NCBI RefSeq assembly: GCF_014635185.1 | Contig: NZ_BMCM01000001.1 | Span: 1,272,166 to 1,336,165 of the forward strand | Reading direction: 5' to 3' | DNA from: Microbacterium murale | GTDB lineage: Bacteria > Actinomycetota > Actinomycetes > Actinomycetales > Microbacteriaceae | DNA: 64,000 nt | The notes under the pieces: generated by a model | Seen by the model: only the letters and a program-made list of their open reading frames with translations | What the model was told of the DNA's origin: nothing | Databases searched by the model: none | Shown: one piece after another, positions 1 to 64,000 of the stretch | Numbering within the stretch: the stretch's first letter is position 1 | Layout: each line of letters opens with the position of its first letter | Translations under genes and position numbers: made by a program

Positions 1-858
1 GTCAGCGTCTCCGTGCTGCGACCCGATGGCGAGCAGGTCGACCTCGTCACGCGCATCGGGCTCGACGTCGCGAAGGGCGAGATCGTCGGGCTGCTCGGCG
101 AATCAGGCTCCGGCAAGTCGACATTCGCGCGCGCGGTGCTCGGAATGCTTCCCGCCGGCACCTGGCTGTCGTCGGGCGACATCCGCCTCGACGGCGAGCA
201 GATCGCAGGCAAGACCGAACGCGAGCTGCGATCGGTGCGCGGCGCGAAGATCGGGGCGGTGTTCCAGGACCCGATGACGGCGCTGTCACCCGTGCACACC
301 GTGGGAACGCAGCTCATCGAACCGCTGCGCATCCACAAGGGCATGAACCGTTCACAGGCTCGGGCGAGGGCGGTCGAGCTGCTGGAGCGTGTCGGTGTAC
401 GCGGCGCCGCCTCGCGGCTGGACGACTACCCGCATCAGTTCTCCGGCGGAATGGCCCAGCGCGTCGCGATCGCCATGGCGCTCGCCGCAGACCCGGAACT
501 GCTCATCGCCGACGAGGCGACGAGCGCGCTCGACGTCACCACACAGAGCCAGGTGCTCGATCTCATCCTGGACCTGCGCGACGAGTACGGAATGGGCGTT
601 CTGATGATCACGCACAGCCTGGGGGTGGTCGCCGAGACCTGCGACCGTGCTGCCGTCATGTATCGAGGGCGCATCGTCGAGGATGCTGCGGTCGACCGCC
701 TCTTCGACTCGCCTCAGCATCCCTATACCGCAGCGCTGCTGCAGGCGAACCCGATGAATGCGGTCGGGCGCGATCGGCTGCCCGTGATCGATGCGCAGCT
801 GCGCGCCACCATCGACGCCTCACTGGATGCCATCGATGCGAAGGAGGGCCGCCGATGA
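1..858 (+). CDS. Peptide/nickel-type ABC transporter ATP-binding protein (DppD/OppD-like), 5' end outside the window
   Basis: ATPase subunit that powers import of a small peptide or similar solute. The reading frame is open from base 1, so the true start lies upstream; the first internal GTG at 13 would remove conserved beta-strands and is unlikely. Counting from the window edge, Walker [10 protein letters not shown] is at residues 33-41, followed by a Q-loop (AVFQDP), the signature FSGGMAQR, Walker [13 protein letters not shown] and the switch histidine in ITHS. The C-terminal [14 protein letters not shown] stretch is the oligopeptide-transporter type extension. The stop overlaps the start of the next ATPase by 4 bp (ATGA at 855-858). 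The substrate cannot be told from the ATPase. Confidence 0.93.
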
Positions 859-1691
859 GTACGCCACTCCTCGAGGTTCGCGGACTGTCCGCAGGCTACG
901 AACAGAAGGTCGGCCTGTTCCGGCGCAGGGTCGTGCCCGCCGTGCGCGACATCAGCTTCGACATCCATCCGGGTGAGACTCTGGCGTTCGTCGGGGAATC
1001 CGGTTCGGGCAAGAGCACGACGGGCCGCGCGATCCTGCGGTTGCTCCCGACACTGGCGGGGAGCATCCGTTTCGACGGGCAGGACCTGGCGGAGTGGGGG
1101 GAGCGCACCCCGTTGGCATATCGGCGGCAGGTGCAGGCGGTCTTCCAGGATCCGAGCGCGTCGCTGAACCCGCGCCACCTCATCTCGCACACCCTCGACA
1201 CCGCGCTCGAGCGTCACGGGCACCGAGATCGACGCGACCGACGTGATCGGATGGTCGAGGCGATCGAGCTCGTCGGGCTCGGCGTGGAGCATCTCGATCG
1301 TTTCCCGGTCGAGATGTCGGGAGGGCAGCAGCAGCGCGCGGCGATCGCCAGGGCTCTGGTGCTCGAGCCGAGGCTCGTCGTGTGCGATGAGGCCGTGAGC
1401 GCCCTCGACCTCTCGACGCAGGGGCAGATCATCAACCTGCTCGCCGACCTGCAGCAGAAGACCGGCGTGAGCTACCTGTTCATCGCGCATGACCTGGCAC
1501 TCGTGCGGCACATCGCCGATCGGGTCGGGGTGATGAGCCAGGGGGACCTGGTCGAACTCGCCGAAACCGAGGAACTGTTCGAGTCTCCGCAGGATGCCTA
1601 CACGCGGCGGCTGCTTGCCGCGACGCCGGCGTCGCATCCGGCCGGCCGCGAGGAGAGACGGCTGCAGCGGAAGACGATCAGGACGGCATGA
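855..1691 (+). CDS. Peptide-type ABC transporter ATP-binding protein (DppF/OppF-like)
   Basis: Second ATPase of the same importer, 278 aa. It has Walker [11 protein letters not shown]-loop AVFQDPSASLNP, signature MSGGQQQRAAIARAL, Walker B LVVCDEAVSALD and the H-loop in IAHD. FQDPSASLNPR is the usual OppF/DppF pattern, and the protein ends in the peptide-transporter C-terminal region (DAYTRRLLAATP). It is translationally coupled to the upstream ATPase through the ATGA overlap. Heterodimeric ATPase pairs of this kind normally serve a two-permease importer, so permease and binding-protein genes are expected just left of the window. Confidence 0.93.
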   Translation: MSTPLLEVRGLSAGYEQKVGLFRRRVVPAVRDISFDIHPGETLAFVGESGSGKSTTGRAILRLLPTLAGSIRFDGQDLAEWGERTPLAYRRQVQAVFQDPSASLNPRHLISHTLDTALERHGHRDRRDRRDRMVEAIELVGLGVEHLDRFPVEMSGGQQQRAAIARALVLEPRLVVCDEAVSALDLSTQGQIINLLADLQQKTGVSYLFIAHDLALVRHIADRVGVMSQGDLVELAETEELFESPQDAYTRRLLAATPASHPAGREERRLQRKTIRTA

Positions 1692-1727
1692 CGATCATGC
1701 GGTGTCGGCTGCAGTGAAGGAGGATCC

Positions 1728-2114
1728 ATGGGCGGACGTGTGAGCATCGAACTGCCCGGCTTCGGGCACGCGAACCCCATTCCGGCGGCGAGCCGCATCG
1801 GGCCGTTCCTCGCGTCGGGCGCGCTCACCGGGCGCGACCCGCAGACCCGCGAGATGCCGGAAGGGCTCGACGAGCAGTGCGCGAATGTGTTCCAGCACAT
1901 CCGTGCGCTGATGGATGCCGCGGGCGGATCGACCGACGACATCCTCAAACTCACGATCCACCTGACGACGTATCGCGATCGTGATGCGCTGAACCGTGAG
2001 TGGTCGGCGATGTTCCCCGACCCGGCCTCCCGGCCCGCGCGCCAGGTGCTGGCCGCCGAGCTCGACGGCGGCGCACTCGTCCACGCCGATGTGCTGGCGG
2101 TGCTCAGCGGCTGA
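1728..2114 (+). CDS. RidA family protein (YjgF/YER057c/UK114)
   Basis: Small 128-aa Rid-family protein. Characterised RidA members hydrolyse reactive 2-aminoacrylate and other enamines or imines. The arginine-containing motif RPARQVL near the C-terminus matches the substrate-carboxylate arginine region of active Rid proteins. An AAGGAGG Shine-Dalgarno sequence lies just before the ATG at 1728. The gene begins 36 bp after the ABC ATPase on the same strand, so it may be the last gene of that operon; Rid proteins often accompany amino-acid or peptide catabolism. The subfamily (RidA versus Rid2-7) is not resolved by eye. Confidence 0.85.
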   Translation: MGGRVSIELPGFGHANPIPAASRIGPFLASGALTGRDPQTREMPEGLDEQCANVFQHIRALMDAAGGSTDDILKLTIHLTTYRDRDALNREWSAMFPDPASRPARQVLAAELDGGALVHADVLAVLSG

Positions 2115-2125
2115 GCTGAGCCGGC

Positions 2126-2797
2126 TCAGCCCTCGCGGCGCCTGACGATCTCGCCGATCCAGCTCGGCGCGAACGGCGAGGTGCAGCCAGGCGCTGTCGG
2201 GTAGTCGGCCAGCACCTGCAGGCGTTCGCCGATCTCCAGCGCACGTGCACGCAGGTGCGGGTGATAGATGCCGATCTGCGCGAGTGTTTCGTTCATCGTC
2301 CATTGCGGACGCGTGGGGGCGTCCTTCATATCGCGCTCGATCCGGTCGAGCAGATCTTCGAGATCGAGGCCCTCCGGCTTCTTCGCGACGCGTTCGCTCG
2401 TCAGCGACCACGCGGCCGCGGCGACCGTCGGATCCGCGTCGTCGAACCACCGCACGCGCATCTCCTCGGCGAGTGGCGACTTCTTCGCGATGTAGCTCAC
2501 GAACCACTCGTTGACCTTCGGCGGGCGTGTCTCGCGCAGCATCGCATCCAACTCATCCGCGGAGAACTCCCGCGGCTTGCAGATCAGCAGCGCGAGCAGG
2601 CGCGGCGCGGTCTCACCCGTCGACCACAGCTCCTTCGCCAGGGCATGATTCGTCTTGACCTGCTTCGCGAGCCCGCGCATCTTCGACAGGTTGATGCCGT
2701 GGTCGTCGCCGCGCTTCTCGTTCGCGGACCGCATCTTCGGGTCTTCGAGCGCGGCGAGCTCGGAGAGCACGTCAGGGACGGTCATCGTGGCGGTCAT
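2126..2797 (-). CDS. DNA alkylation repair protein (AlkD-like HEAT-repeat family)
   Basis: A 223-aa all-helical protein that matches the DNA alkylation repair family, whose members excise bulky or cationic alkylated bases such as 3-methyladenine and 7-methylguanine. Recognisable features are the N-terminal GINLSKMRGLAKQV segment, repeated helical hairpins containing WFVSYIAKKSPLAEEM, and DADPTVAAAAWSLTSE, which is typical of the HEAT-like repeats. It is transcribed towards the RidA gene, with 11 bp between the two stops. Upstream, towards the FUSC gene, lies a long inverted repeat. Some family members lack glycosylase activity, so activity is inferred only from family. Confidence 0.8.
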   Translation of the reverse strand: MTATMTVPDVLSELAALEDPKMRSANEKRGDDHGINLSKMRGLAKQVKTNHALAKELWSTGETAPRLLALLICKPREFSADELDAMLRETRPPKVNEWFVSYIAKKSPLAEEMRVRWFDDADPTVAAAAWSLTSERVAKKPEGLDLEDLLDRIERDMKDAPTRPQWTMNETLAQIGIYHPHLRARALEIGERLQVLADYPTAPGCTSPFAPSWIGEIVRRREG

Positions 2798-2822
2798 GAT
2801 CCCAGCCTACGACCGGCTGTCG

Positions 2823-2912
2823 CGAGTACACCTGTCGGCCGAGATCACAGATGTCGGCTCGGATCGGCCATTTCGGCCGACATCCGTGACAATCCACCGA
2901 CGGGTGTACTCG
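2823..2912. repeat. Long intergenic inverted repeat between the FUSC and AlkD-like genes
   Basis: Outer arms 2823-2838 and 2897-2912 pair at 15 of 16 positions (CGAGTACACC against GGTGTACTCG). Inner arms ending at 2858 and starting at 2876 pair perfectly over at least 8 bp (ATGTCGGC/GCCGACAT). It lies between two minus-strand genes, after the FUSC stop and before the AlkD-like start. It could act as a terminator for FUSC, although no U-run follows the stem. Confidence 0.75.
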
Positions 2913-2924
2913 GGCGCCGGGTCG

Positions 2925-3968
2925 TCAATCCTCCCCGACGAGTTCGTCGCGGATACGGCGCAGGTCTTCCATGAGTGAGCCGATCAGGATCCAATGACCT
3001 GATGCCGGCGGCTTCACCCGCAGCGGAGCTGTCAGCGCCGGGATGGCCGATGTCTCCGCGGAAGGCTCAGGTGCGACGTCGGCGACCTGCACTGCAAGGC
3101 GCACATCATGGCCGGCGCGGCGAAGCTGCTCAGCGATCGCGTGCACGGTCGGTTCGTCGGCGAGGGTGTCGTCATAGTGGTCGAAGTACGCCCGCGTCAT
3201 CCCGATCACCTGCGTGACGATCGGAGACAGCTTCTCGAGGAGGGCTCGCATCTCCACGAGGTCACCGCGTTGGGATCGGCGTGGGTTGAGCGTCAGCGCC
3301 TCCTCACCTGCGGAGATGGATGCTTCGGCTGCGATCAGCATCGGCCGCAGCAGTCGCGCTTCCACCATCAGCCCCTGAAGCTGCGCTGGGGTCTGCGCAG
3401 TGGGCAGCGCCGAGGCCAGCCGGTCGAGACTGGCGGCGATCTCCGCGCCGAGCAGCCCCAGGTCGCGCCGCGCGGGGGCGGTGAGCACCGGTGGCACGAT
3501 CAGGGCGTTGACGATGATGCCGATCGCGACGCCGATCAGGGTCTCGACGATGCGGTCCAGGGCGTATTGAGGGCTGGATGATCCGAGCGCGAGGACGAGC
3601 ATCGCCGAGATCGCGACCTGGTTCCCCATGCCAGGAGTGGCGCGGAAGACCCATGCCACCAGCATCGCCACCACGATCGCGAGCAGAACGACCCAGCTCT
3701 GCGGACCCAACAGCAGGCTGAGGCCCGTCGCGATAACGACGCCGACGATCACGCCGAGGCTGCGCTCGATCGCCTTTGCGAACGACTGGTTCACACTCGG
3801 GAGCACCACCAGCAGGGCGGCGATCGCGGCGAACACAGGCAGCGGTCCTGGCACCAGCCACCCGGCGATCAGCCATGCGCCGATCGTCGCCACCGCCGAC
3901 TTCACGACCTGCAGTAGAGGTGCGCGTTTCGCGCTGCGCACCGCCGATGTCATCCGCATGTTCCCCAC
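2925..3968 (-). CDS. FUSC family membrane protein (aromatic-acid exporter type)
   Basis: A 347-aa integral membrane protein with about six hydrophobic helices in the first 160 residues, such as AAIAALLVVLPSVNQSFAKA and GVAIGIIVNALIVPP. A soluble helical region of about 170 residues follows. This half-size arrangement matches FUSC/ArAE-like proteins, which are proposed effluxers of small organic acids. The start is uncertain: GTG at 3968, with in-frame ATGs at 3959 and 3953. It is divergent from the siderophore operon, with an IdeR-type box between them. The substrate is unknown. Confidence 0.75.
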   Translation of the reverse strand: MGNMRMTSAVRSAKRAPLLQVVKSAVATIGAWLIAGWLVPGPLPVFAAIAALLVVLPSVNQSFAKAIERSLGVIVGVVIATGLSLLLGPQSWVVLLAIVVAMLVAWVFRATPGMGNQVAISAMLVLALGSSSPQYALDRIVETLIGVAIGIIVNALIVPPVLTAPARRDLGLLGAEIAASLDRLASALPTAQTPAQLQGLMVEARLLRPMLIAAEASISAGEEALTLNPRRSQRGDLVEMRALLEKLSPIVTQVIGMTRAYFDHYDDTLADEPTVHAIAEQLRRAGHDVRLAVQVADVAPEPSAETSAIPALTAPLRVKPPASGHWILIGSLMEDLRRIRDELVGED

Positions 3969-4025
3969 GTTAGCCCTGGGCGATATCGGCCGAACCGTAT
4001 GAGGCCAGCCTAACTCTCTGATAAA

Positions 4026-4044
4026 TTAGGGCAGGCTTACCAAA
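4026..4044 (+). promoter_or_regulatory. Candidate IdeR/DtxR iron box upstream of the first siderophore operon
   Basis: The 19-mer TTAGGGCAGGCTTACCAAA matches the IdeR/DtxR consensus TTAGGTTAGGCTAACCTAA at 15 of 19 positions. It lies 50 bp before the binding-protein start and next to an AT-rich hexamer (ATAAAT at 4021-4026) that could be the -10 element. Iron-loaded IdeR bound here would block transcription. A weaker partial copy (AGCCTAAC) lies near 4007-4014. Confidence 0.8.
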
Positions 4045-4094
4045 GCATCCGGCGCTCTTCGTGCCATCCCCCGACAACCCGAAAGGGAAATCCC

Positions 4095-5177
4095 GTGCGC
4101 ATCTCTCGTATTCTCGGCATCGGTGCGGTCGCAGTCATGGCAGTCGGCCTTGCCGCCTGCGCGACCCCCGCACCTTCCGACAGTTCGGACTCCGACTCCC
4201 TGATCGGCACGAACCCGGCATCCGCCGACGCGTTCCCGGTCACCGTGGAGCACTTCTTCGGAGAGACCACGATCAGCGAGAAGCCCGATCGCATCGCGAC
4301 CGTCAACTGGGCCAATCACGAGGTCCCGCTCGCCCTCGGCGTCGTGCCGGTCGGAATGAGCAAGGTCGCCTGGGGGGACGACGACGACAACGGCGTGCTC
4401 CCGTGGGTCGAGGACAAGCTCGATGAACTCGGCATCGATGTGTCGCTGATGGGTGACAAGGATGCAGAGAAGGCGGGCGAGGTGCCGGTGCTGTTCGACG
4501 AGGCCGACGGCATCGACTTCGAAGCCGTCGCCGACACGAGCCCCGACGTCATCCTCGCTTCGTACTCCGGCCTCACGCAGGAGGACTACGACACCCTCTC
4601 CAAGATCGCACCTGTCGTCGCGTACCCCGAGGTCGCATGGGGCACCTCGGTGCAGGACATGATCACGCTGAACTCCGAGGCGATCGGACTCGCCGACGAG
4701 GGCGAGGCACTGATCGAGGATCTGGATGCCCAGACGCAGGCGGCACTCGACGCGCACCCCGCGCTGAAGGACGCGAAGCTGCTCTTCAGCTACATCGACC
4801 CGAACGACCTCAGCCAGGTCGGCTACTACACGCGCATCGACACCCGCCCCGGCTTCCTGCTCGAACTCGGTCTGCCGGAGCCGCAGGTCGTCGCGGACAA
4901 CGCCGACAGCACCGACTTCTACCTGATGGTCAGCGCGGAAGAGGTCGAGAAGTTCGACGACGTCGACGTGTTCATCACCTACGGCGACGAGTCGATCATC
5001 CCGCTGCTGCAGGCCGATCCCCTGCTAGGTAAGATCCCCGCGATCGCCGCCGGCAACATCGCGATCCTTCCCGACGCGTCTCCGATGGCGAACTCCGCGA
5101 ACCCGTCGCCGCTCTCGATTCCGTGGGGCATCGACGACTACTTCGCGATTCTCGAAGCACCGCTGCTCGACGAGTGA
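4095..5177 (+). CDS. Iron-siderophore ABC transporter substrate-binding lipoprotein
   Basis: A 360-aa periplasmic-binding-type lipoprotein that captures ferric siderophore at the cell surface. It has an N-terminal signal with lipobox GLAAC (Cys at residue 22), then the FecB/FhuD-like core beginning VTVEHFFGETTISEKPDRIATV. It contains a long rigid helix region and ends NPSPLSIPWGIDDY. The GTG start at 4095 is supported by a purine-rich GAAAGGGAAA upstream. The stop overlaps the GTG of the first permease (GTGA at 5174-5177). The IdeR box upstream predicts expression under iron limitation. The siderophore cannot be deduced and no siderophore biosynthesis genes are nearby. Confidence 0.9.
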   Translation: MRISRILGIGAVAVMAVGLAACATPAPSDSSDSDSLIGTNPASADAFPVTVEHFFGETTISEKPDRIATVNWANHEVPLALGVVPVGMSKVAWGDDDDNGVLPWVEDKLDELGIDVSLMGDKDAEKAGEVPVLFDEADGIDFEAVADTSPDVILASYSGLTQEDYDTLSKIAPVVAYPEVAWGTSVQDMITLNSEAIGLADEGEALIEDLDAQTQAALDAHPALKDAKLLFSYIDPNDLSQVGYYTRIDTRPGFLLELGLPEPQVVADNADSTDFYLMVSAEEVEKFDDVDVFITYGDESIIPLLQADPLLGKIPAIAAGNIAILPDASPMANSANPSPLSIPWGIDDYFAILEAPLLDE

Positions 5178-6220
5178 CCTCAGTCGCCCACGCTTCGACG
5201 TCGGGCGCCGCGAGACTGCGGCGCCCGACGTCGGTGCGTGTGCTCTGGCTGCTGATCGGCGCCGGCGTCATCCTCGTCCTGTGCATCCTGTCGGTCTCGT
5301 TCGGTGTGCGCACCGTATCGCTCGACGACATCGCCGCTGCGCTCACCGGGCACGACGACACCGTCTCGCAGGCCGCGATCATCAAGCGGATCCCCCGGAC
5401 AGTGCTCGCCATCCTCGTCGGCGCCGCGCTCGCACTCTCAGGAGCTGCGATGCAGGCCGTCACCCGCAACCCCATCGCCGACCCCGGCATCCTCGGAGTC
5501 ACGAACGGCGCCTCGCTCGCGGTCGTGTTCGGGATCGCCTTCTTCGGCATCTCGACCGCCTACGGTTACATGCTGCTGGCCATCCTCGGTGCCGCGGTCG
5601 CCGCTGTCTTCGTGTACGCGGTCGGCTCGCTCGGCCGGGGCGGTGCGACGCCCCTCAAACTCGCCCTCGCCGGGGCTGCGACCTCGGCGGCGCTCGGCTC
5701 ACTGATCAGCGCGGTCATGCTGCCCCGCGTCGACCTGCTGCAGACGTTCCAGTCCTGGCAGGTCGGCGGCGTTGGCGGCGCGGAGTGGCCGCGCATCGCG
5801 ATCACCGCTCCCGTGCTCGCCATCGGCGCGCTCATCTGCTTCATGTGCGCACGCGGCATGAACTCCCTGGCGCTCGGCGACGACATGGCGGCCGGCCTCG
5901 GCGAGCGGGTCTTCCGCACCCGCCTCGTCTCGGCGGTCGGCGCCGTGATCCTCGCGGGCGCCGCCACGGCGATCGCCGGTCCGATCGGCTTCGTCGGCCT
6001 CGTCATCCCGCACATGTGCCGGATGCTGATCGGCACGGACCACCGCTGGCTACTGCCGTTCTCCGCCCTCGGCGGCGCCGCACTGCTGCTCGCGAGCGAC
6101 ATCATCGGACGAGTGATCGCCCCATCGTCGGAGGAGATCCAGGTCGGCATCATCACGGCGGTCATCGGCGCACCGTTCTTCATCTGGATCGTCCGCCGCC
6201 AGAAGGTGCGCGAGCTGTGA
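5174..6220 (+). CDS. FecCD-family iron-siderophore ABC permease (first subunit)
   Basis: A 348-aa polytopic permease of the FecCD/BtuC type with about ten membrane helices. Diagnostic stretches are RIPRTVLAILVGAALALSGA, AVTRNPIADPGILGVTNGAS and GPIGFVGLVIPHMCRMLIG. An upstream ATG at 5123 is open in frame, but the GTG at 5174 that overlaps the binding-protein stop gives the expected N-terminus and coupling. It forms the membrane channel with the following permease. Confidence 0.9.
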   Translation: MTSVAHASTSGAARLRRPTSVRVLWLLIGAGVILVLCILSVSFGVRTVSLDDIAAALTGHDDTVSQAAIIKRIPRTVLAILVGAALALSGAAMQAVTRNPIADPGILGVTNGASLAVVFGIAFFGISTAYGYMLLAILGAAVAAVFVYAVGSLGRGGATPLKLALAGAATSAALGSLISAVMLPRVDLLQTFQSWQVGGVGGAEWPRIAITAPVLAIGALICFMCARGMNSLALGDDMAAGLGERVFRTRLVSAVGAVILAGAATAIAGPIGFVGLVIPHMCRMLIGTDHRWLLPFSALGGAALLLASDIIGRVIAPSSEEIQVGIITAVIGAPFFIWIVRRQKVREL

Positions 6221-7278
6221 CCCTTCTGAAGCCCCTGGCCCCGGCCCCTATGCAGGGCCCGGCCGTGATCATGGCCGGCCGGCGCGCCCGCCACCGCCGT
6301 CACGCCGTGGCCACGATCGTCCTCGGCCTGCTGCTCTTCGCGCTCGCCGCGGTCGCGCTGATGTTCGGCAACTCGTTCTACACACCCGGCGAGATCATCC
6401 GGGTCATGCTGGGCGAGACCGTGCCGGGAGCATCCTTCACAGTCGGAGAGCTGCGCCTGCCGCGCACCGCGCTCGCGATCCTCGCCGGATTCGCCTTCGG
6501 GATCGCCGGTGTCACCTTCCAGACCCTGCTGCGCAACCCGCTCGCCTCGCCCGACATCATCGGCATCACCGAGGGCGCGAGCGCCGCGGCCGTCGTCGGC
6601 ATCGTCGTGCTCGGGCTGAGCGGCCCCGCCGTTTCAGCGATGGCATTGGGCGGAGTCCTGATCACCGCGATCGCGATCTATCTGCTCTCGAACAAGGGCG
6701 GCTTCTCCGGCATCCGCTTGATCCTGATCGGCATCGGAGTCGCCGCGATGCTGCAGAGCGTCGTGTCGTACGTCCTCTCGCGCGCGGCGGACTGGGACAT
6801 CCAGATGGCGATGCGCTGGATCACCGGCAGCCTGAACAACGCCGCCTGGGACGACGTCATCCCGCTCGCGATCGCCAGCGTCGTGATCCTGCCGTTCCTA
6901 TTCAGTCAGGCGCAGGCGCTCGGGATGCTGCAACTCGGCGACGACTCGGCCGCCGGCCTCGGCGTGCGCGTCACGGTAACGCGGCTGATGTTCATCATCG
7001 GCGCCGTCGCGTTGCTCGCGTTCGCGACGGCGGGCACCGGACCGATCGCGTTCGTCGCGTTCATGGCCGGACCCATCGCCGCGCGCATCACCGGCCCCGG
7101 CGCGAATCTGCTGCTGCCGTCGGCCTTCGTCGGCGCGGTGCTCGTGCTCGGCGGCGATCTGATCGGTCAGTTCGCGTTCGATGCGCGCTACCCGGTCGGC
7201 GTCATCACCGGTGTGCTCGGCGCTCCCTACCTGATCTACCTGCTCATCCGCACCAACCGCTCTGGGGGCTCGCTGTGA
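6217..7278 (+). CDS. FecCD-family iron-siderophore ABC permease (second subunit)
   Basis: A 353-aa permease, partner of the preceding subunit. It contains LRLPRTALAILAGFAFGIAG, LLRNPLASPDIIGITEGASA and GPIAFVAFMAGPIAARITG, the FecCD family landmarks. The GTG start at 6217 overlaps the preceding stop by 4 bp. The frame is open far upstream to 5281, but that part is a shadow of the other permease. In the second siderophore locus at 26883 these two domains are fused into one protein. Confidence 0.9.
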   Translation: MTLLKPLAPAPMQGPAVIMAGRRARHRRHAVATIVLGLLLFALAAVALMFGNSFYTPGEIIRVMLGETVPGASFTVGELRLPRTALAILAGFAFGIAGVTFQTLLRNPLASPDIIGITEGASAAAVVGIVVLGLSGPAVSAMALGGVLITAIAIYLLSNKGGFSGIRLILIGIGVAAMLQSVVSYVLSRAADWDIQMAMRWITGSLNNAAWDDVIPLAIASVVILPFLFSQAQALGMLQLGDDSAAGLGVRVTVTRLMFIIGAVALLAFATAGTGPIAFVAFMAGPIAARITGPGANLLLPSAFVGAVLVLGGDLIGQFAFDARYPVGVITGVLGAPYLIYLLIRTNRSGGSL

Positions 7279-8075
7279 CCGAGGCACACACACTGACCGC
7301 CGAGGGGGTGACTCTCGCGTACGGCGACCGCACTGTCATCGAGGGGCTCGATCTTCAGGTCGCGCCGGGCAAGATCACCTCGATCGTCGGGGCGAACGGA
7401 TGCGGCAAGTCGACGCTGCTGCGATCGCTCGCGCGGCTGCTGTCGCCGGCATCCGGTCAGATCGTGCTGGACGGCAAATCGGTGCACTCCCGCCCCACCA
7501 AGGAGGTCGCCCGCGTGCTCGGCCTGCTGCCGCAGTCGCCGATCGCGCCGGAGGGGATCGCCGTGGCCGACCTGGTCGGGCGGGGACGGCATCCGCATCA
7601 GAAGGTGCTCGCCCGCTGGACCACGCACGACTACGAGGTCGTCGCCGACGCGCTCGAGGCGACAGGGATCACCGATCTCGCGGACCGCAGCGTCGACGAG
7701 CTGTCCGGCGGACAGCGTCAGCGCGTGTGGATCGCGATGGCGCTCGCGCAGGAGACCGACATCCTGCTGCTCGACGAGCCGACCACGTTCCTCGACGTCG
7801 CGCACCAGGTCGAGGTGCTCGATCTGCTCACCGACCTCAGCGTCTCGCGCGGCACGACCATCGTCATGGTGCTGCACGATCTCAACCTCGCCGCGCGCTA
7901 TTCCGACGAGCTCGTCGCGATGCGCGGCGGCCAGGTGCATGCGCTCGGCGCCCCGGACGACATCCTCACTCATACGCTGGTCGAAGAGGTCTTCGGCATG
8001 GCGAACCAGATCACCACCGACCCGGTCTCCGGGAAGCCGATGGTGACCCCGATCGGAAGGCATCATGTCCGCTGA
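7275..8075 (+). CDS. Iron-siderophore ABC transporter ATP-binding protein (FepC/FecE-like)
   Basis: A 266-aa ATPase driving ferric-siderophore import. Walker A GANGCGKST lies near residues 38-46, then GLLPQSP (Q-loop), signature LSGGQRQRVWIAMALAQ, Walker B ILLLDEPTTFLD and H-loop LHDLN, all typical of the FepC group. The GTG start overlaps the permease stop (GTGA at 7275-7278), and its own end overlaps the next gene by 11 bp, which makes a fully coupled operon. Confidence 0.93.
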   Translation: MTEAHTLTAEGVTLAYGDRTVIEGLDLQVAPGKITSIVGANGCGKSTLLRSLARLLSPASGQIVLDGKSVHSRPTKEVARVLGLLPQSPIAPEGIAVADLVGRGRHPHQKVLARWTTHDYEVVADALEATGITDLADRSVDELSGGQRQRVWIAMALAQETDILLLDEPTTFLDVAHQVEVLDLLTDLSVSRGTTIVMVLHDLNLAARYSDELVAMRGGQVHALGAPDDILTHTLVEEVFGMANQITTDPVSGKPMVTPIGRHHVR

Positions 8076-9006
8076 CACTCGCACCCGCACCCCGTACGTC
8101 CTCGCCCGCGCCGAGGTGCGCGCGGTCGACCGGGTATCGCCGAACTTCGTGCGCGTCACATTCGGCGGTCTCGACCTCGAGGATTTCGGCACGCCAGGCG
8201 ATGTCTACGACGCGCGGATCAAGCTGGTCTTCCCGCCGGCGTCCGGCATCCTCCCCGATCTCGATCGCGACACCGACGACTGGTGGGGCTCGTATCTCGC
8301 CGTCCCCGAGGAATTGCGCGGATCGATGCGCACCTACTCGGTGCGATCTCTGAACGTCGCGGATGCCGGCACCGAGGTCGTCGTCGACTTCGTGCTGCAC
8401 CTGGCGCCGGGCCTCACCGGACCCGCCTCGCTGTGGGCGAGTGCGGCCGGTGTCGGCGACGAGCTCTGGATGGTCGGACCGCGCCGCGGCCGCGAAGACC
8501 GCAGCGGCATCGAGTACGCGCCGGGAGAGACATCGTCGGTGATGCTGGTCGGCGATGAGACCGCCGCTCCTGCGATCGCCCGCATCCTGGAGGATGCACC
8601 GCGGGGCCTCCGCGGCCTCGCGTTCATCGAGGTGCCGACCGCCGAGGACATCCTGCCCATCGACGCACCGGACGGAGTCGAGGTGCACTGGCTGCCGCGC
8701 GGCGATGCCGCACACGGACTGCGCCTCATCCCCACCGTGCTCGACTGCCTCGGCGACGCCGATGCCAGTGGCGAGATCAAGATCACCGATCTCGAGGGCG
8801 AAGAGATGGTCTGGGAGACCCCGGTCTACTCGGGCAGCGGCGAAGACGTCGCGAGTGCCGCTGCGGGCGAGCGGTACTTCTGGATCGCGGGGGAGAGCGG
8901 CGTCGTCACGACGCTGCGTCGACACCTCGTGAAGGATCTCGGCATCGACCGCGCGCAGGTGGCGTTCATGGGGTACTGGCGCCGCGGCGTCGCGATGCGC
9001 GGCTAG
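8065..9006 (+). CDS. Siderophore-interacting protein (SIP/ViuB-type ferric-siderophore reductase)
   Basis: A 313-aa flavoprotein expected to release iron from the imported ferric siderophore by reduction. The N-terminal half is the FAD-binding barrel with the flavin motif MRTYSVRSLN near residues 91-100. The C-terminal half is the SIP NAD(P)H-binding domain with GDETAAPAIARILED and WIAGESGVVTTLRRHLV. Presence of the reductase in the importer operon suggests intracellular reductive release. It starts 11 bp inside the ATPase gene. The reductant (NADPH or ferredoxin) is not evident from the sequence. Confidence 0.9.
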   Translation: MSADTRTRTPYVLARAEVRAVDRVSPNFVRVTFGGLDLEDFGTPGDVYDARIKLVFPPASGILPDLDRDTDDWWGSYLAVPEELRGSMRTYSVRSLNVADAGTEVVVDFVLHLAPGLTGPASLWASAAGVGDELWMVGPRRGREDRSGIEYAPGETSSVMLVGDETAAPAIARILEDAPRGLRGLAFIEVPTAEDILPIDAPDGVEVHWLPRGDAAHGLRLIPTVLDCLGDADASGEIKITDLEGEEMVWETPVYSGSGEDVASAAAGERYFWIAGESGVVTTLRRHLVKDLGIDRAQVAFMGYWRRGVAMRG

Positions 9007-9051
9007 CGAGCCGCATCCGCTCGTGTCACCGGCCCGTGGTTCGATGGAGGC

Positions 9052-10107
9052 ATGGATCAGCAGCAGCGGATGAGGCAGGAGTCCCGCGCGGTGTGGGCGA
9101 CCGTCGTCTGCTTCCTGGTGGGCACCGGCATCGGCACGATGCTGCTGTGGGGCAACCCGCGACCTATCGCCGGTGACGGCTCGGTTGGGTTGCCGGCAGC
9201 CGCCGTCGCCGGCGTGATCGCCGCGGCATCCTTCGCCGTCAGCACGTTCATGCACCGCAGGGGCGAGCACGCGGCGATGCCACGGTGGCAGAGCATCATC
9301 TCCGCGGCCTCCGCCGTCGCCCTGACGATCGCGTTCGCCGGCGTGACCGCGCTGGGCGTTCTGCTGGCGAGTGAGGTGCTCGGTGTCGGACTGCAGGGGC
9401 TCGAGCTCCCACCGGTCGGCGGCGGCATCATCACCGGCGTCGCCAGTGCCGTCGCCGGCAGGCTGACGTTCGGCGCGGGGATCGGCCTGCGCACCACCGA
9501 TCTCGCCACGCTGCTGTTCAGTTACCTCGTCATCGGCACGCTGCTCGCGATGCTCACCGCCGCCGATCCACGGTGGTGGGAGACGAACTTCTCCCAGCTC
9601 GGCATCGGAGTCGGATCCTGGGCGTTCAACGGCACCCTCGTCGTCGCCGGCATTCTCATCGCCACCGTCGGTTCGTACATCGGCCGTGATCTGCACCGTA
9701 TCCTCGGCGACACTGCGCTCGGACGCATCGCATGGGTGGTCGCGTTGTGGGCGGCCACCGGAGTCGCGCTCGCCGCGGTCGGACTGTTCCCGATCGAGAA
9801 CATCGTCGTGCTCCACAACATCTCAGCGGGGTCGGCGCTCGCGCTGTTCATCGCGGCCGGAGTACTCACGACCACGGCGATGCCTGGGCCACCGCTGCCA
9901 CTGCTGCTGACCACGGTCGGCATCGCCCTGCTGCTGGTGATCGCGTCCGTTCTCGCCGTAGGTTTCGACCTGTACTCGATCACCGTGCTCGAGGCGATCG
10001 TGATCGGCCTCGGACTGCTCTGGCTCACGACGCTCGTGCGGGTGCTCGCGGTGCTGACGCCGGATGCCAGCCGCCCGTCGGCACGGTGGTCGCTGCTGCG
10101 CGGATAG
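9052..10107 (+). CDS. Polytopic membrane protein, possibly DUF998-like
   Basis: A 351-aa hydrophobic protein with roughly nine or ten membrane helices and short loops. A GGAGG sequence precedes the ATG. Two polar loops stand out: ADPRWWETNFSQLG followed by WAFNGTLVVAG, and VGLFPIENIVVLHNISAGSA. A conserved histidine-containing loop between helices is a DUF998-type pattern, but I cannot confirm the family. It lies 45 bp after the siderophore-interacting protein and could be co-transcribed with it. It meets the LacI gene tail to tail with 7 bp between stops. Function unknown. Confidence 0.6.
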   Translation: MDQQQRMRQESRAVWATVVCFLVGTGIGTMLLWGNPRPIAGDGSVGLPAAAVAGVIAAASFAVSTFMHRRGEHAAMPRWQSIISAASAVALTIAFAGVTALGVLLASEVLGVGLQGLELPPVGGGIITGVASAVAGRLTFGAGIGLRTTDLATLLFSYLVIGTLLAMLTAADPRWWETNFSQLGIGVGSWAFNGTLVVAGILIATVGSYIGRDLHRILGDTALGRIAWVVALWAATGVALAAVGLFPIENIVVLHNISAGSALALFIAAGVLTTTAMPGPPLPLLLTTVGIALLLVIASVLAVGFDLYSITVLEAIVIGLGLLWLTTLVRVLAVLTPDASRPSARWSLLRG

Positions 10108-10114
10108 CGCGGGC

Positions 10115-11122
10115 TCAGGCGCTCTCGCGCACCACCAGCTCGGTGTCGAGGATGACCGATCGCGGCTCCGCCCCTGCGATCGCCTCGAGAAGCACCGACA
10201 CCATCTGCGCGCTGATCTGCTCCCACGGCTGCCGCATCGTCGTGATGGCAGGCTCGTGCGTCGCGGCAAGACCGGAATCGTCGAAGCCGGCGACCGCGAC
10301 ATCCTCCGGCACCCGGAGTCCGGCCCGACGGACGGCGGCGATGGCGCCCGCGGCCATGCGGTCGTTCGCGGCGAACACGGCATCGACCCCACGCTCGAGC
10401 AGCCGGGTCATCGCTGTCTGGCCAGACTCGAACGAGTAGTCGCCGACCTCCACGAGCGCGTCATCGAAATCGTCGCCGAGCTCCTCGCGGAATCCGACCA
10501 GCCGGTAGCGCCCACCCGGGGTGTCATCCGGCCCCGCGATCATCCCGATCCGCGCGTAACCCTTCTGCTGCAGGTACGCGACCATCGTCTTCGCCGATGC
10601 GACCTCTTCGACCGAGACGGTCGACAGCTCCCGCTCGTGGCCCAGCGGCACCCCGCAACTCACGATCGGGACGCCGGAGTCGAGCAGCTGATCGAGCAGC
10701 GGCTCCGACTCGTGCGACGAGATCAGCAGCACGCCGTCGACGTGTCCGGCACTGATGAAGTGCGCCACGCTCTCCCGCTCAGCCGGCGTACCAGCGACGA
10801 GCAGCACGAGGGTCATCGCGCGCTGTGCCAGCGCCTCGGCCGCTCCGCGCAGCAGCAGAGCGAATGTCGGGTCATCGAACAGCAGCTGCTGGGGTTCGGT
10901 CAGCAGGAACGCCATGGAGCCCGCGCGACCGGTGGCGAGGCTGCGTGCATGGTGGTTGGCCGTGTAGCCGGTGGCGACGATCGCCTCTTCTACCGCGACA
11001 CGAGCGTCGGGCGAGACCCAGTGCCCACCGTTGATGACGCGCGAGACCGTGCTGCGGGATACCCCCGCCTGCACCGCCACGTCGCGGATCGTCGGCTTGC
11101 GCCGTACCGTCACTTCGCTCAT
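10115..11122 (-). CDS. LacI-family repressor of the galactan locus (GanR-like)
   Basis: A 335-aa LacI/GalR regulator. The N-terminal helix-turn-helix (TIRDVAVQAGVSRSTVSRVI) is followed by the hinge helix (NHHARSLATGR) and a periplasmic-binding-like effector domain ending TMRQPWEQISAQMV. ATG at 11122 is preferred; GTG at 11140 would add six residues. It is divergent from the GH42 gene, and three copies of a 16-bp palindrome occupy the shared intergenic region. It therefore very probably represses both itself and the galactan operon, with galactose or a galacto-oligosaccharide as the likely inducer (inference). Confidence 0.88.
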   Translation of the reverse strand: MSEVTVRRKPTIRDVAVQAGVSRSTVSRVINGGHWVSPDARVAVEEAIVATGYTANHHARSLATGRAGSMAFLLTEPQQLLFDDPTFALLLRGAAEALAQRAMTLVLLVAGTPAERESVAHFISAGHVDGVLLISSHESEPLLDQLLDSGVPIVSCGVPLGHERELSTVSVEEVASAKTMVAYLQQKGYARIGMIAGPDDTPGGRYRLVGFREELGDDFDDALVEVGDYSFESGQTAMTRLLERGVDAVFAANDRMAAGAIAAVRRAGLRVPEDVAVAGFDDSGLAATHEPAITTMRQPWEQISAQMVSVLLEAIAGAEPRSVILDTELVVRESA

Positions 11123-11166
11123 CGCAATGACTCTACTCACTCCGCGCCGACGATCCGCGCGCCACC

Positions 11167-11285
11167 CTGGGACCGGTCTCAGTTGGGTAACGGTTCACGG
11201 ATCGCATGCGTGTATCCACTTCTCCATGAGGTAGAACTGAGACCGGTCCCAGTGTTCGTGTCCGCGAGACTGAGACCGGTCCCAG
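11167..11285. promoter_or_regulatory. Three copies of a 16-bp LacI-type operator
   Basis: CTGGGACCGGTCTCAG at 11167-11182, CTGAGACCGGTCCCAG at 11237-11252 and CTGAGACCGGTCCCAG at 11270-11285 share the centre GACCGGTC. The first is the reverse complement of the other two apart from its symmetric mismatch. Centres are 70 and 33 bp apart. The last copy ends 49 bp before the GH42 start, and the first lies 45 bp from the repressor start. The layout suits looping repression of both divergent promoters. Confidence 0.88.
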
Positions 11286-11334
11286 CCTCGTACGCGAAGG
11301 CTGCGCACAACCGAACCGACCCGATGGAGTGACG

Positions 11335-13353
11335 ATGACCGCCCCCCATGCCTGGCCCGAACTACGGGGAATCGCCTATGGCGGCGACTACAACCCCGAG
11401 CAGTGGCCGCGGGAGACCTGGCGTGAAGACGTCGAGCTCATGCGCGAGGCGGGCGTGAATCTGGTCAGCGTCGGCATCTTCTCCTGGGCGCTCATCGAGA
11501 CGGCCGAGGGCGAGTTCGACTTCACCTGGCTCGACGAACTGCTCGAACTGCTGCACGCGAACGGCATCGCGGTCGACCTCGGCACTCCCACCGCATCACC
11601 GCCGGCCTGGTTCTTCGCTGCGCACCCCGATGCCAGGGTCATCGACCGGGACGGACGCGTCATGGGCTTCGGGTCGCGCGGCATGGCGTCGCACTCGTCG
11701 CCCGCGTACCGCGAAGCCATCTTCCGCTATGCCGACACGCTCGCGGCTCGTTACGCGCAGCATCCGGCCGTCGTCCTCTGGCACGTGCACAACGAGTACG
11801 GCGTGCCCGTCGGTGAAGACCACTCGGCGCATTCGGCCGCAGCGTTCCGGGTCTGGCTCGAGAAGAAGTACGGCACGCTCGACGGCCTCAACAGCGCGTG
11901 GGGAACCGCCTTCTGGGGCCAGCACTACACCGACTGGCAGCACATCAACACGCCGACGGTCGCGCCCAGCGTCGTCAACCCCACCCAGCGCCTCGACTTC
12001 GCCCGCTTCACCGACCACCAGCTGCGGGAGTGCTTCATCGTCGAACGCGACGCGATCCGCGCGCATGCCGACCAGCCCATCACGACCAACTTCATGGCCA
12101 ACCAGAGCTGGACCACCGATCTGTGGGCATGGGGCCGCGAGGTCGACATCGTCTCGGACGACCACTATTTGTGGGCGGCAGACGAGGACGCGCACATCGG
12201 ACTGTCCATCGCCGCAGACCTCAGCCGCTCCGTCGGCGGAGGCAAGCCGTGGATCCTCATGGAGCACTCCACCTCCGCCGTGAACTGGCAGCCCCGCAAC
12301 ATCGCCAAGCGTCCGGGCGAGATGGCCCGCAACTCGCTCACGCATCTGGGTCGCGGTGCCGACGGCATCCTGTTCTTCCAATGGCGAGCGGGTCGTTCCG
12401 GCGCCGAGAAGTTCCACTCCGCGATGCTGCCGCACGCCGGAGTGAACTCTCGCGTGTTCCGCGAGGTCACAGCACTCGGCGCCGACCTGCAGCGCCTCGA
12501 AGAGGTGCAGGGCAGCACGGTCGAGGCCGAGGTCGCGATCCTGTGGGACTTCGAATCCTTCTGGGCGCAGGACCTCGAGTGGCGCCCCACCGAGGACCTC
12601 TCGCATCAGGAGCGCATCCGCGCCTTCTACGAGCGGCTCTGGCTCGACGGCATCACCTGCGACTTCGCGCTGCCCGGCCAGGATCTGTCGCGCTACAGAC
12701 TGGTCATCGCTCCGGCCCAGTACCTGCTGACGGCGGCGGATGCCGAGAACCTCACCCGCTACGTCGAAGGAGGTGGCACGCTGCTGGTGTCGTACTTCTC
12801 GGCCGTCGTCGACGAGAACGACGCCGTGCACCCCGGAGGCTTCCTCGCTCCTCTGCGCGATGTGCTCGGAGTCGATGTCGAAGAGCATCTACCGCTGCGC
12901 GCCGGCCAGACCGCGTCGGTTCAGACCAAGTCGGGCGACAGCCTCGGCGCTGATCACTGGCAGGAGGCGCTGCGCGTGCAGACGGCAGAGGTCTTCGCCA
13001 CCTATCAGCAGGGCCCAGCCACCGGCGAGCCCGCGATCACCCGCAACGCTCGCGGCGAGGGCACCGGCTGGTATGTGAGCACCCGGCTCGACGCCGCGGG
13101 CCTCGACGCCCTCATGTCCGCGGTCTACGCCGACGCCGGTGTCGCACCGGCCGATCTCCCCGAAGACCTCGAGGTCATCACGCGTCACGCCGACGACGCG
13201 GTCTTCCGGATCGTCGTCAATCACGCCGACGAGGATGCCGCGTTGCCGGCGATCGGTCGCGAGTTGCTGACCGGCACCGACGTGGAAGACACCTTCACGA
13301 TCCCCGCAGGCGGCGTCGCCGTCATCCGCAGCCCGAGATCCCGCACCACCTGA
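11335..13353 (+). CDS. ganA: Beta-galactosidase, glycoside hydrolase family 42
   Basis: A 672-aa intracellular enzyme without a signal peptide, predicted to hydrolyse beta-1,4-galacto-oligosaccharides from galactan to galactose. The GH42 barrel begins at YGGDYNPEQWPRETW. The acid/base is Glu154 in HNEYG and the nucleophile Glu310 in LMEHS. A beta-galactosidase trimerisation domain follows (about residues 395-600), then a small C-terminal domain. ATG at 11335 is preferred to GTG at 11329 because GGAG at 11326-11329 would overlap the GTG. Being first behind the three operators, it should be induced with the rest of the locus. Confidence 0.92.
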   Translation: MTAPHAWPELRGIAYGGDYNPEQWPRETWREDVELMREAGVNLVSVGIFSWALIETAEGEFDFTWLDELLELLHANGIAVDLGTPTASPPAWFFAAHPDARVIDRDGRVMGFGSRGMASHSSPAYREAIFRYADTLAARYAQHPAVVLWHVHNEYGVPVGEDHSAHSAAAFRVWLEKKYGTLDGLNSAWGTAFWGQHYTDWQHINTPTVAPSVVNPTQRLDFARFTDHQLRECFIVERDAIRAHADQPITTNFMANQSWTTDLWAWGREVDIVSDDHYLWAADEDAHIGLSIAADLSRSVGGGKPWILMEHSTSAVNWQPRNIAKRPGEMARNSLTHLGRGADGILFFQWRAGRSGAEKFHSAMLPHAGVNSRVFREVTALGADLQRLEEVQGSTVEAEVAILWDFESFWAQDLEWRPTEDLSHQERIRAFYERLWLDGITCDFALPGQDLSRYRLVIAPAQYLLTAADAENLTRYVEGGGTLLVSYFSAVVDENDAVHPGGFLAPLRDVLGVDVEEHLPLRAGQTASVQTKSGDSLGADHWQEALRVQTAEVFATYQQGPATGEPAITRNARGEGTGWYVSTRLDAAGLDALMSAVYADAGVAPADLPEDLEVITRHADDAVFRIVVNHADEDAALPAIGRELLTGTDVEDTFTIPAGGVAVIRSPRSRTT

Positions 13354-13458
13354 CAACTCAATCGCGGCAGGCCGCCCGGCCACCGCACACCACCCCGGTC
13401 GTGACGATGCGGCTCGCACTTGGAAGCGCATCGACGGCCACAACAGATAGGAAATCGC

Positions 13459-14685
13459 ATGCGCAAGCACATCGCAGTCGGCGCCTTCGCGTTGGCAGCG
13501 GCCGTCGTCCTGACCGGCTGCACATCGAGCGCCCCGGAGGGCGGGGACGACGCCCCAGCCGGCGACGGCGCGGAACTGGTCATCTGGACGGATGCCGAGC
13601 GCGAGGCTGCGCTCACGGCCGCCGCCGAGTCGTTCGAAGAAGAGACCGGCGCCAAGTTCACCCTCGTGCAGAAGAACTTCGAAGACCTCCGCAACGACTT
13701 CATCGCCCAGGTGCCGACCGGTGAGGGCCCCGACATCACCGTCGGCGCGCACGACTGGCTCGGCGCTCTTGTCGCGGCCGGCGTCGTCGACACGATCGAC
13801 CTCGGCGACACCGCGAGCGAGTTCGAGCAGGTCGCGCTCGATGCGATGACCTACGACGGTCAGCTGTACGCGCTGCCCTACTCGCTCGAGACCATCGCGC
13901 TCATCCAGAACGTCGACCTCGTCGGCGATGCGGCACCGGCGACCTGGGACGAGATGATCCAGAGCGGCATCGACTCCGGCGCCGAGCGTCCGTTCGTGAT
14001 CAACACGGCAGGCGAGACCGGCGACGGCTACACGATGTACGGCCTGCAGACCTCGTTCGGCGCACCGGTGTTCGTGCAGGACGAGTCCGGCTCGTACACG
14101 ACCGAGGTCGGCATGGGCGGGGCCGCTGGCGAGGCGTTCGCGAACTGGCTCGGGGCGAACGGCTCCGCCGGCACCGGCTACATCTCCACCACGGTCGACT
14201 ACGACATCAACAACGAGCTGTTCTCGACCGGCAAGGCGCCGTACACGATCCAGGGCCCGTGGGCGATGAGCCTGTTCGAGGACATGAACGTCGCGGTGAA
14301 CCAGATCCCGTCCGCGGGCGGCGAGCCCGCCTCGCCGTTCGTGGGCGTGCAGGGCTTCTACCTCTCCAGCGAGAGCAAGAACGCTCTGCTCGCTCAGGAG
14401 TTCCTGGTGAACTACCTCGGCACCGAAGACGCGCAGCGCGCGCTCTACGAGGCAGACCCGCGCATCCCGGCGTGGACGACGCTCGCCGACGAGGTCTCCT
14501 CCGACCCGATCACCGCCGGTTTCGTGGAGTCCGCCAAGGGCGGAGTGCCGATGCCCTCGATCCCCGAGATGGGCTCGGTCTGGGATCTGTGGAACGCCGC
14601 CCAGGTGCAGATCATCAACGGTGCCGAACCCGTGTCGACGTGGAACACCATGGTCACCGACCTCCAGGCGACCCTGGCCGGTTGA
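13459..14685 (+). CDS. ganS: Sugar ABC transporter substrate-binding lipoprotein (galacto-oligosaccharide, MalE/GanS-like)
   Basis: A 408-aa family-1 solute-binding lipoprotein with signal peptide and lipobox LTGC (Cys at residue 21), then a low-complexity linker and the maltodextrin-binding-protein fold (ELVIWTDAEREAALTAAAES). ATG at 13459 follows AGGAAA; an upstream TTG is open but would disrupt the signal peptide. Position between a GH42 and a GH53 enzyme suggests galacto-oligosaccharides as ligand. A 12-bp GC hairpin with a TTCG loop follows its stop. Confidence 0.88.
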   Translation: MRKHIAVGAFALAAAVVLTGCTSSAPEGGDDAPAGDGAELVIWTDAEREAALTAAAESFEEETGAKFTLVQKNFEDLRNDFIAQVPTGEGPDITVGAHDWLGALVAAGVVDTIDLGDTASEFEQVALDAMTYDGQLYALPYSLETIALIQNVDLVGDAAPATWDEMIQSGIDSGAERPFVINTAGETGDGYTMYGLQTSFGAPVFVQDESGSYTTEVGMGGAAGEAFANWLGANGSAGTGYISTTVDYDINNELFSTGKAPYTIQGPWAMSLFEDMNVAVNQIPSAGGEPASPFVGVQGFYLSSESKNALLAQEFLVNYLGTEDAQRALYEADPRIPAWTTLADEVSSDPITAGFVESAKGGVPMPSIPEMGSVWDLWNAAQVQIINGAEPVSTWNTMVTDLQATLAG

Positions 14686-14692
14686 CCCATCG

Positions 14693-14720
14693 GGCCGGGC
14701 GGCGTTCGCGCCGCCCGGCC
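14693..14720 (+). terminator. GC hairpin with TTCG tetraloop after the binding-protein gene
   Basis: A perfect 12-bp stem GGCCGGGCGGCG (14693-14704) and its complement (14709-14720) enclose the loop TTCG. It starts 8 bp after the stop of the binding protein and 43 bp before the permease start. There is no long U-tract (only CTTGCTC follows), so partial termination or protection of the upstream mRNA 3' end is more likely than full termination. Confidence 0.8.
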
Positions 14721-14762
14721 TTGCTCACCCGAACCCCTGGCGACCCGAACAAGGAGTGATGG

Positions 14763-16384
14763 ATGTCGACCGAGGCACCGACGACCGATACCGCGCAGCC
14801 GCAGCCGGCACCGCGGCGCGAACCGCACGCCAGACGCTGGCGCGGCCTGGGCTGGGGGTTCCTCGTCAAGCTCGCACTGATGGCGCTCGTCAACGCCTTC
14901 GGCATCCTGACGGCGATCTCGGCCTGGCGGGCGGAATCGTGGATCGTGCTGGGTGTCGTGGTGGCGCTCGTCGTCATCGCCGACATCGTCTACTTCGGCA
15001 AGCGCGCGCTGCCTATGAAGTATCTGCTGCCAGGGCTGATCTTCCTGCTGGTGTTCCAGGTGTTCATCTTCGGCTACACCGCCTACATCGCGTTCACCAA
15101 CTACGGCACCGGCCACATCGGCTCGCAGGAGCAGGCCGTCGAAGCGGCGCTCATCCAGGGCGAGCGCCGCGTGGACGACTCGCCCACCTATCCGCTCTCA
15201 GTCGTGCAGCGCGGCGATGAACTGGGCTTCGCGATCGTCACCGACGATGACGAGGTGCTCGTCGGATCGGCGATCGAGCCGCTCTCGGAATCATCGGATG
15301 GCGAGATCGGCAGCGGCGGTGCACCGACCGAGGTGCCCGGCTGGACGGTCGTCCCGCGTGCGACACTGCTGACGGATGCCGCGCTGCAGGCGCAGATCAC
15401 CGAACTGCGCGTGCCCGTCTCCGACGACCCGAACGACGGATCGATCCGCACCCGCGAGGGATCGTCGGGTGCGGTCTACGAGTCGACCCTGGTGTGGGAT
15501 GCCGAGGCGCAGACCATCACCGATACCACCAGCGGCACGGTCTACAGCGCGGACGATCGCGGCACGTTCGTCTCGGAGGACGGCGAAGAACTGCCCACCG
15601 GCTGGTTCGTCAATGTCGGCTTCGAGAACTTCATCCGGCTGTTCACGGACTCCATGCTCGCGGGGACGCTCGGGAGCGTGACCCTGTGGACCTTCGCGTT
15701 CGCGATCCTCTCCGTGGCACTGAGCTTCGCCGTGGGGCTCGGCCTCGCGATGGTCTACAACGACCCGCGGGTGAAGGGCCGCCGCATCCTGCGCGCGCTG
15801 TTCATCCTTCCGTATGCGTTCCCCGCATTCATGGCCGCGCTGCTATTCCGCGGCATGTTCAACGCCGAGTTCGGCGTGATCAACGACCTGTTCCTGTTCG
15901 GCAGCCAGATCAACTGGCTCGGCGATCCATGGCTCACCAGGGCTGCGGTCATCTTCGTGAACGTCTGGCTCAGCTATCCGTACTGGTTCCTGGTGTGCAC
16001 CGGCGCGCTGCAGTCCCTTCCGGGAGACACGCTCGAGGCCGCCGAGATCGACGGCGCGAACAAGTGGCAGCGGTTCCGCTCGATCGTGCTGCCTCTGCTG
16101 CTGGTGTCGACGGCTCCGCTGCTGATCGCGTCGTTCGCGGTGGCGTTCAACAACTTCACGGTCATCTACACCTTCAACAACGGTGGTCCGGCGATACCCG
16201 GCGCGCCATACGCGCTCGGTTCGACGGACATCCTGGTGTCGGCGATCTACGACGTCTCCGGCATCTCCGGCGGCGCCAGCGACTACGGCCTCGCCAGCGC
16301 CCTCTCCATCGTCGCCTTCATCGTGGTCGGCATCATCTCAGCGGTGAGCTTCCGCCAGACCCGCAAACTCGAGGAGTACCAGTG

Positions 16385-16385
<1 letters not shown>
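14763..16385 (+). CDS. ganP: Sugar ABC permease, MalF-like, with a large extracytoplasmic loop
   Basis: A 540-aa permease. Helices near residues 35-100 are followed by an extracytoplasmic loop of roughly 160 residues (about 120-280, acidic and rich in beta-type sequence). The transport core then contains EAAEIDGANKWQRFRSIVLP, the EAA loop that docks on the ATPase. The long loop resembles the MalF P2 loop that contacts the binding protein. AAGGAGTG precedes the ATG. No ATPase gene is present in the locus, so a shared MsmX-type ATPase encoded elsewhere is likely. The stop overlaps the next start by 1 bp. Confidence 0.88.
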
Positions 16386-19922
<3,537 letters not shown>

Positions 19923-19989
19923 GGCCAGGGTGGCACCGGGCGTCCGTCCCTGTCAGTATCGGGGGACCGACCTCGACGAAAGGACGACG

Positions 19990-21522
19990 ATGTCCGACCA
20001 GATATTCATCTTCATCGCGTTGGGACTCTACTTCGCGGCAATGCTCCTCATCGGGTATCTGGCGTTCCGCCGGACGACCGATCACGAGGACTACATGCTC
20101 GGCGGCAGGAACCTGCCGCCGTGGGTCGCGGCGCTCAGCGCCGGGGCATCCGACATGTCCGGCTGGCTGGTCATGGGCCTTCCGGGTGCCATCTACCTGT
20201 CGGGTCTGATCGAGGCGTGGATCGCAGTGGGCCTCACGATCGGTGCCTACCTGAACTGGCTGCTCGTCGCCCCGCGTCTGCGCGCCTACACGCAGGTGTC
20301 GCGCAACTCGATCACCATCCCGAGCTTCTTCGAGAACCGGCTGCGCGATTCGTCACGGTTGCTGAGGATCCTCGCCGGCGTCGTGATCCTGGTGTTCTTC
20401 ACGCTGTACATCTCCAGCGGCATGGTCGCCGGAGGATTCTTCTTCGAGAGCTCGTTCAACTCCGACTATCTGCTCGGCATGGTCCTGGTCGCCGGCGTCA
20501 CCCTGCTGTACACGCTGTTCGGCGGATTCCTCGGCGCTTCGTTCACCGACGTCGTGCAGGGGCTGATGATGGTGATAGCCCTGATCGTCGTCCCGGTCGC
20601 GGCCGTGATCGCCGTGGGCGGTTTCGGTGAGGTCGGCACGTACATCGACGATCTCGCTCCGAACCACCTGTCGCTCATCGGTGGAACGGCGTTGACCGGT
20701 GGGGTCGTGCTGACGATCATCTCCGGCCTCGCGTGGGGCCTCGGATACTTCGGTCAGCCGCACATCATCGTGCGGTTCATGGCGCTGCGCAATCCTGGTG
20801 AGGCGAAGACCGCCCGCCGCATCGGCATGACGTGGATGATCGTCTCGCTGGTCGGAGCGGTGTTCTCGGGCCTGATCGGCATCGCGTACATGGCGCAGAA
20901 GGGCATCGACCTCACCAACCCCGAGACCGTCGTGCTGGTGATGTCGCAGACGCTGCTGCACCCGTTCGTCGCCGGTCTGGTGCTCGCGGCCGTGCTCGCC
21001 GCGATCATGAGCACGATCTCGAGCCAGCTCATCGTCGCGTCGTCCGCCCTCGTGGAAGACCTCTTCAAGGTCGTCAAGAAGGAGCCGTCGCCGAAGTTGC
21101 TGGTGCTGCTCGGGCGGATGACGGTGCTCGGCGTCGGCGTCATCGCCGCGCTGCTGGCCCTTGTGCCGAATGACACGATCCTCGGGCTCGTCTCGTTCGC
21201 GTGGGCGGGCTTCGGTGCGGCGTTCGGTCCGCTGATCCTGCTCAGCCTGTTCTGGCGCAAGCTCACGAACTGGGGCGCACTCGCCGGCATGTTCGTCGGG
21301 GCGGCCGGCGTCTTCGTGTTCAAGGCGATCTGGCCAGGGCTCTACGAACTGCTGCCGGGATTCATCGCAGCCACGATCGTGGCCGTGGTCGTGAGCCTGC
21401 TCACCCACCGCGACGGATCCGAGCGTCAGAACGAGATCCTGCAGGAGTTCACCGACACCGGCGCGCTGTTGACGCTGAACGGCGTGGGTCGCGGGGCGCG
21501 TACCGACCGAATGACGCCGTAG
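19990..21522 (+). CDS. putP: Sodium/proline symporter (PutP, SSS family)
   Basis: A 510-aa sodium:solute symporter with about 13 membrane helices. It closely follows the PutP pattern: YMLGGRNLPPWVAALSAGAS, DMSGWLVMGLPGAIYLSG and LFGGFLGASFTDVVQG. These include the Ser/Asp residues of the sodium site region. ATG at 19990 follows AAAGGACGACG; an in-frame ATG at 19930 gives an N-terminus untypical of PutP. It probably imports proline for catabolism or osmoprotection. It lies 67 bp after the galactanase and is not obviously part of that operon. Confidence 0.88.
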   Translation: MSDQIFIFIALGLYFAAMLLIGYLAFRRTTDHEDYMLGGRNLPPWVAALSAGASDMSGWLVMGLPGAIYLSGLIEAWIAVGLTIGAYLNWLLVAPRLRAYTQVSRNSITIPSFFENRLRDSSRLLRILAGVVILVFFTLYISSGMVAGGFFFESSFNSDYLLGMVLVAGVTLLYTLFGGFLGASFTDVVQGLMMVIALIVVPVAAVIAVGGFGEVGTYIDDLAPNHLSLIGGTALTGGVVLTIISGLAWGLGYFGQPHIIVRFMALRNPGEAKTARRIGMTWMIVSLVGAVFSGLIGIAYMAQKGIDLTNPETVVLVMSQTLLHPFVAGLVLAAVLAAIMSTISSQLIVASSALVEDLFKVVKKEPSPKLLVLLGRMTVLGVGVIAALLALVPNDTILGLVSFAWAGFGAAFGPLILLSLFWRKLTNWGALAGMFVGAAGVFVFKAIWPGLYELLPGFIAATIVAVVVSLLTHRDGSERQNEILQEFTDTGALLTLNGVGRGARTDRMTP

Positions 21523-21741
21523 GGCGCGCAACTCTGGCGGCCGCGCGCAACTCTGGCGGCCGCAATGCTGCGGATCGGCCGCCAGAGTTGGCTTGAGCCG
21601 CCACAGTCGGTGCTCATCGACGCTGACGTCTGAGGTCGTCTGGCAGCGGAAATAGGGCATCTGCCGGATGCTCGGGGGGTGCCTTAGAGCGGAGTGTTGA
21701 CTCAGCGCATCAGGACGATGCGCAGCAGAGGAGTCAGCATC
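21523..21741 (+). promoter_or_regulatory. Intergenic region between putP and the small protein gene
   Basis: Apart from the putP hairpin, the region holds a possible -35 hexamer TTGACT at 21697-21702 and a small perfect palindrome, GCGCATC at 21705-21711 with GATGCGC at 21717-21723. The palindrome lies 19 bp before the start of the small protein gene and could be a regulator site or a leader hairpin. Confidence 0.4.
21524..21592. repeat. Tandem duplication plus inverted copy downstream of putP
   Basis: The 19-mer GCGCGCAACTCTGGCGGCC occurs twice in direct tandem (21524-21542 and 21543-21561). An inverted copy GGCCGCCAGAGTTGGC follows at 21577-21592. The second direct copy and the inverted copy can form a stem of about 15 bp just after the putP stop, a likely terminator. 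The duplicated arm means two alternative hairpins are possible. Confidence 0.8.
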
Positions 21742-21990
21742 ATGTTCGAGCACCCTTCCTACATCTACAGCAGCATCGTCGTCGAGCAGGAGCGCGTGGA
21801 CCGCGCCAACGAGTTGCGGCGCATCATCGCCGAGAACCCGGCCAGGATCGTTCCGCGTGCTCATCCGGTCATCGATCGGTTGCGCGACTGGTTCGGCGGG
21901 CGGCAGGCGGATGCTGCGGTGTCGGCGGCAGCATCTGACGGCTCGCGGCGCATCTGCGAGGAGAACGCGCGGCCGGCGCACGCGCAGTGA
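21742..21990 (+). CDS. Small hypothetical protein (82 aa)
   Basis: ATG at 21742 follows AGAGGAGTCAGCATC, a good ribosome site. The product begins MFEHPSYIYSSIVVEQERVD, has a charged amphipathic helix (residues about 13-50), a WFGGRQ segment and an alanine-rich tail with one cysteine. No signal peptide or membrane helix is visible. I do not recognise the family. It lies 81 bp before the large LAL-type regulator on the same strand; its compositional bias and ribosome site make it a plausible real gene. Confidence 0.55.
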   Translation: MFEHPSYIYSSIVVEQERVDRANELRRIIAENPARIVPRAHPVIDRLRDWFGGRQADAAVSAAASDGSRRICEENARPAHAQ

Positions 21991-22071
21991 GCACCGTGGC
22001 CGCGGGTGCGTTGGGTCCGCGCCCGTCGGAGATCACCCCCCGATGTCGGTGCTGCGTGGCACCATGAAGTG

Positions 22072-24924
22072 GTGACGGTTCCGACGGACAGCACGGCGAT
22101 GGTGGGTCGCGACGCCGACCTCGACGAGTTGCGGCGCGCCTTCGAACGGGCGGCCGGGGGCGAACCGTCGGCCGTACTCGTCGAGGGCGAAGCCGGCATC
22201 GGCAAGACGCGTCTGCTGAGGGAGTTCCTGACTGAGGTGGCCGTGGGTGCTGACGTCCATGTCGGTCGTTGCCTCGACCTCGGCACCGCCCGATCCGCGT
22301 ACGGACCGCTCATCAGCATCCTCCGATCGATCGTCGAACGGCTCGGCGTGGCCGACGCGCGCGCCGCAGTCGGTGTCGGCGCAGAGGCGCTGCGCATGCT
22401 CGTCCCCGAACTGGGCGATGGTGCGGCGCAGCGAGAGCTCACGAGTCCAGACGCGTTGCGCGGCGCGGTCATCACCCTGATCGAGGCCGCCGCCGAACGC
22501 GCCCCTCAGGTCCTCGTGGTCGAAGACGTGCATTGGACCGACGACTCCACGCTCGGCATGCTCTCCTTCCTGCTCCGGACTCTGCAGTCCGGCCGTGTGC
22601 TCATGGTCATCACCTGCCGCAGCGACGACGTGCGCCGCGGCGACGCCGTGAGCCGCTTCATCGCCGAGACGACGCGCGCACGGCTCATCGAACGGCTCCC
22701 GCTGCAGCGCCTGGATGAAGCCGCGACGCGGCTGCTGGTCGAACAGCTCTCCGGAGGCGCTCTCACCGAGGCCGCGCTGGAGCGCCTGATGGAACGAGCC
22801 GAAGGCGTGCCGTTCTTCATAGAAGAGGTCGCGTGCTGCGCGGCTGGGCCGCTGCCCGATTCGCTGCGAGACATGCTGCTCGTACGCTTCGATCAGCTCG
22901 ACGACGACGCCCGGCACGTCGTACGTGTCGCATCGGGTGCCGAAGGGATGCTGTCGCACACTCTGCTGGCCGAGCTCGCAGGTCTTCCTGACGAGCGATT
23001 CGACGACGCCATCCGCGGGGCGGTGCGGGGCGGCATCCTCTCCGTCGACGACGATCAGTACACCTTCCGGCACGCCCTGCTGCGCGAGGCCGTGCACGAT
23101 GATCTGTTGCCGGGGGAGCGCGCTCGACTGCACCGCGGGTACGCCGAGGCTCTCGAGAAGCGCGCCGCGTCGCTCGACCGGTGCGACCGCTCCTCGCTCG
23201 CCCATCACTGGCGTCTCGCTCAGGTGCCCGACCGTGCGCTCGTCGCATCAGTGGCGGCGATGCATGAGGCCAAAAACCGGTTCGCGTTCGCAACGGCGGC
23301 CCGCTTCGGAGAACTCGCCCTCGAACTGTGGGAACAGGTGCCGGATGCCGAGTCCACAGCCGGGTTGTCGCAAGTGCACCTGATGCGACAGATCGGGTCC
23401 ATCCTGCGCAATGCGGGCGAAGCGGAACGCGCGCTGTCCGTCGCCGAGCGCGCGCTCGACCTGATCGACGCCGATCCGCATGCCGATCCGGCCGAGCACG
23501 CGCGACTGCTGCGAGACAAGGCCCAGTTCCGCAGCAACCTCGGACTGCCGGGATCGACCGAGCTCTACGTGCAGGCCCTCGAGATCGTGGACGCCGCGCT
23601 CGACGATGATCGTCTGCGCGCCACGCTTCTCAATCAGATCGCCGGCAAGCACATGCTCGCATCGATGCCGCGTGAAGCGATCATCACGGCGACGCAGGCG
23701 CTCGAGATCGCGCAGCGCGTCGGTGATCCGTATGAGATCTCCGTCGCGCACAATCTCCGAGGCACGTGCCGGGCGTATCTGGGGCAGCTCGATGCGGCTT
23801 TCGCCGACTATCGCGAAGCAGCGCGGGTGGCATCGTTGAGCAACGGCGGGGCCGAGCTGCGCTACGGCGTCAACTACTCGGACATCCTGTCGCTGCTCGG
23901 ACGCCACCACGAGGCCTTCGAAGTGGCCGAGGCCGGCGTGGCGCGGGCGCGAGAACTCGGCGTCGAACGCGCAACGGGAACCCTCATGGTGCAGAACGTC
24001 GTCGAGCCGCTTCTCACACTCGGCGACATCGACGCCGTGACAGCGAGGTTGGCGGTGGTGCCGATCGGCAGGCCGCAGGTGCTCAACGATCAGTACGTCG
24101 TCCTCACCCGGATCCGGGTCCTCGCGTGGCAGGGCAAAGTCGATGAAGCCGAGCGTCTGCGCGAAGAGTGGATGCCCACGCTGCACCGCACCGGCGAACT
24201 CGAACGGCAGGCGTGGTACCGGATCATCGAGAACGACATCGCACTCGCCGTCGCCCGCGGGCAGTGGCCGGATGCCCTGGACTGCCTCGTCGCGATGACC
24301 AGGGATGACGGCTTCGTGCTGTTACACGCATATCGGCTGCTGCTCGAGTCGGGCTGGCTCGTCGCCGAGGTGCGTGCATCCGGTCAGTCCACCGAGGTGG
24401 CCGTGACAGCGATCCGCCGACTGTGGTCAGAGCTGCCGGCCGCCGTGCGCGCCGACGGCTGGGCGAGCATGCTCGACGCGATGCTCGACCCCTCGACGGA
24501 TGCGCTGCGGGCGGCGATCGATGCGTCCGAGCAGTACGACGTGCCCGCGATCATGCGCGGTGTCACGCGTCTCGAACTCGCCCGGTTGCTGGTCCGGGCC
24601 GGTGAGCGAGGCGAGGCGCAGGCCGTGCTGGCGGATGCGACGGCCGTGGCGCACGAGATCGGCCACGTGCCGCTTCAGAAGAGCATCGCCGCATTCGGTC
24701 GGGCGAGCGGGGTTGCTGCCGCCGATCGCGCTGCCGATGATCTGGAACTCACCGTCAGGGAGCGTCAGGTGCTCGAACTCGTCGCCGAAGGACTCAGCAA
24801 CCGGCAGATCGGCGAGCGGCTGTTCATCAGCGCCAAGACGGCGAGCGTGCACGTCTCGGCGATCCTGCGCAAGCTCGGCGTCGCGACGCGCACCGAGGCG
24901 GCATTGGTAGGCGCCAGGCACTGA
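22072..24924 (+). CDS. LuxR-family transcriptional regulator with AAA/STAND ATPase domain (LAL type)
   Basis: A 950-aa regulator. The N-terminal ATPase has Walker A GEAGIGKTRLLREF near residue 35 and Walker B VLVVEDVHWTDDS. A long central region of TPR-like helical repeats follows, then a C-terminal LuxR helix-turn-helix (ERQVLELVAEGLSNRQIGER). This architecture is shared with MalT and other large ATP-binding LuxR activators, which sense a ligand through the helical repeats. GTG at 22072 is preferred because its N-terminus leads straight into the VGRDADLDEL start of the domain; GTG or ATG further upstream is possible. Target genes are unknown. Confidence 0.85.
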   Translation: MTVPTDSTAMVGRDADLDELRRAFERAAGGEPSAVLVEGEAGIGKTRLLREFLTEVAVGADVHVGRCLDLGTARSAYGPLISILRSIVERLGVADARAAVGVGAEALRMLVPELGDGAAQRELTSPDALRGAVITLIEAAAERAPQVLVVEDVHWTDDSTLGMLSFLLRTLQSGRVLMVITCRSDDVRRGDAVSRFIAETTRARLIERLPLQRLDEAATRLLVEQLSGGALTEAALERLMERAEGVPFFIEEVACCAAGPLPDSLRDMLLVRFDQLDDDARHVVRVASGAEGMLSHTLLAELAGLPDERFDDAIRGAVRGGILSVDDDQYTFRHALLREAVHDDLLPGERARLHRGYAEALEKRAASLDRCDRSSLAHHWRLAQVPDRALVASVAAMHEAKNRFAFATAARFGELALELWEQVPDAESTAGLSQVHLMRQIGSILRNAGEAERALSVAERALDLIDADPHADPAEHARLLRDKAQFRSNLGLPGSTELYVQALEIVDAALDDDRLRATLLNQIAGKHMLASMPREAIITATQALEIAQRVGDPYEISVAHNLRGTCRAYLGQLDAAFADYREAARVASLSNGGAELRYGVNYSDILSLLGRHHEAFEVAEAGVARARELGVERATGTLMVQNVVEPLLTLGDIDAVTARLAVVPIGRPQVLNDQYVVLTRIRVLAWQGKVDEAERLREEWMPTLHRTGELERQAWYRIIENDIALAVARGQWPDALDCLVAMTRDDGFVLLHAYRLLLESGWLVAEVRASGQSTEVAVTAIRRLWSELPAAVRADGWASMLDAMLDPSTDALRAAIDASEQYDVPAIMRGVTRLELARLLVRAGERGEAQAVLADATAVAHEIGHVPLQKSIAAFGRASGVAAADRAADDLELTVRERQVLELVAEGLSNRQIGERLFISAKTASVHVSAILRKLGVATRTEAALVGARH

Positions 24925-24954
24925 ACGGCGTAACAAATCTCGAGGAATAAAGAT

Positions 24955-24973
24955 ATAGGTTAGGCTCTCCTAA
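24955..24973 (+). promoter_or_regulatory. IdeR/DtxR iron box abutting the start of the second siderophore operon
   Basis: ATAGGTTAGGCTCTCCTAA matches the IdeR consensus at 16 of 19 positions. It ends one base before the GTG at 24975. The hexamer TATAGG at 24954-24959 may be the -10 element, which would put the transcription start at or next to the start codon. Transcription should be blocked by iron-loaded IdeR. Confidence 0.85.
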
Positions 24974-24974
24974 C

Positions 24975-25814
24975 GTGAGCTCAGATCTTCTTCGCACCTC
25001 CGAGGGTGTCCTCCGTGGCGAGAATCTGGCGCTGGGTTACCGCAAGGACCGCGTCGTGCACGACGTGTCCCTGCAGCTCCGCCCCGGTGCTGTCACCGCC
25101 CTCATCGGCCCGAACGGAAGCGGCAAATCGACCGTGCTGCGGGCGCTCGCCCGGCTCCATCCTGTCGATGGCGGCACGGTCCACGTCGGCGCCTCCGAAG
25201 CACGGGCGCTTTCGGCCCGCGAGTTCGCGCGCACCGTCGCGATGCTGTCGCAGTCGAGGCCGCATCCATCCGGCCTCGAGATCCGCGATGTCGTCGCGTT
25301 CGGACGGCACCCGCATCGCGCGCGCTTCTCCGGGGTGAGCGATGCCGATCGCGCGGCCATCGACAGTGCATTGGCACTGGCCGGCCTCGTCGATATGGCT
25401 CACCGTGCCGTGGACGAACTCTCCGGCGGAGAACTGCAGCGCGTGTGGCTCGCGACGTGTCTTGCTCAGGACACCGGCATCCTGCTCCTGGACGAGCCGA
25501 CCAACCATCTCGACCTGCGCTATCAGATCGAGACTCTCGACCTGGTCCGCGATCTCGCCGATCGGGGCACGGCACTGGGCGTGGTTCTCCACGATCTCGG
25601 GCACGCGGCCTCCGTCGCAGACGAGGTCATCCTGCTGCACAACGGTCGGGTCCGCGCCAGCGGCCTTCCCTCTGAAGTACTCACCTCCGAGAATCTCTCC
25701 GAGGTGTACGGACTGCACATCGACACCGTCGTCGACGAAGACACAGGGCACGTCCGCGTACTGCCGCGCGGGCGGCACCAGCAGCGGCGTCTCGTCGACG
25801 CATCGATGTCATGA
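24975..25814 (+). CDS. Iron-siderophore ABC transporter ATP-binding protein (FepC-like)
   Basis: A 279-aa ATPase. Walker A GPNGSGKST, then AMLSQSRPHPSGLEIRDVV, signature LSGGELQRVWLATCLAQ, Walker B ILLLDEPTNHLD and H-loop LHDLG place it in the FepC/FhuC group. GTG at 24975 has no Shine-Dalgarno sequence because the IdeR box occupies that position, which suggests a leaderless mRNA. It comes first in the operon, unlike the 4095 locus where the binding protein is first. The next gene begins 26 bp after its stop. Confidence 0.9.
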   Translation: MSSDLLRTSEGVLRGENLALGYRKDRVVHDVSLQLRPGAVTALIGPNGSGKSTVLRALARLHPVDGGTVHVGASEARALSAREFARTVAMLSQSRPHPSGLEIRDVVAFGRHPHRARFSGVSDADRAAIDSALALAGLVDMAHRAVDELSGGELQRVWLATCLAQDTGILLLDEPTNHLDLRYQIETLDLVRDLADRGTALGVVLHDLGHAASVADEVILLHNGRVRASGLPSEVLTSENLSEVYGLHIDTVVDEDTGHVRVLPRGRHQQRRLVDASMS

Positions 25815-25840
25815 ACACAGGACGAGTGAACAGAGGAAGC

Positions 25841-26872
25841 ATGAAGAAGACCCCGATCATCGCGCTCGCGACCGCCGGCATCCTGGTGCTGGCGCTGTCC
25901 GGATGCGGCACCACTGACGTCGCCGCGCAGGACACCGCCGCGCCGGAATCCGTGGCGAGTGAGGACTGCGCTGCGGATGAGACCACCACCTCGACCGATC
26001 CGGTCACGCTGACCGACGATTTCGGACGCACGGTCGAGTTGGAAAAGCCCGCCGAGCGCGTCGCCGTGCTCGAGTGGCAGCAGATCGAAGACACCTTGAC
26101 CCTGTGCGTGACGCCGGTCGCCGTGGCGGATGCCGAGGGTTACACGACCTGGGACACCGCAGAGGCGCTTCCCGAGGGCGTGGTCGATGTCGGCACGCGG
26201 CAGGAGCCGAACCTCGACGCGCTGTTCGCGACGAACCCCGACCTCGTGATCGTCGAGGCGACCGGTGCCGACGACGAGATCATCTCCCAGCTCGAGGCCT
26301 ACGACGTGCCGGTGATCGCCACGATCGGCGCTGATGCCGCCGACCCGATCGCGAAGATGCTCGCCACGTTCGACCTGATCGCCGAGGCCACCGGGCGTGA
26401 AGAGCGCGCCGACGTCGTGAAGGACGAGTTCGACGCCTACCTCGCAGATGCCAAGGGCGCGCTCGCGGACGCCGACCTGCCCACCACCGACTTCGTGTTC
26501 TTCGACGGCTGGATCGACGGTGGCAACGTCGCACTTCGGCCCTTCGGACAGGGATCGCTGATCGGCGAGCTGGGCGAGGAGCTCGGTCTCACGAATGCGT
26601 GGACCGGCGAGGTCGACGCGGCGTACGGCCTCGGTCAGACCGACATCGAGGGCATGCTCGCCGTCGGCGACGCCACCCTGCTGCACACCGGCACCGTGGG
26701 CGACGACTCGGACGAGTTCCTCGCAGCCCTCGACGGCAACAGCATCTGGAAGACCGTGCCGGCCGTGGCGGAGGAGCGCATCTACAGCTTCCCGGCGGGT
26801 ATCTGGACCTTCGGCGGCCCCCGCTCGGCGCAGCAGATCATCGACGCGTACGTCGCGGCACTGAGCAAGTGA
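25841..26872 (+). CDS. Iron-siderophore ABC transporter substrate-binding lipoprotein
   Basis: A 343-aa binding lipoprotein with signal peptide and lipobox LSGC (Cys at residue 22) and the FecB/FhuD-like core TLTDDFGRTVELEKPAERVAVLEWQ. ATG at 25841 follows AGAGGAAGC; an in-frame ATG at 25811 overlaps the ATPase stop but would extend the signal peptide abnormally. It delivers ferric siderophore to the fused permease downstream. Sequence similarity to the 4095 protein is visibly low, suggesting a different siderophore. Confidence 0.9.
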   Translation: MKKTPIIALATAGILVLALSGCGTTDVAAQDTAAPESVASEDCAADETTTSTDPVTLTDDFGRTVELEKPAERVAVLEWQQIEDTLTLCVTPVAVADAEGYTTWDTAEALPEGVVDVGTRQEPNLDALFATNPDLVIVEATGADDEIISQLEAYDVPVIATIGADAADPIAKMLATFDLIAEATGREERADVVKDEFDAYLADAKGALADADLPTTDFVFFDGWIDGGNVALRPFGQGSLIGELGEELGLTNAWTGEVDAAYGLGQTDIEGMLAVGDATLLHTGTVGDDSDEFLAALDGNSIWKTVPAVAEERIYSFPAGIWTFGGPRSAQQIIDAYVAALSK

Positions 26873-26882
26873 CGCTGAACCA

Positions 26883-28934
26883 GTGACGCTAACCGAGGCG
26901 CGCGGCACCCAGGCGGAGGCGCCGGCCGCTCCCGTCCGCCGCGCCGCGCGCCTCGGCGCGGTGGGTGCGCTGATCGCCCTCGCCGTACTTCTCGTCCTCG
27001 CTGCGCTGTGGCACCTCACGCAGGGCACGAGTGGGGCGGTCTTCGCCGACGAGACGGTGCTGTGGGGGTCGCGGATCCCGCGTCTCGCCGCCGGCGTCAC
27101 GGTCGGCGTCGCGCTGGGCGTCGCCGGCACCCTGCTGCAGTCGCTGTCGCGCAATGCGCTCGCATCACCCGACACGCTCGGTGTGACGGCCGGCTCGTAT
27201 CTGGCTGTCACCGTGATCGCCGCGTTCGGCATCGCACTGCCGATCTGGGCATCGGGGACAGTGGCCTTCATCGGCGGTCTCGTCGGCGCCGTGATCGTGC
27301 TCGGCCTTGCCGGCGGTGCGGCGTCGTCGACCACACGGCTCGTGCTCGCCGGCTCCGCACTGGCGATGGCCTTCCAGGCCGGATCGTCCACGCTGCTCAT
27401 CCTGTTCTCCGAGGAGACCAAGGGGCTGCTGGCCTGGGGGAGCGGTTCGCTGACGCAGCTCAAACTGGACGCCTTCCTGCAGGCGGCCCCGGTCGTCGTG
27501 CTCGTGCTGGCGGCCTCTCTGCTGCTCGCCCGCCGGTTCGACGTGCTGGCTCTCGGCGATGACACCGCCTCCTCCCTCGGCATCCCGATCCGTTCGACGC
27601 GGGCCATCGGCATCCTCTTCGGCGTCGCGCTGACCGCCGTCTCGGTCACGCTCGCCGGCCCGCTCGGCTTCGTCGGGCTGTGCGCCCCTGTCCTCGCGCG
27701 GCTGCTCACCCGTGTCGTCCCAGGGCTCAGTCGTCACATCCTCCTCCTCCCGGCATCCGGGCTCATCGGTGCGCTCGTCGTGATCGTTTCGGATGCCGTC
27801 CTCAGGGCGATCCTCGGCGCGGAGCAGGCGATCAGCATCCCCACCGGTGTGGCCACGACGCTGCTCGGCGCGCTCGTGCTCGTGCTCATGGCGCGGCGCC
27901 TGCGCGATGCCGGCCCCACCAGAGAGCCCCCGAAGGTGCGCTTCGGCGTGCGGAGCGTTGCCCGTTTCCGGCTCGTGCTCGTGATCGCAGGGGTCGCAGT
28001 GGTCGCCATCGGACTGGTCGGACTGTTGCTCGGGCACACCGCGCTGCTCACCGGCGACGTGATGCTGTGGCTGCAGGGACAGGCTCCGCCGCAGATCGCC
28101 TTCGCGCTCTCCGAACGTGCACCGCGCGTCGCAGCGGCGATGTGCGCCGGCGCCGCCCTCGCCCTCGCCGGAACCCTCATCCAGGCCGTCAGCCGCAACC
28201 CGCTCGCCGATCCTGGCATCCTCGGAGTGACGGGCGGTGCGGGCCTGGGTGCCGTGATCATCGTGACCAGCGCTGTCGCCTCCACCGCAGGCATGATCGC
28301 GGCTGCTGTCGTCGGCGCGCTGCTCGCCTTCGCGCTCGTGTACCTGCTCGCCTGGCGGGGTGGCCTGAACGCCGACCGCTTCATACTCATCGGCATCGGC
28401 GTCTCGTACGGCGCCTCGGCGCTGACCACGTTCCTGCTGCTGCGCGCCAACCCGTGGGACACCCCGAAGATCTACACCTGGCTCTCCGGCACGACCTATG
28501 GGCGCGTCTGGGAGCAGGTCATCCCCGTCGCCATCGTGCTGATCATCGCCCTGCCGCTCGCCTTCGCGGTGCGCCGCGAGGCCGACGTGCTCGCGCTCGA
28601 CGAGGACACCCCGCGCCTGATCGGCATCGGCGTCGAACGCACGCGCATGATCATGCTCATCGCCGCGGCGGTGCTGGCCGCGCTCAGCGTCACGGCGGTC
28701 GGCGTGATCGGCTTTGTCGGGCTCGTCGCCCCTCACGCCGCCCGCGCACTGGTCGGCTCCCGGCACACTCGGGTGATCCCGGTCGCGGTGCTGCTGGGCG
28801 CGCTGCTGGTGGGTGCCGCCGACACGATCGGCCGCACGATCATCGCGCCCGAGCAGCTGCCGGCCGGTCTCGTCGTCGCGCTGCTGGGCGCGCCGTACTT
28901 CGTGTGGCTGCTCTGGCGCTCGCGCGACACGTGA
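26883..28934 (+). CDS. Fused double FecCD permease (FhuB-like) for iron-siderophore import
   Basis: A 683-aa protein made of two FecCD permease domains in tandem. Domain 1 spans about residues 25-340 (RIPRLAAGVTVGVALGVAGT, GPLGFVGLCAPVLARLL). Domain 2 spans about 360-680 (ERAPRVAAAMCAGAALALAG, SRNPLADPGILGVTGGAG, GVIGFVGLVAPHAARALVG). Together they provide the whole transmembrane channel in one chain, as in E. coli FhuB. GTG at 26883 follows closely on the binding-protein stop; the sequence GTGACGCT is duplicated at 26869 and 26883. Its stop is only one base from the converging kdpE stop. Confidence 0.9.
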   Translation: MTLTEARGTQAEAPAAPVRRAARLGAVGALIALAVLLVLAALWHLTQGTSGAVFADETVLWGSRIPRLAAGVTVGVALGVAGTLLQSLSRNALASPDTLGVTAGSYLAVTVIAAFGIALPIWASGTVAFIGGLVGAVIVLGLAGGAASSTTRLVLAGSALAMAFQAGSSTLLILFSEETKGLLAWGSGSLTQLKLDAFLQAAPVVVLVLAASLLLARRFDVLALGDDTASSLGIPIRSTRAIGILFGVALTAVSVTLAGPLGFVGLCAPVLARLLTRVVPGLSRHILLLPASGLIGALVVIVSDAVLRAILGAEQAISIPTGVATTLLGALVLVLMARRLRDAGPTREPPKVRFGVRSVARFRLVLVIAGVAVVAIGLVGLLLGHTALLTGDVMLWLQGQAPPQIAFALSERAPRVAAAMCAGAALALAGTLIQAVSRNPLADPGILGVTGGAGLGAVIIVTSAVASTAGMIAAAVVGALLAFALVYLLAWRGGLNADRFILIGIGVSYGASALTTFLLLRANPWDTPKIYTWLSGTTYGRVWEQVIPVAIVLIIALPLAFAVRREADVLALDEDTPRLIGIGVERTRMIMLIAAAVLAALSVTAVGVIGFVGLVAPHAARALVGSRHTRVIPVAVLLGALLVGAADTIGRTIIAPEQLPAGLVVALLGAPYFVWLLWRSRDT

Positions 28935-28935
28935 C

Positions 28936-29607
28936 TCAGAGCACCAGCCGGTAGCCCATTCCCGACTCGGTCAGCAGATGCGCAGGCTCAGCGGGCGACG
29001 CCTCGAGCTTCTTGCGCAGCTGCGACATGTACAGCCGCAGGTAGCCGGAGTCGGACACCTGCTCGCTGCCCCAGATCCCCTTCAGCAGGTCCTGGCGGGT
29101 GACGAGGGCGCCTGGGTTGCGGGCGAGGTGCTCCAGCATCCGCCACTCGGTCGGAGTCAGGTGCACCCTGGCGCCGGAGCGGGTCACGGCTTTGGCGGCC
29201 AGGTCGATCACGACGTCGCCGAAGCGCACGGTCGACTCGCCGGTCGCGGGCGCAGCGCGGCGCGACAACGCCCGCAGCCGCGCGAGCAACTCATCGACCT
29301 GGAAGGGTTTCGTGACGAAGTCGTCCGCGCCGGCGTCGAGGGCCTCCACCTTGTCCGCCGAGCCGGTGCGACCGGAGACCACGATGATGGGCGCCGTCGT
29401 CCAGCCGCGCAGGGCATGGATCACCTCGATGCCGTCGAGTCTGGGCATCCCGAGATCGAGAAGGATGATGTCAGGGTGGGTCTGCGCGGCGGCGGCGATC
29501 GCGGCGGCACCGTCTGCGGCCGCCACGATGTCGTAGCCGTGCGCCGCAAGGGTGATCCGGAGTGCGCGCACCATCTGCGGATCGTCGTCGGCGATGAGCA
29601 GCTTCAC
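28936..29607 (-). CDS. kdpE: Response regulator KdpE
   Basis: A 223-aa OmpR/PhoB-type response regulator. The receiver domain has the acidic triad at Asp7-Asp9, phospho-acceptor Asp51 in LLDLGMP and Lys in VTKPF. The winged-helix DNA-binding domain spans about residues 125-223 (LTPTEWRMLEHLARNPGALV). The DLLKGIWG and SGYLRLYMSQLRKKLE signatures are those of KdpE. It overlaps the kinase gene by 4 bp. It is predicted to control potassium uptake genes; no kdpFABC is in the window, and the nearby kimA-like gene carries the same upstream repeat as this operon. Confidence 0.88.
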   Translation of the reverse strand: MKLLIADDDPQMVRALRITLAAHGYDIVAAADGAAAIAAAAQTHPDIILLDLGMPRLDGIEVIHALRGWTTAPIIVVSGRTGSADKVEALDAGADDFVTKPFQVDELLARLRALSRRAAPATGESTVRFGDVVIDLAAKAVTRSGARVHLTPTEWRMLEHLARNPGALVTRQDLLKGIWGSEQVSDSGYLRLYMSQLRKKLEASPAEPAHLLTESGMGYRLVL

Positions 29608-31094
29608 TCCGCCTCCTGGATGTCGGACTCGCCAGCGGCCAGCGGCAGGGAGATGACCATCGTGAGGCCGCCACCGGGGGTGTCCTCCGGAGTCAGGCTA
29701 CCGCCCATCCCCTCCGTGAAGCCCTTCGAGAGGGCGAGTCCCAGGCCGAGTCCGGTCGTGTTGTCGGTGTCGCCGTAGCGCTGGAACGGCTGGAAGATGC
29801 TGCTCTGGCGTTCAGTTGGCACGCCCTCGCCGCGATCGATGATGCGGATCTCGGCCCGCTCTCCCACGAGGTGCGCTGCGACAGTGACACGACTGCCTTC
29901 AGGTGAATGCGCGAGCGCATTCGCGAGCAGATTCACGAGAACCCTCTGCAGCAGCACCGGATCAGCATGCAGCCCCGGAAGGTCCGGATCCAGGGCGAGT
30001 GCGACGTCATCCGGACCGAGACGAAGTTCGTCGAGCGCGGACAGGATGCTGGCTTCCGCGTCGACTCGGGTGGCCGAGACAGCGAGCACTCCCGCTTGCA
30101 CTCTGCTGACATCCAGCAGGTCGGTGATCAGCCTGGACAGCGTCGACAGACTCTCGTCGGCGGTGGCCAGTAGTTCTTCACGATCGGGTTCCGAGAGCCC
30201 ATGCACTCCGCGCAGCCCGCCGATGGCGGCGACGGCTGCGGAGAGCGGACGACGAAGATCGTGACTGAGTGCGGACAGCAGAGCGCTGCGCACTCGGTCG
30301 GTCTCCGCGAGTGTCTTCGCCTCGCCGGCGGTGGCGCTGAGGTCGGTGTGTTCGATCGCGGCAGACAGTTGTGCCACGATCACCTCGACCAATCGACGTG
30401 ACGGTGCATCGAGCGGTCCGCCGTGCAGTTCCAGGAAGGCACGTGGGCCACTGCCCGAGCTCCATCCGACCGGAATCGTGGTCTCTCGGCCATCGCGGAC
30501 AGGTTCACCATCGCGGGCGAGGACCTCGCCGTCAGCGCCGACGAGCCGTACGCCGCTCAATCCGAACGCCTCGCGGGTGCGGGTGATGAGTGCGAGCACG
30601 GCGCTATCGCCGCGGAGCACGTTGCCGGCGACGGAGACGAGCAGCTCAGCCTCCGCCGTGGCGCGGCGGGCGGCGCGAGCGCGGTTGGCGGCCTGGACGA
30701 CGATGAGCCCCACCAGCACCGCGATGATCACGTACAGCGCGAGAGCGACGATATGAAGCGGGTGGTCGATCGCGATCGTGAACACAGGGGCCACGAACAG
30801 CAGATCGAGTGTGACTCCGGAGAGCACCGCCGTGAACACAGCGGGCCGCAGCCCGCCGATGATCGCGACGACGACAACCAGAAGCTGAAATGACAGCACC
30901 TCGTAAGTGATCGACTCCTGGCTGCGCAGGGCGAACAACAGCCATGAGAGAAGGGGTCCCGCGATGACGGCAGTGGCGAATCCGGCGACCTCGCGCCGCC
31001 AGCCGAGGGCGCCGGTACCGAGGCCGCTGGATCGGGGACTCGGCAGTGGCACGCCCGTCGAGGCGGCGGTGTCCGGCATCCGTTCAGCGCTCAT
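29604..31094 (-). CDS. kdpD: Sensor histidine kinase KdpD, short form lacking the N-terminal KdpD and Usp domains
   Basis: A 496-aa membrane kinase. After about 35 residues it enters the DUF4118 four-helix membrane domain (about 35-145). A GAF-like region follows (RTREAFGLSGVRLVGADGEV), then HisKA with the phospho-accepting His in LSHDLRRPLS, and the ATPase domain with LVNLLANALAHSPEGS, DRGEGVP and GLGLGLALSKGF. Full-length KdpD is about 850-900 aa; here the cytoplasmic KdpD/universal-stress sensor part is missing and there is no open frame upstream to supply it. Signal input must therefore go through the membrane or GAF regions. Confidence 0.85.
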   Translation of the reverse strand: MSAERMPDTAASTGVPLPSPRSSGLGTGALGWRREVAGFATAVIAGPLLSWLLFALRSQESITYEVLSFQLLVVVVAIIGGLRPAVFTAVLSGVTLDLLFVAPVFTIAIDHPLHIVALALYVIIAVLVGLIVVQAANRARAARRATAEAELLVSVAGNVLRGDSAVLALITRTREAFGLSGVRLVGADGEVLARDGEPVRDGRETTIPVGWSSGSGPRAFLELHGGPLDAPSRRLVEVIVAQLSAAIEHTDLSATAGEAKTLAETDRVRSALLSALSHDLRRPLSAAVAAIGGLRGVHGLSEPDREELLATADESLSTLSRLITDLLDVSRVQAGVLAVSATRVDAEASILSALDELRLGPDDVALALDPDLPGLHADPVLLQRVLVNLLANALAHSPEGSRVTVAAHLVGERAEIRIIDRGEGVPTERQSSIFQPFQRYGDTDNTTGLGLGLALSKGFTEGMGGSLTPEDTPGGGLTMVISLPLAAGESDIQEAE

Positions 31095-31196
31095 GATCCT
31101 CCGTTCCCTGCATCCTCTGCTTCCGGGATCGGCCGGATCTCGGAGGAATCGAGCAGCCAGGGAACGACATTACGCGCAAACGCAGCGCAGGCGCGG

Positions 31197-31250
31197 AATC
31201 CTCACGCAATCCATACGGACCGGCGCTGAACGCTCGCGGAATGCTTACGA
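31197..31250 (-). promoter_or_regulatory. Candidate KdpE box upstream of kdpDE: two abutting 11-bp repeats plus a third
   Basis: Read on the plus strand, AATCCTCACGC (31197-31207) is followed without a gap by AATCCATACGG (31208-31218). A third copy, AATGCTTACGA, is at 31240-31250. The same 11-mer pattern is repeated five times upstream of the kimA-like gene. Head-to-tail 11-bp repeats are the usual binding architecture of OmpR/PhoB-type regulators. Confidence 0.65.
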
Positions 31251-31259
31251 CTGCATGGG

Positions 31260-31853
31260 TCAGGATGCCGCGGGCCATTCTTCCGCGAGGAGTCCGTAGT
31301 TCATCCCGTCCATCCATTCACCCGAGCGATGCAGGGCGGTCTTGCGGCTGAACTCCTCACGGCGCATCCCGATGCGCTCCATCAGCCGCCACGACGGTTC
31401 GTTGTCGGCGAAGCATCCGGCATGCACGCGGTACAGGCCCAGTGAGCCGAAGCACACGTCGATCGCGGCTCTGACCGCCTCGGTGGCGTAACCGCGCCCG
31501 GCGAAAGCCGGGTCGAGAGCCCAGCCGAGTTCGGCCTGCACGCCCTTGGCTTCGTCCGCGACCTCAAGCTGCGCCCACGCGTCCTGGATGCGCACCATGA
31601 GGTCGCCGATCACCGTCCGTTCAGTGTCGGACGTCGGCAGCAGCTCGATCACGAAGGTCGCGGAGAGACGGTCGGGTTCGAGGTAGCGCTCGCGGAAATC
31701 CTCGAGGGTGGTCGGCGCGACACCGAGCCAACGGTTGACCTCGGGGAGCCGGCGGAACTCCCAGAGCGCTTCGAGATCATCCGGTGAGCAGGCCCGGATC
31801 TCGACTCGCGAGGTGCGGATCGGCCATGGATCGCTGCGCTGCGGATCGGTCAT
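31260..31853 (-). CDS. GNAT family N-acetyltransferase (RimJ-like)
   Basis: A 197-aa acetyltransferase similar to the RimJ/RimL group that acetylates protein N-termini or small amines using acetyl-CoA. The central ELGWALDPAFAGRGYATEAVRAAI stretch holds the acetyl-CoA pyrophosphate loop (GRGYAT), followed by LYRVHAGCFADNEPSWRLMERIGM. ATG at 31853 was chosen; the frame runs on upstream to 32696 only as a shadow of the HNH gene. The substrate is unknown. The kdpD promoter lies directly downstream of its stop. Confidence 0.85.
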   Translation of the reverse strand: MTDPQRSDPWPIRTSRVEIRACSPDDLEALWEFRRLPEVNRWLGVAPTTLEDFRERYLEPDRLSATFVIELLPTSDTERTVIGDLMVRIQDAWAQLEVADEAKGVQAELGWALDPAFAGRGYATEAVRAAIDVCFGSLGLYRVHAGCFADNEPSWRLMERIGMRREEFSRKTALHRSGEWMDGMNYGLLAEEWPAAS

Positions 31854-31967
31854 CGTTCCAGCGTAGATCCAACGCGAATGGAAAAGCAGGAAGATTGTTC
31901 GGAATAGTTGTCTGATCAGCCTGAAAAGCGGGGTGGAATGTCTGTGGCCCGGTGTTGAATGGGTGGT

Positions 31968-33461
31968 ATGAACAGCATCGTTGCTCGGCTTCGGGAACTC
32001 GAGGAGTCCCTCGATTCCGTGGCGCGTGATGCGTTCGGTGCGGAGGTGATCCCGGGGTTGTCGGATGTGGATGCTGCGGAGCTGCTTGCCGTGTCGGGTC
32101 GGATCCAACGACGGGTGGAAGGCCTGCAGGTCGAGGCCACCGTGCAGGTCTGCGACCGCTCCGCCGGGGTGAAGGACGAACGGATGACGACCCGGTACGG
32201 GTGCTCCAAGCCCGCGGATCTCGTGCGGATACTGACCGGCACGGACACGCGGGGTGCCACCCGGCTGGTCCGGGCGGCACGCCTGGTGCGCCGGGATGTC
32301 GGGATCACGGACGGGGTGTTCCTTCCGGCCCGGTATCAGGCGCTGCGCGAGGTGATGGTCGAGGGCGGCCTGGGGCTGGCGGGGTTGTTGGCCGCGACAG
32401 ATCCGATCGAGCAGTCCGCCCGCCGCATCACCGATCAGAACCGGGTCGAGGCCGACCGGCAACTCGCGGACTTCGCCCGCGGCATCGACGCCGGCGCGGA
32501 CGACGAGGCGCCGCGTCCGATCCCGTTGCCGGAAGACCTGGGGATGCTCGCTCGGGTGATGGTCGCGTATCTGGACCCGGATGGTGCGGAACCGGCCGAA
32601 GAGGCCGCGATGCGCGGACGATACTTCTCGATCGGGAAGGTCAAGGACGGCGCCTCCCCGGTACGCGGCAGCCTCCTCCCCGAAGTGGCCGCGCAACTGA
32701 GTCTGCTGATCGACAGCCTCCTGAACCCGAAAGTGAACGGGGCGGAGGACCCGGAGAACGACGACGAGTCATGCAGCGCAGGATCAGACGGTGGCGCGTC
32801 AACAGGTGGCGGTGTGCGGTTCGAGCCGTCAGTTGAGCGTGACGACGCAGCCGCTGACGGCCCCGTCTTCACGGACACCCGCACGCGCGGGCAGAAGATG
32901 CACGATGCGCTGGCGGCGATCCTGAACACTGCGGCCCGCACCGACTTGTTCCCGCACCTCGGTGGTGCCGCGCCGACGCTCACCGTCGCGGCGACCGCGG
33001 CGGATCTTGCGGCGGGGCACGGGTGGGCGCAGATCGGGCACACCGGTGACCTGGTCCCGTTGTCTGCGGCGCTGCAGACCGGGTGCGCGGGCGGGATTCA
33101 ACGGATCCTGTTCGATGACCGGGGCCGGATCGTATCGATCGGCACCAGTGGTCGGATCTTCAACGCCCTGCAACGCCGCGCGATCACCATCCGTGACGGC
33201 GGGTGTGTGATCCCGGGGTGCACGATCCCCGCGACCTGGTGCGAGGTGCATCACGTGCAAGAACACGCAGCCAGCGGCCCGACGCATACCGACAACGGGG
33301 TGCTGCTGTGCTGGTGGCATCACCGGACCCTGCACCTGACCGAGTGGGTGATCCGGATGAACCACGGCGTGCCCGAAGTTCGCGGCCCCGCCTGGTGGGA
33401 CCCCCACCAGCACTGGCACCCCACCCGAAGCCCACACCAACGACAACCCGCACCCGGATAA
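31968..33461 (+). CDS. DUF222-HNH endonuclease family protein
   Basis: A 497-aa protein of the large actinobacterial DUF222-HNH family (13E12-repeat-like). The N-terminal helical DUF222 region covers about residues 1-330. The C-terminal HNH motif contains GCVIPGCTIPATWCEVHHV and then NGVLLCWWHHRTLH, with metal-binding cysteines and histidines intact. ATG at 31968 is preferred to the ATG nine bases upstream. Family members are often multicopy and scattered in actinobacterial genomes; their biological role is unknown. The upstream 114 bp are noticeably AT-richer than the neighbourhood. A six-unit 15-bp tandem repeat begins at its stop codon. Confidence 0.85.
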   Translation: MNSIVARLRELEESLDSVARDAFGAEVIPGLSDVDAAELLAVSGRIQRRVEGLQVEATVQVCDRSAGVKDERMTTRYGCSKPADLVRILTGTDTRGATRLVRAARLVRRDVGITDGVFLPARYQALREVMVEGGLGLAGLLAATDPIEQSARRITDQNRVEADRQLADFARGIDAGADDEAPRPIPLPEDLGMLARVMVAYLDPDGAEPAEEAAMRGRYFSIGKVKDGASPVRGSLLPEVAAQLSLLIDSLLNPKVNGAEDPENDDESCSAGSDGGASTGGGVRFEPSVERDDAAADGPVFTDTRTRGQKMHDALAAILNTAARTDLFPHLGGAAPTLTVAATAADLAAGHGWAQIGHTGDLVPLSAALQTGCAGGIQRILFDDRGRIVSIGTSGRIFNALQRRAITIRDGGCVIPGCTIPATWCEVHHVQEHAASGPTHTDNGVLLCWWHHRTLHLTEWVIRMNHGVPEVRGPAWWDPHQHWHPTRSPHQRQPAPG

Positions 33462-33550
33462 GAAACCCGGGCGCGAGAATCCCGGGCGTGAGAATCCCGG
33501 GCGTGAGAAACCCGGGCGTGAGAAACCCGGGCGTGAGAATCCCGGGGCGA
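33461..33550. repeat. Six tandem copies of a 15-bp CCCGGG-containing repeat
   Basis: Units AGAAACCCGGGCGCG, AGAATCCCGGGCGTG (twice), AGAAACCCGGGCGTG (twice) and AGAATCCCGGGGCGA run without gaps. The first base is the last base of the HNH stop codon. Each unit contains the palindrome CCCGGG. Another short direct duplication (AGCTCTC twice) follows at about 33553-33567, next to the kimA-like stop. Confidence 0.9.
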
Positions 33551-33565
33551 ATCAGCTCTCAGCTC

Positions 33566-35656
33566 TCAGTCCTCGGCCGGCGGCCCGGCGGGTCGGTGCG
33601 CACGGCGTCCGGTGGTGGAGGTGAGGACCGGACGACCCGCGCGCTCCTGCCCAGGAACCGGCCGCGACCGCCGCCCGTAGATCAGCTCGGACGAGTCGAG
33701 CAACCACGGCACCAGCGTGATCGAGACGCCGTGCACGAGCATCAGCTGGTTGGCCATGCGGCGCGCGCGTCGGTTGTGCAGGAAGCTCTCCCACCAGTGG
33801 CCGACGATGTACTGCGGCAGGTAGACCGTGACGACCGAGGCGCCGTGCTTCTGCCGGTACTGCTTGATGAACTGCGCGACCGGCTGAGCGAATGACCGGT
33901 AGGGCGATTCCACGATGACCAGCGGAATCGGGATGCGGTGCTCGGCCCACTCCTGCTGCAGGTGCTCCGCATCATCGTCGGCGACCGCGATGTGCACGGC
34001 CAGTGTCTGCCCGTGCTTCGCGGCGATCGCATAGTCGATGGCCTTGATGACCGGCTTCTGCAGCTTGCTGACCAGCACGAGTGCCACGTCTCCGCTCGCG
34101 CCGAAGTGCGTCGTGTCATCGACCGCGATCTCATGCTCGACATCGCGGTAATAGCGCTTCACGCCCATCATGAGGAAGGCGAGGATCGGGATCGCGAAGA
34201 ACACCAGGTACGCGCCGTGCGTGAACTTCGTGATCGTCACGATGAGCAGGACCAGGATCGTGAGGGTTGCGCCGGCCGAGTTGATGATCAGGCCGATCCG
34301 TGCTGACCGGCGATCGGATGCCGCGGCATCGTCGACCGCGACGTCGACATCCGCCTTTCCTGAGGCCGTCGTCCGCAGGACCCGCCGCCAGTGCCGCACC
34401 ATCCCGATCTGGCCGAGCGAGAACGACACGAAGACGCCGATGATGTACAGCTGGATGAGTGTCGTCAGACGCGCCTGGAACACCACCAGCACGGCGATCG
34501 CGGCGATGCCCAGCAGGATCATCCCGTTCGAGAAGACGAGCCGGTCGCCGCGCGTGTTCAGCGCCTTCGGCGCGTAGCCGTCGCGGGCGAGTACGGAACC
34601 GAGCAGCGGGAAGCCGTTGAACGCGGTGTTCGCCGCGAGCAGCAGCACACAGGCCGTGGCGGCCTGCACGATGAAGAACAGGATGCTGCCGCCACCGAAC
34701 GTCGCCGCCGCGATCTGCGCCATCAGGCTCGGCTGCGGGTTCGAGCAGTCGAAGCCGATCAGATCGCACGGATTCTCGGCGTAGTGCACACCGGTGATGA
34801 GTGCGAGGGCGGTGAGACCGGCGAACAGGCAGATCGCGATGGAACCCATCAGCACCAGCGTCGCCTGCGCGTTGCGCACCTTCGGCGTACGGAATGCGGG
34901 TACTCCGTTGGAGACCGCCTCGACGCCGGTGAGGGCGGAGCATCCGCTGGAGAACGCGCGGAGCACCAGAAGGATGACGGCCGCCTGACTGAGATCCTCG
35001 GAGTGCACGGCGAACTCGGCGCTCGACGCCACCGGGGCGTTCCCGAGGAACGTCTGGATGAGACCCGTGACGATCATGAATCCGACGGATGCGATGAATA
35101 CATAGGTCGGGATCGCGAAAACCGTCGACGCCTCACGTACGCCGCGCAGGTTGACGATGATGATGAGGATGACGAAGCCGACCGCGAGCTCGACGCGCCA
35201 GGCGTTCAGCCCGGGGACGGCGGAGATGATGTTGTCGACGCCGGATGCCACCGACACAGCGACTGTGAGCACGTAGTCGACCAGCAGCGCAGCGGCGACC
35301 ACCACACCGGGGATCTCGCCCAGGTTCTTCGACGCGACCTCGTAGTCGCCGCCGCCGGAGGGGTACGCCTTGATGAGCTGCCGGTAGCTGAGCACCACGA
35401 CGATCAGCAGCACGATGACCGACACCGCGACCAGCGGCGTGAAGGACAGGAAGGTGAGCCCGCCGATCAGCAGGATCATCACGAGTTCCTGCGGCGCGTA
35501 GGCCACTGAGCTCAGCGCATCCGACGCGAAGATCGGCAGTGCCATCCGCTTGGGCAGCAGTTGGTCGTCGACCTGCTTCGAGGTGAGCGGGTCGCCGAGG
35601 AGGATGCGTTTCGCGAGCGGCGGAGCATCCGGAAGTGCGCGCGTTTCTTCTGTCAC
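33566..35656 (-). CDS. kimA: KimA-like potassium importer (APC superfamily)
   Basis: A 696-aa membrane protein with about 12 helices in the first 480 residues and a cytosolic C-terminal domain of about 200 residues. Family landmarks are ALPIFASDALSSVAYAPQEL, LSYRQLIKAYPSGGGDYEVA and LLVDYVLTVAVSVASGVDNI, which follow the Bacillus KimA (YdaO) pattern closely. KimA is a proton-coupled potassium importer, inhibited by c-di-AMP in Bacillus. No ydaO riboswitch is visible upstream; instead five phased 11-bp repeats shared with the kdpDE promoter suggest KdpE control. Amino-acid transport by this APC member is less likely. Confidence 0.82.
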   Translation of the reverse strand: MTEETRALPDAPPLAKRILLGDPLTSKQVDDQLLPKRMALPIFASDALSSVAYAPQELVMILLIGGLTFLSFTPLVAVSVIVLLIVVVLSYRQLIKAYPSGGGDYEVASKNLGEIPGVVVAAALLVDYVLTVAVSVASGVDNIISAVPGLNAWRVELAVGFVILIIIVNLRGVREASTVFAIPTYVFIASVGFMIVTGLIQTFLGNAPVASSAEFAVHSEDLSQAAVILLVLRAFSSGCSALTGVEAVSNGVPAFRTPKVRNAQATLVLMGSIAICLFAGLTALALITGVHYAENPCDLIGFDCSNPQPSLMAQIAAATFGGGSILFFIVQAATACVLLLAANTAFNGFPLLGSVLARDGYAPKALNTRGDRLVFSNGMILLGIAAIAVLVVFQARLTTLIQLYIIGVFVSFSLGQIGMVRHWRRVLRTTASGKADVDVAVDDAAASDRRSARIGLIINSAGATLTILVLLIVTITKFTHGAYLVFFAIPILAFLMMGVKRYYRDVEHEIAVDDTTHFGASGDVALVLVSKLQKPVIKAIDYAIAAKHGQTLAVHIAVADDDAEHLQQEWAEHRIPIPLVIVESPYRSFAQPVAQFIKQYRQKHGASVVTVYLPQYIVGHWWESFLHNRRARRMANQLMLVHGVSITLVPWLLDSSELIYGRRSRPVPGQERAGRPVLTSTTGRRAHRPAGPPAED

Positions 35657-35683
35657 GATGCGTGACGCTACGCCGTTTCACGC

Positions 35684-35748
35684 CGTCCTCACGGGATCCT
35701 TACGGAATCCCTACGCCCGAACCTGCCACCCATACGAAATCCTCATGC
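35684..35748 (-). promoter_or_regulatory. Candidate KdpE box upstream of kimA: five phased 11-bp repeats
   Basis: On the plus strand CGTCCTCACGG (35684-35694), GATCCTTACGG (35695-35705) and AATCCCTACGC (35706-35716) abut exactly. After 10 bp, CACCCATACGA (35727-35737) and AATCCTCATGC (35738-35748) abut again. All repeats therefore lie on nearly the same helical face. The array is 28-92 bp upstream of the kimA-like start and shares its motif with the kdpDE upstream region. Confidence 0.7.
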
Positions 35749-35813
35749 CGACGGCATCCGCCCACAGCGAAACGCACAGCGCGTTCTGATCACGCTCGCG
35801 TAACGTCGATCTC

Positions 35814-36512
35814 ATGACGACCATCGAGGTCAGCGAAGACGATATCCGCCAGACCCGCGAGCTCCGTGACGAATTCCAGAAGTTCCTGCGCGAGTACGAG
35901 TTCGGGATGCGAGAGGTCGAGACGAAGATCTCGATTCTGCGGGACGAGTTCCTGCACGATCACGCGTACAACCCCATCGAGCACGTGAAGAGCCGGATCA
36001 AGACTCCGGACAGCATCGTCGAGAAGATCGCCCGCAAGGGGATCGAGGAGCCCGACTTCGAGCGCATCCGCGACGAGATCACCGACATCGCCGGCGTTCG
36101 CGTGACCTGCAGTTTCGTCGCCGATGTGTACCAGCTCTTCGACCTGCTCACCCAGCAGGACGACATCACGGTGCGGGCCGTGAAGGACTACATCAAGAAC
36201 CCGAAGCCCAACGGGTACAAGAGCCTGCACGTCATCATCGAGGTGCCGGTGTTCCTGTCGACCGGGCCGCTCCTGGTGCCCGTCGAGGTGCAGTTCCGCA
36301 CGATCGCGATGGACTTCTGGGCGAGCCTCGAGCACAAGATCTACTACAAGTTCTCCAACCAGGTGCCGTCACATCTCGTCGACAGCCTGTCAGACGCTGC
36401 GGATGCCGCGGCAGAGCTCGATGCTCGCATGGAGCGGCTGCATCGCGAGGCGCACGGCGTGCCGCAGCGTCAGCTGGACCCGCCGCCCCCGCCTCGCGTC
36501 GTCGAGGTGTAG
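35814..36512 (+). CDS. Small alarmone synthetase (RelQ/YjbM-type GTP pyrophosphokinase)
   Basis: A 232-aa single-domain (p)ppGpp synthetase without hydrolase, TGS or ACT domains. Synthetase motifs are intact: DEITDIAGVRVTCSFVADVY, the G-loop region NPKPNGYKSLHVIIEVPV and PVEVQFRTIAMDFWASLEHK. Enzymes of this class transfer pyrophosphate from ATP to GTP or GDP and are usually regulated by transcription. It is divergent from the kimA-like gene with 157 bp between starts, so their promoters share the region with the phased repeats. The C-terminal PPPPPRVVEV tail is unusual but short. Confidence 0.9.
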   Translation: MTTIEVSEDDIRQTRELRDEFQKFLREYEFGMREVETKISILRDEFLHDHAYNPIEHVKSRIKTPDSIVEKIARKGIEEPDFERIRDEITDIAGVRVTCSFVADVYQLFDLLTQQDDITVRAVKDYIKNPKPNGYKSLHVIIEVPVFLSTGPLLVPVEVQFRTIAMDFWASLEHKIYYKFSNQVPSHLVDSLSDAADAAAELDARMERLHREAHGVPQRQLDPPPPPRVVEV

Positions 36513-36517
36513 CCCGC

Positions 36518-37732
36518 TCAGCCGAGGAACTCGCGCACCGCGGTCGCCATCGCGGTGACCCCGACCTCGATCGTCGGGTGGATCTCAGGCGCGAACAGCG
36601 GCGAGTGGTTGGTGGGGATGTCGTGGGCGACTGTTCCGCCTGCGACCGCCGCGGCGAATGTCGCGGGGTCGACACCGCCCCAGAACCAGAAGACCAGAGG
36701 TGCGCCGGCATCACGGGCGAACCATGAGACATCCTCGCTGCCCGTGATCATCCCTGGGTCGATCACGGCGGCTTCTCCGAGGGCGCGCTGGAACGCAGTC
36801 GTGACCCGCGCCACGGCATCCACGTCGTTGATCGTGGGCGGCAGCGTGTGGTCGGTGCGGATCTCGGGCTCGCGCTCGGCACCGGATGCGAGTGCCTCGG
36901 CCCGCACGATCCGCTCCACGCTCGCGAGTACGTTCGCGCGGGCCTCGTCGTCCGGATAGCGCAGGCTGAGCTCGAGCGTCGCCTCGGCGGGGATGATGTT
37001 GTTCTTCAGACCGGCGTGGATCGAGCCGACTGTGACGACGGCGACACCCTGCGGGTCTGTCTCACGCGAGGCGATCGTCTGCAGGCGCATCACCGTGGCC
37101 GCTGCCATCACCACCGGGTCGACGGTCGTGTGCGGGCGGGATCCGTGTCCGCCGCGGCCGTGCAGCGTGACGGTGAGGCCGTCGGATGCCGCCATCTGCG
37201 TGCCGCTGCGCACGCCGATGATGCCCGCGGCGAAAGGCGTGACGTGCTGTCCGAGCACGATGTCGGGCTTCGGATAGCGGTCGAGGATGCCGGCATCCAG
37301 CATCGCTCTGGCGCCTGCACCGTACTCCTCGGCCGGCTGGATGATGACCACGAGCGTTCCCGACCATTCGTCCCGGCTCGCGACGAGTTGCTCCACTGCA
37401 CCGATCATCGCGGTGACGTGCATGTCGTGCCCGCACGCGTGCATGACAGGGACGGTGTGGCCGGCCGGGTCGACGCCGGTCGCGGTGCTGGCGTAGGCGA
37501 GACCGGTCTGCTCCTCGACGGGGAGTGCGTCCATATCGGCGCGCGCCCAGACTGTCGGCCCATCGCCGTTGCGCAGCACCCCGACGACGCCCGTGATGCC
37601 GATGCCCTCTTCGACTTCGAGTCCGAGATCGCGCAGGTGCTGGGCGGCGATGCCTGCCGTGCGCGTCTCCTGGAAGGAGAGTTCAGGATGCTGGTGCAGG
37701 TCGATGTACAGCGCTTCGAGGTCGATGCTCAT
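36518..37732 (-). CDS. M20-family amidohydrolase (N-acyl amino acid/hippurate hydrolase type)
   Basis: A 404-aa metallopeptidase-like hydrolase. The metal-binding landmarks of the M20D group are visible: MHACGHDMHVTAMIGA, IQPAEEYGAGARAML, LGQHVTPF and a dimerisation domain starting GRGGHGSRPHTTVDPV. Substrate is probably an N-acylated amino acid or indole-amino acid conjugate. It sits tail to tail with the alarmone synthetase (5 bp apart) and 9 bp downstream of the TetR gene on the same strand, so the two are probably co-transcribed. Confidence 0.88.
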   Translation of the reverse strand: MSIDLEALYIDLHQHPELSFQETRTAGIAAQHLRDLGLEVEEGIGITGVVGVLRNGDGPTVWARADMDALPVEEQTGLAYASTATGVDPAGHTVPVMHACGHDMHVTAMIGAVEQLVASRDEWSGTLVVIIQPAEEYGAGARAMLDAGILDRYPKPDIVLGQHVTPFAAGIIGVRSGTQMAASDGLTVTLHGRGGHGSRPHTTVDPVVMAAATVMRLQTIASRETDPQGVAVVTVGSIHAGLKNNIIPAEATLELSLRYPDDEARANVLASVERIVRAEALASGAEREPEIRTDHTLPPTINDVDAVARVTTAFQRALGEAAVIDPGMITGSEDVSWFARDAGAPLVFWFWGGVDPATFAAAVAGGTVAHDIPTNHSPLFAPEIHPTIEVGVTAMATAVREFLG

Positions 37733-37741
37733 GGGCTGAGC

Positions 37742-38374
37742 CTACTGTCCGGCCTCGCGGACGTACGTCTCCAACTCGGGTGCCGGATGCAGCACGGAGT
37801 TCACGATCGCGCGGATCGCGAACTCGCTCGCCTCACCGAGTTTGACGATGTCCGGATGCAGCAGCCACTGCAGCTGCAGGCCGTCCATGACGGCCAGGAT
37901 GCTGGCGGATGCCGCGGCCACCGTATCCGGTTCGGTCACGCCCTCCTGCGCGCACAGTTCATGAAACGCCTCGGTGACCTCGCGCCGGAGGGTCGTGTAG
38001 CGCTCTTCGAAGAAATCGCGGGCGGATTCGTTGGAGAGTACGGTGTACGCCTGCACGATGCCGGGGCGCCGCTCGTTCGCGAACGCCGTGCGCACCAGGT
38101 GCAGGAAGAGCTCCGGCCCACCGGGGATGTGCTTCTCGACCAGCTCGGCGACGTCGGCCTGGTCGCGATAGGCGAGCACCTCGAGCAGCAGCTTCTGCTT
38201 CGATCCGAAGTGATGCAGCACCCCGGCGTGCGTCATCCCCACCTGCTCTGCGACGTCGGCGAGCGTGCCGTTCGTCGATCCCTTGTTGCCGAAGATCTCG
38301 ACTGCTGCTTCCAGGATGTCTGTGCGCTTCTGCCTTGTCGCAGGGCGCGTGCGCGTCGAATTCTCTGTGGCCAC
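37742..38374 (-). CDS. TetR/AcrR-family transcriptional regulator
   Basis: A 210-aa regulator with an N-terminal helix-turn-helix (TLADVAEQVGMTHAGVLHHF) and an all-helical ligand domain. GTG at 38374 follows AGAGGGGGATGCC. It is divergent from the oligosaccharide importer with 161 bp between starts and is followed by the M20 hydrolase. TTACT-based inverted repeats in the shared region are candidate operators. TetR control of a sugar importer is less common than LacI control, so the real regulon may instead be the M20 gene. Confidence 0.88.
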   Translation of the reverse strand: MATENSTRTRPATRQKRTDILEAAVEIFGNKGSTNGTLADVAEQVGMTHAGVLHHFGSKQKLLLEVLAYRDQADVAELVEKHIPGGPELFLHLVRTAFANERRPGIVQAYTVLSNESARDFFEERYTTLRREVTEAFHELCAQEGVTEPDTVAAASASILAVMDGLQLQWLLHPDIVKLGEASEFAIRAIVNSVLHPAPELETYVREAGQ

Positions 38375-38430
38375 GGCATCCCCCTCTGAGGTGAGTGTAA
38401 CGGTCTGGCATCTCGTACTTGCAAGCTTAC

Positions 38431-38474
38431 TTACTTGTCGGTAACCTCGCCTCAGTTTACTTTCTCATGAGTAA
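38431..38474. promoter_or_regulatory. Candidate TetR operators in the divergent region
   Basis: TTACTTGTCGGTAA at 38431-38444 is an inverted repeat with TTAC/GTAA ends. TTACT (38457-38461) and AGTAA (38470-38474) enclose eight bases that include the palindrome CTCATGAG (38464-38471). The two elements are about 28 bp apart and lie between the TetR start and the binding-protein start. Confidence 0.5.
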
Positions 38475-38535
38475 GCTGGAGCGTCACACCGACGCGTGCC
38501 GCACCTGCACAATGACCCGTGTCCAAGGAGAAGCA

Positions 38536-40203
38536 ATGAAGCTCAGCAGATCTCTGATCGCGATCGGCGCGATCGCGACCCTCAGCATCGGCGTGCTCGC
38601 CGGATGCTCGCCCGCCGCAGATGGCGGCGGCGGAGAATCCGGCTCGTCCACCGCCGCACTCACGATCGCCAAGCCCGACGGGGCGATCACCACAGAGTCG
38701 CACAACCCGTACCTCGGCGACTCGTCCGCATCGAAGTACGGCTACGCCAAGGTCATCTTCGAGCCGCTCGCTCTCGTGAACCCGACCGGCGATCTCGGAA
38801 CCACTCCCTGGCTCGCCGAGTCGGTCGAATGGAACGACGACTACACCGAGCTCACCGTGGTGCCGCGCAGCGGCGTCAACTGGAGCGACGGCGAGCCGTT
38901 CACCGCCGATGACATCGTGTTCACGTTCGACCAGTACCTCAGCGGCAAGCTCGCCGACTCTCAGGGACTGCACTACGAGGGCGCGACTGTCGACGGCGAC
39001 AAGGTCACGCTGAAGTTCGCCGACTCGAAGTTCACCGCCCAGTCGCGGGTGCTGCACACCCCGATCGTCCCGAAGCACATCTGGGAGAGCATCGAAGACC
39101 CCAACACCGACCCGCTCACCGGTGAGGGCCTCGCGGTGGGCACCGGCCCGTACGTGCTCGACAACTGGACCACGGAATCGGTCACCCTGACGGCGAACGA
39201 GGACTACTGGGGCGGCGAGCTCTCGGTTCCCGAGCTGCACTACGTCTCGTACGGTGACAACGCCGCCCTCACCACGGCTCTCGCATCGGGCGAGGCCGAC
39301 TGGGCCCAGGCGTTCCTGCCCCAGATCGAGGAGAGCTACCTGTCGGTCGACCCCGACAACCAGTTCCTCGTCTCGCCGACCGCCGGCGCCGGCACGCTGT
39401 TCATGAACCTGCAGACCAAGCCGTTCAACAACCCCGCGCTGCGCGAGGCCCTGGCCTGGACGATCGACCGCGACGCCTACGTCGACATCGCCCGCGAGGG
39501 TGCGAGCGAGGCCGTCTGGAACGTGACCGGTCTCGGCACGCTGCTCGCCGACGAGATCATCCCGGAGTACCAGGATGCCGAGTACTCGGTCGACGTCGAC
39601 AAGGCGAAGCAGATCCTCACGGACGCCGGCTACACCTGGAAGAGCGACAAGCTCATGGACCCCGACGGCGAAGCCGTGTCGTTCTCCGTCTCGGTTCCCG
39701 CCGGATGGAGCGACTGGAACACCGAGCAGGCACTCCTCGCCGAAGAGCTCGATGAGACCCTCGGCATCGAGGTCAAGGTCGACCAGCCCGACTGGGGCGG
39801 CTGGGACGCAGCCCGTCAGGAAGGCACCTTCCAGGCGATCATCCACTGGCTCGAGGACACCGGCAACGTGTACGGCCTGTACACCTCGACCATGGACCCG
39901 AAGTGGATCGTCGACGGCAAGGCGCAGTACAACTTCGGCCGCTTCGATGACCCCGCTGTCACCGAGGCGCTGAACACCTACGCCAACGCCTCCTCCGATG
40001 AGGAGCGCGCCGCCGCTTCGGCAGTGCTGCAGACCGCCTTCGCCGAGAATGTGCCGGCCATCCCGCTCGGCGCGCACCCCCTGCTGGGCGAGTTCAACAC
40101 CCGCAATTACGTCGGATGGCCGAGCGAGGACGACCAGTACGCGTCGGCCGACCCGACCCAGCCCGGCATCGTGCAGATCCTGACGAATCTCGAGGCGAAG
40201 TAG
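38536..40203 (+). CDS. Family 5 ABC transporter substrate-binding lipoprotein (oligosaccharide or peptide)
   Basis: A 555-aa lipoprotein with signal peptide, lipobox LAGC (Cys at residue 25) and the SBP_bac_5 fold. Markers are WLAESVEWNDDYTELTVVPR, VNWSDGEPFTADDIVFTFDQ and ALAWTIDRDAYVDIA. ATG at 38536 follows AAGGAGAAGC; an in-frame upstream start at 38419 is not needed. The family also contains cello- and other oligosaccharide receptors of Thermotoga and related bacteria. Its operon ends in a GH3 glycosidase, so a beta-linked oligosaccharide is the more likely ligand. Confidence 0.88.
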   Translation: MKLSRSLIAIGAIATLSIGVLAGCSPAADGGGGESGSSTAALTIAKPDGAITTESHNPYLGDSSASKYGYAKVIFEPLALVNPTGDLGTTPWLAESVEWNDDYTELTVVPRSGVNWSDGEPFTADDIVFTFDQYLSGKLADSQGLHYEGATVDGDKVTLKFADSKFTAQSRVLHTPIVPKHIWESIEDPNTDPLTGEGLAVGTGPYVLDNWTTESVTLTANEDYWGGELSVPELHYVSYGDNAALTTALASGEADWAQAFLPQIEESYLSVDPDNQFLVSPTAGAGTLFMNLQTKPFNNPALREALAWTIDRDAYVDIAREGASEAVWNVTGLGTLLADEIIPEYQDAEYSVDVDKAKQILTDAGYTWKSDKLMDPDGEAVSFSVSVPAGWSDWNTEQALLAEELDETLGIEVKVDQPDWGGWDAARQEGTFQAIIHWLEDTGNVYGLYTSTMDPKWIVDGKAQYNFGRFDDPAVTEALNTYANASSDEERAAASAVLQTAFAENVPAIPLGAHPLLGEFNTRNYVGWPSEDDQYASADPTQPGIVQILTNLEAK

Positions 40204-40233
40204 GGCGACGGATGCTGAGCGGAGCGACGCTTC

Positions 40234-40308
40234 GACTCGTCGCTCCGCTCCTCGCTCAACGACCCGCACGACCTGCGGGTCGTTGAGCGAGCGGAGCGAG
40301 ACGAAGTC
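40234..40308. repeat. Long inverted repeat between the binding-protein and ATPase genes
   Basis: Arms 40234-40268 and 40274-40308 are near-perfect complements with a 5-base loop (CGACC). They include GGTCGTTGAGCGAGCGGAGC on the right arm. The arms differ by only a few single-base insertions. I recognise this right-arm type from many Microbacterium-like intergenic regions, but cannot verify copy number here. It separates the binding-protein gene from the rest of the operon. Confidence 0.85.
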
Positions 40309-40338
40309 GCCTCAGTAGTCCCCAGACAAGGAACCTCC

Positions 40339-41163
40339 ATGCCAGACCCCCTGCTGTCCGTCCGCGACTTCTCGGTCGTGTACGACGTCGATCCGCCCGT
40401 CGCGGCGGTGAAGAACGTCACCCTCGAGCTGCAGCGCGGCGAGATCCTCGGCCTCGCCGGCGAGAGCGGCTGCGGCAAGACCACGCTCGCGTACGGCGTG
40501 CAGCGTCTGCTCAAGGCGCCCGCGGTGATCACGAGCGGATCCGTCGTCTTCCACGACGCCGAAGGCGACGACATCGATGTGAGCGCCCTCGGCGCGGAGC
40601 AGATGCGCCGCTTCCGCTGGGACAAGATCTCGATGGTCTTCCAGGGTGCGATGAACGCACTGAACCCCGTGACGACGATCGGTGCGCAGCTCGAGGACGT
40701 CTTCGAAGTGCACCGCCCGAACATGAGCAGGAAGCAGCGTCGAGAGGCCGTCGCAGAGCTGCTCGAGATCGTCAAGGTCGGGGCGCAGCGCGCCCGCTCG
40801 TTCCCGCATGAGCTCTCCGGCGGCATGCGCCAGCGCGTCATGATCGCCATGGCTCTGGCCCTCCGGCCGCAGCTGATGGTCATGGACGAGCCGACGACCG
40901 CGCTGGACGTGCTCGTGCAGCGCGAGATCCTCCGCCAGATCTCGCAGCTGCGCGAAGAGTTCGGCTTCTCGGTGATCTTCATCACGCACGACCTTCCGCT
41001 GCTGCTCGAGATCAGCGACCGCATCGCGATCATGCGCGAGGGCGAGATCGTCGAGATCGACACGGCCGAGCGGATCTGGAACGACCCGCAGGACGAATAC
41101 ACCAAGACGCTGCTGTCGTCATTCCCACGGCTCACCGGAGAGAAGGGGGTGGTGGTGCGATGA
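40339..41163 (+). CDS. Peptide-type ABC transporter ATP-binding protein (DppD-like), oligosaccharide operon
   Basis: A 274-aa ATPase with Walker A GESGCGKTT, Q-loop MVFQGAMNALNPV, signature LSGGMRQRVMIAMALAL, Walker B LMVMDEPTTALDV and ITHD. AAGGAACCTCC precedes the ATG. MNALNPV is the DppD/OppD subtype. It is coupled to the next ATPase by a 4-bp overlap (ATGA at 41160-41163). Confidence 0.92.
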   Translation: MPDPLLSVRDFSVVYDVDPPVAAVKNVTLELQRGEILGLAGESGCGKTTLAYGVQRLLKAPAVITSGSVVFHDAEGDDIDVSALGAEQMRRFRWDKISMVFQGAMNALNPVTTIGAQLEDVFEVHRPNMSRKQRREAVAELLEIVKVGAQRARSFPHELSGGMRQRVMIAMALALRPQLMVMDEPTTALDVLVQREILRQISQLREEFGFSVIFITHDLPLLLEISDRIAIMREGEIVEIDTAERIWNDPQDEYTKTLLSSFPRLTGEKGVVVR

Positions 41164-41960
41164 GCACTCTCGAAGTACGCCACGTCACGAAGACCTACAA
41201 CGTCCGCGGCGCCGGTCAGCTCAAGGCGCTCGACGACGTGAGCTTCACGCTCACCTCCGGCCAGACGATCGGCCTCGTCGGACAGTCCGGCAGTGGCAAG
41301 TCGACGATCGCGAAGATCCTCACCCAGCTGGAGACGCCGACCAGCGGCGAGGTGCTGCTCGACGGCACGCCGATTCCACGCCGAGGCCGAGGACTGCGGA
41401 CCTATCGGCAGCAATTGCGGATGGTCTTCCAGGACCCGTTCGCGTCCCTCAACCCGTACCACTCGATCCGCTACCACCTCGAGCGCCCGCTGCGCCTCGA
41501 CGACGTCGTCCCGAAGGGCGAGACCGAAGCAGAGGTGCGCCGGCTCCTCGAGCGGGTGCGGTTGGTTCCGGATGCCGTGATCGACCGCCGTCCTCACGAA
41601 TTGTCCGGCGGACAGCGGCAGCGCGTCGCGATCGCCCGCGCGCTCGCGTCGCGTCCCAAGATCCTCGTCGCCGACGAGCCGGTCTCGATGCTCGACGTCT
41701 CCATCCGCCTCGGCGTGCTGAACCTGCTCTCCGACCTGCAGCGCGAGGAGGGGCTGGGCGTCCTCTACATCACGCACGACCTCGCCACCGCCCGCCACTT
41801 CAGCGACGAGATCATGGTGCTCAATCAGGGGCGCATCGTCGAGCACGGTCCTGCCGACGACGTCATCCTCCGTCCGCAGGATCCGTACACGCAGGAGCTG
41901 CGCGCAGCCTCCCCCGACCCTGAACGATTCTTCGCCGACACCCGCGGAGGTGCACGATGA
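41160..41960 (+). CDS. Peptide-type ABC transporter ATP-binding protein (DppF-like), oligosaccharide operon
   Basis: A 266-aa ATPase with Walker A GQSGSGKST, Q-loop MVFQDPFASLNPYH, signature LSGGQRQRVAIARALAS, Walker B ILVADEPVSMLDV and ITHD. It pairs with the preceding DppD-like subunit as the asymmetric ATPase of the importer. Start and stop both overlap neighbouring genes by 4 bp, so stoichiometric co-translation is expected. Confidence 0.92.
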   Translation: MSTLEVRHVTKTYNVRGAGQLKALDDVSFTLTSGQTIGLVGQSGSGKSTIAKILTQLETPTSGEVLLDGTPIPRRGRGLRTYRQQLRMVFQDPFASLNPYHSIRYHLERPLRLDDVVPKGETEAEVRRLLERVRLVPDAVIDRRPHELSGGQRQRVAIARALASRPKILVADEPVSMLDVSIRLGVLNLLSDLQREEGLGVLYITHDLATARHFSDEIMVLNQGRIVEHGPADDVILRPQDPYTQELRAASPDPERFFADTRGGAR

Positions 41961-43048
41961 CCGCCGTCGAACCCCAGCTCCCCACCCTCGAGACCCGGCC
42001 GGATGCCGATGCCGTCGAGATCGGCACGACGGCGACCAAGGTCGTCGCCGGCCGGTCCCGCATCCCGTGGCGCTTCCTCGGCGGTCGCGCCGCGTTCTAT
42101 CTCTTCACGCTGTGGGCGGCGCTCACGATCAACTTCTTCCTGCCGCGCATGATGAAGGGCGACGCCGTCAGCCAGTACCTCTCGCGCAACCGCAACGTGT
42201 CGCCGGAGGCGGCCGAGGCGCTGCGTTCGCTGCTCGGGCTCGACACCGACAAGTCGCTCTTCCAGCAGTACCTCGACTACTGGGGTCTGCTGCTGCAGGG
42301 TGATCTCGGCGTCTCGCTGCTGCACGGGCTGCGCCCCGTCACCGAGGTCGTCGCCCAAGCGCTGCCGTGGACGGTGGGGCTGGTCGGCTTCGCGACCATC
42401 GTGTCCTTCCTGATCGGCACCATCGGCGGCGCTGTCATCGGATGGCGTCGGGGCAGCAGGCTCGAGTCGCTCATCCCGATCACGACCTTCCTCAGCACGA
42501 TCCCGTACTTCTGGCTCGGGTTGCTCGCGATCGCGGTGTTCTCGGTCAACCTCGGCTGGTTCCCGATCGGCAAGGCGTACGGCGTCGGCATGGCGCCCGG
42601 CTGGAACTTCGAGTTCGTCGGCCAGGTCATCCATCACGGCACTCTTCCCGCGCTGACGATCGTGATCGCCTCGCTCGGCGGATGGATGCTCGGCATGCGC
42701 AACATGATGCTCACCGTGCTCGATGAGGACTACATCACCGTCGCGCAGGCGAAGGGCATGCCGAACCAGCGGGTGCTGTGGCGCTACGCCGCCCGCAACG
42801 CCGTGCTGCCCCAGATCCAGAGCTTCGCGCTGTCGATCGGCTTCATCGTGGGCGGCACGATCGTGATGGAGATGGTCTTCAGCTATCCCGGCGTCGGCAA
42901 GCTGCTCCTGGATGCCACGAACGCGAAGGACTACGCGCTGATGCAGGGCGTCTTCCTCGTCATCACCCTGTCGGTGCTGGTGGCGAACATCCTCGCCGAC
43001 ATCGCCTACGCATTCCTCGACCCGCGCACGCGCCAGACGGAGGCCTGA
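41957..43048 (+). CDS. Peptide-type ABC permease (DppB-like), oligosaccharide operon
   Basis: A 363-aa permease with six main helices and the DppB/OppB-type N-terminal segment INFFLPRMMKGD. The EAA-type cytoplasmic loop is around YITVAQAKGMPNQRVLWRYA, followed by NAVLPQIQSFALSIG and the conserved FSYPGVGKLLLDA. About 40 residues precede the first helix. It forms the channel with the next gene. Confidence 0.9.
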   Translation: MTAVEPQLPTLETRPDADAVEIGTTATKVVAGRSRIPWRFLGGRAAFYLFTLWAALTINFFLPRMMKGDAVSQYLSRNRNVSPEAAEALRSLLGLDTDKSLFQQYLDYWGLLLQGDLGVSLLHGLRPVTEVVAQALPWTVGLVGFATIVSFLIGTIGGAVIGWRRGSRLESLIPITTFLSTIPYFWLGLLAIAVFSVNLGWFPIGKAYGVGMAPGWNFEFVGQVIHHGTLPALTIVIASLGGWMLGMRNMMLTVLDEDYITVAQAKGMPNQRVLWRYAARNAVLPQIQSFALSIGFIVGGTIVMEMVFSYPGVGKLLLDATNAKDYALMQGVFLVITLSVLVANILADIAYAFLDPRTRQTEA

Positions 43049-43051
43049 GCC

Positions 43052-44113
43052 ATGTCCACGACAGAGAAAGCCGGACGGCGCCAGGCGAGCGCTCCGGACA
43101 CGTTCCTCATCCGCACCAGTGGAGCCGGTACCGGAAACGGCGGTGAGCGCCAGAGCTTCTGGGCGAAGATCGTCTCGGCCTTCGCGATGTTCCGCAACGG
43201 CAAGTCCATCGCCGGGCTCGCGATCCTCGCGTTCTTCGTGCTGGTCGCGATCTTCGCCGACGTGCTGGCGCCGTTCTCGCCGACGAAGATCGACAACTCC
43301 GCGCGTCTGCAGCCGCCGTCGGCCGCGCATTGGCTGGGCACGACGCACATCGGTGAGGATGTGCTGAGCCAGGTCATCCACGGCACCCGCGGCGTCATCG
43401 TCGTCGGCTTCCTCGCCGCGCTGATCGCCACGGTGATCGCGATCACGGTCGGCGTGATCGCGGGGTACCTGTCCGGCTGGAAGAGCGAGGCGCTGTCGGC
43501 GCTGACGAACGTGTTCCTGGTGATCCCCGGTCTTCCGCTGATCATCATCGTCGCCTCGATGTTCGAGGACCCGCCGCTCGTGCTGATCGCCGCGGTGCTG
43601 GGCATCACGGGCTGGGCGTGGGGCGCCCGTGTGCTGCGCGCGCAGACCATGTCGCTGCGCAACCGCGACTTCGTGCAGGCCGCCCGTGCCAACGGCGAGC
43701 CCCTGCGACGCATCATCACGGTCGAAATGCTGCCGAACCTCATGGCGCTGATCGCCGCGAGCTTCGTCGGCACGGTGACCGCCGCCATCCTCGGTCTCAC
43801 GACGCTTTCGTACATCGGCGTGATCCCCGTCACCACGTACAACTGGGGCACGATCCTGAACTGGGCATCCGCCCAGGGCGCGTTCGGGCAGAACCAGTGG
43901 TGGTGGTATCTGCCGCCAGGGCTGTGCATCGCCGCGATCGGTGTCGCCCTGTCGCTGATCAACTTCGGCATCGACGAGTACGTCAACCCGCGCCTGCGCT
44001 CGGCCGGCGAACGGGCGCGCGCGATGAAGAAGAAGGGCCTGAACGTGAACGACGCGGTCACGGCCGTGCGCACCACCGACGCGGCCGCTCCGGCTGCAGA
44101 GACCAAGAAGTGA
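43052..44113 (+). CDS. Peptide-type ABC permease (DppC-like), oligosaccharide operon
   Basis: A 353-aa permease. The sequence AHWLGTTHIGEDVLSQVIHG is the hallmark DppC/OppC periplasmic entry, and RNRDFVQAARANGEPLRRII is the coupling loop. The C-terminal tail of about 40 residues is basic, then alanine-rich and lacks membrane segments. The stop shares one base with the GH3 start, which ties the glycosidase to the importer. Confidence 0.9.
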   Translation: MSTTEKAGRRQASAPDTFLIRTSGAGTGNGGERQSFWAKIVSAFAMFRNGKSIAGLAILAFFVLVAIFADVLAPFSPTKIDNSARLQPPSAAHWLGTTHIGEDVLSQVIHGTRGVIVVGFLAALIATVIAITVGVIAGYLSGWKSEALSALTNVFLVIPGLPLIIIVASMFEDPPLVLIAAVLGITGWAWGARVLRAQTMSLRNRDFVQAARANGEPLRRIITVEMLPNLMALIAASFVGTVTAAILGLTTLSYIGVIPVTTYNWGTILNWASAQGAFGQNQWWWYLPPGLCIAAIGVALSLINFGIDEYVNPRLRSAGERARAMKKKGLNVNDAVTAVRTTDAAAPAAETKK

Positions 44114-46353
44114 TGACCTCTGAGACCCTGACGCTCCCGTATCTGAATCCCGATCTGGCCGTTCCGGCGCGCGTCGCCGACCTCCTCGAACGCATGACGC
44201 TCGAGGAGAAGGTCGGGCAGATGCTGCAGCTCGACGCGCGCGACGACCTCGACGACCACGTGCTCCGTCGCATGGTCGGGTCGATCCTGCACACCTCACC
44301 GGAGCGGATCGTCGCAGCGCGCGAACTGACGCTGCAGACGCGTCTGCAGATCCCGCTGCTCGTCGGCGAAGACTGCATCCACGGTCACTCGTTCTGGCCC
44401 GGCGCGACCATCTATCCGACGCAGCTGGGGATGGCGGCCTCGTGGGATCCGTCGCTGCTGGAGAAGGCCGCCCGAGCGACCGCGGTCGAAGTCGCGGCGA
44501 CCGGCATCCACTGGACGTTCTCGCCGGTGCTCTGCATCGCCCGCGACCTGCGCTGGGGTCGTGTGAACGAGACGTTCGGAGAAGACCCGTTTCTGCTCGG
44601 AGAGCTCGCATCCGCGATGGTCCGCGGCTACCAGGGCGAAGGCCTGGAGGATCCGACGGCGATCCTCGCGACGGCCAAGCACTTCGCCGGGTACTCAGAG
44701 ACCCAGGGCGGGCGCGACGCGAGCGAGGCCGACATCTCCCGGCGGAAGCTGCGGTCGTGGTTCCTGCCGCCGTTCGAGCGCGTCGCCCGCGAGGGATGCC
44801 GCTCGTTCATGCTGGGCTATCAGAGCATGGACGGCGTGCCGATCACCCTCAACGACTGGCTTCTCAGCGATGTGCTGCGCGGCGAGTGGGGATACACCGG
44901 CACGCTCATCACCGACTGGGACAACGTCGGCCGGATGGTCTGGGAGCAGCACGTGCAGCCGGACATCACGCACGCGGCAGCTGCCGCCGTGAAGGCCGGC
45001 AACGACATGATCATGACGACGCCGGCCTTCTTCGAGGGCGCTCTGGATGCTGTCGCGCAGGGTCTGCTCGCATCGGATGCCTTCGATGCCGCAGTCGAAC
45101 GGATCCTCACGCTGAAGTTCGAGCTCGGACTGTTCGAGAACCCGCGGACGCCTGTCGACGGTCTCGAGCAGATCGTCGGGACTGCGGAGCACGCGGAACT
45201 CAACCTGGAGGTCGCGCGCCGCTCTCTCGTGCTGCTGGAGAACGACGGGAGCCTGCCGGTCTCGCCGACCGCGACAACACGCGTCGCCGTCGTCGGGCCG
45301 CTCGCCGACGATGCACAGGAGCAGCTCGGCGACTGGGCCGGCGGATCCGGCCAGGCCGGCTGGCTGGACGGGCAGCCGCGCGAGATGATCACGACCGTGC
45401 TCGACGGGTTGCGCGAGATCGCGCCGTGGGAGGTCGTGCACGCTCGCGGTGCGGACATCCTCACGCTCGAGCCGGACCCTGCGGGTGCGACGTGGCCCGA
45501 TGGGCAGCCGCGCCCTCCGGTCGTGAAGCCGTGCGCACCGGACGCTGCGCAGATCGCCGAGGCGGTCGCCGCGGCAGAGGCGGCCGACGTGTGCGTCGCC
45601 GTCGTCGGTGATGCGCAGGGCCTGTACGGCGAAGGGCGTTCGACCGCGACGCTCGAGCTGATCGGTGGCCAGAACGCGCTTCTCGACGCGCTGGTCGGCA
45701 CCGGCACGCCTGTGGTCGTGGTGCTGATGGCGTCGAAGCCGCTCGTGCTTCCGGCATCCGTATCGAGGGCCGCCGCGGTGCTGTGGGTCGCGAATCCGGG
45801 AATGCAGGGCGGGCGCGCGATCGCCGAACTGCTGACAGGGGCGATCGAGCCAACCGGCCGCCTGCCGATCTCATTCGCGCGGCATGCCGGCCAGCAGCCG
45901 ACGTACTACAACCAGATCCGCGGACAGCACGGCGACCGTTACGCCGACCTCACGCAGGCACCAGCCTGGGCGTTCGGCGAGGGGCGCTCCTACACGACCG
46001 TCTCGTACTCGGACCTCGCACTCGAGGAGGAGGCGCTCGCGGCATCCGCCACCATCGTCGCCGACGTGACGGTGACCAACACCGGCGACCGGCCGACGAT
46101 CGAGACGGTACAGGTGTACGTGCGCGACAACGTGACGAGCGTCAGCTGGACGGACAAGGAGCTCAAGGCTTACCGGCAGGTGGCTCTGGCACCGGGCGAG
46201 AGCACGCGCGTGCGGATCGAACTGCCCGTCGCCGACTGCACGATCGTGGATGCCGCCGGCGACCGCGTCGTGGAGGCAGGGGAGTTCGCCCTGCTAGTGG
46301 GCCCCAGTTCCCGCGACGACCAACTCCTCTCCGCCGAGTTCACAGTCACCTGA
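44113..46353 (+). CDS. Intracellular beta-glycosidase, glycoside hydrolase family 3
   Basis: A 746-aa three-domain GH3 enzyme without signal peptide, probably removing beta-glucosyl or similar residues from imported oligosaccharides. The TIM barrel holds the nucleophile Asp268 in LITDWDN. The alpha/beta sandwich holds a likely acid/base Glu507 in YGEGRST. A fibronectin-III-like domain ends the protein (ADVTVTNTGDRPTIETVQVY). The start ATG overlaps the permease stop by one base, although the frame is open upstream. Specificity (glucosidase versus xylosidase) is not resolvable by eye. Confidence 0.9.
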   Translation: MTSETLTLPYLNPDLAVPARVADLLERMTLEEKVGQMLQLDARDDLDDHVLRRMVGSILHTSPERIVAARELTLQTRLQIPLLVGEDCIHGHSFWPGATIYPTQLGMAASWDPSLLEKAARATAVEVAATGIHWTFSPVLCIARDLRWGRVNETFGEDPFLLGELASAMVRGYQGEGLEDPTAILATAKHFAGYSETQGGRDASEADISRRKLRSWFLPPFERVAREGCRSFMLGYQSMDGVPITLNDWLLSDVLRGEWGYTGTLITDWDNVGRMVWEQHVQPDITHAAAAAVKAGNDMIMTTPAFFEGALDAVAQGLLASDAFDAAVERILTLKFELGLFENPRTPVDGLEQIVGTAEHAELNLEVARRSLVLLENDGSLPVSPTATTRVAVVGPLADDAQEQLGDWAGGSGQAGWLDGQPREMITTVLDGLREIAPWEVVHARGADILTLEPDPAGATWPDGQPRPPVVKPCAPDAAQIAEAVAAAEAADVCVAVVGDAQGLYGEGRSTATLELIGGQNALLDALVGTGTPVVVVLMASKPLVLPASVSRAAAVLWVANPGMQGGRAIAELLTGAIEPTGRLPISFARHAGQQPTYYNQIRGQHGDRYADLTQAPAWAFGEGRSYTTVSYSDLALEEEALAASATIVADVTVTNTGDRPTIETVQVYVRDNVTSVSWTDKELKAYRQVALAPGESTRVRIELPVADCTIVDAAGDRVVEAGEFALLVGPSSRDDQLLSAEFTVT

Positions 46354-46354
46354 C

Positions 46355-46436
46355 GCCGAGGCCCCGGCTTATTGCCGAGACCCCTGGCTACCCGCGCGAA
46401 TATCCAGGGGTCTCGGCCAGAACATGGGGCCTCGGC
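46355..46436. terminator. Nested two-part inverted repeat after the GH3 gene
   Basis: Outer arms GCCGAGGCCCC (46355-46365) and GGGGCCTCGGC (46426-46436) and inner arms GCCGAGACCCCTGG (46374-46387) and CCAGGGGTCTCGGC (46404-46417) are both perfect. The element starts 2 bp after the GH3 stop and ends 22 bp before the SulP start. It probably terminates the oligosaccharide operon; no U-tract is present. Confidence 0.8.
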
Positions 46437-46458
46437 ATCAGGAATAGGGTGGACTCTC

Positions 46459-47955
46459 GTGACCACCACCGACGAGCGGGCCCGATACCGCGCGAACCCC
46501 TCCGTGCTCACGGCGCTGAAGTCGCCGCGGATGCTGACGCGCGAGGTGCTCGCAGGACTCGTGGTCGGTCTCGCGCTCATCCCCGAGGCCATCGCCTTCT
46601 CGGTCATCGCGGGTGTCGACCCCAAGGTCGGCCTGTTCTCGTCGTTCATCATGGCGGTGGCGATCTCGTTCCTCGGCGGGCGCCCGGCGATGGTCACGGC
46701 GGCCACCGGCGCCGTGGCCCTCGTCATCGCACCGGTCGCGCCCCTGTACGGCATCGACTACTTCATCGCGACCGTGCTGCTCGCCGGCGTCTTCCAGGTG
46801 CTCCTCGCTGTGCTCGGCGTCGCGAAGCTCATGCGGTTCATCCCGCGCAGCGTCATGACGGGCTTCGTGAACGCGCTCGCCATCTTCGTGTTCAGCTCGC
46901 AGGTGCCGCACCTGCTGAACGTGCCGTGGCTGGTGTATCCACTCGTGGCTCTCGGCATCCTCGTCATGATCTTCATGCCGCGGATCACGAAGATCATCCC
47001 GGCACCCCTCGTCTCCGTGATCATCGTCACGGCCGTCGTGATCGTGTTCGCGATCAACGTGCCGACAGTCGGCGACCAGGGCGAGCTGCCGCGCAGCCTT
47101 CCCGAGCTGTTCATCCCGAACGTGCCGCTCACCTGGGAGACGTTCACGATCATCGCGCCGTTCGCGCTCGGGGTCGCGGTGGTCGGGCTGCTCGAATCGC
47201 TGATGACCGCGAAGCTGGTCGACGAGATCACCGACACGCACTCCCGCAAGACGCGTGAGGCCTGGGCTCAGGGCGTCGCGAACATGCTCTCCGGCATCTT
47301 CGGCGGCATGGGCGGATGCGCCGTGATCGGCCAGACGATGATCAACGTGAAATCGTCCGGCGCTCGCACGCGCATCTCGACGTTCTTCGCCGGCATCTTC
47401 CTGTTCCTGCTGGTCGTCGTGTTCGGCGATTTCGTCGCCACGATCCCGATGGCGGCCCTGGTCGCGGTGATGATCATGGTCGCGATCGGGGCGTTCGACT
47501 GGCACAGCATCCGTCCGTCGACCTTGAAGCGGATGCCGAAGAGCGAGACCGTCGTGATGCTCGTGACAGTGCTGGCCGTGGTCATCACGCACAACCTCGC
47601 CATCGGCGTCGTGGCCGGGGTGATCGTCGCATCCGTGCTGTTCGTCAGACGTGTCGCGCACTTCGTCACCGTCACGCGTACGGTGACGGACGACACGGCG
47701 CACTACGTCGTCGACGGTGAACTGTTCTTCGCGTCGAGCAACGACCTCACGACGCAGTTCGAGTACGCGGACGACCCCGAACGCGTGGTGATCGACATGT
47801 CGCGCTCGCACGTGTGGGATGCCTCGACCGTCGCAGCGTTGGATGCGATCGAGACGAAGTACGCCCAGCACGGCAAGACCGTCGAACTGGTGGGCCTCAA
47901 CGACGCCAGCGGACTGTTCCACGGAAGGTTGAGCGGCGGATTCCCGCCGGCATGA
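46459..47955 (+). CDS. SulP-family inorganic anion transporter with STAS domain
   Basis: A 498-aa transporter with 10-12 membrane helices and a C-terminal cytosolic STAS domain (about residues 410-498, VVIDMSRSHVWDASTVAALD). The N-terminal GLVVGLALIPEAIAFSVIAG and VTAATGAVALVIAPVAP match SulP proteins that carry sulfate or bicarbonate. GTG at 46459 lies just after the hairpin; the upstream open frame to 46372 runs through the inverted repeat and is rejected. The substrate is unassigned. Confidence 0.88.
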   Translation: MTTTDERARYRANPSVLTALKSPRMLTREVLAGLVVGLALIPEAIAFSVIAGVDPKVGLFSSFIMAVAISFLGGRPAMVTAATGAVALVIAPVAPLYGIDYFIATVLLAGVFQVLLAVLGVAKLMRFIPRSVMTGFVNALAIFVFSSQVPHLLNVPWLVYPLVALGILVMIFMPRITKIIPAPLVSVIIVTAVVIVFAINVPTVGDQGELPRSLPELFIPNVPLTWETFTIIAPFALGVAVVGLLESLMTAKLVDEITDTHSRKTREAWAQGVANMLSGIFGGMGGCAVIGQTMINVKSSGARTRISTFFAGIFLFLLVVVFGDFVATIPMAALVAVMIMVAIGAFDWHSIRPSTLKRMPKSETVVMLVTVLAVVITHNLAIGVVAGVIVASVLFVRRVAHFVTVTRTVTDDTAHYVVDGELFFASSNDLTTQFEYADDPERVVIDMSRSHVWDASTVAALDAIETKYAQHGKTVELVGLNDASGLFHGRLSGGFPPA

Positions 47956-48043
47956 TCTCGCCGACCCCGACTCACCCGGAAGAGCGCTCACGATGACTCG
48001 TGCGGGTGATGCCGGATCGTTCGGATCCGGGCACGGTGAGGGT

Positions 48044-48733
48044 ATGGAGAACATGACGACACCCGTCCGAGCCCGCACTCGCCTGACCGGCAGTACGACC
48101 ACAGTGCTGGGAGCGGTCCTGTTCGCGACGGTCGGTTCCGGGCTTCTGGGCACCACGGCACCGGGAGAATCGGACTTCGTGGCGCAGAACGCGCTGGGCC
48201 TCTGCGCGGCAGCGCTGCTCGGGCTGGGAATCATCGGCGTGCGTCCGAGCCTGCAGCGCGTCGCAGCCGGACGACTGCTCGGATGGGGCCTGGCCATGGT
48301 CTGGATCGGACTCGCCGCGATGGCAGGAGGGCATGCGCTCGCGATCGCAGCGGAGGGCGCGCAGGGAGGCCTCCTTGAGGCTGCCGCGATCGCCGGCATC
48401 CCGCTGACCGTGGGGGCGCACCTGATCTACCCCGGGACGAGTCTCGTCGGGCTCGCCATGCTGCGCGGACGGCGTGCGCCGATTGCTCTGGGCGTACTGC
48501 TCACGGCAAGTCTGCCGCTGCTGCTCATCGGAGTCCCTCTCGGGCTGGCGTTCGGCACCGGCCTTCTCGGCGACGTCGTGACGTGGGCGTCGACCGAGGG
48601 GCAGGCGGGTGCCGCCTGGTTTGCCGTCGCGATCACGGTCGGGGTGACTACGACGCGTGGGCGCCGCGGTACCGGCGATTCCGAATCCCCAGCAGAACCG
48701 ATGCCACGACCGCCGCGACGACCGACGCCGTGA
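48044..48733 (+). CDS. Small integral membrane protein of unknown function
   Basis: A 229-aa protein with about six hydrophobic segments: [87 protein letters not shown] and [11 protein letters not shown]. It ends in a proline/arginine-rich tail. ATG at 48044 follows GTGAGGGT and is preferred to the ATG at 47993. Its last 86 bp overlap the end of nhaA on the other strand, so the tail is constrained by the antiporter sequence. I do not recognise the family. Confidence 0.6.
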
Positions 48734-49934
48734 GGATCGCGACCTTGGCGTGGTCATGAGCCTCGCTGCCCGCGGCGAAACTGAGCTCGGCGACCAGCAG
48801 CGAGACCGTGAAGCCGATCCCGGCGAGCATGCCGACGCCGACGATGTCGGCCCACCGCAGGTCAGGATCGAGGTCGATCCGCCGGATGCGCGTGATGGCC
48901 CACGTTGCCGCGGTTATGCCGAGCGGTTTGCCGACGACGAGCGCGAGCATGATGCCGAGGACCACGGGGTCGGCGAACGCCGAAACGAACCCCTCTGCAC
49001 CGCCGATCGCGACCCCGGCGGAGAAGAACGCGAAGATCGGCACGGCGATTCCCGCGGAAAGCGGCCGGAACCGATGTTCGAACACCTCGGCGAGGCCTGG
49101 CCCGGCGTCCGGCCCGCGGTCGGCTTTCCCGTGCAGCACGGGAATCGTGAAGCCGAGGAGGACACCGGCGATCGTGGCATGGATGCCGGATGCGTGCAGC
49201 AGCGCCCACGCGATCACTCCGATGGGAAGCAGCACGAGCCAGGCCGCGGTCGGCCGTAGGTGGAAGAAGCGCCGGTACAACTGGGCGATCAGGCCGTAGC
49301 CGGCGATCACGACGAGCGCGAGCACGAGTGGCACGATCTCGACCGTCTCGGTGTAGAACAGCGCGATGATGCCGATGGCGATGAGGTCGTCGACGACGGC
49401 GAGCGTGAGCAGGAAGATCCGCAGGGCGCTCGGGAGGTGCGAGCCGATCACCGCCAGCACGGCGACCGCGAAAGCGATGTCAGTGGCCGTGGGGATCGCC
49501 CATCCGCTCGACGCCTCGGGCGAGCCCGCGGTGATGAGGAGGTAGATGAAGGCGGGCACGACCACTCCGCCGATGGCGGCGACGATCGGCACTATCGCGG
49601 TGCTGAGCTTCCGCAGATCGCCGCTGACGAACTCGCGCTTCAGTTCGAGGCCAACGAGGAAGAAGAAGATCGCAAGCAGGCCGTCGGCCGCCCACGCGCC
49701 GATGCTGAGGCGCAGGTGCCATGGCTCGTACCCGATCTCGAAGTCACGGATCGCGAAGTAGGACTCCGCCCAGGGTGAGTTGGCCCACCCCAGCGCGACG
49801 ATGGCGAATGCGACGAGCAGGATGCCGCCGACCGTCTCTTTGCGGAGGAGCTCTCCGATGCGGAGCGATTCCGCGGTGGAGGCCGAGGGGAACAGCCGAC
49901 GGATGCCGGGGATGCGTGCGGGGGAGGGCGACAT
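48648..49934 (-). CDS. nhaA: Na+/H+ antiporter NhaA
   Basis: A 428-aa antiporter exchanging internal sodium for external protons. The ion-binding aspartate pair is in [20 protein letters not shown]. Other NhaA landmarks are [38 protein letters not shown] and [18 protein letters not shown] at 49934 follows GAAAGGCGCTC; an in-frame ATG at 49955 is also possible. It converges on, and overlaps by 86 bp, the small membrane protein gene. Confidence 0.92.
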
Positions 49935-50051
49935 GAGCGCCTTTCGGGTCGACAACAGATCATGTCGACCAGGCTTCCCGACTCTCCGGCATCCAGCCTA
50001 ACGGGCCTGAACTGCCGCTGCTGAAGCCGCGGGCTCGCGCGCGGCCGGAGG

Positions 50052-51086
50052 TCAGCGGGCGCGGGGCTTCTTCGGAGGAGTCGCAGGTCTTGCGGTCGTC
50101 CCCCGCACGATGAGTTCGTACGGCAGGGCACTCGGGGCGGCGGCGGGCACTGCATCTTCGAGCTTCGCCAGCACTGCGGATGCCGCCCGCTCGCCCTGGC
50201 CGAGCGGGAACTGGTCGACCGTCGTGAGTTGGAAGAACTCGCCCAGCTCGTGGCCATCGATGCCGATGATCGAGAGATCCTCCGGCACGCGGAAGCCGAG
50301 ATCGCGCGCGGCGAGCACCGCACCGATCGCCATCTCATCGGATGCCGCGAAGACCGCTGTCGGCCGCGGCCCCGGCCGGCCCAGCAGCTGCTTGGCGGCG
50401 CGGTAGCCGCCGTCGACGGTGAAGTCCGCGGGCTCGAGGAACGCCGGGTTCGGTGTGATCCCGGCATCCCCCAGCGCCTTCTCGAAACCGAGTCGACGCT
50501 GGGTGGGGATGTGGAAGTCGATGTCGAACTCCGGGTTCGCGCCGATGTGCGCGATGGCGGTGTGGCCCAGGCTCAGCAGGTGCTCGGTCGCCAGCTGAGC
50601 GACCGCGCCGTCATCGACTGTCAGGGTGTCGAGCTGAGGGTTCGGCCCGCCGATCGCGATGACGGGGAGACCCAGTTCGAGCAGACGGGTCGTCTCGGCC
50701 TCGTCGAGTTCGATGGACACCGCGATGACGGCATCCACCCTCTGGCGGCGCAGTGCCGTGTCGAAGACGTTCCGGCGCACATCCTCGTCGGCCGTGATGT
50801 TGTAGAGCGTGATGTCGTAGCCCTGACGCATCAGGGCACTGGAGACACCGGAGAGCACCGTGCTGAAAAACCAGCGATCGAGATACGGCACCACCACGCC
50901 GATGTTGCGGGTGCGGCCTGAAGCGAGCGATGAGGCGCGCGACGAGACGACGTACCCGAGCGTCTGCGCCGCGGCGAGCACCCGGTCGCGCGACGCAGCG
51001 GACACGTGGCCGCGACCGCTGAGGGCGCGCGAGACCGTCGCCGTGGAGACGCCGGCCAGTCGCGCGACCTCATCGATGCTCACCAT
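50052..51086 (-). CDS. LacI-family regulator next to the alpha-glucosidase
   Basis: A 344-aa LacI/GalR regulator with helix-turn-helix SIDEVARLAGVSTATVSRAL, hinge SSLASGRTRNIGVVVP and the sugar-binding domain. It ends with a basic tail (KKPRAR). It begins 23 bp after the GH13 stop on the same strand, so the two form an operon. The operator CTGCAAGCGCTTACAG upstream of the GH13 gene is the probable autoregulatory site. The effector is probably maltose, isomaltose or a related alpha-glucoside (inference). Confidence 0.88.
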   Translation of the reverse strand: MVSIDEVARLAGVSTATVSRALSGRGHVSAASRDRVLAAAQTLGYVVSSRASSLASGRTRNIGVVVPYLDRWFFSTVLSGVSSALMRQGYDITLYNITADEDVRRNVFDTALRRQRVDAVIAVSIELDEAETTRLLELGLPVIAIGGPNPQLDTLTVDDGAVAQLATEHLLSLGHTAIAHIGANPEFDIDFHIPTQRRLGFEKALGDAGITPNPAFLEPADFTVDGGYRAAKQLLGRPGPRPTAVFAASDEMAIGAVLAARDLGFRVPEDLSIIGIDGHELGEFFQLTTVDQFPLGQGERAASAVLAKLEDAVPAAAPSALPYELIVRGTTARPATPPKKPRAR

Positions 51087-51109
51087 GTCACTCGATCCCA
51101 GGAATGCGT

Positions 51110-52771
51110 TCAGGCCTTGGTGTACCAGGCGGCGTGGTCAACCGGCAGCGCGGTGCCCTCGAACGGCTGGCTCTGCACGACGAAGGCGACGTCATCGCCG
51201 AGTTCCAGCGGCTCGGTTCCGATGTTCACCGCGACGTGCAGGTCGCCCCGGCGGAACGCGACCGCGGACGAACCCAAGTCTTCCCAGACGAGCGAGCCCA
51301 CACCCAGCGCACGCTCGCGGCGCAGCTGCAGCAGCTGCTTGTAGAGGTTCAGGGTCGACGTGGCATCCGTCTCTTCGACATCACGCGCGAACGACGCCCA
51401 CTCGGCCGGCTGCGGCAGCCACGCATCACCGGTGGTGTTGAAGCCGAAGGCGGGCGCTGCCGCCTCCCACGGGATCGGCACGCGGCATCCGTCGCGTCCG
51501 TACCGCTTGCCGTTCGTGCGGTACCAGGTCGGGTCCTGACGGAACTCGTCGGGGATCTCCATCGCCTCGGGCAGGCCCAGTTCCTCGCCCTGGTAGAGGT
51601 ACGACGAGCCGGGAAGTGCGAGCATCACGGTGGTCGCGGCGCGTGCGCGGGAGAGGCCGATGACCGGGTCGGGCTTGCCGGCCGACTTCGGTCCGATCCC
51701 CTCGCCCTGCGGGTTGTCGGCCGTGAGTGCGAGGCGCGACGCATGCCGCACCACATCGTGGTTCGAGAGCACCCAGGTGCTCGGAGCGCCGACCTTGCCG
51801 AACTCGTCGAGCGATTCGCGGATGACGTCGCCGATCAGCTCTGCGTCCCACGCGGTCATCATGTAGGGGAAGTTGAACGTCTGGTGCATCTCGTCCGGAC
51901 GCACCCAGAGCGCGGTCTGCTTCAGTGTCGGCAGCCATGCCTCGCCGCACAGGGCGCGGTCGCCGTCGTACTCGGCGAGCACCTTATGCCAGTCGCGGTA
52001 TATGTCGTGCACGCCGTCCTGGCCCCAGTAGGGCACGCTGGCTTCGCCGCCGCCCATCGAGTCGGCATCCGCCACCGGGGCGTAGTCCGGAAGACCGGCC
52101 TCCTTGACCATGCCGTGTGCGACATCGACGCGGAAGCCGTCGACACCCCGGTCGAGCCAGAAGCGCAGGACGGAGCGGAACTCCTCCTTCACTTCTTCGT
52201 TCGTCCAGTCGAAGTCGGGCTGGGTCGCGTCGAAGATGTGCAGGTACCACTGGCCGGGCGTGCCGTCTGCCTCGGTCACGCGCTCCCACATGCCGCCGCC
52301 GAAGACGCTCTCCCAGTTGTTCGGGGGCAGCTCGCCGTTCTCGCCCTTGCCGTCGCGGAAGACGTATCGGGCGCGCTCCGGACTGCCTGGGGCCGCCTTG
52401 AGCGCCTCCTGGAACCAGACGTGCTGGTCGGAGGAGTGGTTCGGGACGAGGTCGACGATGAGGCGGATGCCGCGGGCATGCGCCTGCGCGATCATCTCGT
52501 CGAAGTCGGCGAGGGTGCCGAAGATCGGGTCGACATCGCGGTAGTCGGCGACGTCGTAGCCGGCATCCTTCTGCGGGCTCGTCATGAACGGGCTCAGCCA
52601 GATCGCGTCGACGCCGAGTTCCTTCAGCGAATCGAGGCGGCTCGTGATGCCGGGGAGGTCTCCGATGCCGTCACCGGATGCATCCGCGAACGAGCGCGGG
52701 TAGATCTGGTAGATGACGGCGCTGCGCCACCACTCTGCTCCGGGGGCGGCGAACTGCTCAAGCTCTGTCAT
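51110..52771 (-). CDS. Alpha-glucosidase/oligo-1,6-glucosidase, glycoside hydrolase family 13
   Basis: A 553-aa cytosolic GH13 enzyme. Conserved region I is DLVPNHSS, the nucleophile is Asp216 in GFRVDVAHG, the acid/base Glu277 in LCGEAW and the third carboxylate Asp339 in SNHDVVRH. The N-terminus WWRSAVIYQIYPRSFADASG is typical of the alpha-glucosidase (AglA) subfamily. It hydrolyses short alpha-glucosides to glucose. It is first in an operon with the LacI gene, and a LacI-type operator ends 13 bp upstream of the ATG. Confidence 0.92.
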   Translation of the reverse strand: MTELEQFAAPGAEWWRSAVIYQIYPRSFADASGDGIGDLPGITSRLDSLKELGVDAIWLSPFMTSPQKDAGYDVADYRDVDPIFGTLADFDEMIAQAHARGIRLIVDLVPNHSSDQHVWFQEALKAAPGSPERARYVFRDGKGENGELPPNNWESVFGGGMWERVTEADGTPGQWYLHIFDATQPDFDWTNEEVKEEFRSVLRFWLDRGVDGFRVDVAHGMVKEAGLPDYAPVADADSMGGGEASVPYWGQDGVHDIYRDWHKVLAEYDGDRALCGEAWLPTLKQTALWVRPDEMHQTFNFPYMMTAWDAELIGDVIRESLDEFGKVGAPSTWVLSNHDVVRHASRLALTADNPQGEGIGPKSAGKPDPVIGLSRARAATTVMLALPGSSYLYQGEELGLPEAMEIPDEFRQDPTWYRTNGKRYGRDGCRVPIPWEAAAPAFGFNTTGDAWLPQPAEWASFARDVEETDATSTLNLYKQLLQLRRERALGVGSLVWEDLGSSAVAFRRGDLHVAVNIGTEPLELGDDVAFVVQSQPFEGTALPVDHAAWYTKA

Positions 52772-52783
52772 GCGACGAGCCTA

Positions 52784-52799
52784 CTGCAAGCGCTTACAG
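52784..52799 (-). promoter_or_regulatory. LacI-type operator upstream of the alpha-glucosidase
   Basis: CTGCAAGCGCTTACAG is symmetric at 14 of 16 positions around the central CG and has the AAGCGCTT core usual for LacI-family operators. It lies 13 bp upstream of the GH13 ATG, within the likely 5' leader or promoter, which fits repression by the linked LacI protein. Confidence 0.82.
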
Positions 52800-52834
52800 T
52801 TCCGCGAGCGCCCGGATCGAATCGGTTCGAGAGA

Positions 52835-53761
52835 TCAGCCGTCGATCACGACGTTCACGGGGGCATCGCCGCGCAGCATCCGTTCGATCTGCTTGCGGAT
52901 GAGTCTGGCGATGCGCGGGTTCATCGCGGTCGAGGCGCCGCCGACGTGCGGAGAGATGAGTACGCCTTCGGTCTTCCAGAGCGGATGCTCCGCCGGAAGC
53001 GGCTCCGGATCCATCACATCGAGCGCGGCGCGGATGCGTCCGTTCTGCCGCACGAGGGCGTCCGTGTCGATGAGCGTGCCGCGACCGACGTTCACGATGA
53101 GCGCATCGTCGGGCATGAGCGCGAGCAACTCATCGTCGAACAGGTGGCGCGTCTCGTCTCCACCGGGCAGCGCGAGCACGACGATCTCCGCCGTCGGCAA
53201 CAACGAGGCGAGTTCGTCGATGGCGTGCACCTGCACTCGTCCGAGCCGCTCGTGCCAGACCGGGCGCGCGGTGCGGGCGACGACCGTCAACTCGACCTCG
53301 AAAGGCTCGAGGCGCATGGCGATGGCCTCACCCACGCCGCCGAAGCCGACCAGCAGCACGCGCCTGTCAGCGAGGCTCTCGGCGAAGACCGGTGCCCATT
53401 CGCCATGCTGCTGTGCGAGCACGAAACGGGGGAACTGCCGCTGCGCGGCAAGTGTGAGCGCGAGCGCGATCTCGGCGGTCGAGGTCTCATGCACGCTCGC
53501 CGCGTTCGCGAACGGGATGCCGGAGGGCAGCTTCTCGCCGATCCCGTCATAGCCGATCGACTGGCTCTGCACGAGTCCGATGTCGAGGCCCTCGAGTGCG
53601 GACAGCACCGATGATCCGCCCATGTACGGCGGCACGACGAGGTCGATCCTCTGTCGGGGGGCGGGGGACTGGAAGTCCCACACCTCGAGTTCGACGCCCT
53701 CGGGCAACGCGCCGATGTTCTCGGCCAGACGGGCGGTGGGAACGGTGACGAAGAGACTCAC
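52835..53761 (-). CDS. NAD-dependent D-2-hydroxyacid dehydrogenase family protein
   Basis: A 308-aa oxidoreductase. The Rossmann motif is VLLVGFGGVGEAIA (GxGxxG-like). The substrate-carboxylate region VNVGRGTLIDTDALV and the catalytic His in LISPHVGGASTAM are present. DVMDPEPLPAEHPLW supplies the usual glutamate. The exact substrate (glycerate, lactate, other 2-hydroxy acids) is unclear. It stands alone, 63 bp upstream of the alpha-glucosidase start on the same strand. Confidence 0.87.
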   Translation of the reverse strand: MSLFVTVPTARLAENIGALPEGVELEVWDFQSPAPRQRIDLVVPPYMGGSSVLSALEGLDIGLVQSQSIGYDGIGEKLPSGIPFANAASVHETSTAEIALALTLAAQRQFPRFVLAQQHGEWAPVFAESLADRRVLLVGFGGVGEAIAMRLEPFEVELTVVARTARPVWHERLGRVQVHAIDELASLLPTAEIVVLALPGGDETRHLFDDELLALMPDDALIVNVGRGTLIDTDALVRQNGRIRAALDVMDPEPLPAEHPLWKTEGVLISPHVGGASTAMNPRIARLIRKQIERMLRGDAPVNVVIDG

Positions 53762-53848
53762 ACGTCGAGCCTATCGATCCCGCACGGTTCAGGGAGTAGC
53801 GTCGGCGGCAGCAGCGACTCCCGGTCGCTCGAGCGCCAAGGAGGAGCC

Positions 53849-54277
53849 ATGATTCCGGAGATCAACTACTGGGCGGTGCTGCTGGCCATGATCTCGAGCA
53901 TGATCGTCGGGTCGATCTGGTACACGCCGAAGGTGTTCGGCACCCGCTGGGCGAAGCTCGCCAACGTCGACATGACAGGCTCGGCGAAGAGCGCCGTATG
54001 GCCGATCGTCACCACGGTGATCGTGAGCTTCGTGACCGCGTGGGTTCTCGCCGGAGCATCCGCCATCGCCTGGCACTTCTACGACGGTTCGTTCTTCGTC
54101 GCGGCCGTCGTGACGGCGATCCTGCTGTGGGCGGGCTTCACCGCCGCCCGCTTCATCACGCACGACGCATTCGAGGGGCGACCGACCGCCCTGACCACGA
54201 TGAACATTGCGCACGAGCTGGTCACGCTCGTGATCATGGCTGTGCTTATCGGCGTGTGGCCTCCCGCGGGGATCTGA
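53849..54277 (+). CDS. DUF1761 family membrane protein
   Basis: A 142-aa protein with four predicted membrane helices. The N-terminal MIPEINYWAVLLAMISSMIV then GSIWYTPKVFGTRW is the DUF1761 signature (small residue, WYtP, F, W). AAGGAGGAGCC precedes the ATG at 53849. The function of the family is unknown. It is followed at 47 bp by the HAD phosphatase on the same strand. Confidence 0.85.
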   Translation: MIPEINYWAVLLAMISSMIVGSIWYTPKVFGTRWAKLANVDMTGSAKSAVWPIVTTVIVSFVTAWVLAGASAIAWHFYDGSFFVAAVVTAILLWAGFTAARFITHDAFEGRPTALTTMNIAHELVTLVIMAVLIGVWPPAGI

Positions 54278-54323
54278 TTCTCGCCTGGCAGGAGAGCACC
54301 GGACGAGTGCCTAGGCTGGGAGG

Positions 54324-55205
54324 GTGAATCCTCCTGACCTCGGTCTCCTGCTCGACGTCGACGGCCCCGTCGCCAGCCCCGTCACCCGCACCATCGCGAT
54401 CGGATCGATCGCCCGCGACATCGTCGACCTCGTCGCGGAAGGCGTGCCGATCGCCTTCATCACGGGGCGCTCGCACGAGTTCATCGCCGACGTGGTCATC
54501 CCCGCGCTTCAGGATGCCGGGCTGCGCGAGGCTCTCAGCCGGCCCGGAGCACGCATGTTCGGTGTGTTCGAGAAGGGCGGCGCCTGGTCGACGATCGACG
54601 CCGACGGCATGGGCGAGCCCACGATCGATCAGACGGTGGCGTTCAGCGCGGACGCTGTAGACGCGATCCGCGACCTGGTCGAACGGCGCTTCGCCGACAC
54701 CATGTTCTTCGACGAGACCAAGCGCGCGATGATCTCGGTCGAGCAGCGCACGGATGTCGGCGCCGAGGAGTATCGAGCCGCACAGCAGGACTTCCAGGAC
54801 GAGGCGTTCCGCATTCTGACCGCGCAGGGCGTCGGGCTTCGCTACGCGGCACTGTCGGTGCCAGACGCCGACGGTGCGGTTCCCTTTCGCATCGATCCGA
54901 CCGTGATCTCGACCGACATCGAGTCGATCCGTCTCGACAAAGACCATGCCGCGCAGCGCGCGCTGGAGCACTTCCGTGCGCACGGGCCGATGCCGCGCCG
55001 GTGGCTCAGCGTCGGCGATTCACGCAGCGACTACCTCATGGCCGATCAGCTGCACGCGGAGGGATTCGACACGGCGCATCTCGACGTCCGCCCGGGCGAC
55101 GGCATGCTCGAGCGTCCGTACCGGGTGCTCACGGAGGTCGACCTCATCCACGACGAGGCGTTTGCCGCGCACCTGAGCCGCATCAGAGCCGAACTCGGCG
55201 TCTGA
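54324..55205 (+). CDS. HAD-superfamily hydrolase (Cof/type II-like)
   Basis: A 293-aa HAD phosphatase. Motif I is LLLDVDGPV (nucleophile Asp followed by DxDG pattern), motif II ITGRSHEF and motif IV WLSVGDSRSDYLMADQLH. An inserted cap region of about 100 residues lies between motifs II and IV, as in type II HADs acting on sugar phosphates. GTG at 54324 follows GGGAGG. The substrate is unknown; it is not linked to an obvious pathway. Confidence 0.8.
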   Translation: MNPPDLGLLLDVDGPVASPVTRTIAIGSIARDIVDLVAEGVPIAFITGRSHEFIADVVIPALQDAGLREALSRPGARMFGVFEKGGAWSTIDADGMGEPTIDQTVAFSADAVDAIRDLVERRFADTMFFDETKRAMISVEQRTDVGAEEYRAAQQDFQDEAFRILTAQGVGLRYAALSVPDADGAVPFRIDPTVISTDIESIRLDKDHAAQRALEHFRAHGPMPRRWLSVGDSRSDYLMADQLHAEGFDTAHLDVRPGDGMLERPYRVLTEVDLIHDEAFAAHLSRIRAELGV

Positions 55206-55336
55206 CACCCGATGGACGTGTTACGTCCGTCGGAGGGTGCGACGCACGGCGGACGTTCTGGTCGAAAACTTCCGACCTCCGTCACTTCCTCCGACGAGCG
55301 CAACGCCGGAGGGCGCAGGCGACCGGATGCCGGAGA
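55206..55336. repeat. Intergenic region with inverted repeats between convergent HAD and purQ genes
   Basis: It contains a perfect hairpin GGACGT-GTT-ACGTCC at 55214-55228 and a wider inverted repeat CGTCGGAGG (55228-55236) with CCTCCGACG (55288-55296). Lying between two converging genes, these probably serve as a bidirectional transcription end. Confidence 0.55.
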
Positions 55337-56044
55337 CTAGGCCGCGACGCGACTGACGGCGGCGATCGCGCTCGTGAAGAACGCCAGACCGTCGGTGCCG
55401 GAGCGCATGGCGTCGGCGGTGTTCGGGCCGAACCCTGCCTCGGTCGCGTGCTCGGGGTGCGGCATGAGGCCGACGACGTTCCCGGCCTCGTTGGTGAGCC
55501 CGGCGATGTCGCGCAGCGATCCGTTCGGGTTCACGTCCGCGTAGCGGAATGCCACGAGACCTTCGCCCTCGATGCGATCCAGCGTCTCCTCCGAAGCGAT
55601 GTAGCCGCCGTCGGCGTTCTTCAGCGGGATGACGATCTCCTGGCCGGCGGTGAAATCGCTGGTCCAGGCTGTGGAGACATTCTCGACCGTGAGCTTCTGA
55701 TCGCGGCGGACGAAGTGCTGGTGGTCGTTGCGGATCAGTCCGCCCGGCAGCAGATGCGCCTCGACCAGCATCTGGAAGCCGTTGCAGATTCCGAGTACCG
55801 GCATGCCCGATGCGGCAGCATCCTTCACCTCGGTCATGATCGGCGACAGCGCCGCGATCGCTCCGGCGCGCAGGTAGTCGCCGTAACTGAACCCGCCGGG
55901 CAGCACCAGAGCGTCGACGCCCTCGAGGTCGTGCGAGCCGTGCCACAGGGCGACGGGCTCGGCGCCGGCGAGGCGGATCGCACGCTGCGCGTCGCGGTCG
56001 TCAAGCGATCCGGGCCAGGTGATGACCCCGATGCGGACCGTCAT
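55337..56044 (-). CDS. purQ: Phosphoribosylformylglycinamidine synthase subunit PurQ (glutaminase)
   Basis: A 235-aa class-I glutamine amidotransferase that supplies ammonia to PurL in purine biosynthesis. The nucleophile Cys is in [14 protein letters not shown] and the His/Glu pair in MPHPEHATE. The N-terminus [20 protein letters not shown] and the [16 protein letters not shown] loop are typical PurQ. It overlaps purS by 4 bp. The synthetase subunit PurL is not in the window. Confidence 0.95.
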
Positions 56045-56289
56045 TCGACGACCTCGATGCCGACGACATCCTCGATGACCGCGTTGGAGAGCACGTCATC
56101 GGCGAGCCTCTTGACCTCGGCGAGCACGGCATCCGTCACTTCGCCGTCGACCGTGAGCTCGAAGCGCTTGCCGATGCGCACATCGCTGAAGCCCTCCACG
56201 CCCAGACGAGCGAAAGCGCCGGAGACGGCCTTCCCCTGCGGGTCGAGCAGTTCGGACTTGGGCATGACGTCGACGACGATGGTGGGCAT
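56041..56289 (-). CDS. purS: Phosphoribosylformylglycinamidine synthase subunit PurS
   Basis: An 82-aa structural subunit that joins PurQ and PurL. It contains the PurS pattern [20 protein letters not shown], then [16 protein letters not shown] and a C-terminal [11 protein letters not shown]. Length and the downstream 4-bp overlap with purQ are standard for the three-subunit enzyme of actinobacteria and bacilli. Confidence 0.95.
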
Positions 56290-56592
56290 TGAAGGCTCCA
56301 GAAGTCGCGGGAAGGCGGGCCGTTCCAGTCTAGCCGCCCGGGTGGTGGCCGACGGATGCCGGGACGAGGCTTCCGGCCGATGGCGAGAGTTGCCCGGGCG
56401 GATGACTCACCCCCCTCGGTGCACCCGCCCGGGCAAGTCGAGGAGCCCCCGCTCATCGAAGCTCCCGCCCGCGAATCCCCAGCGGCGACAGAGTCCCTCC
56501 AGAAGCAGGTTAGAGTCATCGCACAGAAGTCGCATCGTGGAGAGTTGCGAGGCTCTCCACTCTCCAACGCTCGACCTCGAGGGGGAGGACGC
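56290..56592. promoter_or_regulatory. Divergent purS/MerR region with two inverted repeats
   Basis: This 303-bp region has no gene. It holds TTGCCCGGGCGG (56390-56401) paired perfectly with CCGCCCGGGCAA (56425-56436), nearer the purS side. It also holds GTGGAGAG (56537-56544) paired with CTCTCCAC (56553-56560), 33 bp before the MerR start. The second, with an 8-bp spacer, is a reasonable MerR-type autoregulatory operator. No purine riboswitch was seen. Confidence 0.5.
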
Positions 56593-57267
56593 ATGAAGCT
56601 CAAAGAGCTCGCCGTGCAGAGTGGAGTCAGTACGACGACCCTCAAGCACTGGATCCGGGTGGGGATCCTGCCGGGTGGACGGCTGCGCAATCGCACCACA
56701 GCGGTGTACGAGCAGCGGCACGTCGATCGGGCGCGATTGATCGTCGTGCTGCGTGATTCGTACAACGCCTCGACGGCCGCGATCAGGTCGCTCACCGATG
56801 TGATCGACTCGGATGCGGCGACGCTCGAGGTGATGAACGCGTGCCAGGCGTTTGCGCTCGGAATCTCAGAGGGAGTCGCGTCCGACCCTGACCACGAGGT
56901 CTTCCGCGAGCGCACGCACGAGCTGATGCGGCGCCGCGACTGGCGCGGTTATCCCGGTGCGGCCGAGCAGGGCCTCGCGCTCGTGCTCGCACAGGCGTCG
57001 GCGGTCGGCCTGGACTACGACGTCGAGGAGCTCATGGAGTACGCCGACGCGCTCGAGCCGCTCGTCGGTCGCAACATCGCCGCGCTCCGGCCGGACGGGT
57101 CGCGTGACGAGGTCGCCAGGAGGATGCTTCTCGCCGTCAACGCGCGTGCCCGACAGCTCGTCGCGGTGAGCAGCCTGGCGCATGCCGCGGCATCCATCCG
57201 CTCCGCGATCGATCGCGGCGTCGCGCCGGCCGACCTCGCTATGCCTCCGGCCGCATCCGGGAAGTAG
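56593..57267 (+). CDS. MerR-family transcriptional regulator
   Basis: A 224-aa regulator with an N-terminal winged helix-turn-helix of MerR type (MKLKELAVQSGVSTTTLKHW, then VYEQRHVDRARLIVVLRDSY). A helical C-terminal domain of about 130 residues lacks clustered cysteines, which argues against metal sensing. GAGGGGGAGGACGC supports ATG at 56593 over the upstream open frame. Inducer and targets are unknown; it converges with apt (10 bp between stops). Confidence 0.85.
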   Translation: MKLKELAVQSGVSTTTLKHWIRVGILPGGRLRNRTTAVYEQRHVDRARLIVVLRDSYNASTAAIRSLTDVIDSDAATLEVMNACQAFALGISEGVASDPDHEVFRERTHELMRRRDWRGYPGAAEQGLALVLAQASAVGLDYDVEELMEYADALEPLVGRNIAALRPDGSRDEVARRMLLAVNARARQLVAVSSLAHAAASIRSAIDRGVAPADLAMPPAASGK

Positions 57268-57277
57268 TGCCGGGGCG

Positions 57278-57811
57278 TCAGGCCGAGTGGAAGACGGTGT
57301 GCAGGTCGCCGATGAGGTCGCGCCCGCCCAGCCCGTCGATCTCGAACAGCACGGAGATGCCTGTGACGTGCGATCCGAGTCGCTCGATCAGCTGGCGTCC
57401 GGCTGCCAGCGTGCCGCCGGTCGCGAGAACGTCGTCGATCAGGAGCACTCGTGAGCCGATCGGCAGATCGTCGTGCATCTCGACCGTCGCGGTGCCGTAC
57501 TCGAGGGCGTAGTCGACGGATGCCGCGGGGCGGGGCAGCTTGCCGGCTTTGCGGATCGGGATCAGACCGACGCCTGCGGCGATGGCGGCTGCGCTCGCGA
57601 TGAGGAATCCGCGTGCCTCGATGCCGGCGATGACGTCGAACTGACCGGCGAAGGGCTCGATGATCGCCTCGGTCGTCACGCGCAGCGCCTCGGCATCCGC
57701 CAGCAGCGGTGTGATGTCGCGGAACAGGATGCCGGGTTCCGGGTAGTCCGGGATGCTGCGGATCAGTGATTCGGCGCGGGTGAGAGCGGGGGACAGTTCG
57801 GCGGAGGGCAC
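57278..57811 (-). CDS. apt: Adenine phosphoribosyltransferase
   Basis: A 177-aa purine salvage enzyme converting adenine and PRPP to AMP. The PRPP-binding motif is VLLIDDVLATGGTLAAG. The N-terminal IPDYPEPGILFRDITPLLAD and IEARGFLIASAAA segments are characteristic of Apt. Length is usual for the family. It is divergent from the cellobiose locus, whose promoter begins about 60 bp away. Confidence 0.95.
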   Translation of the reverse strand: MPSAELSPALTRAESLIRSIPDYPEPGILFRDITPLLADAEALRVTTEAIIEPFAGQFDVIAGIEARGFLIASAAAIAAGVGLIPIRKAGKLPRPAASVDYALEYGTATVEMHDDLPIGSRVLLIDDVLATGGTLAAGRQLIERLGSHVTGISVLFEIDGLGGRDLIGDLHTVFHSA

Positions 57812-57871
57812 CGGCCAAGGCTACTTCAGTTGCGCGGATCCGACGGATCCCGGCCTCGTGAATGCTGACGC

Positions 57872-57901
57872 TTGACATCCGTGGGAGCGCTCCCATACAG
57901 T
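57872..57901 (+). promoter_or_regulatory. Sigma70-type promoter of the cellobiose operon
   Basis: TTGACA at 57872-57877 and TACAGT at 57896-57901 are separated by 18 bp. The first CebR operator fills most of the spacer, so repressor binding should directly exclude RNA polymerase. Confidence 0.75.
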
Positions 57902-57929
57902 GGCATTCACGTTCGTGGGAGCGCTCCCA
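57882..57929. promoter_or_regulatory. Two perfect CebR operators
   Basis: TGGGAGCGCTCCCA occurs at 57882-57895 and again at 57916-57929, both perfect 14-bp palindromes with centres 34 bp apart. This sequence is the established CebR/CelR operator of Streptomyces and Thermobifida. It controls the downstream cebEFG-bglC genes; cellobiose releases the repressor. Confidence 0.95.
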
Positions 57930-58003
57930 CAGAAGCGGGTACCGCACGACGCGAACGCACATCCCGAACCACCACCACTGCATGACCCACAAAGGAGTGA
58001 CCT

Positions 58004-59317
58004 GTGAACACACGCGCCCGCCGACGGATCCTGACGACAGTCGCCGTCGCATCCGTCTCCGCTCTCGCCCTCGCCGGCTGTTCAGCAGCCGCCGACGGCG
58101 ACACCTCCGGCGGCGACGCCGATGAGGACGTCACGCTGACCATCACCACGTTCGGCACCTTCGGCTACGAAGACCTCTACAAGCAGTACGAAGAGGAGCA
58201 CCCGAACGTCACGATCGAGGCGACCAACATCGACACCGGCGGAAACGCCCGCACCGATGCGTTCACCAAGATCGCCGCCGGCTCCGGCCTCAGCGACATC
58301 GTCGCGATCGAAGAGGGCTGGCTCGGCGCCGTCATGGAGGTCTCCGACACGTTCGCCGACCTGCGCGACTACGGCATCGAAGACCGCAAGGACGACTGGG
58401 TCGACTGGAAGTACGCCCAGGGCACCGACGCCGACGGCCGCGTCATCGGCTACGGCACCGACATCGGCCCGAGCGGCATCTGCTACAACGGCGCAGCGTT
58501 CGAAGCCGCCGGTCTTCCCAGCGATCGTGAGTCCGTCGCCGAGCTGCTGAACGGCGACTGGGAGAACTTCTTCGCCGTCGGCCAGGAGTACACCGACAAG
58601 ACCGGCAAGGCCTGGTACGACCACTCCGGCTTCGTATGGAACTCGATGGTCAACCAGCTCGACGAGGGCTACTACACCGCTGACGGCGAGCTGAACGTCG
58701 AAGGCAACGCCGAGCTGAAGGAGCGCTTCGAGATGCTCGGTGCGGCCACCGAGGGCGGCCAGTCGGCCGCGCAGGCCGCATGGGACTGGAACGGCGGCAA
58801 GTCGTTCGTCGACGGCACCTTCGCGACCTTCGTCTGCCCCGGCTGGATGCTGGGCGTCGTGCAGGGTCAGGTCGAGGCCGGTGGCGGCGACGCGTCGACC
58901 GGCTGGGACTTCGCCGATGTCTTCCCGGGTGGCGCAGTCAACTGGGGTGGCGCATGGCTGTCGATCCCGGAGAGCTCCGCGCACAAGGAAGCCGCGGCGG
59001 CTCTCGCCGACTGGCTGACGCAGCCGGAGCAGCAGGTGGAGCAGTCCGCCGCCGCGGGCAACTTCCCCTCAACGATCAAGGCGCAGGAGTCGCTTGCCGC
59101 CGACGCGACGCCGAACGAGTTCTTCAACGATGCTCCGACCGGCGCCATCCTCGCCGAGCGGGCGCAGGGCGTCGTCGCGCAGTTCAAGGGCGCGGATGAC
59201 TCGGTCATCCAGGAGAACGTCTTCGGTCCGGCGCTGAGCAGCCTCGACCGCGGCGAGACCGACACCAAGGGCGCGTGGGAGCAGGCGCTCAAGCTCTTGA
59301 ACGAGCTCGTCGACTGA
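58004..59317 (+). CDS. cebE: Cellobiose/cello-oligosaccharide ABC transporter binding lipoprotein
   Basis: A 437-aa family-1 sugar-binding lipoprotein with lipobox LAGC (Cys at residue 26). The core starts TLTITTFGTFGYEDLYKQYE, and the Trp-rich region with WAYGTDIG-like residues and WDWNGGKSFVDGTFA matches CebE-type receptors. GTG at 58004 follows AAAGGAG. Two CebR operators upstream fix the assignment. A 22-bp hairpin separates it from the permease genes. Confidence 0.9.
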   Translation: MNTRARRRILTTVAVASVSALALAGCSAAADGDTSGGDADEDVTLTITTFGTFGYEDLYKQYEEEHPNVTIEATNIDTGGNARTDAFTKIAAGSGLSDIVAIEEGWLGAVMEVSDTFADLRDYGIEDRKDDWVDWKYAQGTDADGRVIGYGTDIGPSGICYNGAAFEAAGLPSDRESVAELLNGDWENFFAVGQEYTDKTGKAWYDHSGFVWNSMVNQLDEGYYTADGELNVEGNAELKERFEMLGAATEGGQSAAQAAWDWNGGKSFVDGTFATFVCPGWMLGVVQGQVEAGGGDASTGWDFADVFPGGAVNWGGAWLSIPESSAHKEAAAALADWLTQPEQQVEQSAAAGNFPSTIKAQESLAADATPNEFFNDAPTGAILAERAQGVVAQFKGADDSVIQENVFGPALSSLDRGETDTKGAWEQALKLLNELVD

Positions 59318-59330
59318 CCCATCCGACCAC

Positions 59331-59391
59331 GTTCAGGTCGCACTTTCTGCCGCTTCGGCACCGTCATACCGGCAGAAAGTGCGACCTGAAC
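59331..59391 (+). terminator. Perfect 22-bp inverted repeat between cebE and cebF
   Basis: Arm 59331-59352 (starting GTTCAGGTCGCACTTTCTGC) is exactly complementary to 59370-59391 with a 17-base loop. It starts 13 bp after the cebE stop and ends 26 bp before the cebF start. Since cebFG must still be expressed, it probably acts as a partial terminator or an mRNA stabiliser rather than a full stop. Confidence 0.85.
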
Positions 59392-59417
59392 CGTGCACTC
59401 TCACGAGGCAGGACCAC

Positions 59418-60476
59418 ATGACTCTCACCGCCCAGCGCCGTGACACGGCATCCGCGGCGCCGAAGAAGCCGATCGACGCAGGCAAGCCATCTTGGCGTCA
59501 CCGCCTCTCGCGGTTCGACCAGAACGCCTCGCCGTACGCGTACGTCGCTCCGTTCTTCCTGCTGTTCGGCCTCGTCGGCCTCTTCCCCCTGCTCTACACG
59601 GTGTACGTGGCAGTGCACGAGTGGGATCTGCTGAAGGGCGAAGGCGACTTCGTCGGGTTCGGCAACTTCATCGAGATCCTCGGCGACTCGATGTTCTGGA
59701 ACTCGATCGGCAACACCCTGAGCATCTTCCTGCTCTCTGCGATCCCTCAGCTGGCCGTGGCCCTGCTGGTCGCCTACCTGCTCGATCGAGGTCTGCGCGC
59801 TCCGACCATCTGGCGCATGAGCGTGCTCATCCCGTTCGTGGTCACGCCCGTGGCCGTCGCCATCATCTTCTCCAGCATCTTCAACGAGGCAGATGGCCTC
59901 GCCAACAACCTGCTGAACCTGATCGGCATCGTCGATCAGGAGTGGAAGCACAACACATTCCTCTCGCACGTGGCGATCGCCGTGATGGTGAACTTCCGCT
60001 GGACCGGCTACAACGCACTGATCCTCCTCGCAGCGATGCAGGCCGTGCCGCGCGACCTGTACGAATCCGCGGCGATCGACGGTGCGGGCCCGGGGCGTCG
60101 GTTCTTCTCGATCACGATCCCGACCATCCGACCGACGCTGATCTTCGTGATCATCACCGCGACGATCGGCGGGCTGCAGATCTTCGCCGAGCCGCGCCTG
60201 TTCGACGTGTCGACTGCCGGCGGTATCGGCGGCAGCGACCGGCAGTTCCAGACGACAGTGCTGTTCCTATGGGAACTCGCATTCTTCAGGCGCAACCTCG
60301 GTGAGGCATCCGCCGTCGCCATCCTGCTGTTCCTGCTCATCGTCGGGATCGGCGTGATCAACTTCCTGCTCTCGCGTCAGATCGCCACCGGAGCCGCACC
60401 CAAGACCCGTGCCGTCAGACGTCGAGCCCGCAAGAACGCCGCGTCCGCCAATAACACTCAGGAGAAGACGCGATGA
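59418..60476 (+). CDS. cebF: Cellobiose ABC transporter permease CebF
   Basis: A 352-aa MalF-type permease with six helices and no large periplasmic loop. It has APFFLLFGLVGLFPLLYTVY, the coupling loop ESAAIDGAGPGRRFFSITIP and the TIGGLQIFAEPRLF segment common in cellobiose permeases. ATG at 59418 follows AGGCAGGACCAC; an in-frame ATG at 59379 lies inside the hairpin and is rejected. It overlaps cebG by 4 bp. Confidence 0.92.
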   Translation: MTLTAQRRDTASAAPKKPIDAGKPSWRHRLSRFDQNASPYAYVAPFFLLFGLVGLFPLLYTVYVAVHEWDLLKGEGDFVGFGNFIEILGDSMFWNSIGNTLSIFLLSAIPQLAVALLVAYLLDRGLRAPTIWRMSVLIPFVVTPVAVAIIFSSIFNEADGLANNLLNLIGIVDQEWKHNTFLSHVAIAVMVNFRWTGYNALILLAAMQAVPRDLYESAAIDGAGPGRRFFSITIPTIRPTLIFVIITATIGGLQIFAEPRLFDVSTAGGIGGSDRQFQTTVLFLWELAFFRRNLGEASAVAILLFLLIVGIGVINFLLSRQIATGAAPKTRAVRRRARKNAASANNTQEKTR

Positions 60477-61360
60477 CTGCGACCCAGGCACTCAGCGTGC
60501 CCGAGAAGATCCGTCGCCGTCGCAGCACCGGAGGCACCGCCGGCGTCGGCAGCCGACCCGGATTCCTCACTTACGGTCTGCTCGCCGCGTTCATCATCGG
60601 CAGTGTTTATCCGCTGTGGTGGTCGGTCGTCGTCGCGAGCGGCACCAATGCGACCCGTGGCGAGACTCTGCCGTTGATCCCGGGTGGGAACTTCTTCTCG
60701 AACGCCGCGAAGGTGCTCGACGCCATCCCGTTCTGGCTGGCGCTGGGCAACTCCTTCCTCGTGTCGACGATCATCACCCTCTCGGTCGTGACGTTCTCGA
60801 CCCTCGCCGGCTACGCCTTCGCGAAGCTGCGCTTCAAGGGCCGCGAGGGGATGATGATCTTCGTGATCGCGACGATGGCGATCCCGACGCAGCTCGGCAT
60901 CATCCCGTTGTTCATGGTGATGCGCGAACTCGGCTGGACCGGATCCATCGGCGCCGTGATCATCCCGACGCTCGTCACGGCGTTCGGCGTGTTCTTCATG
61001 CGCCAGTACCTCGTCGACGTCATCCCGGATGAGCTCATCGAGGCGGCGCGCATGGACGGTGCCAACCAGTTCCGCACGTTCCTCACCGTCGGCATCCCTG
61101 CCGCGCGGCCGGCCATGGCGATCCTCGGCCTGTTCACGTTCATGACCGCCTGGACCGACTACCTGTGGCCGCTGATCGTGCTCTCTCCTCAGAACCCGAC
61201 CCTGCAGACGGCGCTGAGCCAACTGCAGTCCGGGTACTACGTCGACTACTCGATCGTGCTCACGGGCGCGGTGCTCGCGACGCTGCCGCTGCTGATCCTG
61301 TTCGCCGTCGCCGGCAAGCAGCTGGTCAGTGGAATCATGGCCGGCGCGGTGAAAGGATGA
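60473..61360 (+). CDS. cebG: Cellobiose ABC transporter permease CebG
   Basis: A 295-aa MalG-type permease. The coupling loop is EAARMDGANQFRTFLTVGIP, and the C-terminus ends QLVSGIMAGAVKG as usual for the family. The ATG overlaps the cebF stop (ATGA at 60473-60476). No ATPase gene is in the locus, consistent with use of the shared MsiK ATPase in related actinobacteria (established for Streptomyces, inferred here). Confidence 0.92.
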   Translation: MTATQALSVPEKIRRRRSTGGTAGVGSRPGFLTYGLLAAFIIGSVYPLWWSVVVASGTNATRGETLPLIPGGNFFSNAAKVLDAIPFWLALGNSFLVSTIITLSVVTFSTLAGYAFAKLRFKGREGMMIFVIATMAIPTQLGIIPLFMVMRELGWTGSIGAVIIPTLVTAFGVFFMRQYLVDVIPDELIEAARMDGANQFRTFLTVGIPAARPAMAILGLFTFMTAWTDYLWPLIVLSPQNPTLQTALSQLQSGYYVDYSIVLTGAVLATLPLLILFAVAGKQLVSGIMAGAVKG

Positions 61361-61365
61361 CCTCT

Positions 61366-62796
61366 ATGACCCGGCCCTTCCCCTCGAATTTCCTCTTCGG
61401 CGCCGCCACAGCGGCCTACCAGATCGAGGGTGCAGCGCACGAGGACGGTCGCACCGATTCGATCTGGGATGCGTTCGCGCGCGTTCCCGGTGCCGTCGTC
61501 GGCGGCGACAACGGCGACGTCGCATGCGATCACTATCACCGCTATCCCGAAGACGTCGCGCTCATGACAGAGCTCGGACTGCAGACGTACCGCTTCTCGA
61601 CCTCATGGTCGCGGGTGCGCCCCGACGGCGGTGCCGTGAACCAGGCGGGCGTCGACTTCTACAGCCGCCTCGTCGACGAGCTGCTCGGCGCCGACATCCT
61701 GCCGTGGCTCACGCTCTACCACTGGGACATGCCGCAGGTGCTCCAGGAGAACGGCGGATGGACGAACCGCGACACCGTCGATCGCTTCCTCGAGTACGCC
61801 GGCACCATGCACGACGCTCTCGGCGATCGGGTGAATGTGTGGACGACATTGAACGAGCCGTGGTGCTCGTCGTTCCTCTCTTACACGGGCGGTGAGCACG
61901 CGCCGGGTCATACGAGTGTTGCCGAGGGGCTGCTCGCCTCGCACCATCTGCTGCTCGCGCACGGACGCACGGTGCAGGAGCTGCGCGGCCGCGATGCTGC
62001 GCTGAACCTCGGCATCACGCTGAACCACACAGTCGCCGACCCGGCCGATCCCGACAGTCCGGCGGACGTTGACGCTGCGCGTCGAGTGGATGGTCAGTTC
62101 AACCGGTGGTTCCTCGACCCGATCTACCGGGGGGAGTACCCGCCGGACATCGTCGAAGACATCCGTGGCATCGATCCGGATGCCGTCGCCCGGTTCGAAG
62201 AGGCGATCCACGATGGTGATCTGAAGTCGATCTCGCAGAAGATCGACACCCAGGGCGTCAACTACTACCACGGTGACCTTCTGTCGGGACGGGCTCCGGC
62301 CGTGCCTCCCGTGTCGGGCGGGCCGACGACCGGAAGGGCGACGCGCAGCCCGTACCCGTCGAACGACGGCATCCATTCCGTGGAGCGCGGGCTGCCGCGC
62401 ACCGCGCAGAACTGGGAGGTGCAGCCGGAAGGCCTCACCCGTCTGCTGCAGCGCGTCTGGACCGAGTACGCCGAGCCGGCGGGCACCGTGCTGTACATGA
62501 CCGAGAACGGCGCCGCGTACGACGACGTCGTGGTCGTGGAAGACGGCGAGACGCGCGTGCACGATGCGGATCGCACCGAGTTCCTGCGCCTGCATCTCGG
62601 TGCGGTGCTGGACGCGGCGGATGCCGGTGTCGACGTGCGCGGCTACTTCTATTGGTCGATGTTCGACAACTTCGAGTGGGCCTGGGGCTACGACAAGCGA
62701 TTCGGCATCGTCCGCGTCGATTACGACACCCAGGCGCGCAGCCTCAAGGACAGCGGTCGGGAGTACGCTCGCATCATCGCCGCGCGAGCCCTCTGA
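61366..62796 (+). CDS. bglC: Intracellular beta-glucosidase, glycoside hydrolase family 1
   Basis: A 476-aa cytosolic enzyme that splits imported cellobiose into glucose. The N-terminal FPSNFLFGAATAAYQIEGAA is the GH1 signature. The acid/base is Glu164 in TLNEPW and the nucleophile Glu380 in YMTENGAA. The FYWSMFDNFEWAWGY C-terminal block is standard. ATG at 61366 has GAAAGG at the right distance; the ATG at 61357 overlaps the cebG stop but has no spacing to a ribosome site. Confidence 0.93.
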   Translation: MTRPFPSNFLFGAATAAYQIEGAAHEDGRTDSIWDAFARVPGAVVGGDNGDVACDHYHRYPEDVALMTELGLQTYRFSTSWSRVRPDGGAVNQAGVDFYSRLVDELLGADILPWLTLYHWDMPQVLQENGGWTNRDTVDRFLEYAGTMHDALGDRVNVWTTLNEPWCSSFLSYTGGEHAPGHTSVAEGLLASHHLLLAHGRTVQELRGRDAALNLGITLNHTVADPADPDSPADVDAARRVDGQFNRWFLDPIYRGEYPPDIVEDIRGIDPDAVARFEEAIHDGDLKSISQKIDTQGVNYYHGDLLSGRAPAVPPVSGGPTTGRATRSPYPSNDGIHSVERGLPRTAQNWEVQPEGLTRLLQRVWTEYAEPAGTVLYMTENGAAYDDVVVVEDGETRVHDADRTEFLRLHLGAVLDAADAGVDVRGYFYWSMFDNFEWAWGYDKRFGIVRVDYDTQARSLKDSGREYARIIAARAL

Positions 62797-62819
62797 CCGC
62801 GCCGGCCGGAGGGAGAGCA

Positions 62820-63815
62820 GTGCCGTCACGCGCGACGATCGAAGAGGTGGCGGTCACCGCCGGAGTGTCACGCTCGACCGTGTCGCGGGTGGTGAACGGC
62901 TCGACCGCGGTGAGCCCCGAGGCGCTCGCAGCCGTGCAGGCAGCGATCGCCGAACTGAACTACGTGCCGAATCGCGCCGCCCGTTCACTGGCATCGAAGC
63001 AGACTCACGCGATCGCCCTGATCGTGCCCGAAGACACGACGCGCTTCTTCGGCGACCCGTTCTTCGCCGCGATCGTGGCGGGCATAACCGGTGCGCTCGG
63101 AGGGTCGGACTACCTGCTCAACCTGCTCATCGCCAGCGACGATCCCGGCGACAAGATGACGAGTTTCGTGCGCAATGGCGGGGTCGACGGCGCGCTGATC
63201 GTGTCGCATCACACGAGTGACGCGTTCATCGATCGCATTGCGGATGCCGTGCCCGTCGTCTGGGGCGGACGTCCGCTGCGCCAGCGGCTGAGCGATTATG
63301 TGGTCGACGTCGACAACGTCGCCGCGGCTCGCTCCGCGACGCAGCGCCTGATCGACATCGGTCGCACGCGCATCGCGACGATCTCTGGTCCGTTGAGCAT
63401 GCTCGCTTCCGTCGATCGTGTGCAGGGCTTTCGCGATGCGCTTTCGGATGCTGGGCTCACCCCGTTCGCGGAGGAAGAAGGCGACTACGGCGAGACGAGC
63501 GGTGCGGAGGCCGTGCGCCGCATCCTCTCAGTCGGAACCCCGGACGCCATCTTCGTCGCGAGCGACCTCATGGCGCGCGGCGCGCTGAACGCCATGCGGT
63601 CGGTGGGGTTGCGGGTGCCGGAGGATGTCGCGCTGCTCGGCTTCGACGATTCCGCTGTGGCAGTGTCGACCGATCCGCCGCTGACGACGATGCGTCAGCC
63701 GATGTATCTGCAGGGCGAGACGATGGCCGCCGTGCTGCTTTCTCGTCTCGCCGGAGGAGAGCCCGAGAAGATGACGATCCTGCCGACGGAGTTGGTGGTG
63801 CGCGCTTCGGCGTAG
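62820..63815 (+). CDS. cebR: LacI-family repressor CebR
   Basis: A 331-aa repressor with helix-turn-helix TIEEVAVTAGVSRSTVSRVV, hinge AARSLASKQTHAIALIVPED and a sugar-binding domain. GTG at 62820 follows GGAGGGAGA; the upstream open frame shadows bglC. Its position at the end of cebEFG-bglC and the two CebR palindromes at 57882 and 57916 support the name. No further palindrome was seen directly before its own start, so it is probably expressed from the operon promoter. Confidence 0.92.
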   Translation: MPSRATIEEVAVTAGVSRSTVSRVVNGSTAVSPEALAAVQAAIAELNYVPNRAARSLASKQTHAIALIVPEDTTRFFGDPFFAAIVAGITGALGGSDYLLNLLIASDDPGDKMTSFVRNGGVDGALIVSHHTSDAFIDRIADAVPVVWGGRPLRQRLSDYVVDVDNVAAARSATQRLIDIGRTRIATISGPLSMLASVDRVQGFRDALSDAGLTPFAEEEGDYGETSGAEAVRRILSVGTPDAIFVASDLMARGALNAMRSVGLRVPEDVALLGFDDSAVAVSTDPPLTTMRQPMYLQGETMAAVLLSRLAGGEPEKMTILPTELVVRASA

Positions 63816-64000
63816 TCCGCAATCACGGTGTCTCACAACCAATGGTTTGTGCCTGGAATCAGTCAGGAGGTTGTGAGACATAGTTGCGAGACACGCCCGA
63901 ATCGAGTGTTTCCGGAATTGTCTTCTTATCAGGCGCTAGGGACTGCTGCACGGATAGGTGACATCTGATCTGGTTAGCCCGTAGGGCTGGCCTGGAAGGA
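63816..64000. other. Downstream region of cebR with inverted and direct repeats; no gene seen
   Basis: GTGTCTCACAACC (63828-63840) pairs with GGTTGTGAGACA (63869-63880) around a 28-base loop. A third related copy, GTTGCGAGACAC, follows at 63883-63894. The first pair could terminate the ceb operon. The remaining 100 bp hold no convincing gene; the window ends in GGCCTGGAAGGA, a possible ribosome site for a gene starting just outside. The triple arm arrangement also resembles a mobile-element boundary, which I cannot prove. Confidence 0.5.

Follow-up and report, generated by a model that had tools for sequence, protein, structure and literature searches.

Two promoters of Microbacterium murale, one ahead of a gene for a KimA-type potassium transporter and the other ahead of the two-component genes kdpDE, carry the same tandem 11-bp repeats, and a tandem box of this kind recurs upstream of the pump genes kdpFABC across the genus. 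We consider it probable that the repeats form a KdpE operator through which kimA and kdpDE are activated at low potassium, and that this regulon contracted after the pump was lost. Phosphorylated KdpE would bind the repeats head to tail beside the -10 element and bring in RNA polymerase where a -35 element would otherwise do so, and the histidine kinase of KdpD, sensing low potassium, would thus switch on kimA and kdpDE. In the ancestor the operator would have governed kdpFABCDE together with kimA (and, in some relatives, ktrBA); the M. murale lineage would then have lost kdpFABC and the N-terminal part of KdpD, leaving the kdpF promoter to drive a histidine-kinase-only KdpD and KdpE, with kimA as the one remaining transporter target found in M. 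murale. We propose that kimA, as a KdpE target, kept KdpDE useful after the pump had gone, and that the serine-kinase domain of KdpD was lost because the disappearance of KdpB left it without a client. Binding by KdpE, activation, low potassium as the signal and the order of cause and effect among the losses are read here from comparisons of sequence.

Nine 11-mers were found in the window (the whole 64,000-nucleotide stretch that was analysed), in four exactly abutting groups at 35684-35716, 35727-35748, 31197-31218 and 31229-31250, all on the plus strand and thus antisense to kimA and kdpDE. The promoter-proximal group at kimA is a run of three, CGTCCTCACGG (35684-35694), GATCCTTACGG (35695-35705) and AATCCCTACGC (35706-35716), and the distal one is a pair, CACCCATACGA (35727-35737) and AATCCTCATGC (35738-35748). 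At kdpDE the proximal pair consists of AATCCTCACGC (31197-31207) and AATCCATACGG (31208-31218), and the weaker distal pair of AACGCTCGCGG (31229-31239), which matches at 7 of 11 positions, and AATGCTTACGA (31240-31250). An earlier first-pass annotation of this DNA had reported five 11-mers 28-92 bp upstream of kimA (GTG at 35656), in runs of three and two, and two abutting copies plus a third upstream of kdpDE (31197-31218 and 31240-31250). All of these coordinates were verified, and the ninth copy, AACGCTCGCGG, absent from that list, abuts the third kdpDE copy and so completes a second pair, at 32 bp from the other. The two promoters thus have a common layout of two abutting pairs whose starts lie 32 bp, or about three helical turns, apart; the kimA pairs with this spacing start at 35695 and 35727. 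A search of both strands of the window with the two-repeat consensus gave eight 22-mers with at least 15 of 22 matches; five of them, the top three included, fall within these promoters.

Across the 3,897,570 bases of the M. murale genome, the two-repeat pattern of 22 bp, allowed three mismatches at most, matched three times, always at the kimA and kdpDE promoters, while the same pattern read backwards as a control matched nowhere. A 19-bp core with up to two mismatches gave four matches, three of them at these promoters (control, none); at three mismatches this core lost its discrimination, with 15 matches (again three at these promoters) versus seven for the control. Equal frequency in unrelated intergenic regions, which the first-pass annotation had named as evidence that would count against a KdpE box, is thus not what the genome displays, its matches being almost confined to kimA and kdpDE. 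A larger KdpE regulon in this genome was unsupported by the box searches at two mismatches. The fourth match to the core (C2:242977) recurs unchanged in three relatives (G096, G099 and G147) and adjoins oligopeptide-type ABC transporter genes.

The presumed regulator, encoded by kdpE (28936..29607, minus strand), is a response regulator of 223 amino acids with Response_reg and Trans_reg_C domains above their cut-offs. Its nearest solved structures are those of KdpE (4kny, E 7.3e-60; 4kfc, 5.4e-59), with MtrA behind at 2.2e-46. The NCBIfam KdpE model is its best family, yet the score of 226.7 bits is below the cut-off of 325, and we therefore call the protein KdpE-type, filing it by its position and its DNA-contact residues. 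The residues R193, R200 and T215, given as DNA contacts of Escherichia coli KdpE in the excerpted text of PMC3264566, have conserved equivalents in the M. murale protein (alignment to 4kny, with positions counted by hand at an offset of 2).

To place the box in the genus, we searched 149 Microbacterium genomes with the KimA and KdpD of the window and with the Pfam KdpA model, and fetched 100 regions. The box consensus came from the kimA and kdpDE repeats themselves, with no training on kdp promoters. Within 420 bp ahead of kdpA, a 22-mer with at least 15 of 22 matches in the expected (antisense) orientation is present at 61 of 64 loci; among 5000 pieces of 420 bp drawn at random from these loci, true sites included, 78 reach that score. 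This regular placement ahead of kdpA makes the tandem box most likely the operator of KdpE.

OmpR/PhoB-family regulators bind head-to-tail 11-bp repeats, so that repeats of this period would also suit a different member of the family (e.g. MtrA, PhoP or RegX3) that controls potassium genes, and the failure of our KdpE to reach the NCBIfam cut-off is in keeping with that idea. We regard it as improbable, because the box accompanies kdpFABC in nearly all loci as well as kimA and some ktrB promoters, and because it is almost absent from the rest of the M. murale genome, unlike the sites of a global regulator. That none of the nine kimA promoters in genomes without KdpD is boxed points the same way, but this absence is insignificant once kinship is counted: the association of no KdpD with no box was unsupported by kinship pairs (7 pairs, 0.3 in the same direction and 6.7 without difference, p 1).

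At kimA the distribution of the box is patchier. We examined 81 kimA regions, from M. murale and from 80 of the 120 other matching genomes of the genus (some of the 120 matches being distant paralogues). Their upstream scores are bimodal, with 35 genomes at 15 or more and the other 46 at 13 or less; in a random sample of 20000 pieces of 130 bp, true sites included, 80 score at least 15. The conservation upstream of orthologous kimA genes that the first-pass annotation had looked for is therefore real in 35 of the 81 examined genomes and missing from the rest, i.e. it holds for part of the genus only. Among the 61 examined genomes that keep both kdpA and KdpD, 25 have the kimA box and 36 do not, so the link to kimA is not general.

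The product of the kimA gene (33566..35656, minus strand; 696 amino acids) is, by homology, a KimA-type potassium transporter of the APC family, for which potassium uptake is predicted: it matches the KimA structure 6s3k over residues 16-650 (E 6.4e-115) and the Pfam family AA_permease_2. The named records closest by KimA are of Microbacterium species, M. murale's own record possibly being excluded. A putative -10 element, TAGCGT (35665..35670, minus strand), lies 13 nt downstream of the operator, and since the GTG start follows 8 nt past it, the mRNA is probably leaderless. A GTANNNT -10 can be placed 5-12 nt before the GTG or ATG in all 81 kimA promoters. A sigma-70-like TTG, 15-19 nt from this -10, is present in 44 of the 46 box-negative promoters versus 1 of the 35 box-positive ones (Fisher p 3e-19, kinship ignored), the commonest -35 of the former being TTGCGC at 17 nt. 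The sole box-positive promoter with a TTG (G141, by eye) has the weakest box, with a score of 15, at 64 bp. At kimA the operator thus occupies the place of the -35 element. Activators of the PhoB type with a class II layout replace the -35 contacts, and the kimA layout is as expected of such an activator, a role that KdpE would fill here. The best pair lies 38 bp (14 genomes) or 49 bp (13) from the kimA start in 27 of the 35 boxed genomes, positions one 11-bp register apart. In six kimA promoters (L055, L059, L060, L065, L074 and L083), an inverted second box adjoins the -10 and faces the first.

Divergent from kimA is the gene for a small RelA/SpoT-type alarmone synthetase (35814..36512, plus strand), and the box between the two could in principle control that gene, or both. 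The synthetase gene starts 66 bp from the last repeat and has its own TAACGT -10. This reading is very improbable on the evidence of the relatives, where the synthetase is close to boxed kimA only in some. The box is held at its two preferred distances from kimA, and in box-negative kimA promoters it is the -35 that takes its place. Moreover, the box persists in G128 and G021, whose synthetase genes lie at distances of about 0.6 or 1.2 kb, and in G005, where none is found within 4 kb upstream. Because the box tracks kimA even where the synthetase is distant or not found within that range, we rejected box control of the synthetase. Control of kimA by a c-di-AMP riboswitch was rejected as well: with stricter filters, RF00379 was found in none of 59 genomes of the genus (M. 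murale included), while 2 of 14 control genomes were positive. On the other side of kimA, a DUF222/HNH gene (31959-33461) lies between it and a GNAT acetyltransferase gene, with short GGGCGTGAGAA(T/A)CCC repeats past its 3' end (33460-33550).

The box is also found in 5 of the 30 ktrB loci examined, a count in which one locus that ends close to the gene and is poorly scorable (L271, from G023) is taken as unboxed. In these five, a TrkH/KtrB-KtrA pair has the box 29-76 bp upstream (L262 of G096, 1862-4021; L261 of G014, 4279-4400; L270; L280; L289), so that in some Microbacterium the reach of KdpE may extend to potassium importers of a third type. For the boxed ktrB of G096, no close orthologue was found in the M. 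murale genome, where the best match is 39%. In G069 (L047, 10322-16006), kimA, a short kdpD, kdpE and ktrB follow one another on one strand behind the kimA box, and a full kdpABC-DE is present elsewhere in the genome.

Neither kdpA (Pfam KdpA model) nor the serine-kinase domain PF02702 was found in the M. murale genome. Its nearest relative, G096 (KimA 96% identical), has the order GNAT-box-kdpFABC-kdpD(846 aa)-kdpE, whereas the order in M. murale is GNAT-box-kdpD(496 aa)-kdpE. The GNAT gene (31260..31853, minus strand) flanks the kdp promoter in both genomes and marks the deletion. The proximal pair of 11-mers corresponds in alignment to the box that precedes kdpFABC in G096, and the distal pair has a partner there at the same spacing (by eye); since box, distal partner and spacing are all alignable, the promoter ahead of kdpDE is, judged by this alignment, the old kdpF promoter, left in place when kdpFABC and the 5' end of kdpD were lost. 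Its putative -10, TAATGT (31167..31172, minus strand), is one 11-bp register farther from the box than at kimA. The short KdpD (29604..31094, minus strand; 496 amino acids) retains DUF4118, HisKA and HATPase_c and aligns from residue 373 of the KdpD of G096; without the first approximately 372 codons it has neither the serine-kinase domain with its Walker A and B motifs nor the Usp domain, which occupies residues 238-353 in G096.

These comparisons change what the repeats say about regulation. The first-pass annotation had proposed that KdpE controls itself and KimA rather than kdpFABC, a rewiring of potassium control. The tandem box common to kimA and kdpDE is in keeping with the first half of that proposal; the contrast with kdpFABC falls away in a genome without kdpA. 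Nor does rewiring describe the case, because the kdpDE box was inherited from kdpF and 25 of the 61 genomes with kdpA and KdpD also box kimA: an existing regulon contracted, and no new connection was made here.

Could the short KdpD instead be a decaying remnant and the box a useless leftover? The loss of its N-terminal part would suit this, as would a dN/dS of 0.15 against G096, which exceeds the 0.05-0.08 of four compared pairs of full-length KdpDs. A ratio so far below 1 nonetheless indicates purifying selection on the truncated protein, and its reading frame, HisKA and HATPase_c are intact; KdpE is 96% identical to that of G096, the truncated state involves at least seven changes on the KimA tree, and 12 of 13 truncated kdpDE stand behind their own box or close behind a boxed kimA (see below). 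Decay is thus a highly unlikely account. The retained part of KdpD is more diverged from G096 (dS 0.92, 79% amino acid identity) than its neighbours KimA, KdpE, the synthetase and GNAT (dS 0.31-0.60), which may reflect relaxed constraint or partial replacement by recombination.

Across the genus, loss of the serine-kinase domain goes with loss of the pump. Among 114 genomes with the KdpD kinase part, PF02702 is present in all 102 with kdpA versus 3 of the 12 without it, pump absence being scored genome-wide by KdpA alone and KdpB being looked for in the fetched loci. The three that keep the domain are G106, G123 (88% complete) and G132 (72% complete). Of these, G106 (L087), which is 99% complete, has no kdpA match, a full KdpD with Walker motifs and a boxed kimA, and is an apparent intermediate. 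Two candidates for a truncated KdpD beside kdpA, G138 (L119) and G019 (L120), were rejected because both KdpD parts are present in different frames, split perhaps by a sequencing error or a frameshift, and were counted as having PF02702. All 65 long KdpD N-termini match the Walker A string and 56 of them the Walker B string.

By parsimony on the KimA tree, a stand-in for the species tree built by a quick method, the loss of the KdpD domain requires at least seven changes. The association with pump loss on this tree gave seven independent pairs, of which on average 5.8 run in the same direction and none in the opposite one (median p 0.031, range 0.031-0.0625, with about six informative pairs); G123 was left out of this test and of the three-pair test of KdpD retention given below. 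Four further loci (L139, L157, L163 and L212) were also left out of both, and their inclusion, in a tree for which their lack of kdpA was assumed, gave ten pairs with 6.9 in the same direction and none in the opposite one (p 0.016); that larger tree also served the pair tests of the box against KdpD absence and against kdpA loss.

The association agrees with a role of KdpB as the client that keeps the serine-kinase domain in place, a role left unproven because a single deletion can remove pump and domain together. Indeed, the shortening of KdpD might be a plain by-product of large deletions running from kdpF into kdpD, with client loss playing no part, and in M. murale one deletion would explain both losses. 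We regard this as possible though unlikely, as the truncated proteins do not share one end: most align from residue 367-374 and one (L157) from 351, while those of G017, G095 and L163 align from 230-236 and so lost the serine-kinase domain yet keep the Usp region (Pfam-confirmed in G017). The breakpoints and new neighbours also vary between lineages, and the domain is present in every one of the 102 genomes that have both kdpA and KdpD. The KdpD of G057 has an additional internal gap, and that of L212 is alike in its best segment. Deletion and client loss are compatible in any case, since survival of a domain-removing deletion may depend on the pump having gone too.

Where the pump is missing, retention of KdpD goes with the kimA box. 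All 10 boxed genomes among the 20 kdpA-less genomes examined keep KdpD, and 9 of the 10 unboxed ones have no KdpD match, the exception being the incomplete G123 (Fisher p 1e-4 with kinship ignored; by kinship three pairs, all the same way, p 0.25). That kdpA loss in itself goes with presence of the box was unsupported by kinship pairs (10 pairs, 2.8 in the same direction, median p 0.25). The pump-less kdpDE stand behind their own box in M. murale, G014, G068, G017 and G095, and close behind a boxed kimA in G147, G099, L157, L163, G057 and L212, to which G069 (kdpA elsewhere) may be added; neither arrangement is found in G010, which has a short kdpD, or in G106. We lean towards a reading in which KdpDE can outlive KdpFABC where KimA took the KdpE operator for its -35, and in which KdpD, once without the pump, has time and again dropped the serine-kinase domain and been left as a potassium switch with the histidine kinase alone.

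Outside the genus, in a sample of 150 genomes of the family, the pump-less KdpD state was not clearly found. The KdpD kinase part is present in 80 of these genomes and kdpA in 78 of the 80, the only two with KdpD and no kdpA being M. murale itself and G192, a genome of 90% completeness in which PF02702 is present. Among the 78 with kdpA, PF02702 is near-complete in 77, and G245 has only part of it (residues 1-110, in one copy at a contig end).

Comparison with known systems, made here from excerpts of the cited papers, shows which parts of this arrangement are familiar. The KdpDE-kdpFABC system of E. coli (PMC3264566; for the KdpE regulon, PMC7657598) likewise combines an OmpR-family KdpE with two direct half-sites of 11-bp period upstream of kdpFABC, and its KdpD is, as in M. 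murale, a kinase with a DUF4118 membrane part. The E. coli half-sites, TTTATA-N5-TTTACA, are 6 bp long with a 5-bp gap (PMC3264566) and by eye have only a TTAC core and the 11-bp period in common with the Microbacterium box, whose half-sites are richer in GC. Unlike E. coli, Microbacterium boxes kimA (in some relatives ktrBA) as well, and M. murale lacks kdpA and the serine-kinase and Usp domains of KdpD. According to excerpts of PMC2714519, several truncated forms of the E. coli protein still react to low potassium but fail to repress at higher potassium, and by analogy kimA in M. murale may be controlled more leakily.

Among the actinobacteria, the KdpE of Mycobacterium smegmatis has a footprint of 18 bp at the kdpF promoter (PMC5401905), so that an actinobacterial KdpE binds this promoter there, as is predicted for the kdpF box here. 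The footprint sequence and the proposed promoter type are unlike those of Microbacterium, and the excerpts of that paper mention no KimA target; the box is thus not to be assumed for all actinobacteria. The KimA of Bacillus subtilis belongs to the same transporter family and is under a c-di-AMP riboswitch (excerpts of PMC11018627), in place of which we infer a KdpE operator here. Whether KdpE extends to further potassium importers was also the question in Sinorhizobium fredii, whose KdpE, in the excerpted part of PMC9239096, does not bind the trkA and kup promoters, whereas in Microbacterium boxes occur at kimA and some ktrB.

The closest precedent for domain loss is the work of Silberberg and colleagues (2024; PMC11018627, in excerpt), who identified by biochemistry a serine kinase in residues 1-230 of KdpD, which phosphorylates and inhibits KdpB. 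In their survey of species annotated with the pump, KdpD forms that lack the histidine kinase are found chiefly in the absence of KdpE, so that in those tandem serine-histidine proteins, as here, domain loss follows function. Microbacterium presents the mirror image, the serine-kinase domain being missing where the pump is missing, and because that survey was limited to species with an annotated pump, the pump-less class lay outside it. In the open-access subset of PubMed Central, screened by titles and the starts of abstracts and with most of the subscription literature outside it, we found neither KdpE control of kimA nor an N-terminally shortened KdpD in pump-less species. The new observations are that KdpD retention in kdpA-less genomes goes with the kimA box, and that pump-less KdpD is usually without its serine-kinase domain.

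A circuit that outlives its pump, sheds the brake in its sensor and apparently drives another importer suggests how regulation is pared down and kept. If the proposal is right, these species are a natural experiment indicating KdpB as the client that maintains the KdpD serine-kinase domain, and they outline how, in evolution, a sensor comes to shed a post-translational arm. Pump-less species with KdpDE would also supply the control missing from the 2024 serine-kinase work, as far as its excerpts go (PMC11018627), and a single genus gives several cases. At the kimA promoters, the clean swap of -35 and operator at a fixed -10 makes gain and loss of regulation comparable between near relatives.

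Outside kimA, kdp and ktrB, a few box-like sites were seen in the relatives. In G005 (L263, 968-4019) such a site precedes a gene for an Mrp-type cation antiporter subunit by 75 bp, oriented the other way from the kimA box. Others occur in G011 and G065, by a DUF6421 gene and inside or by a GntR-type gene, and in G057.
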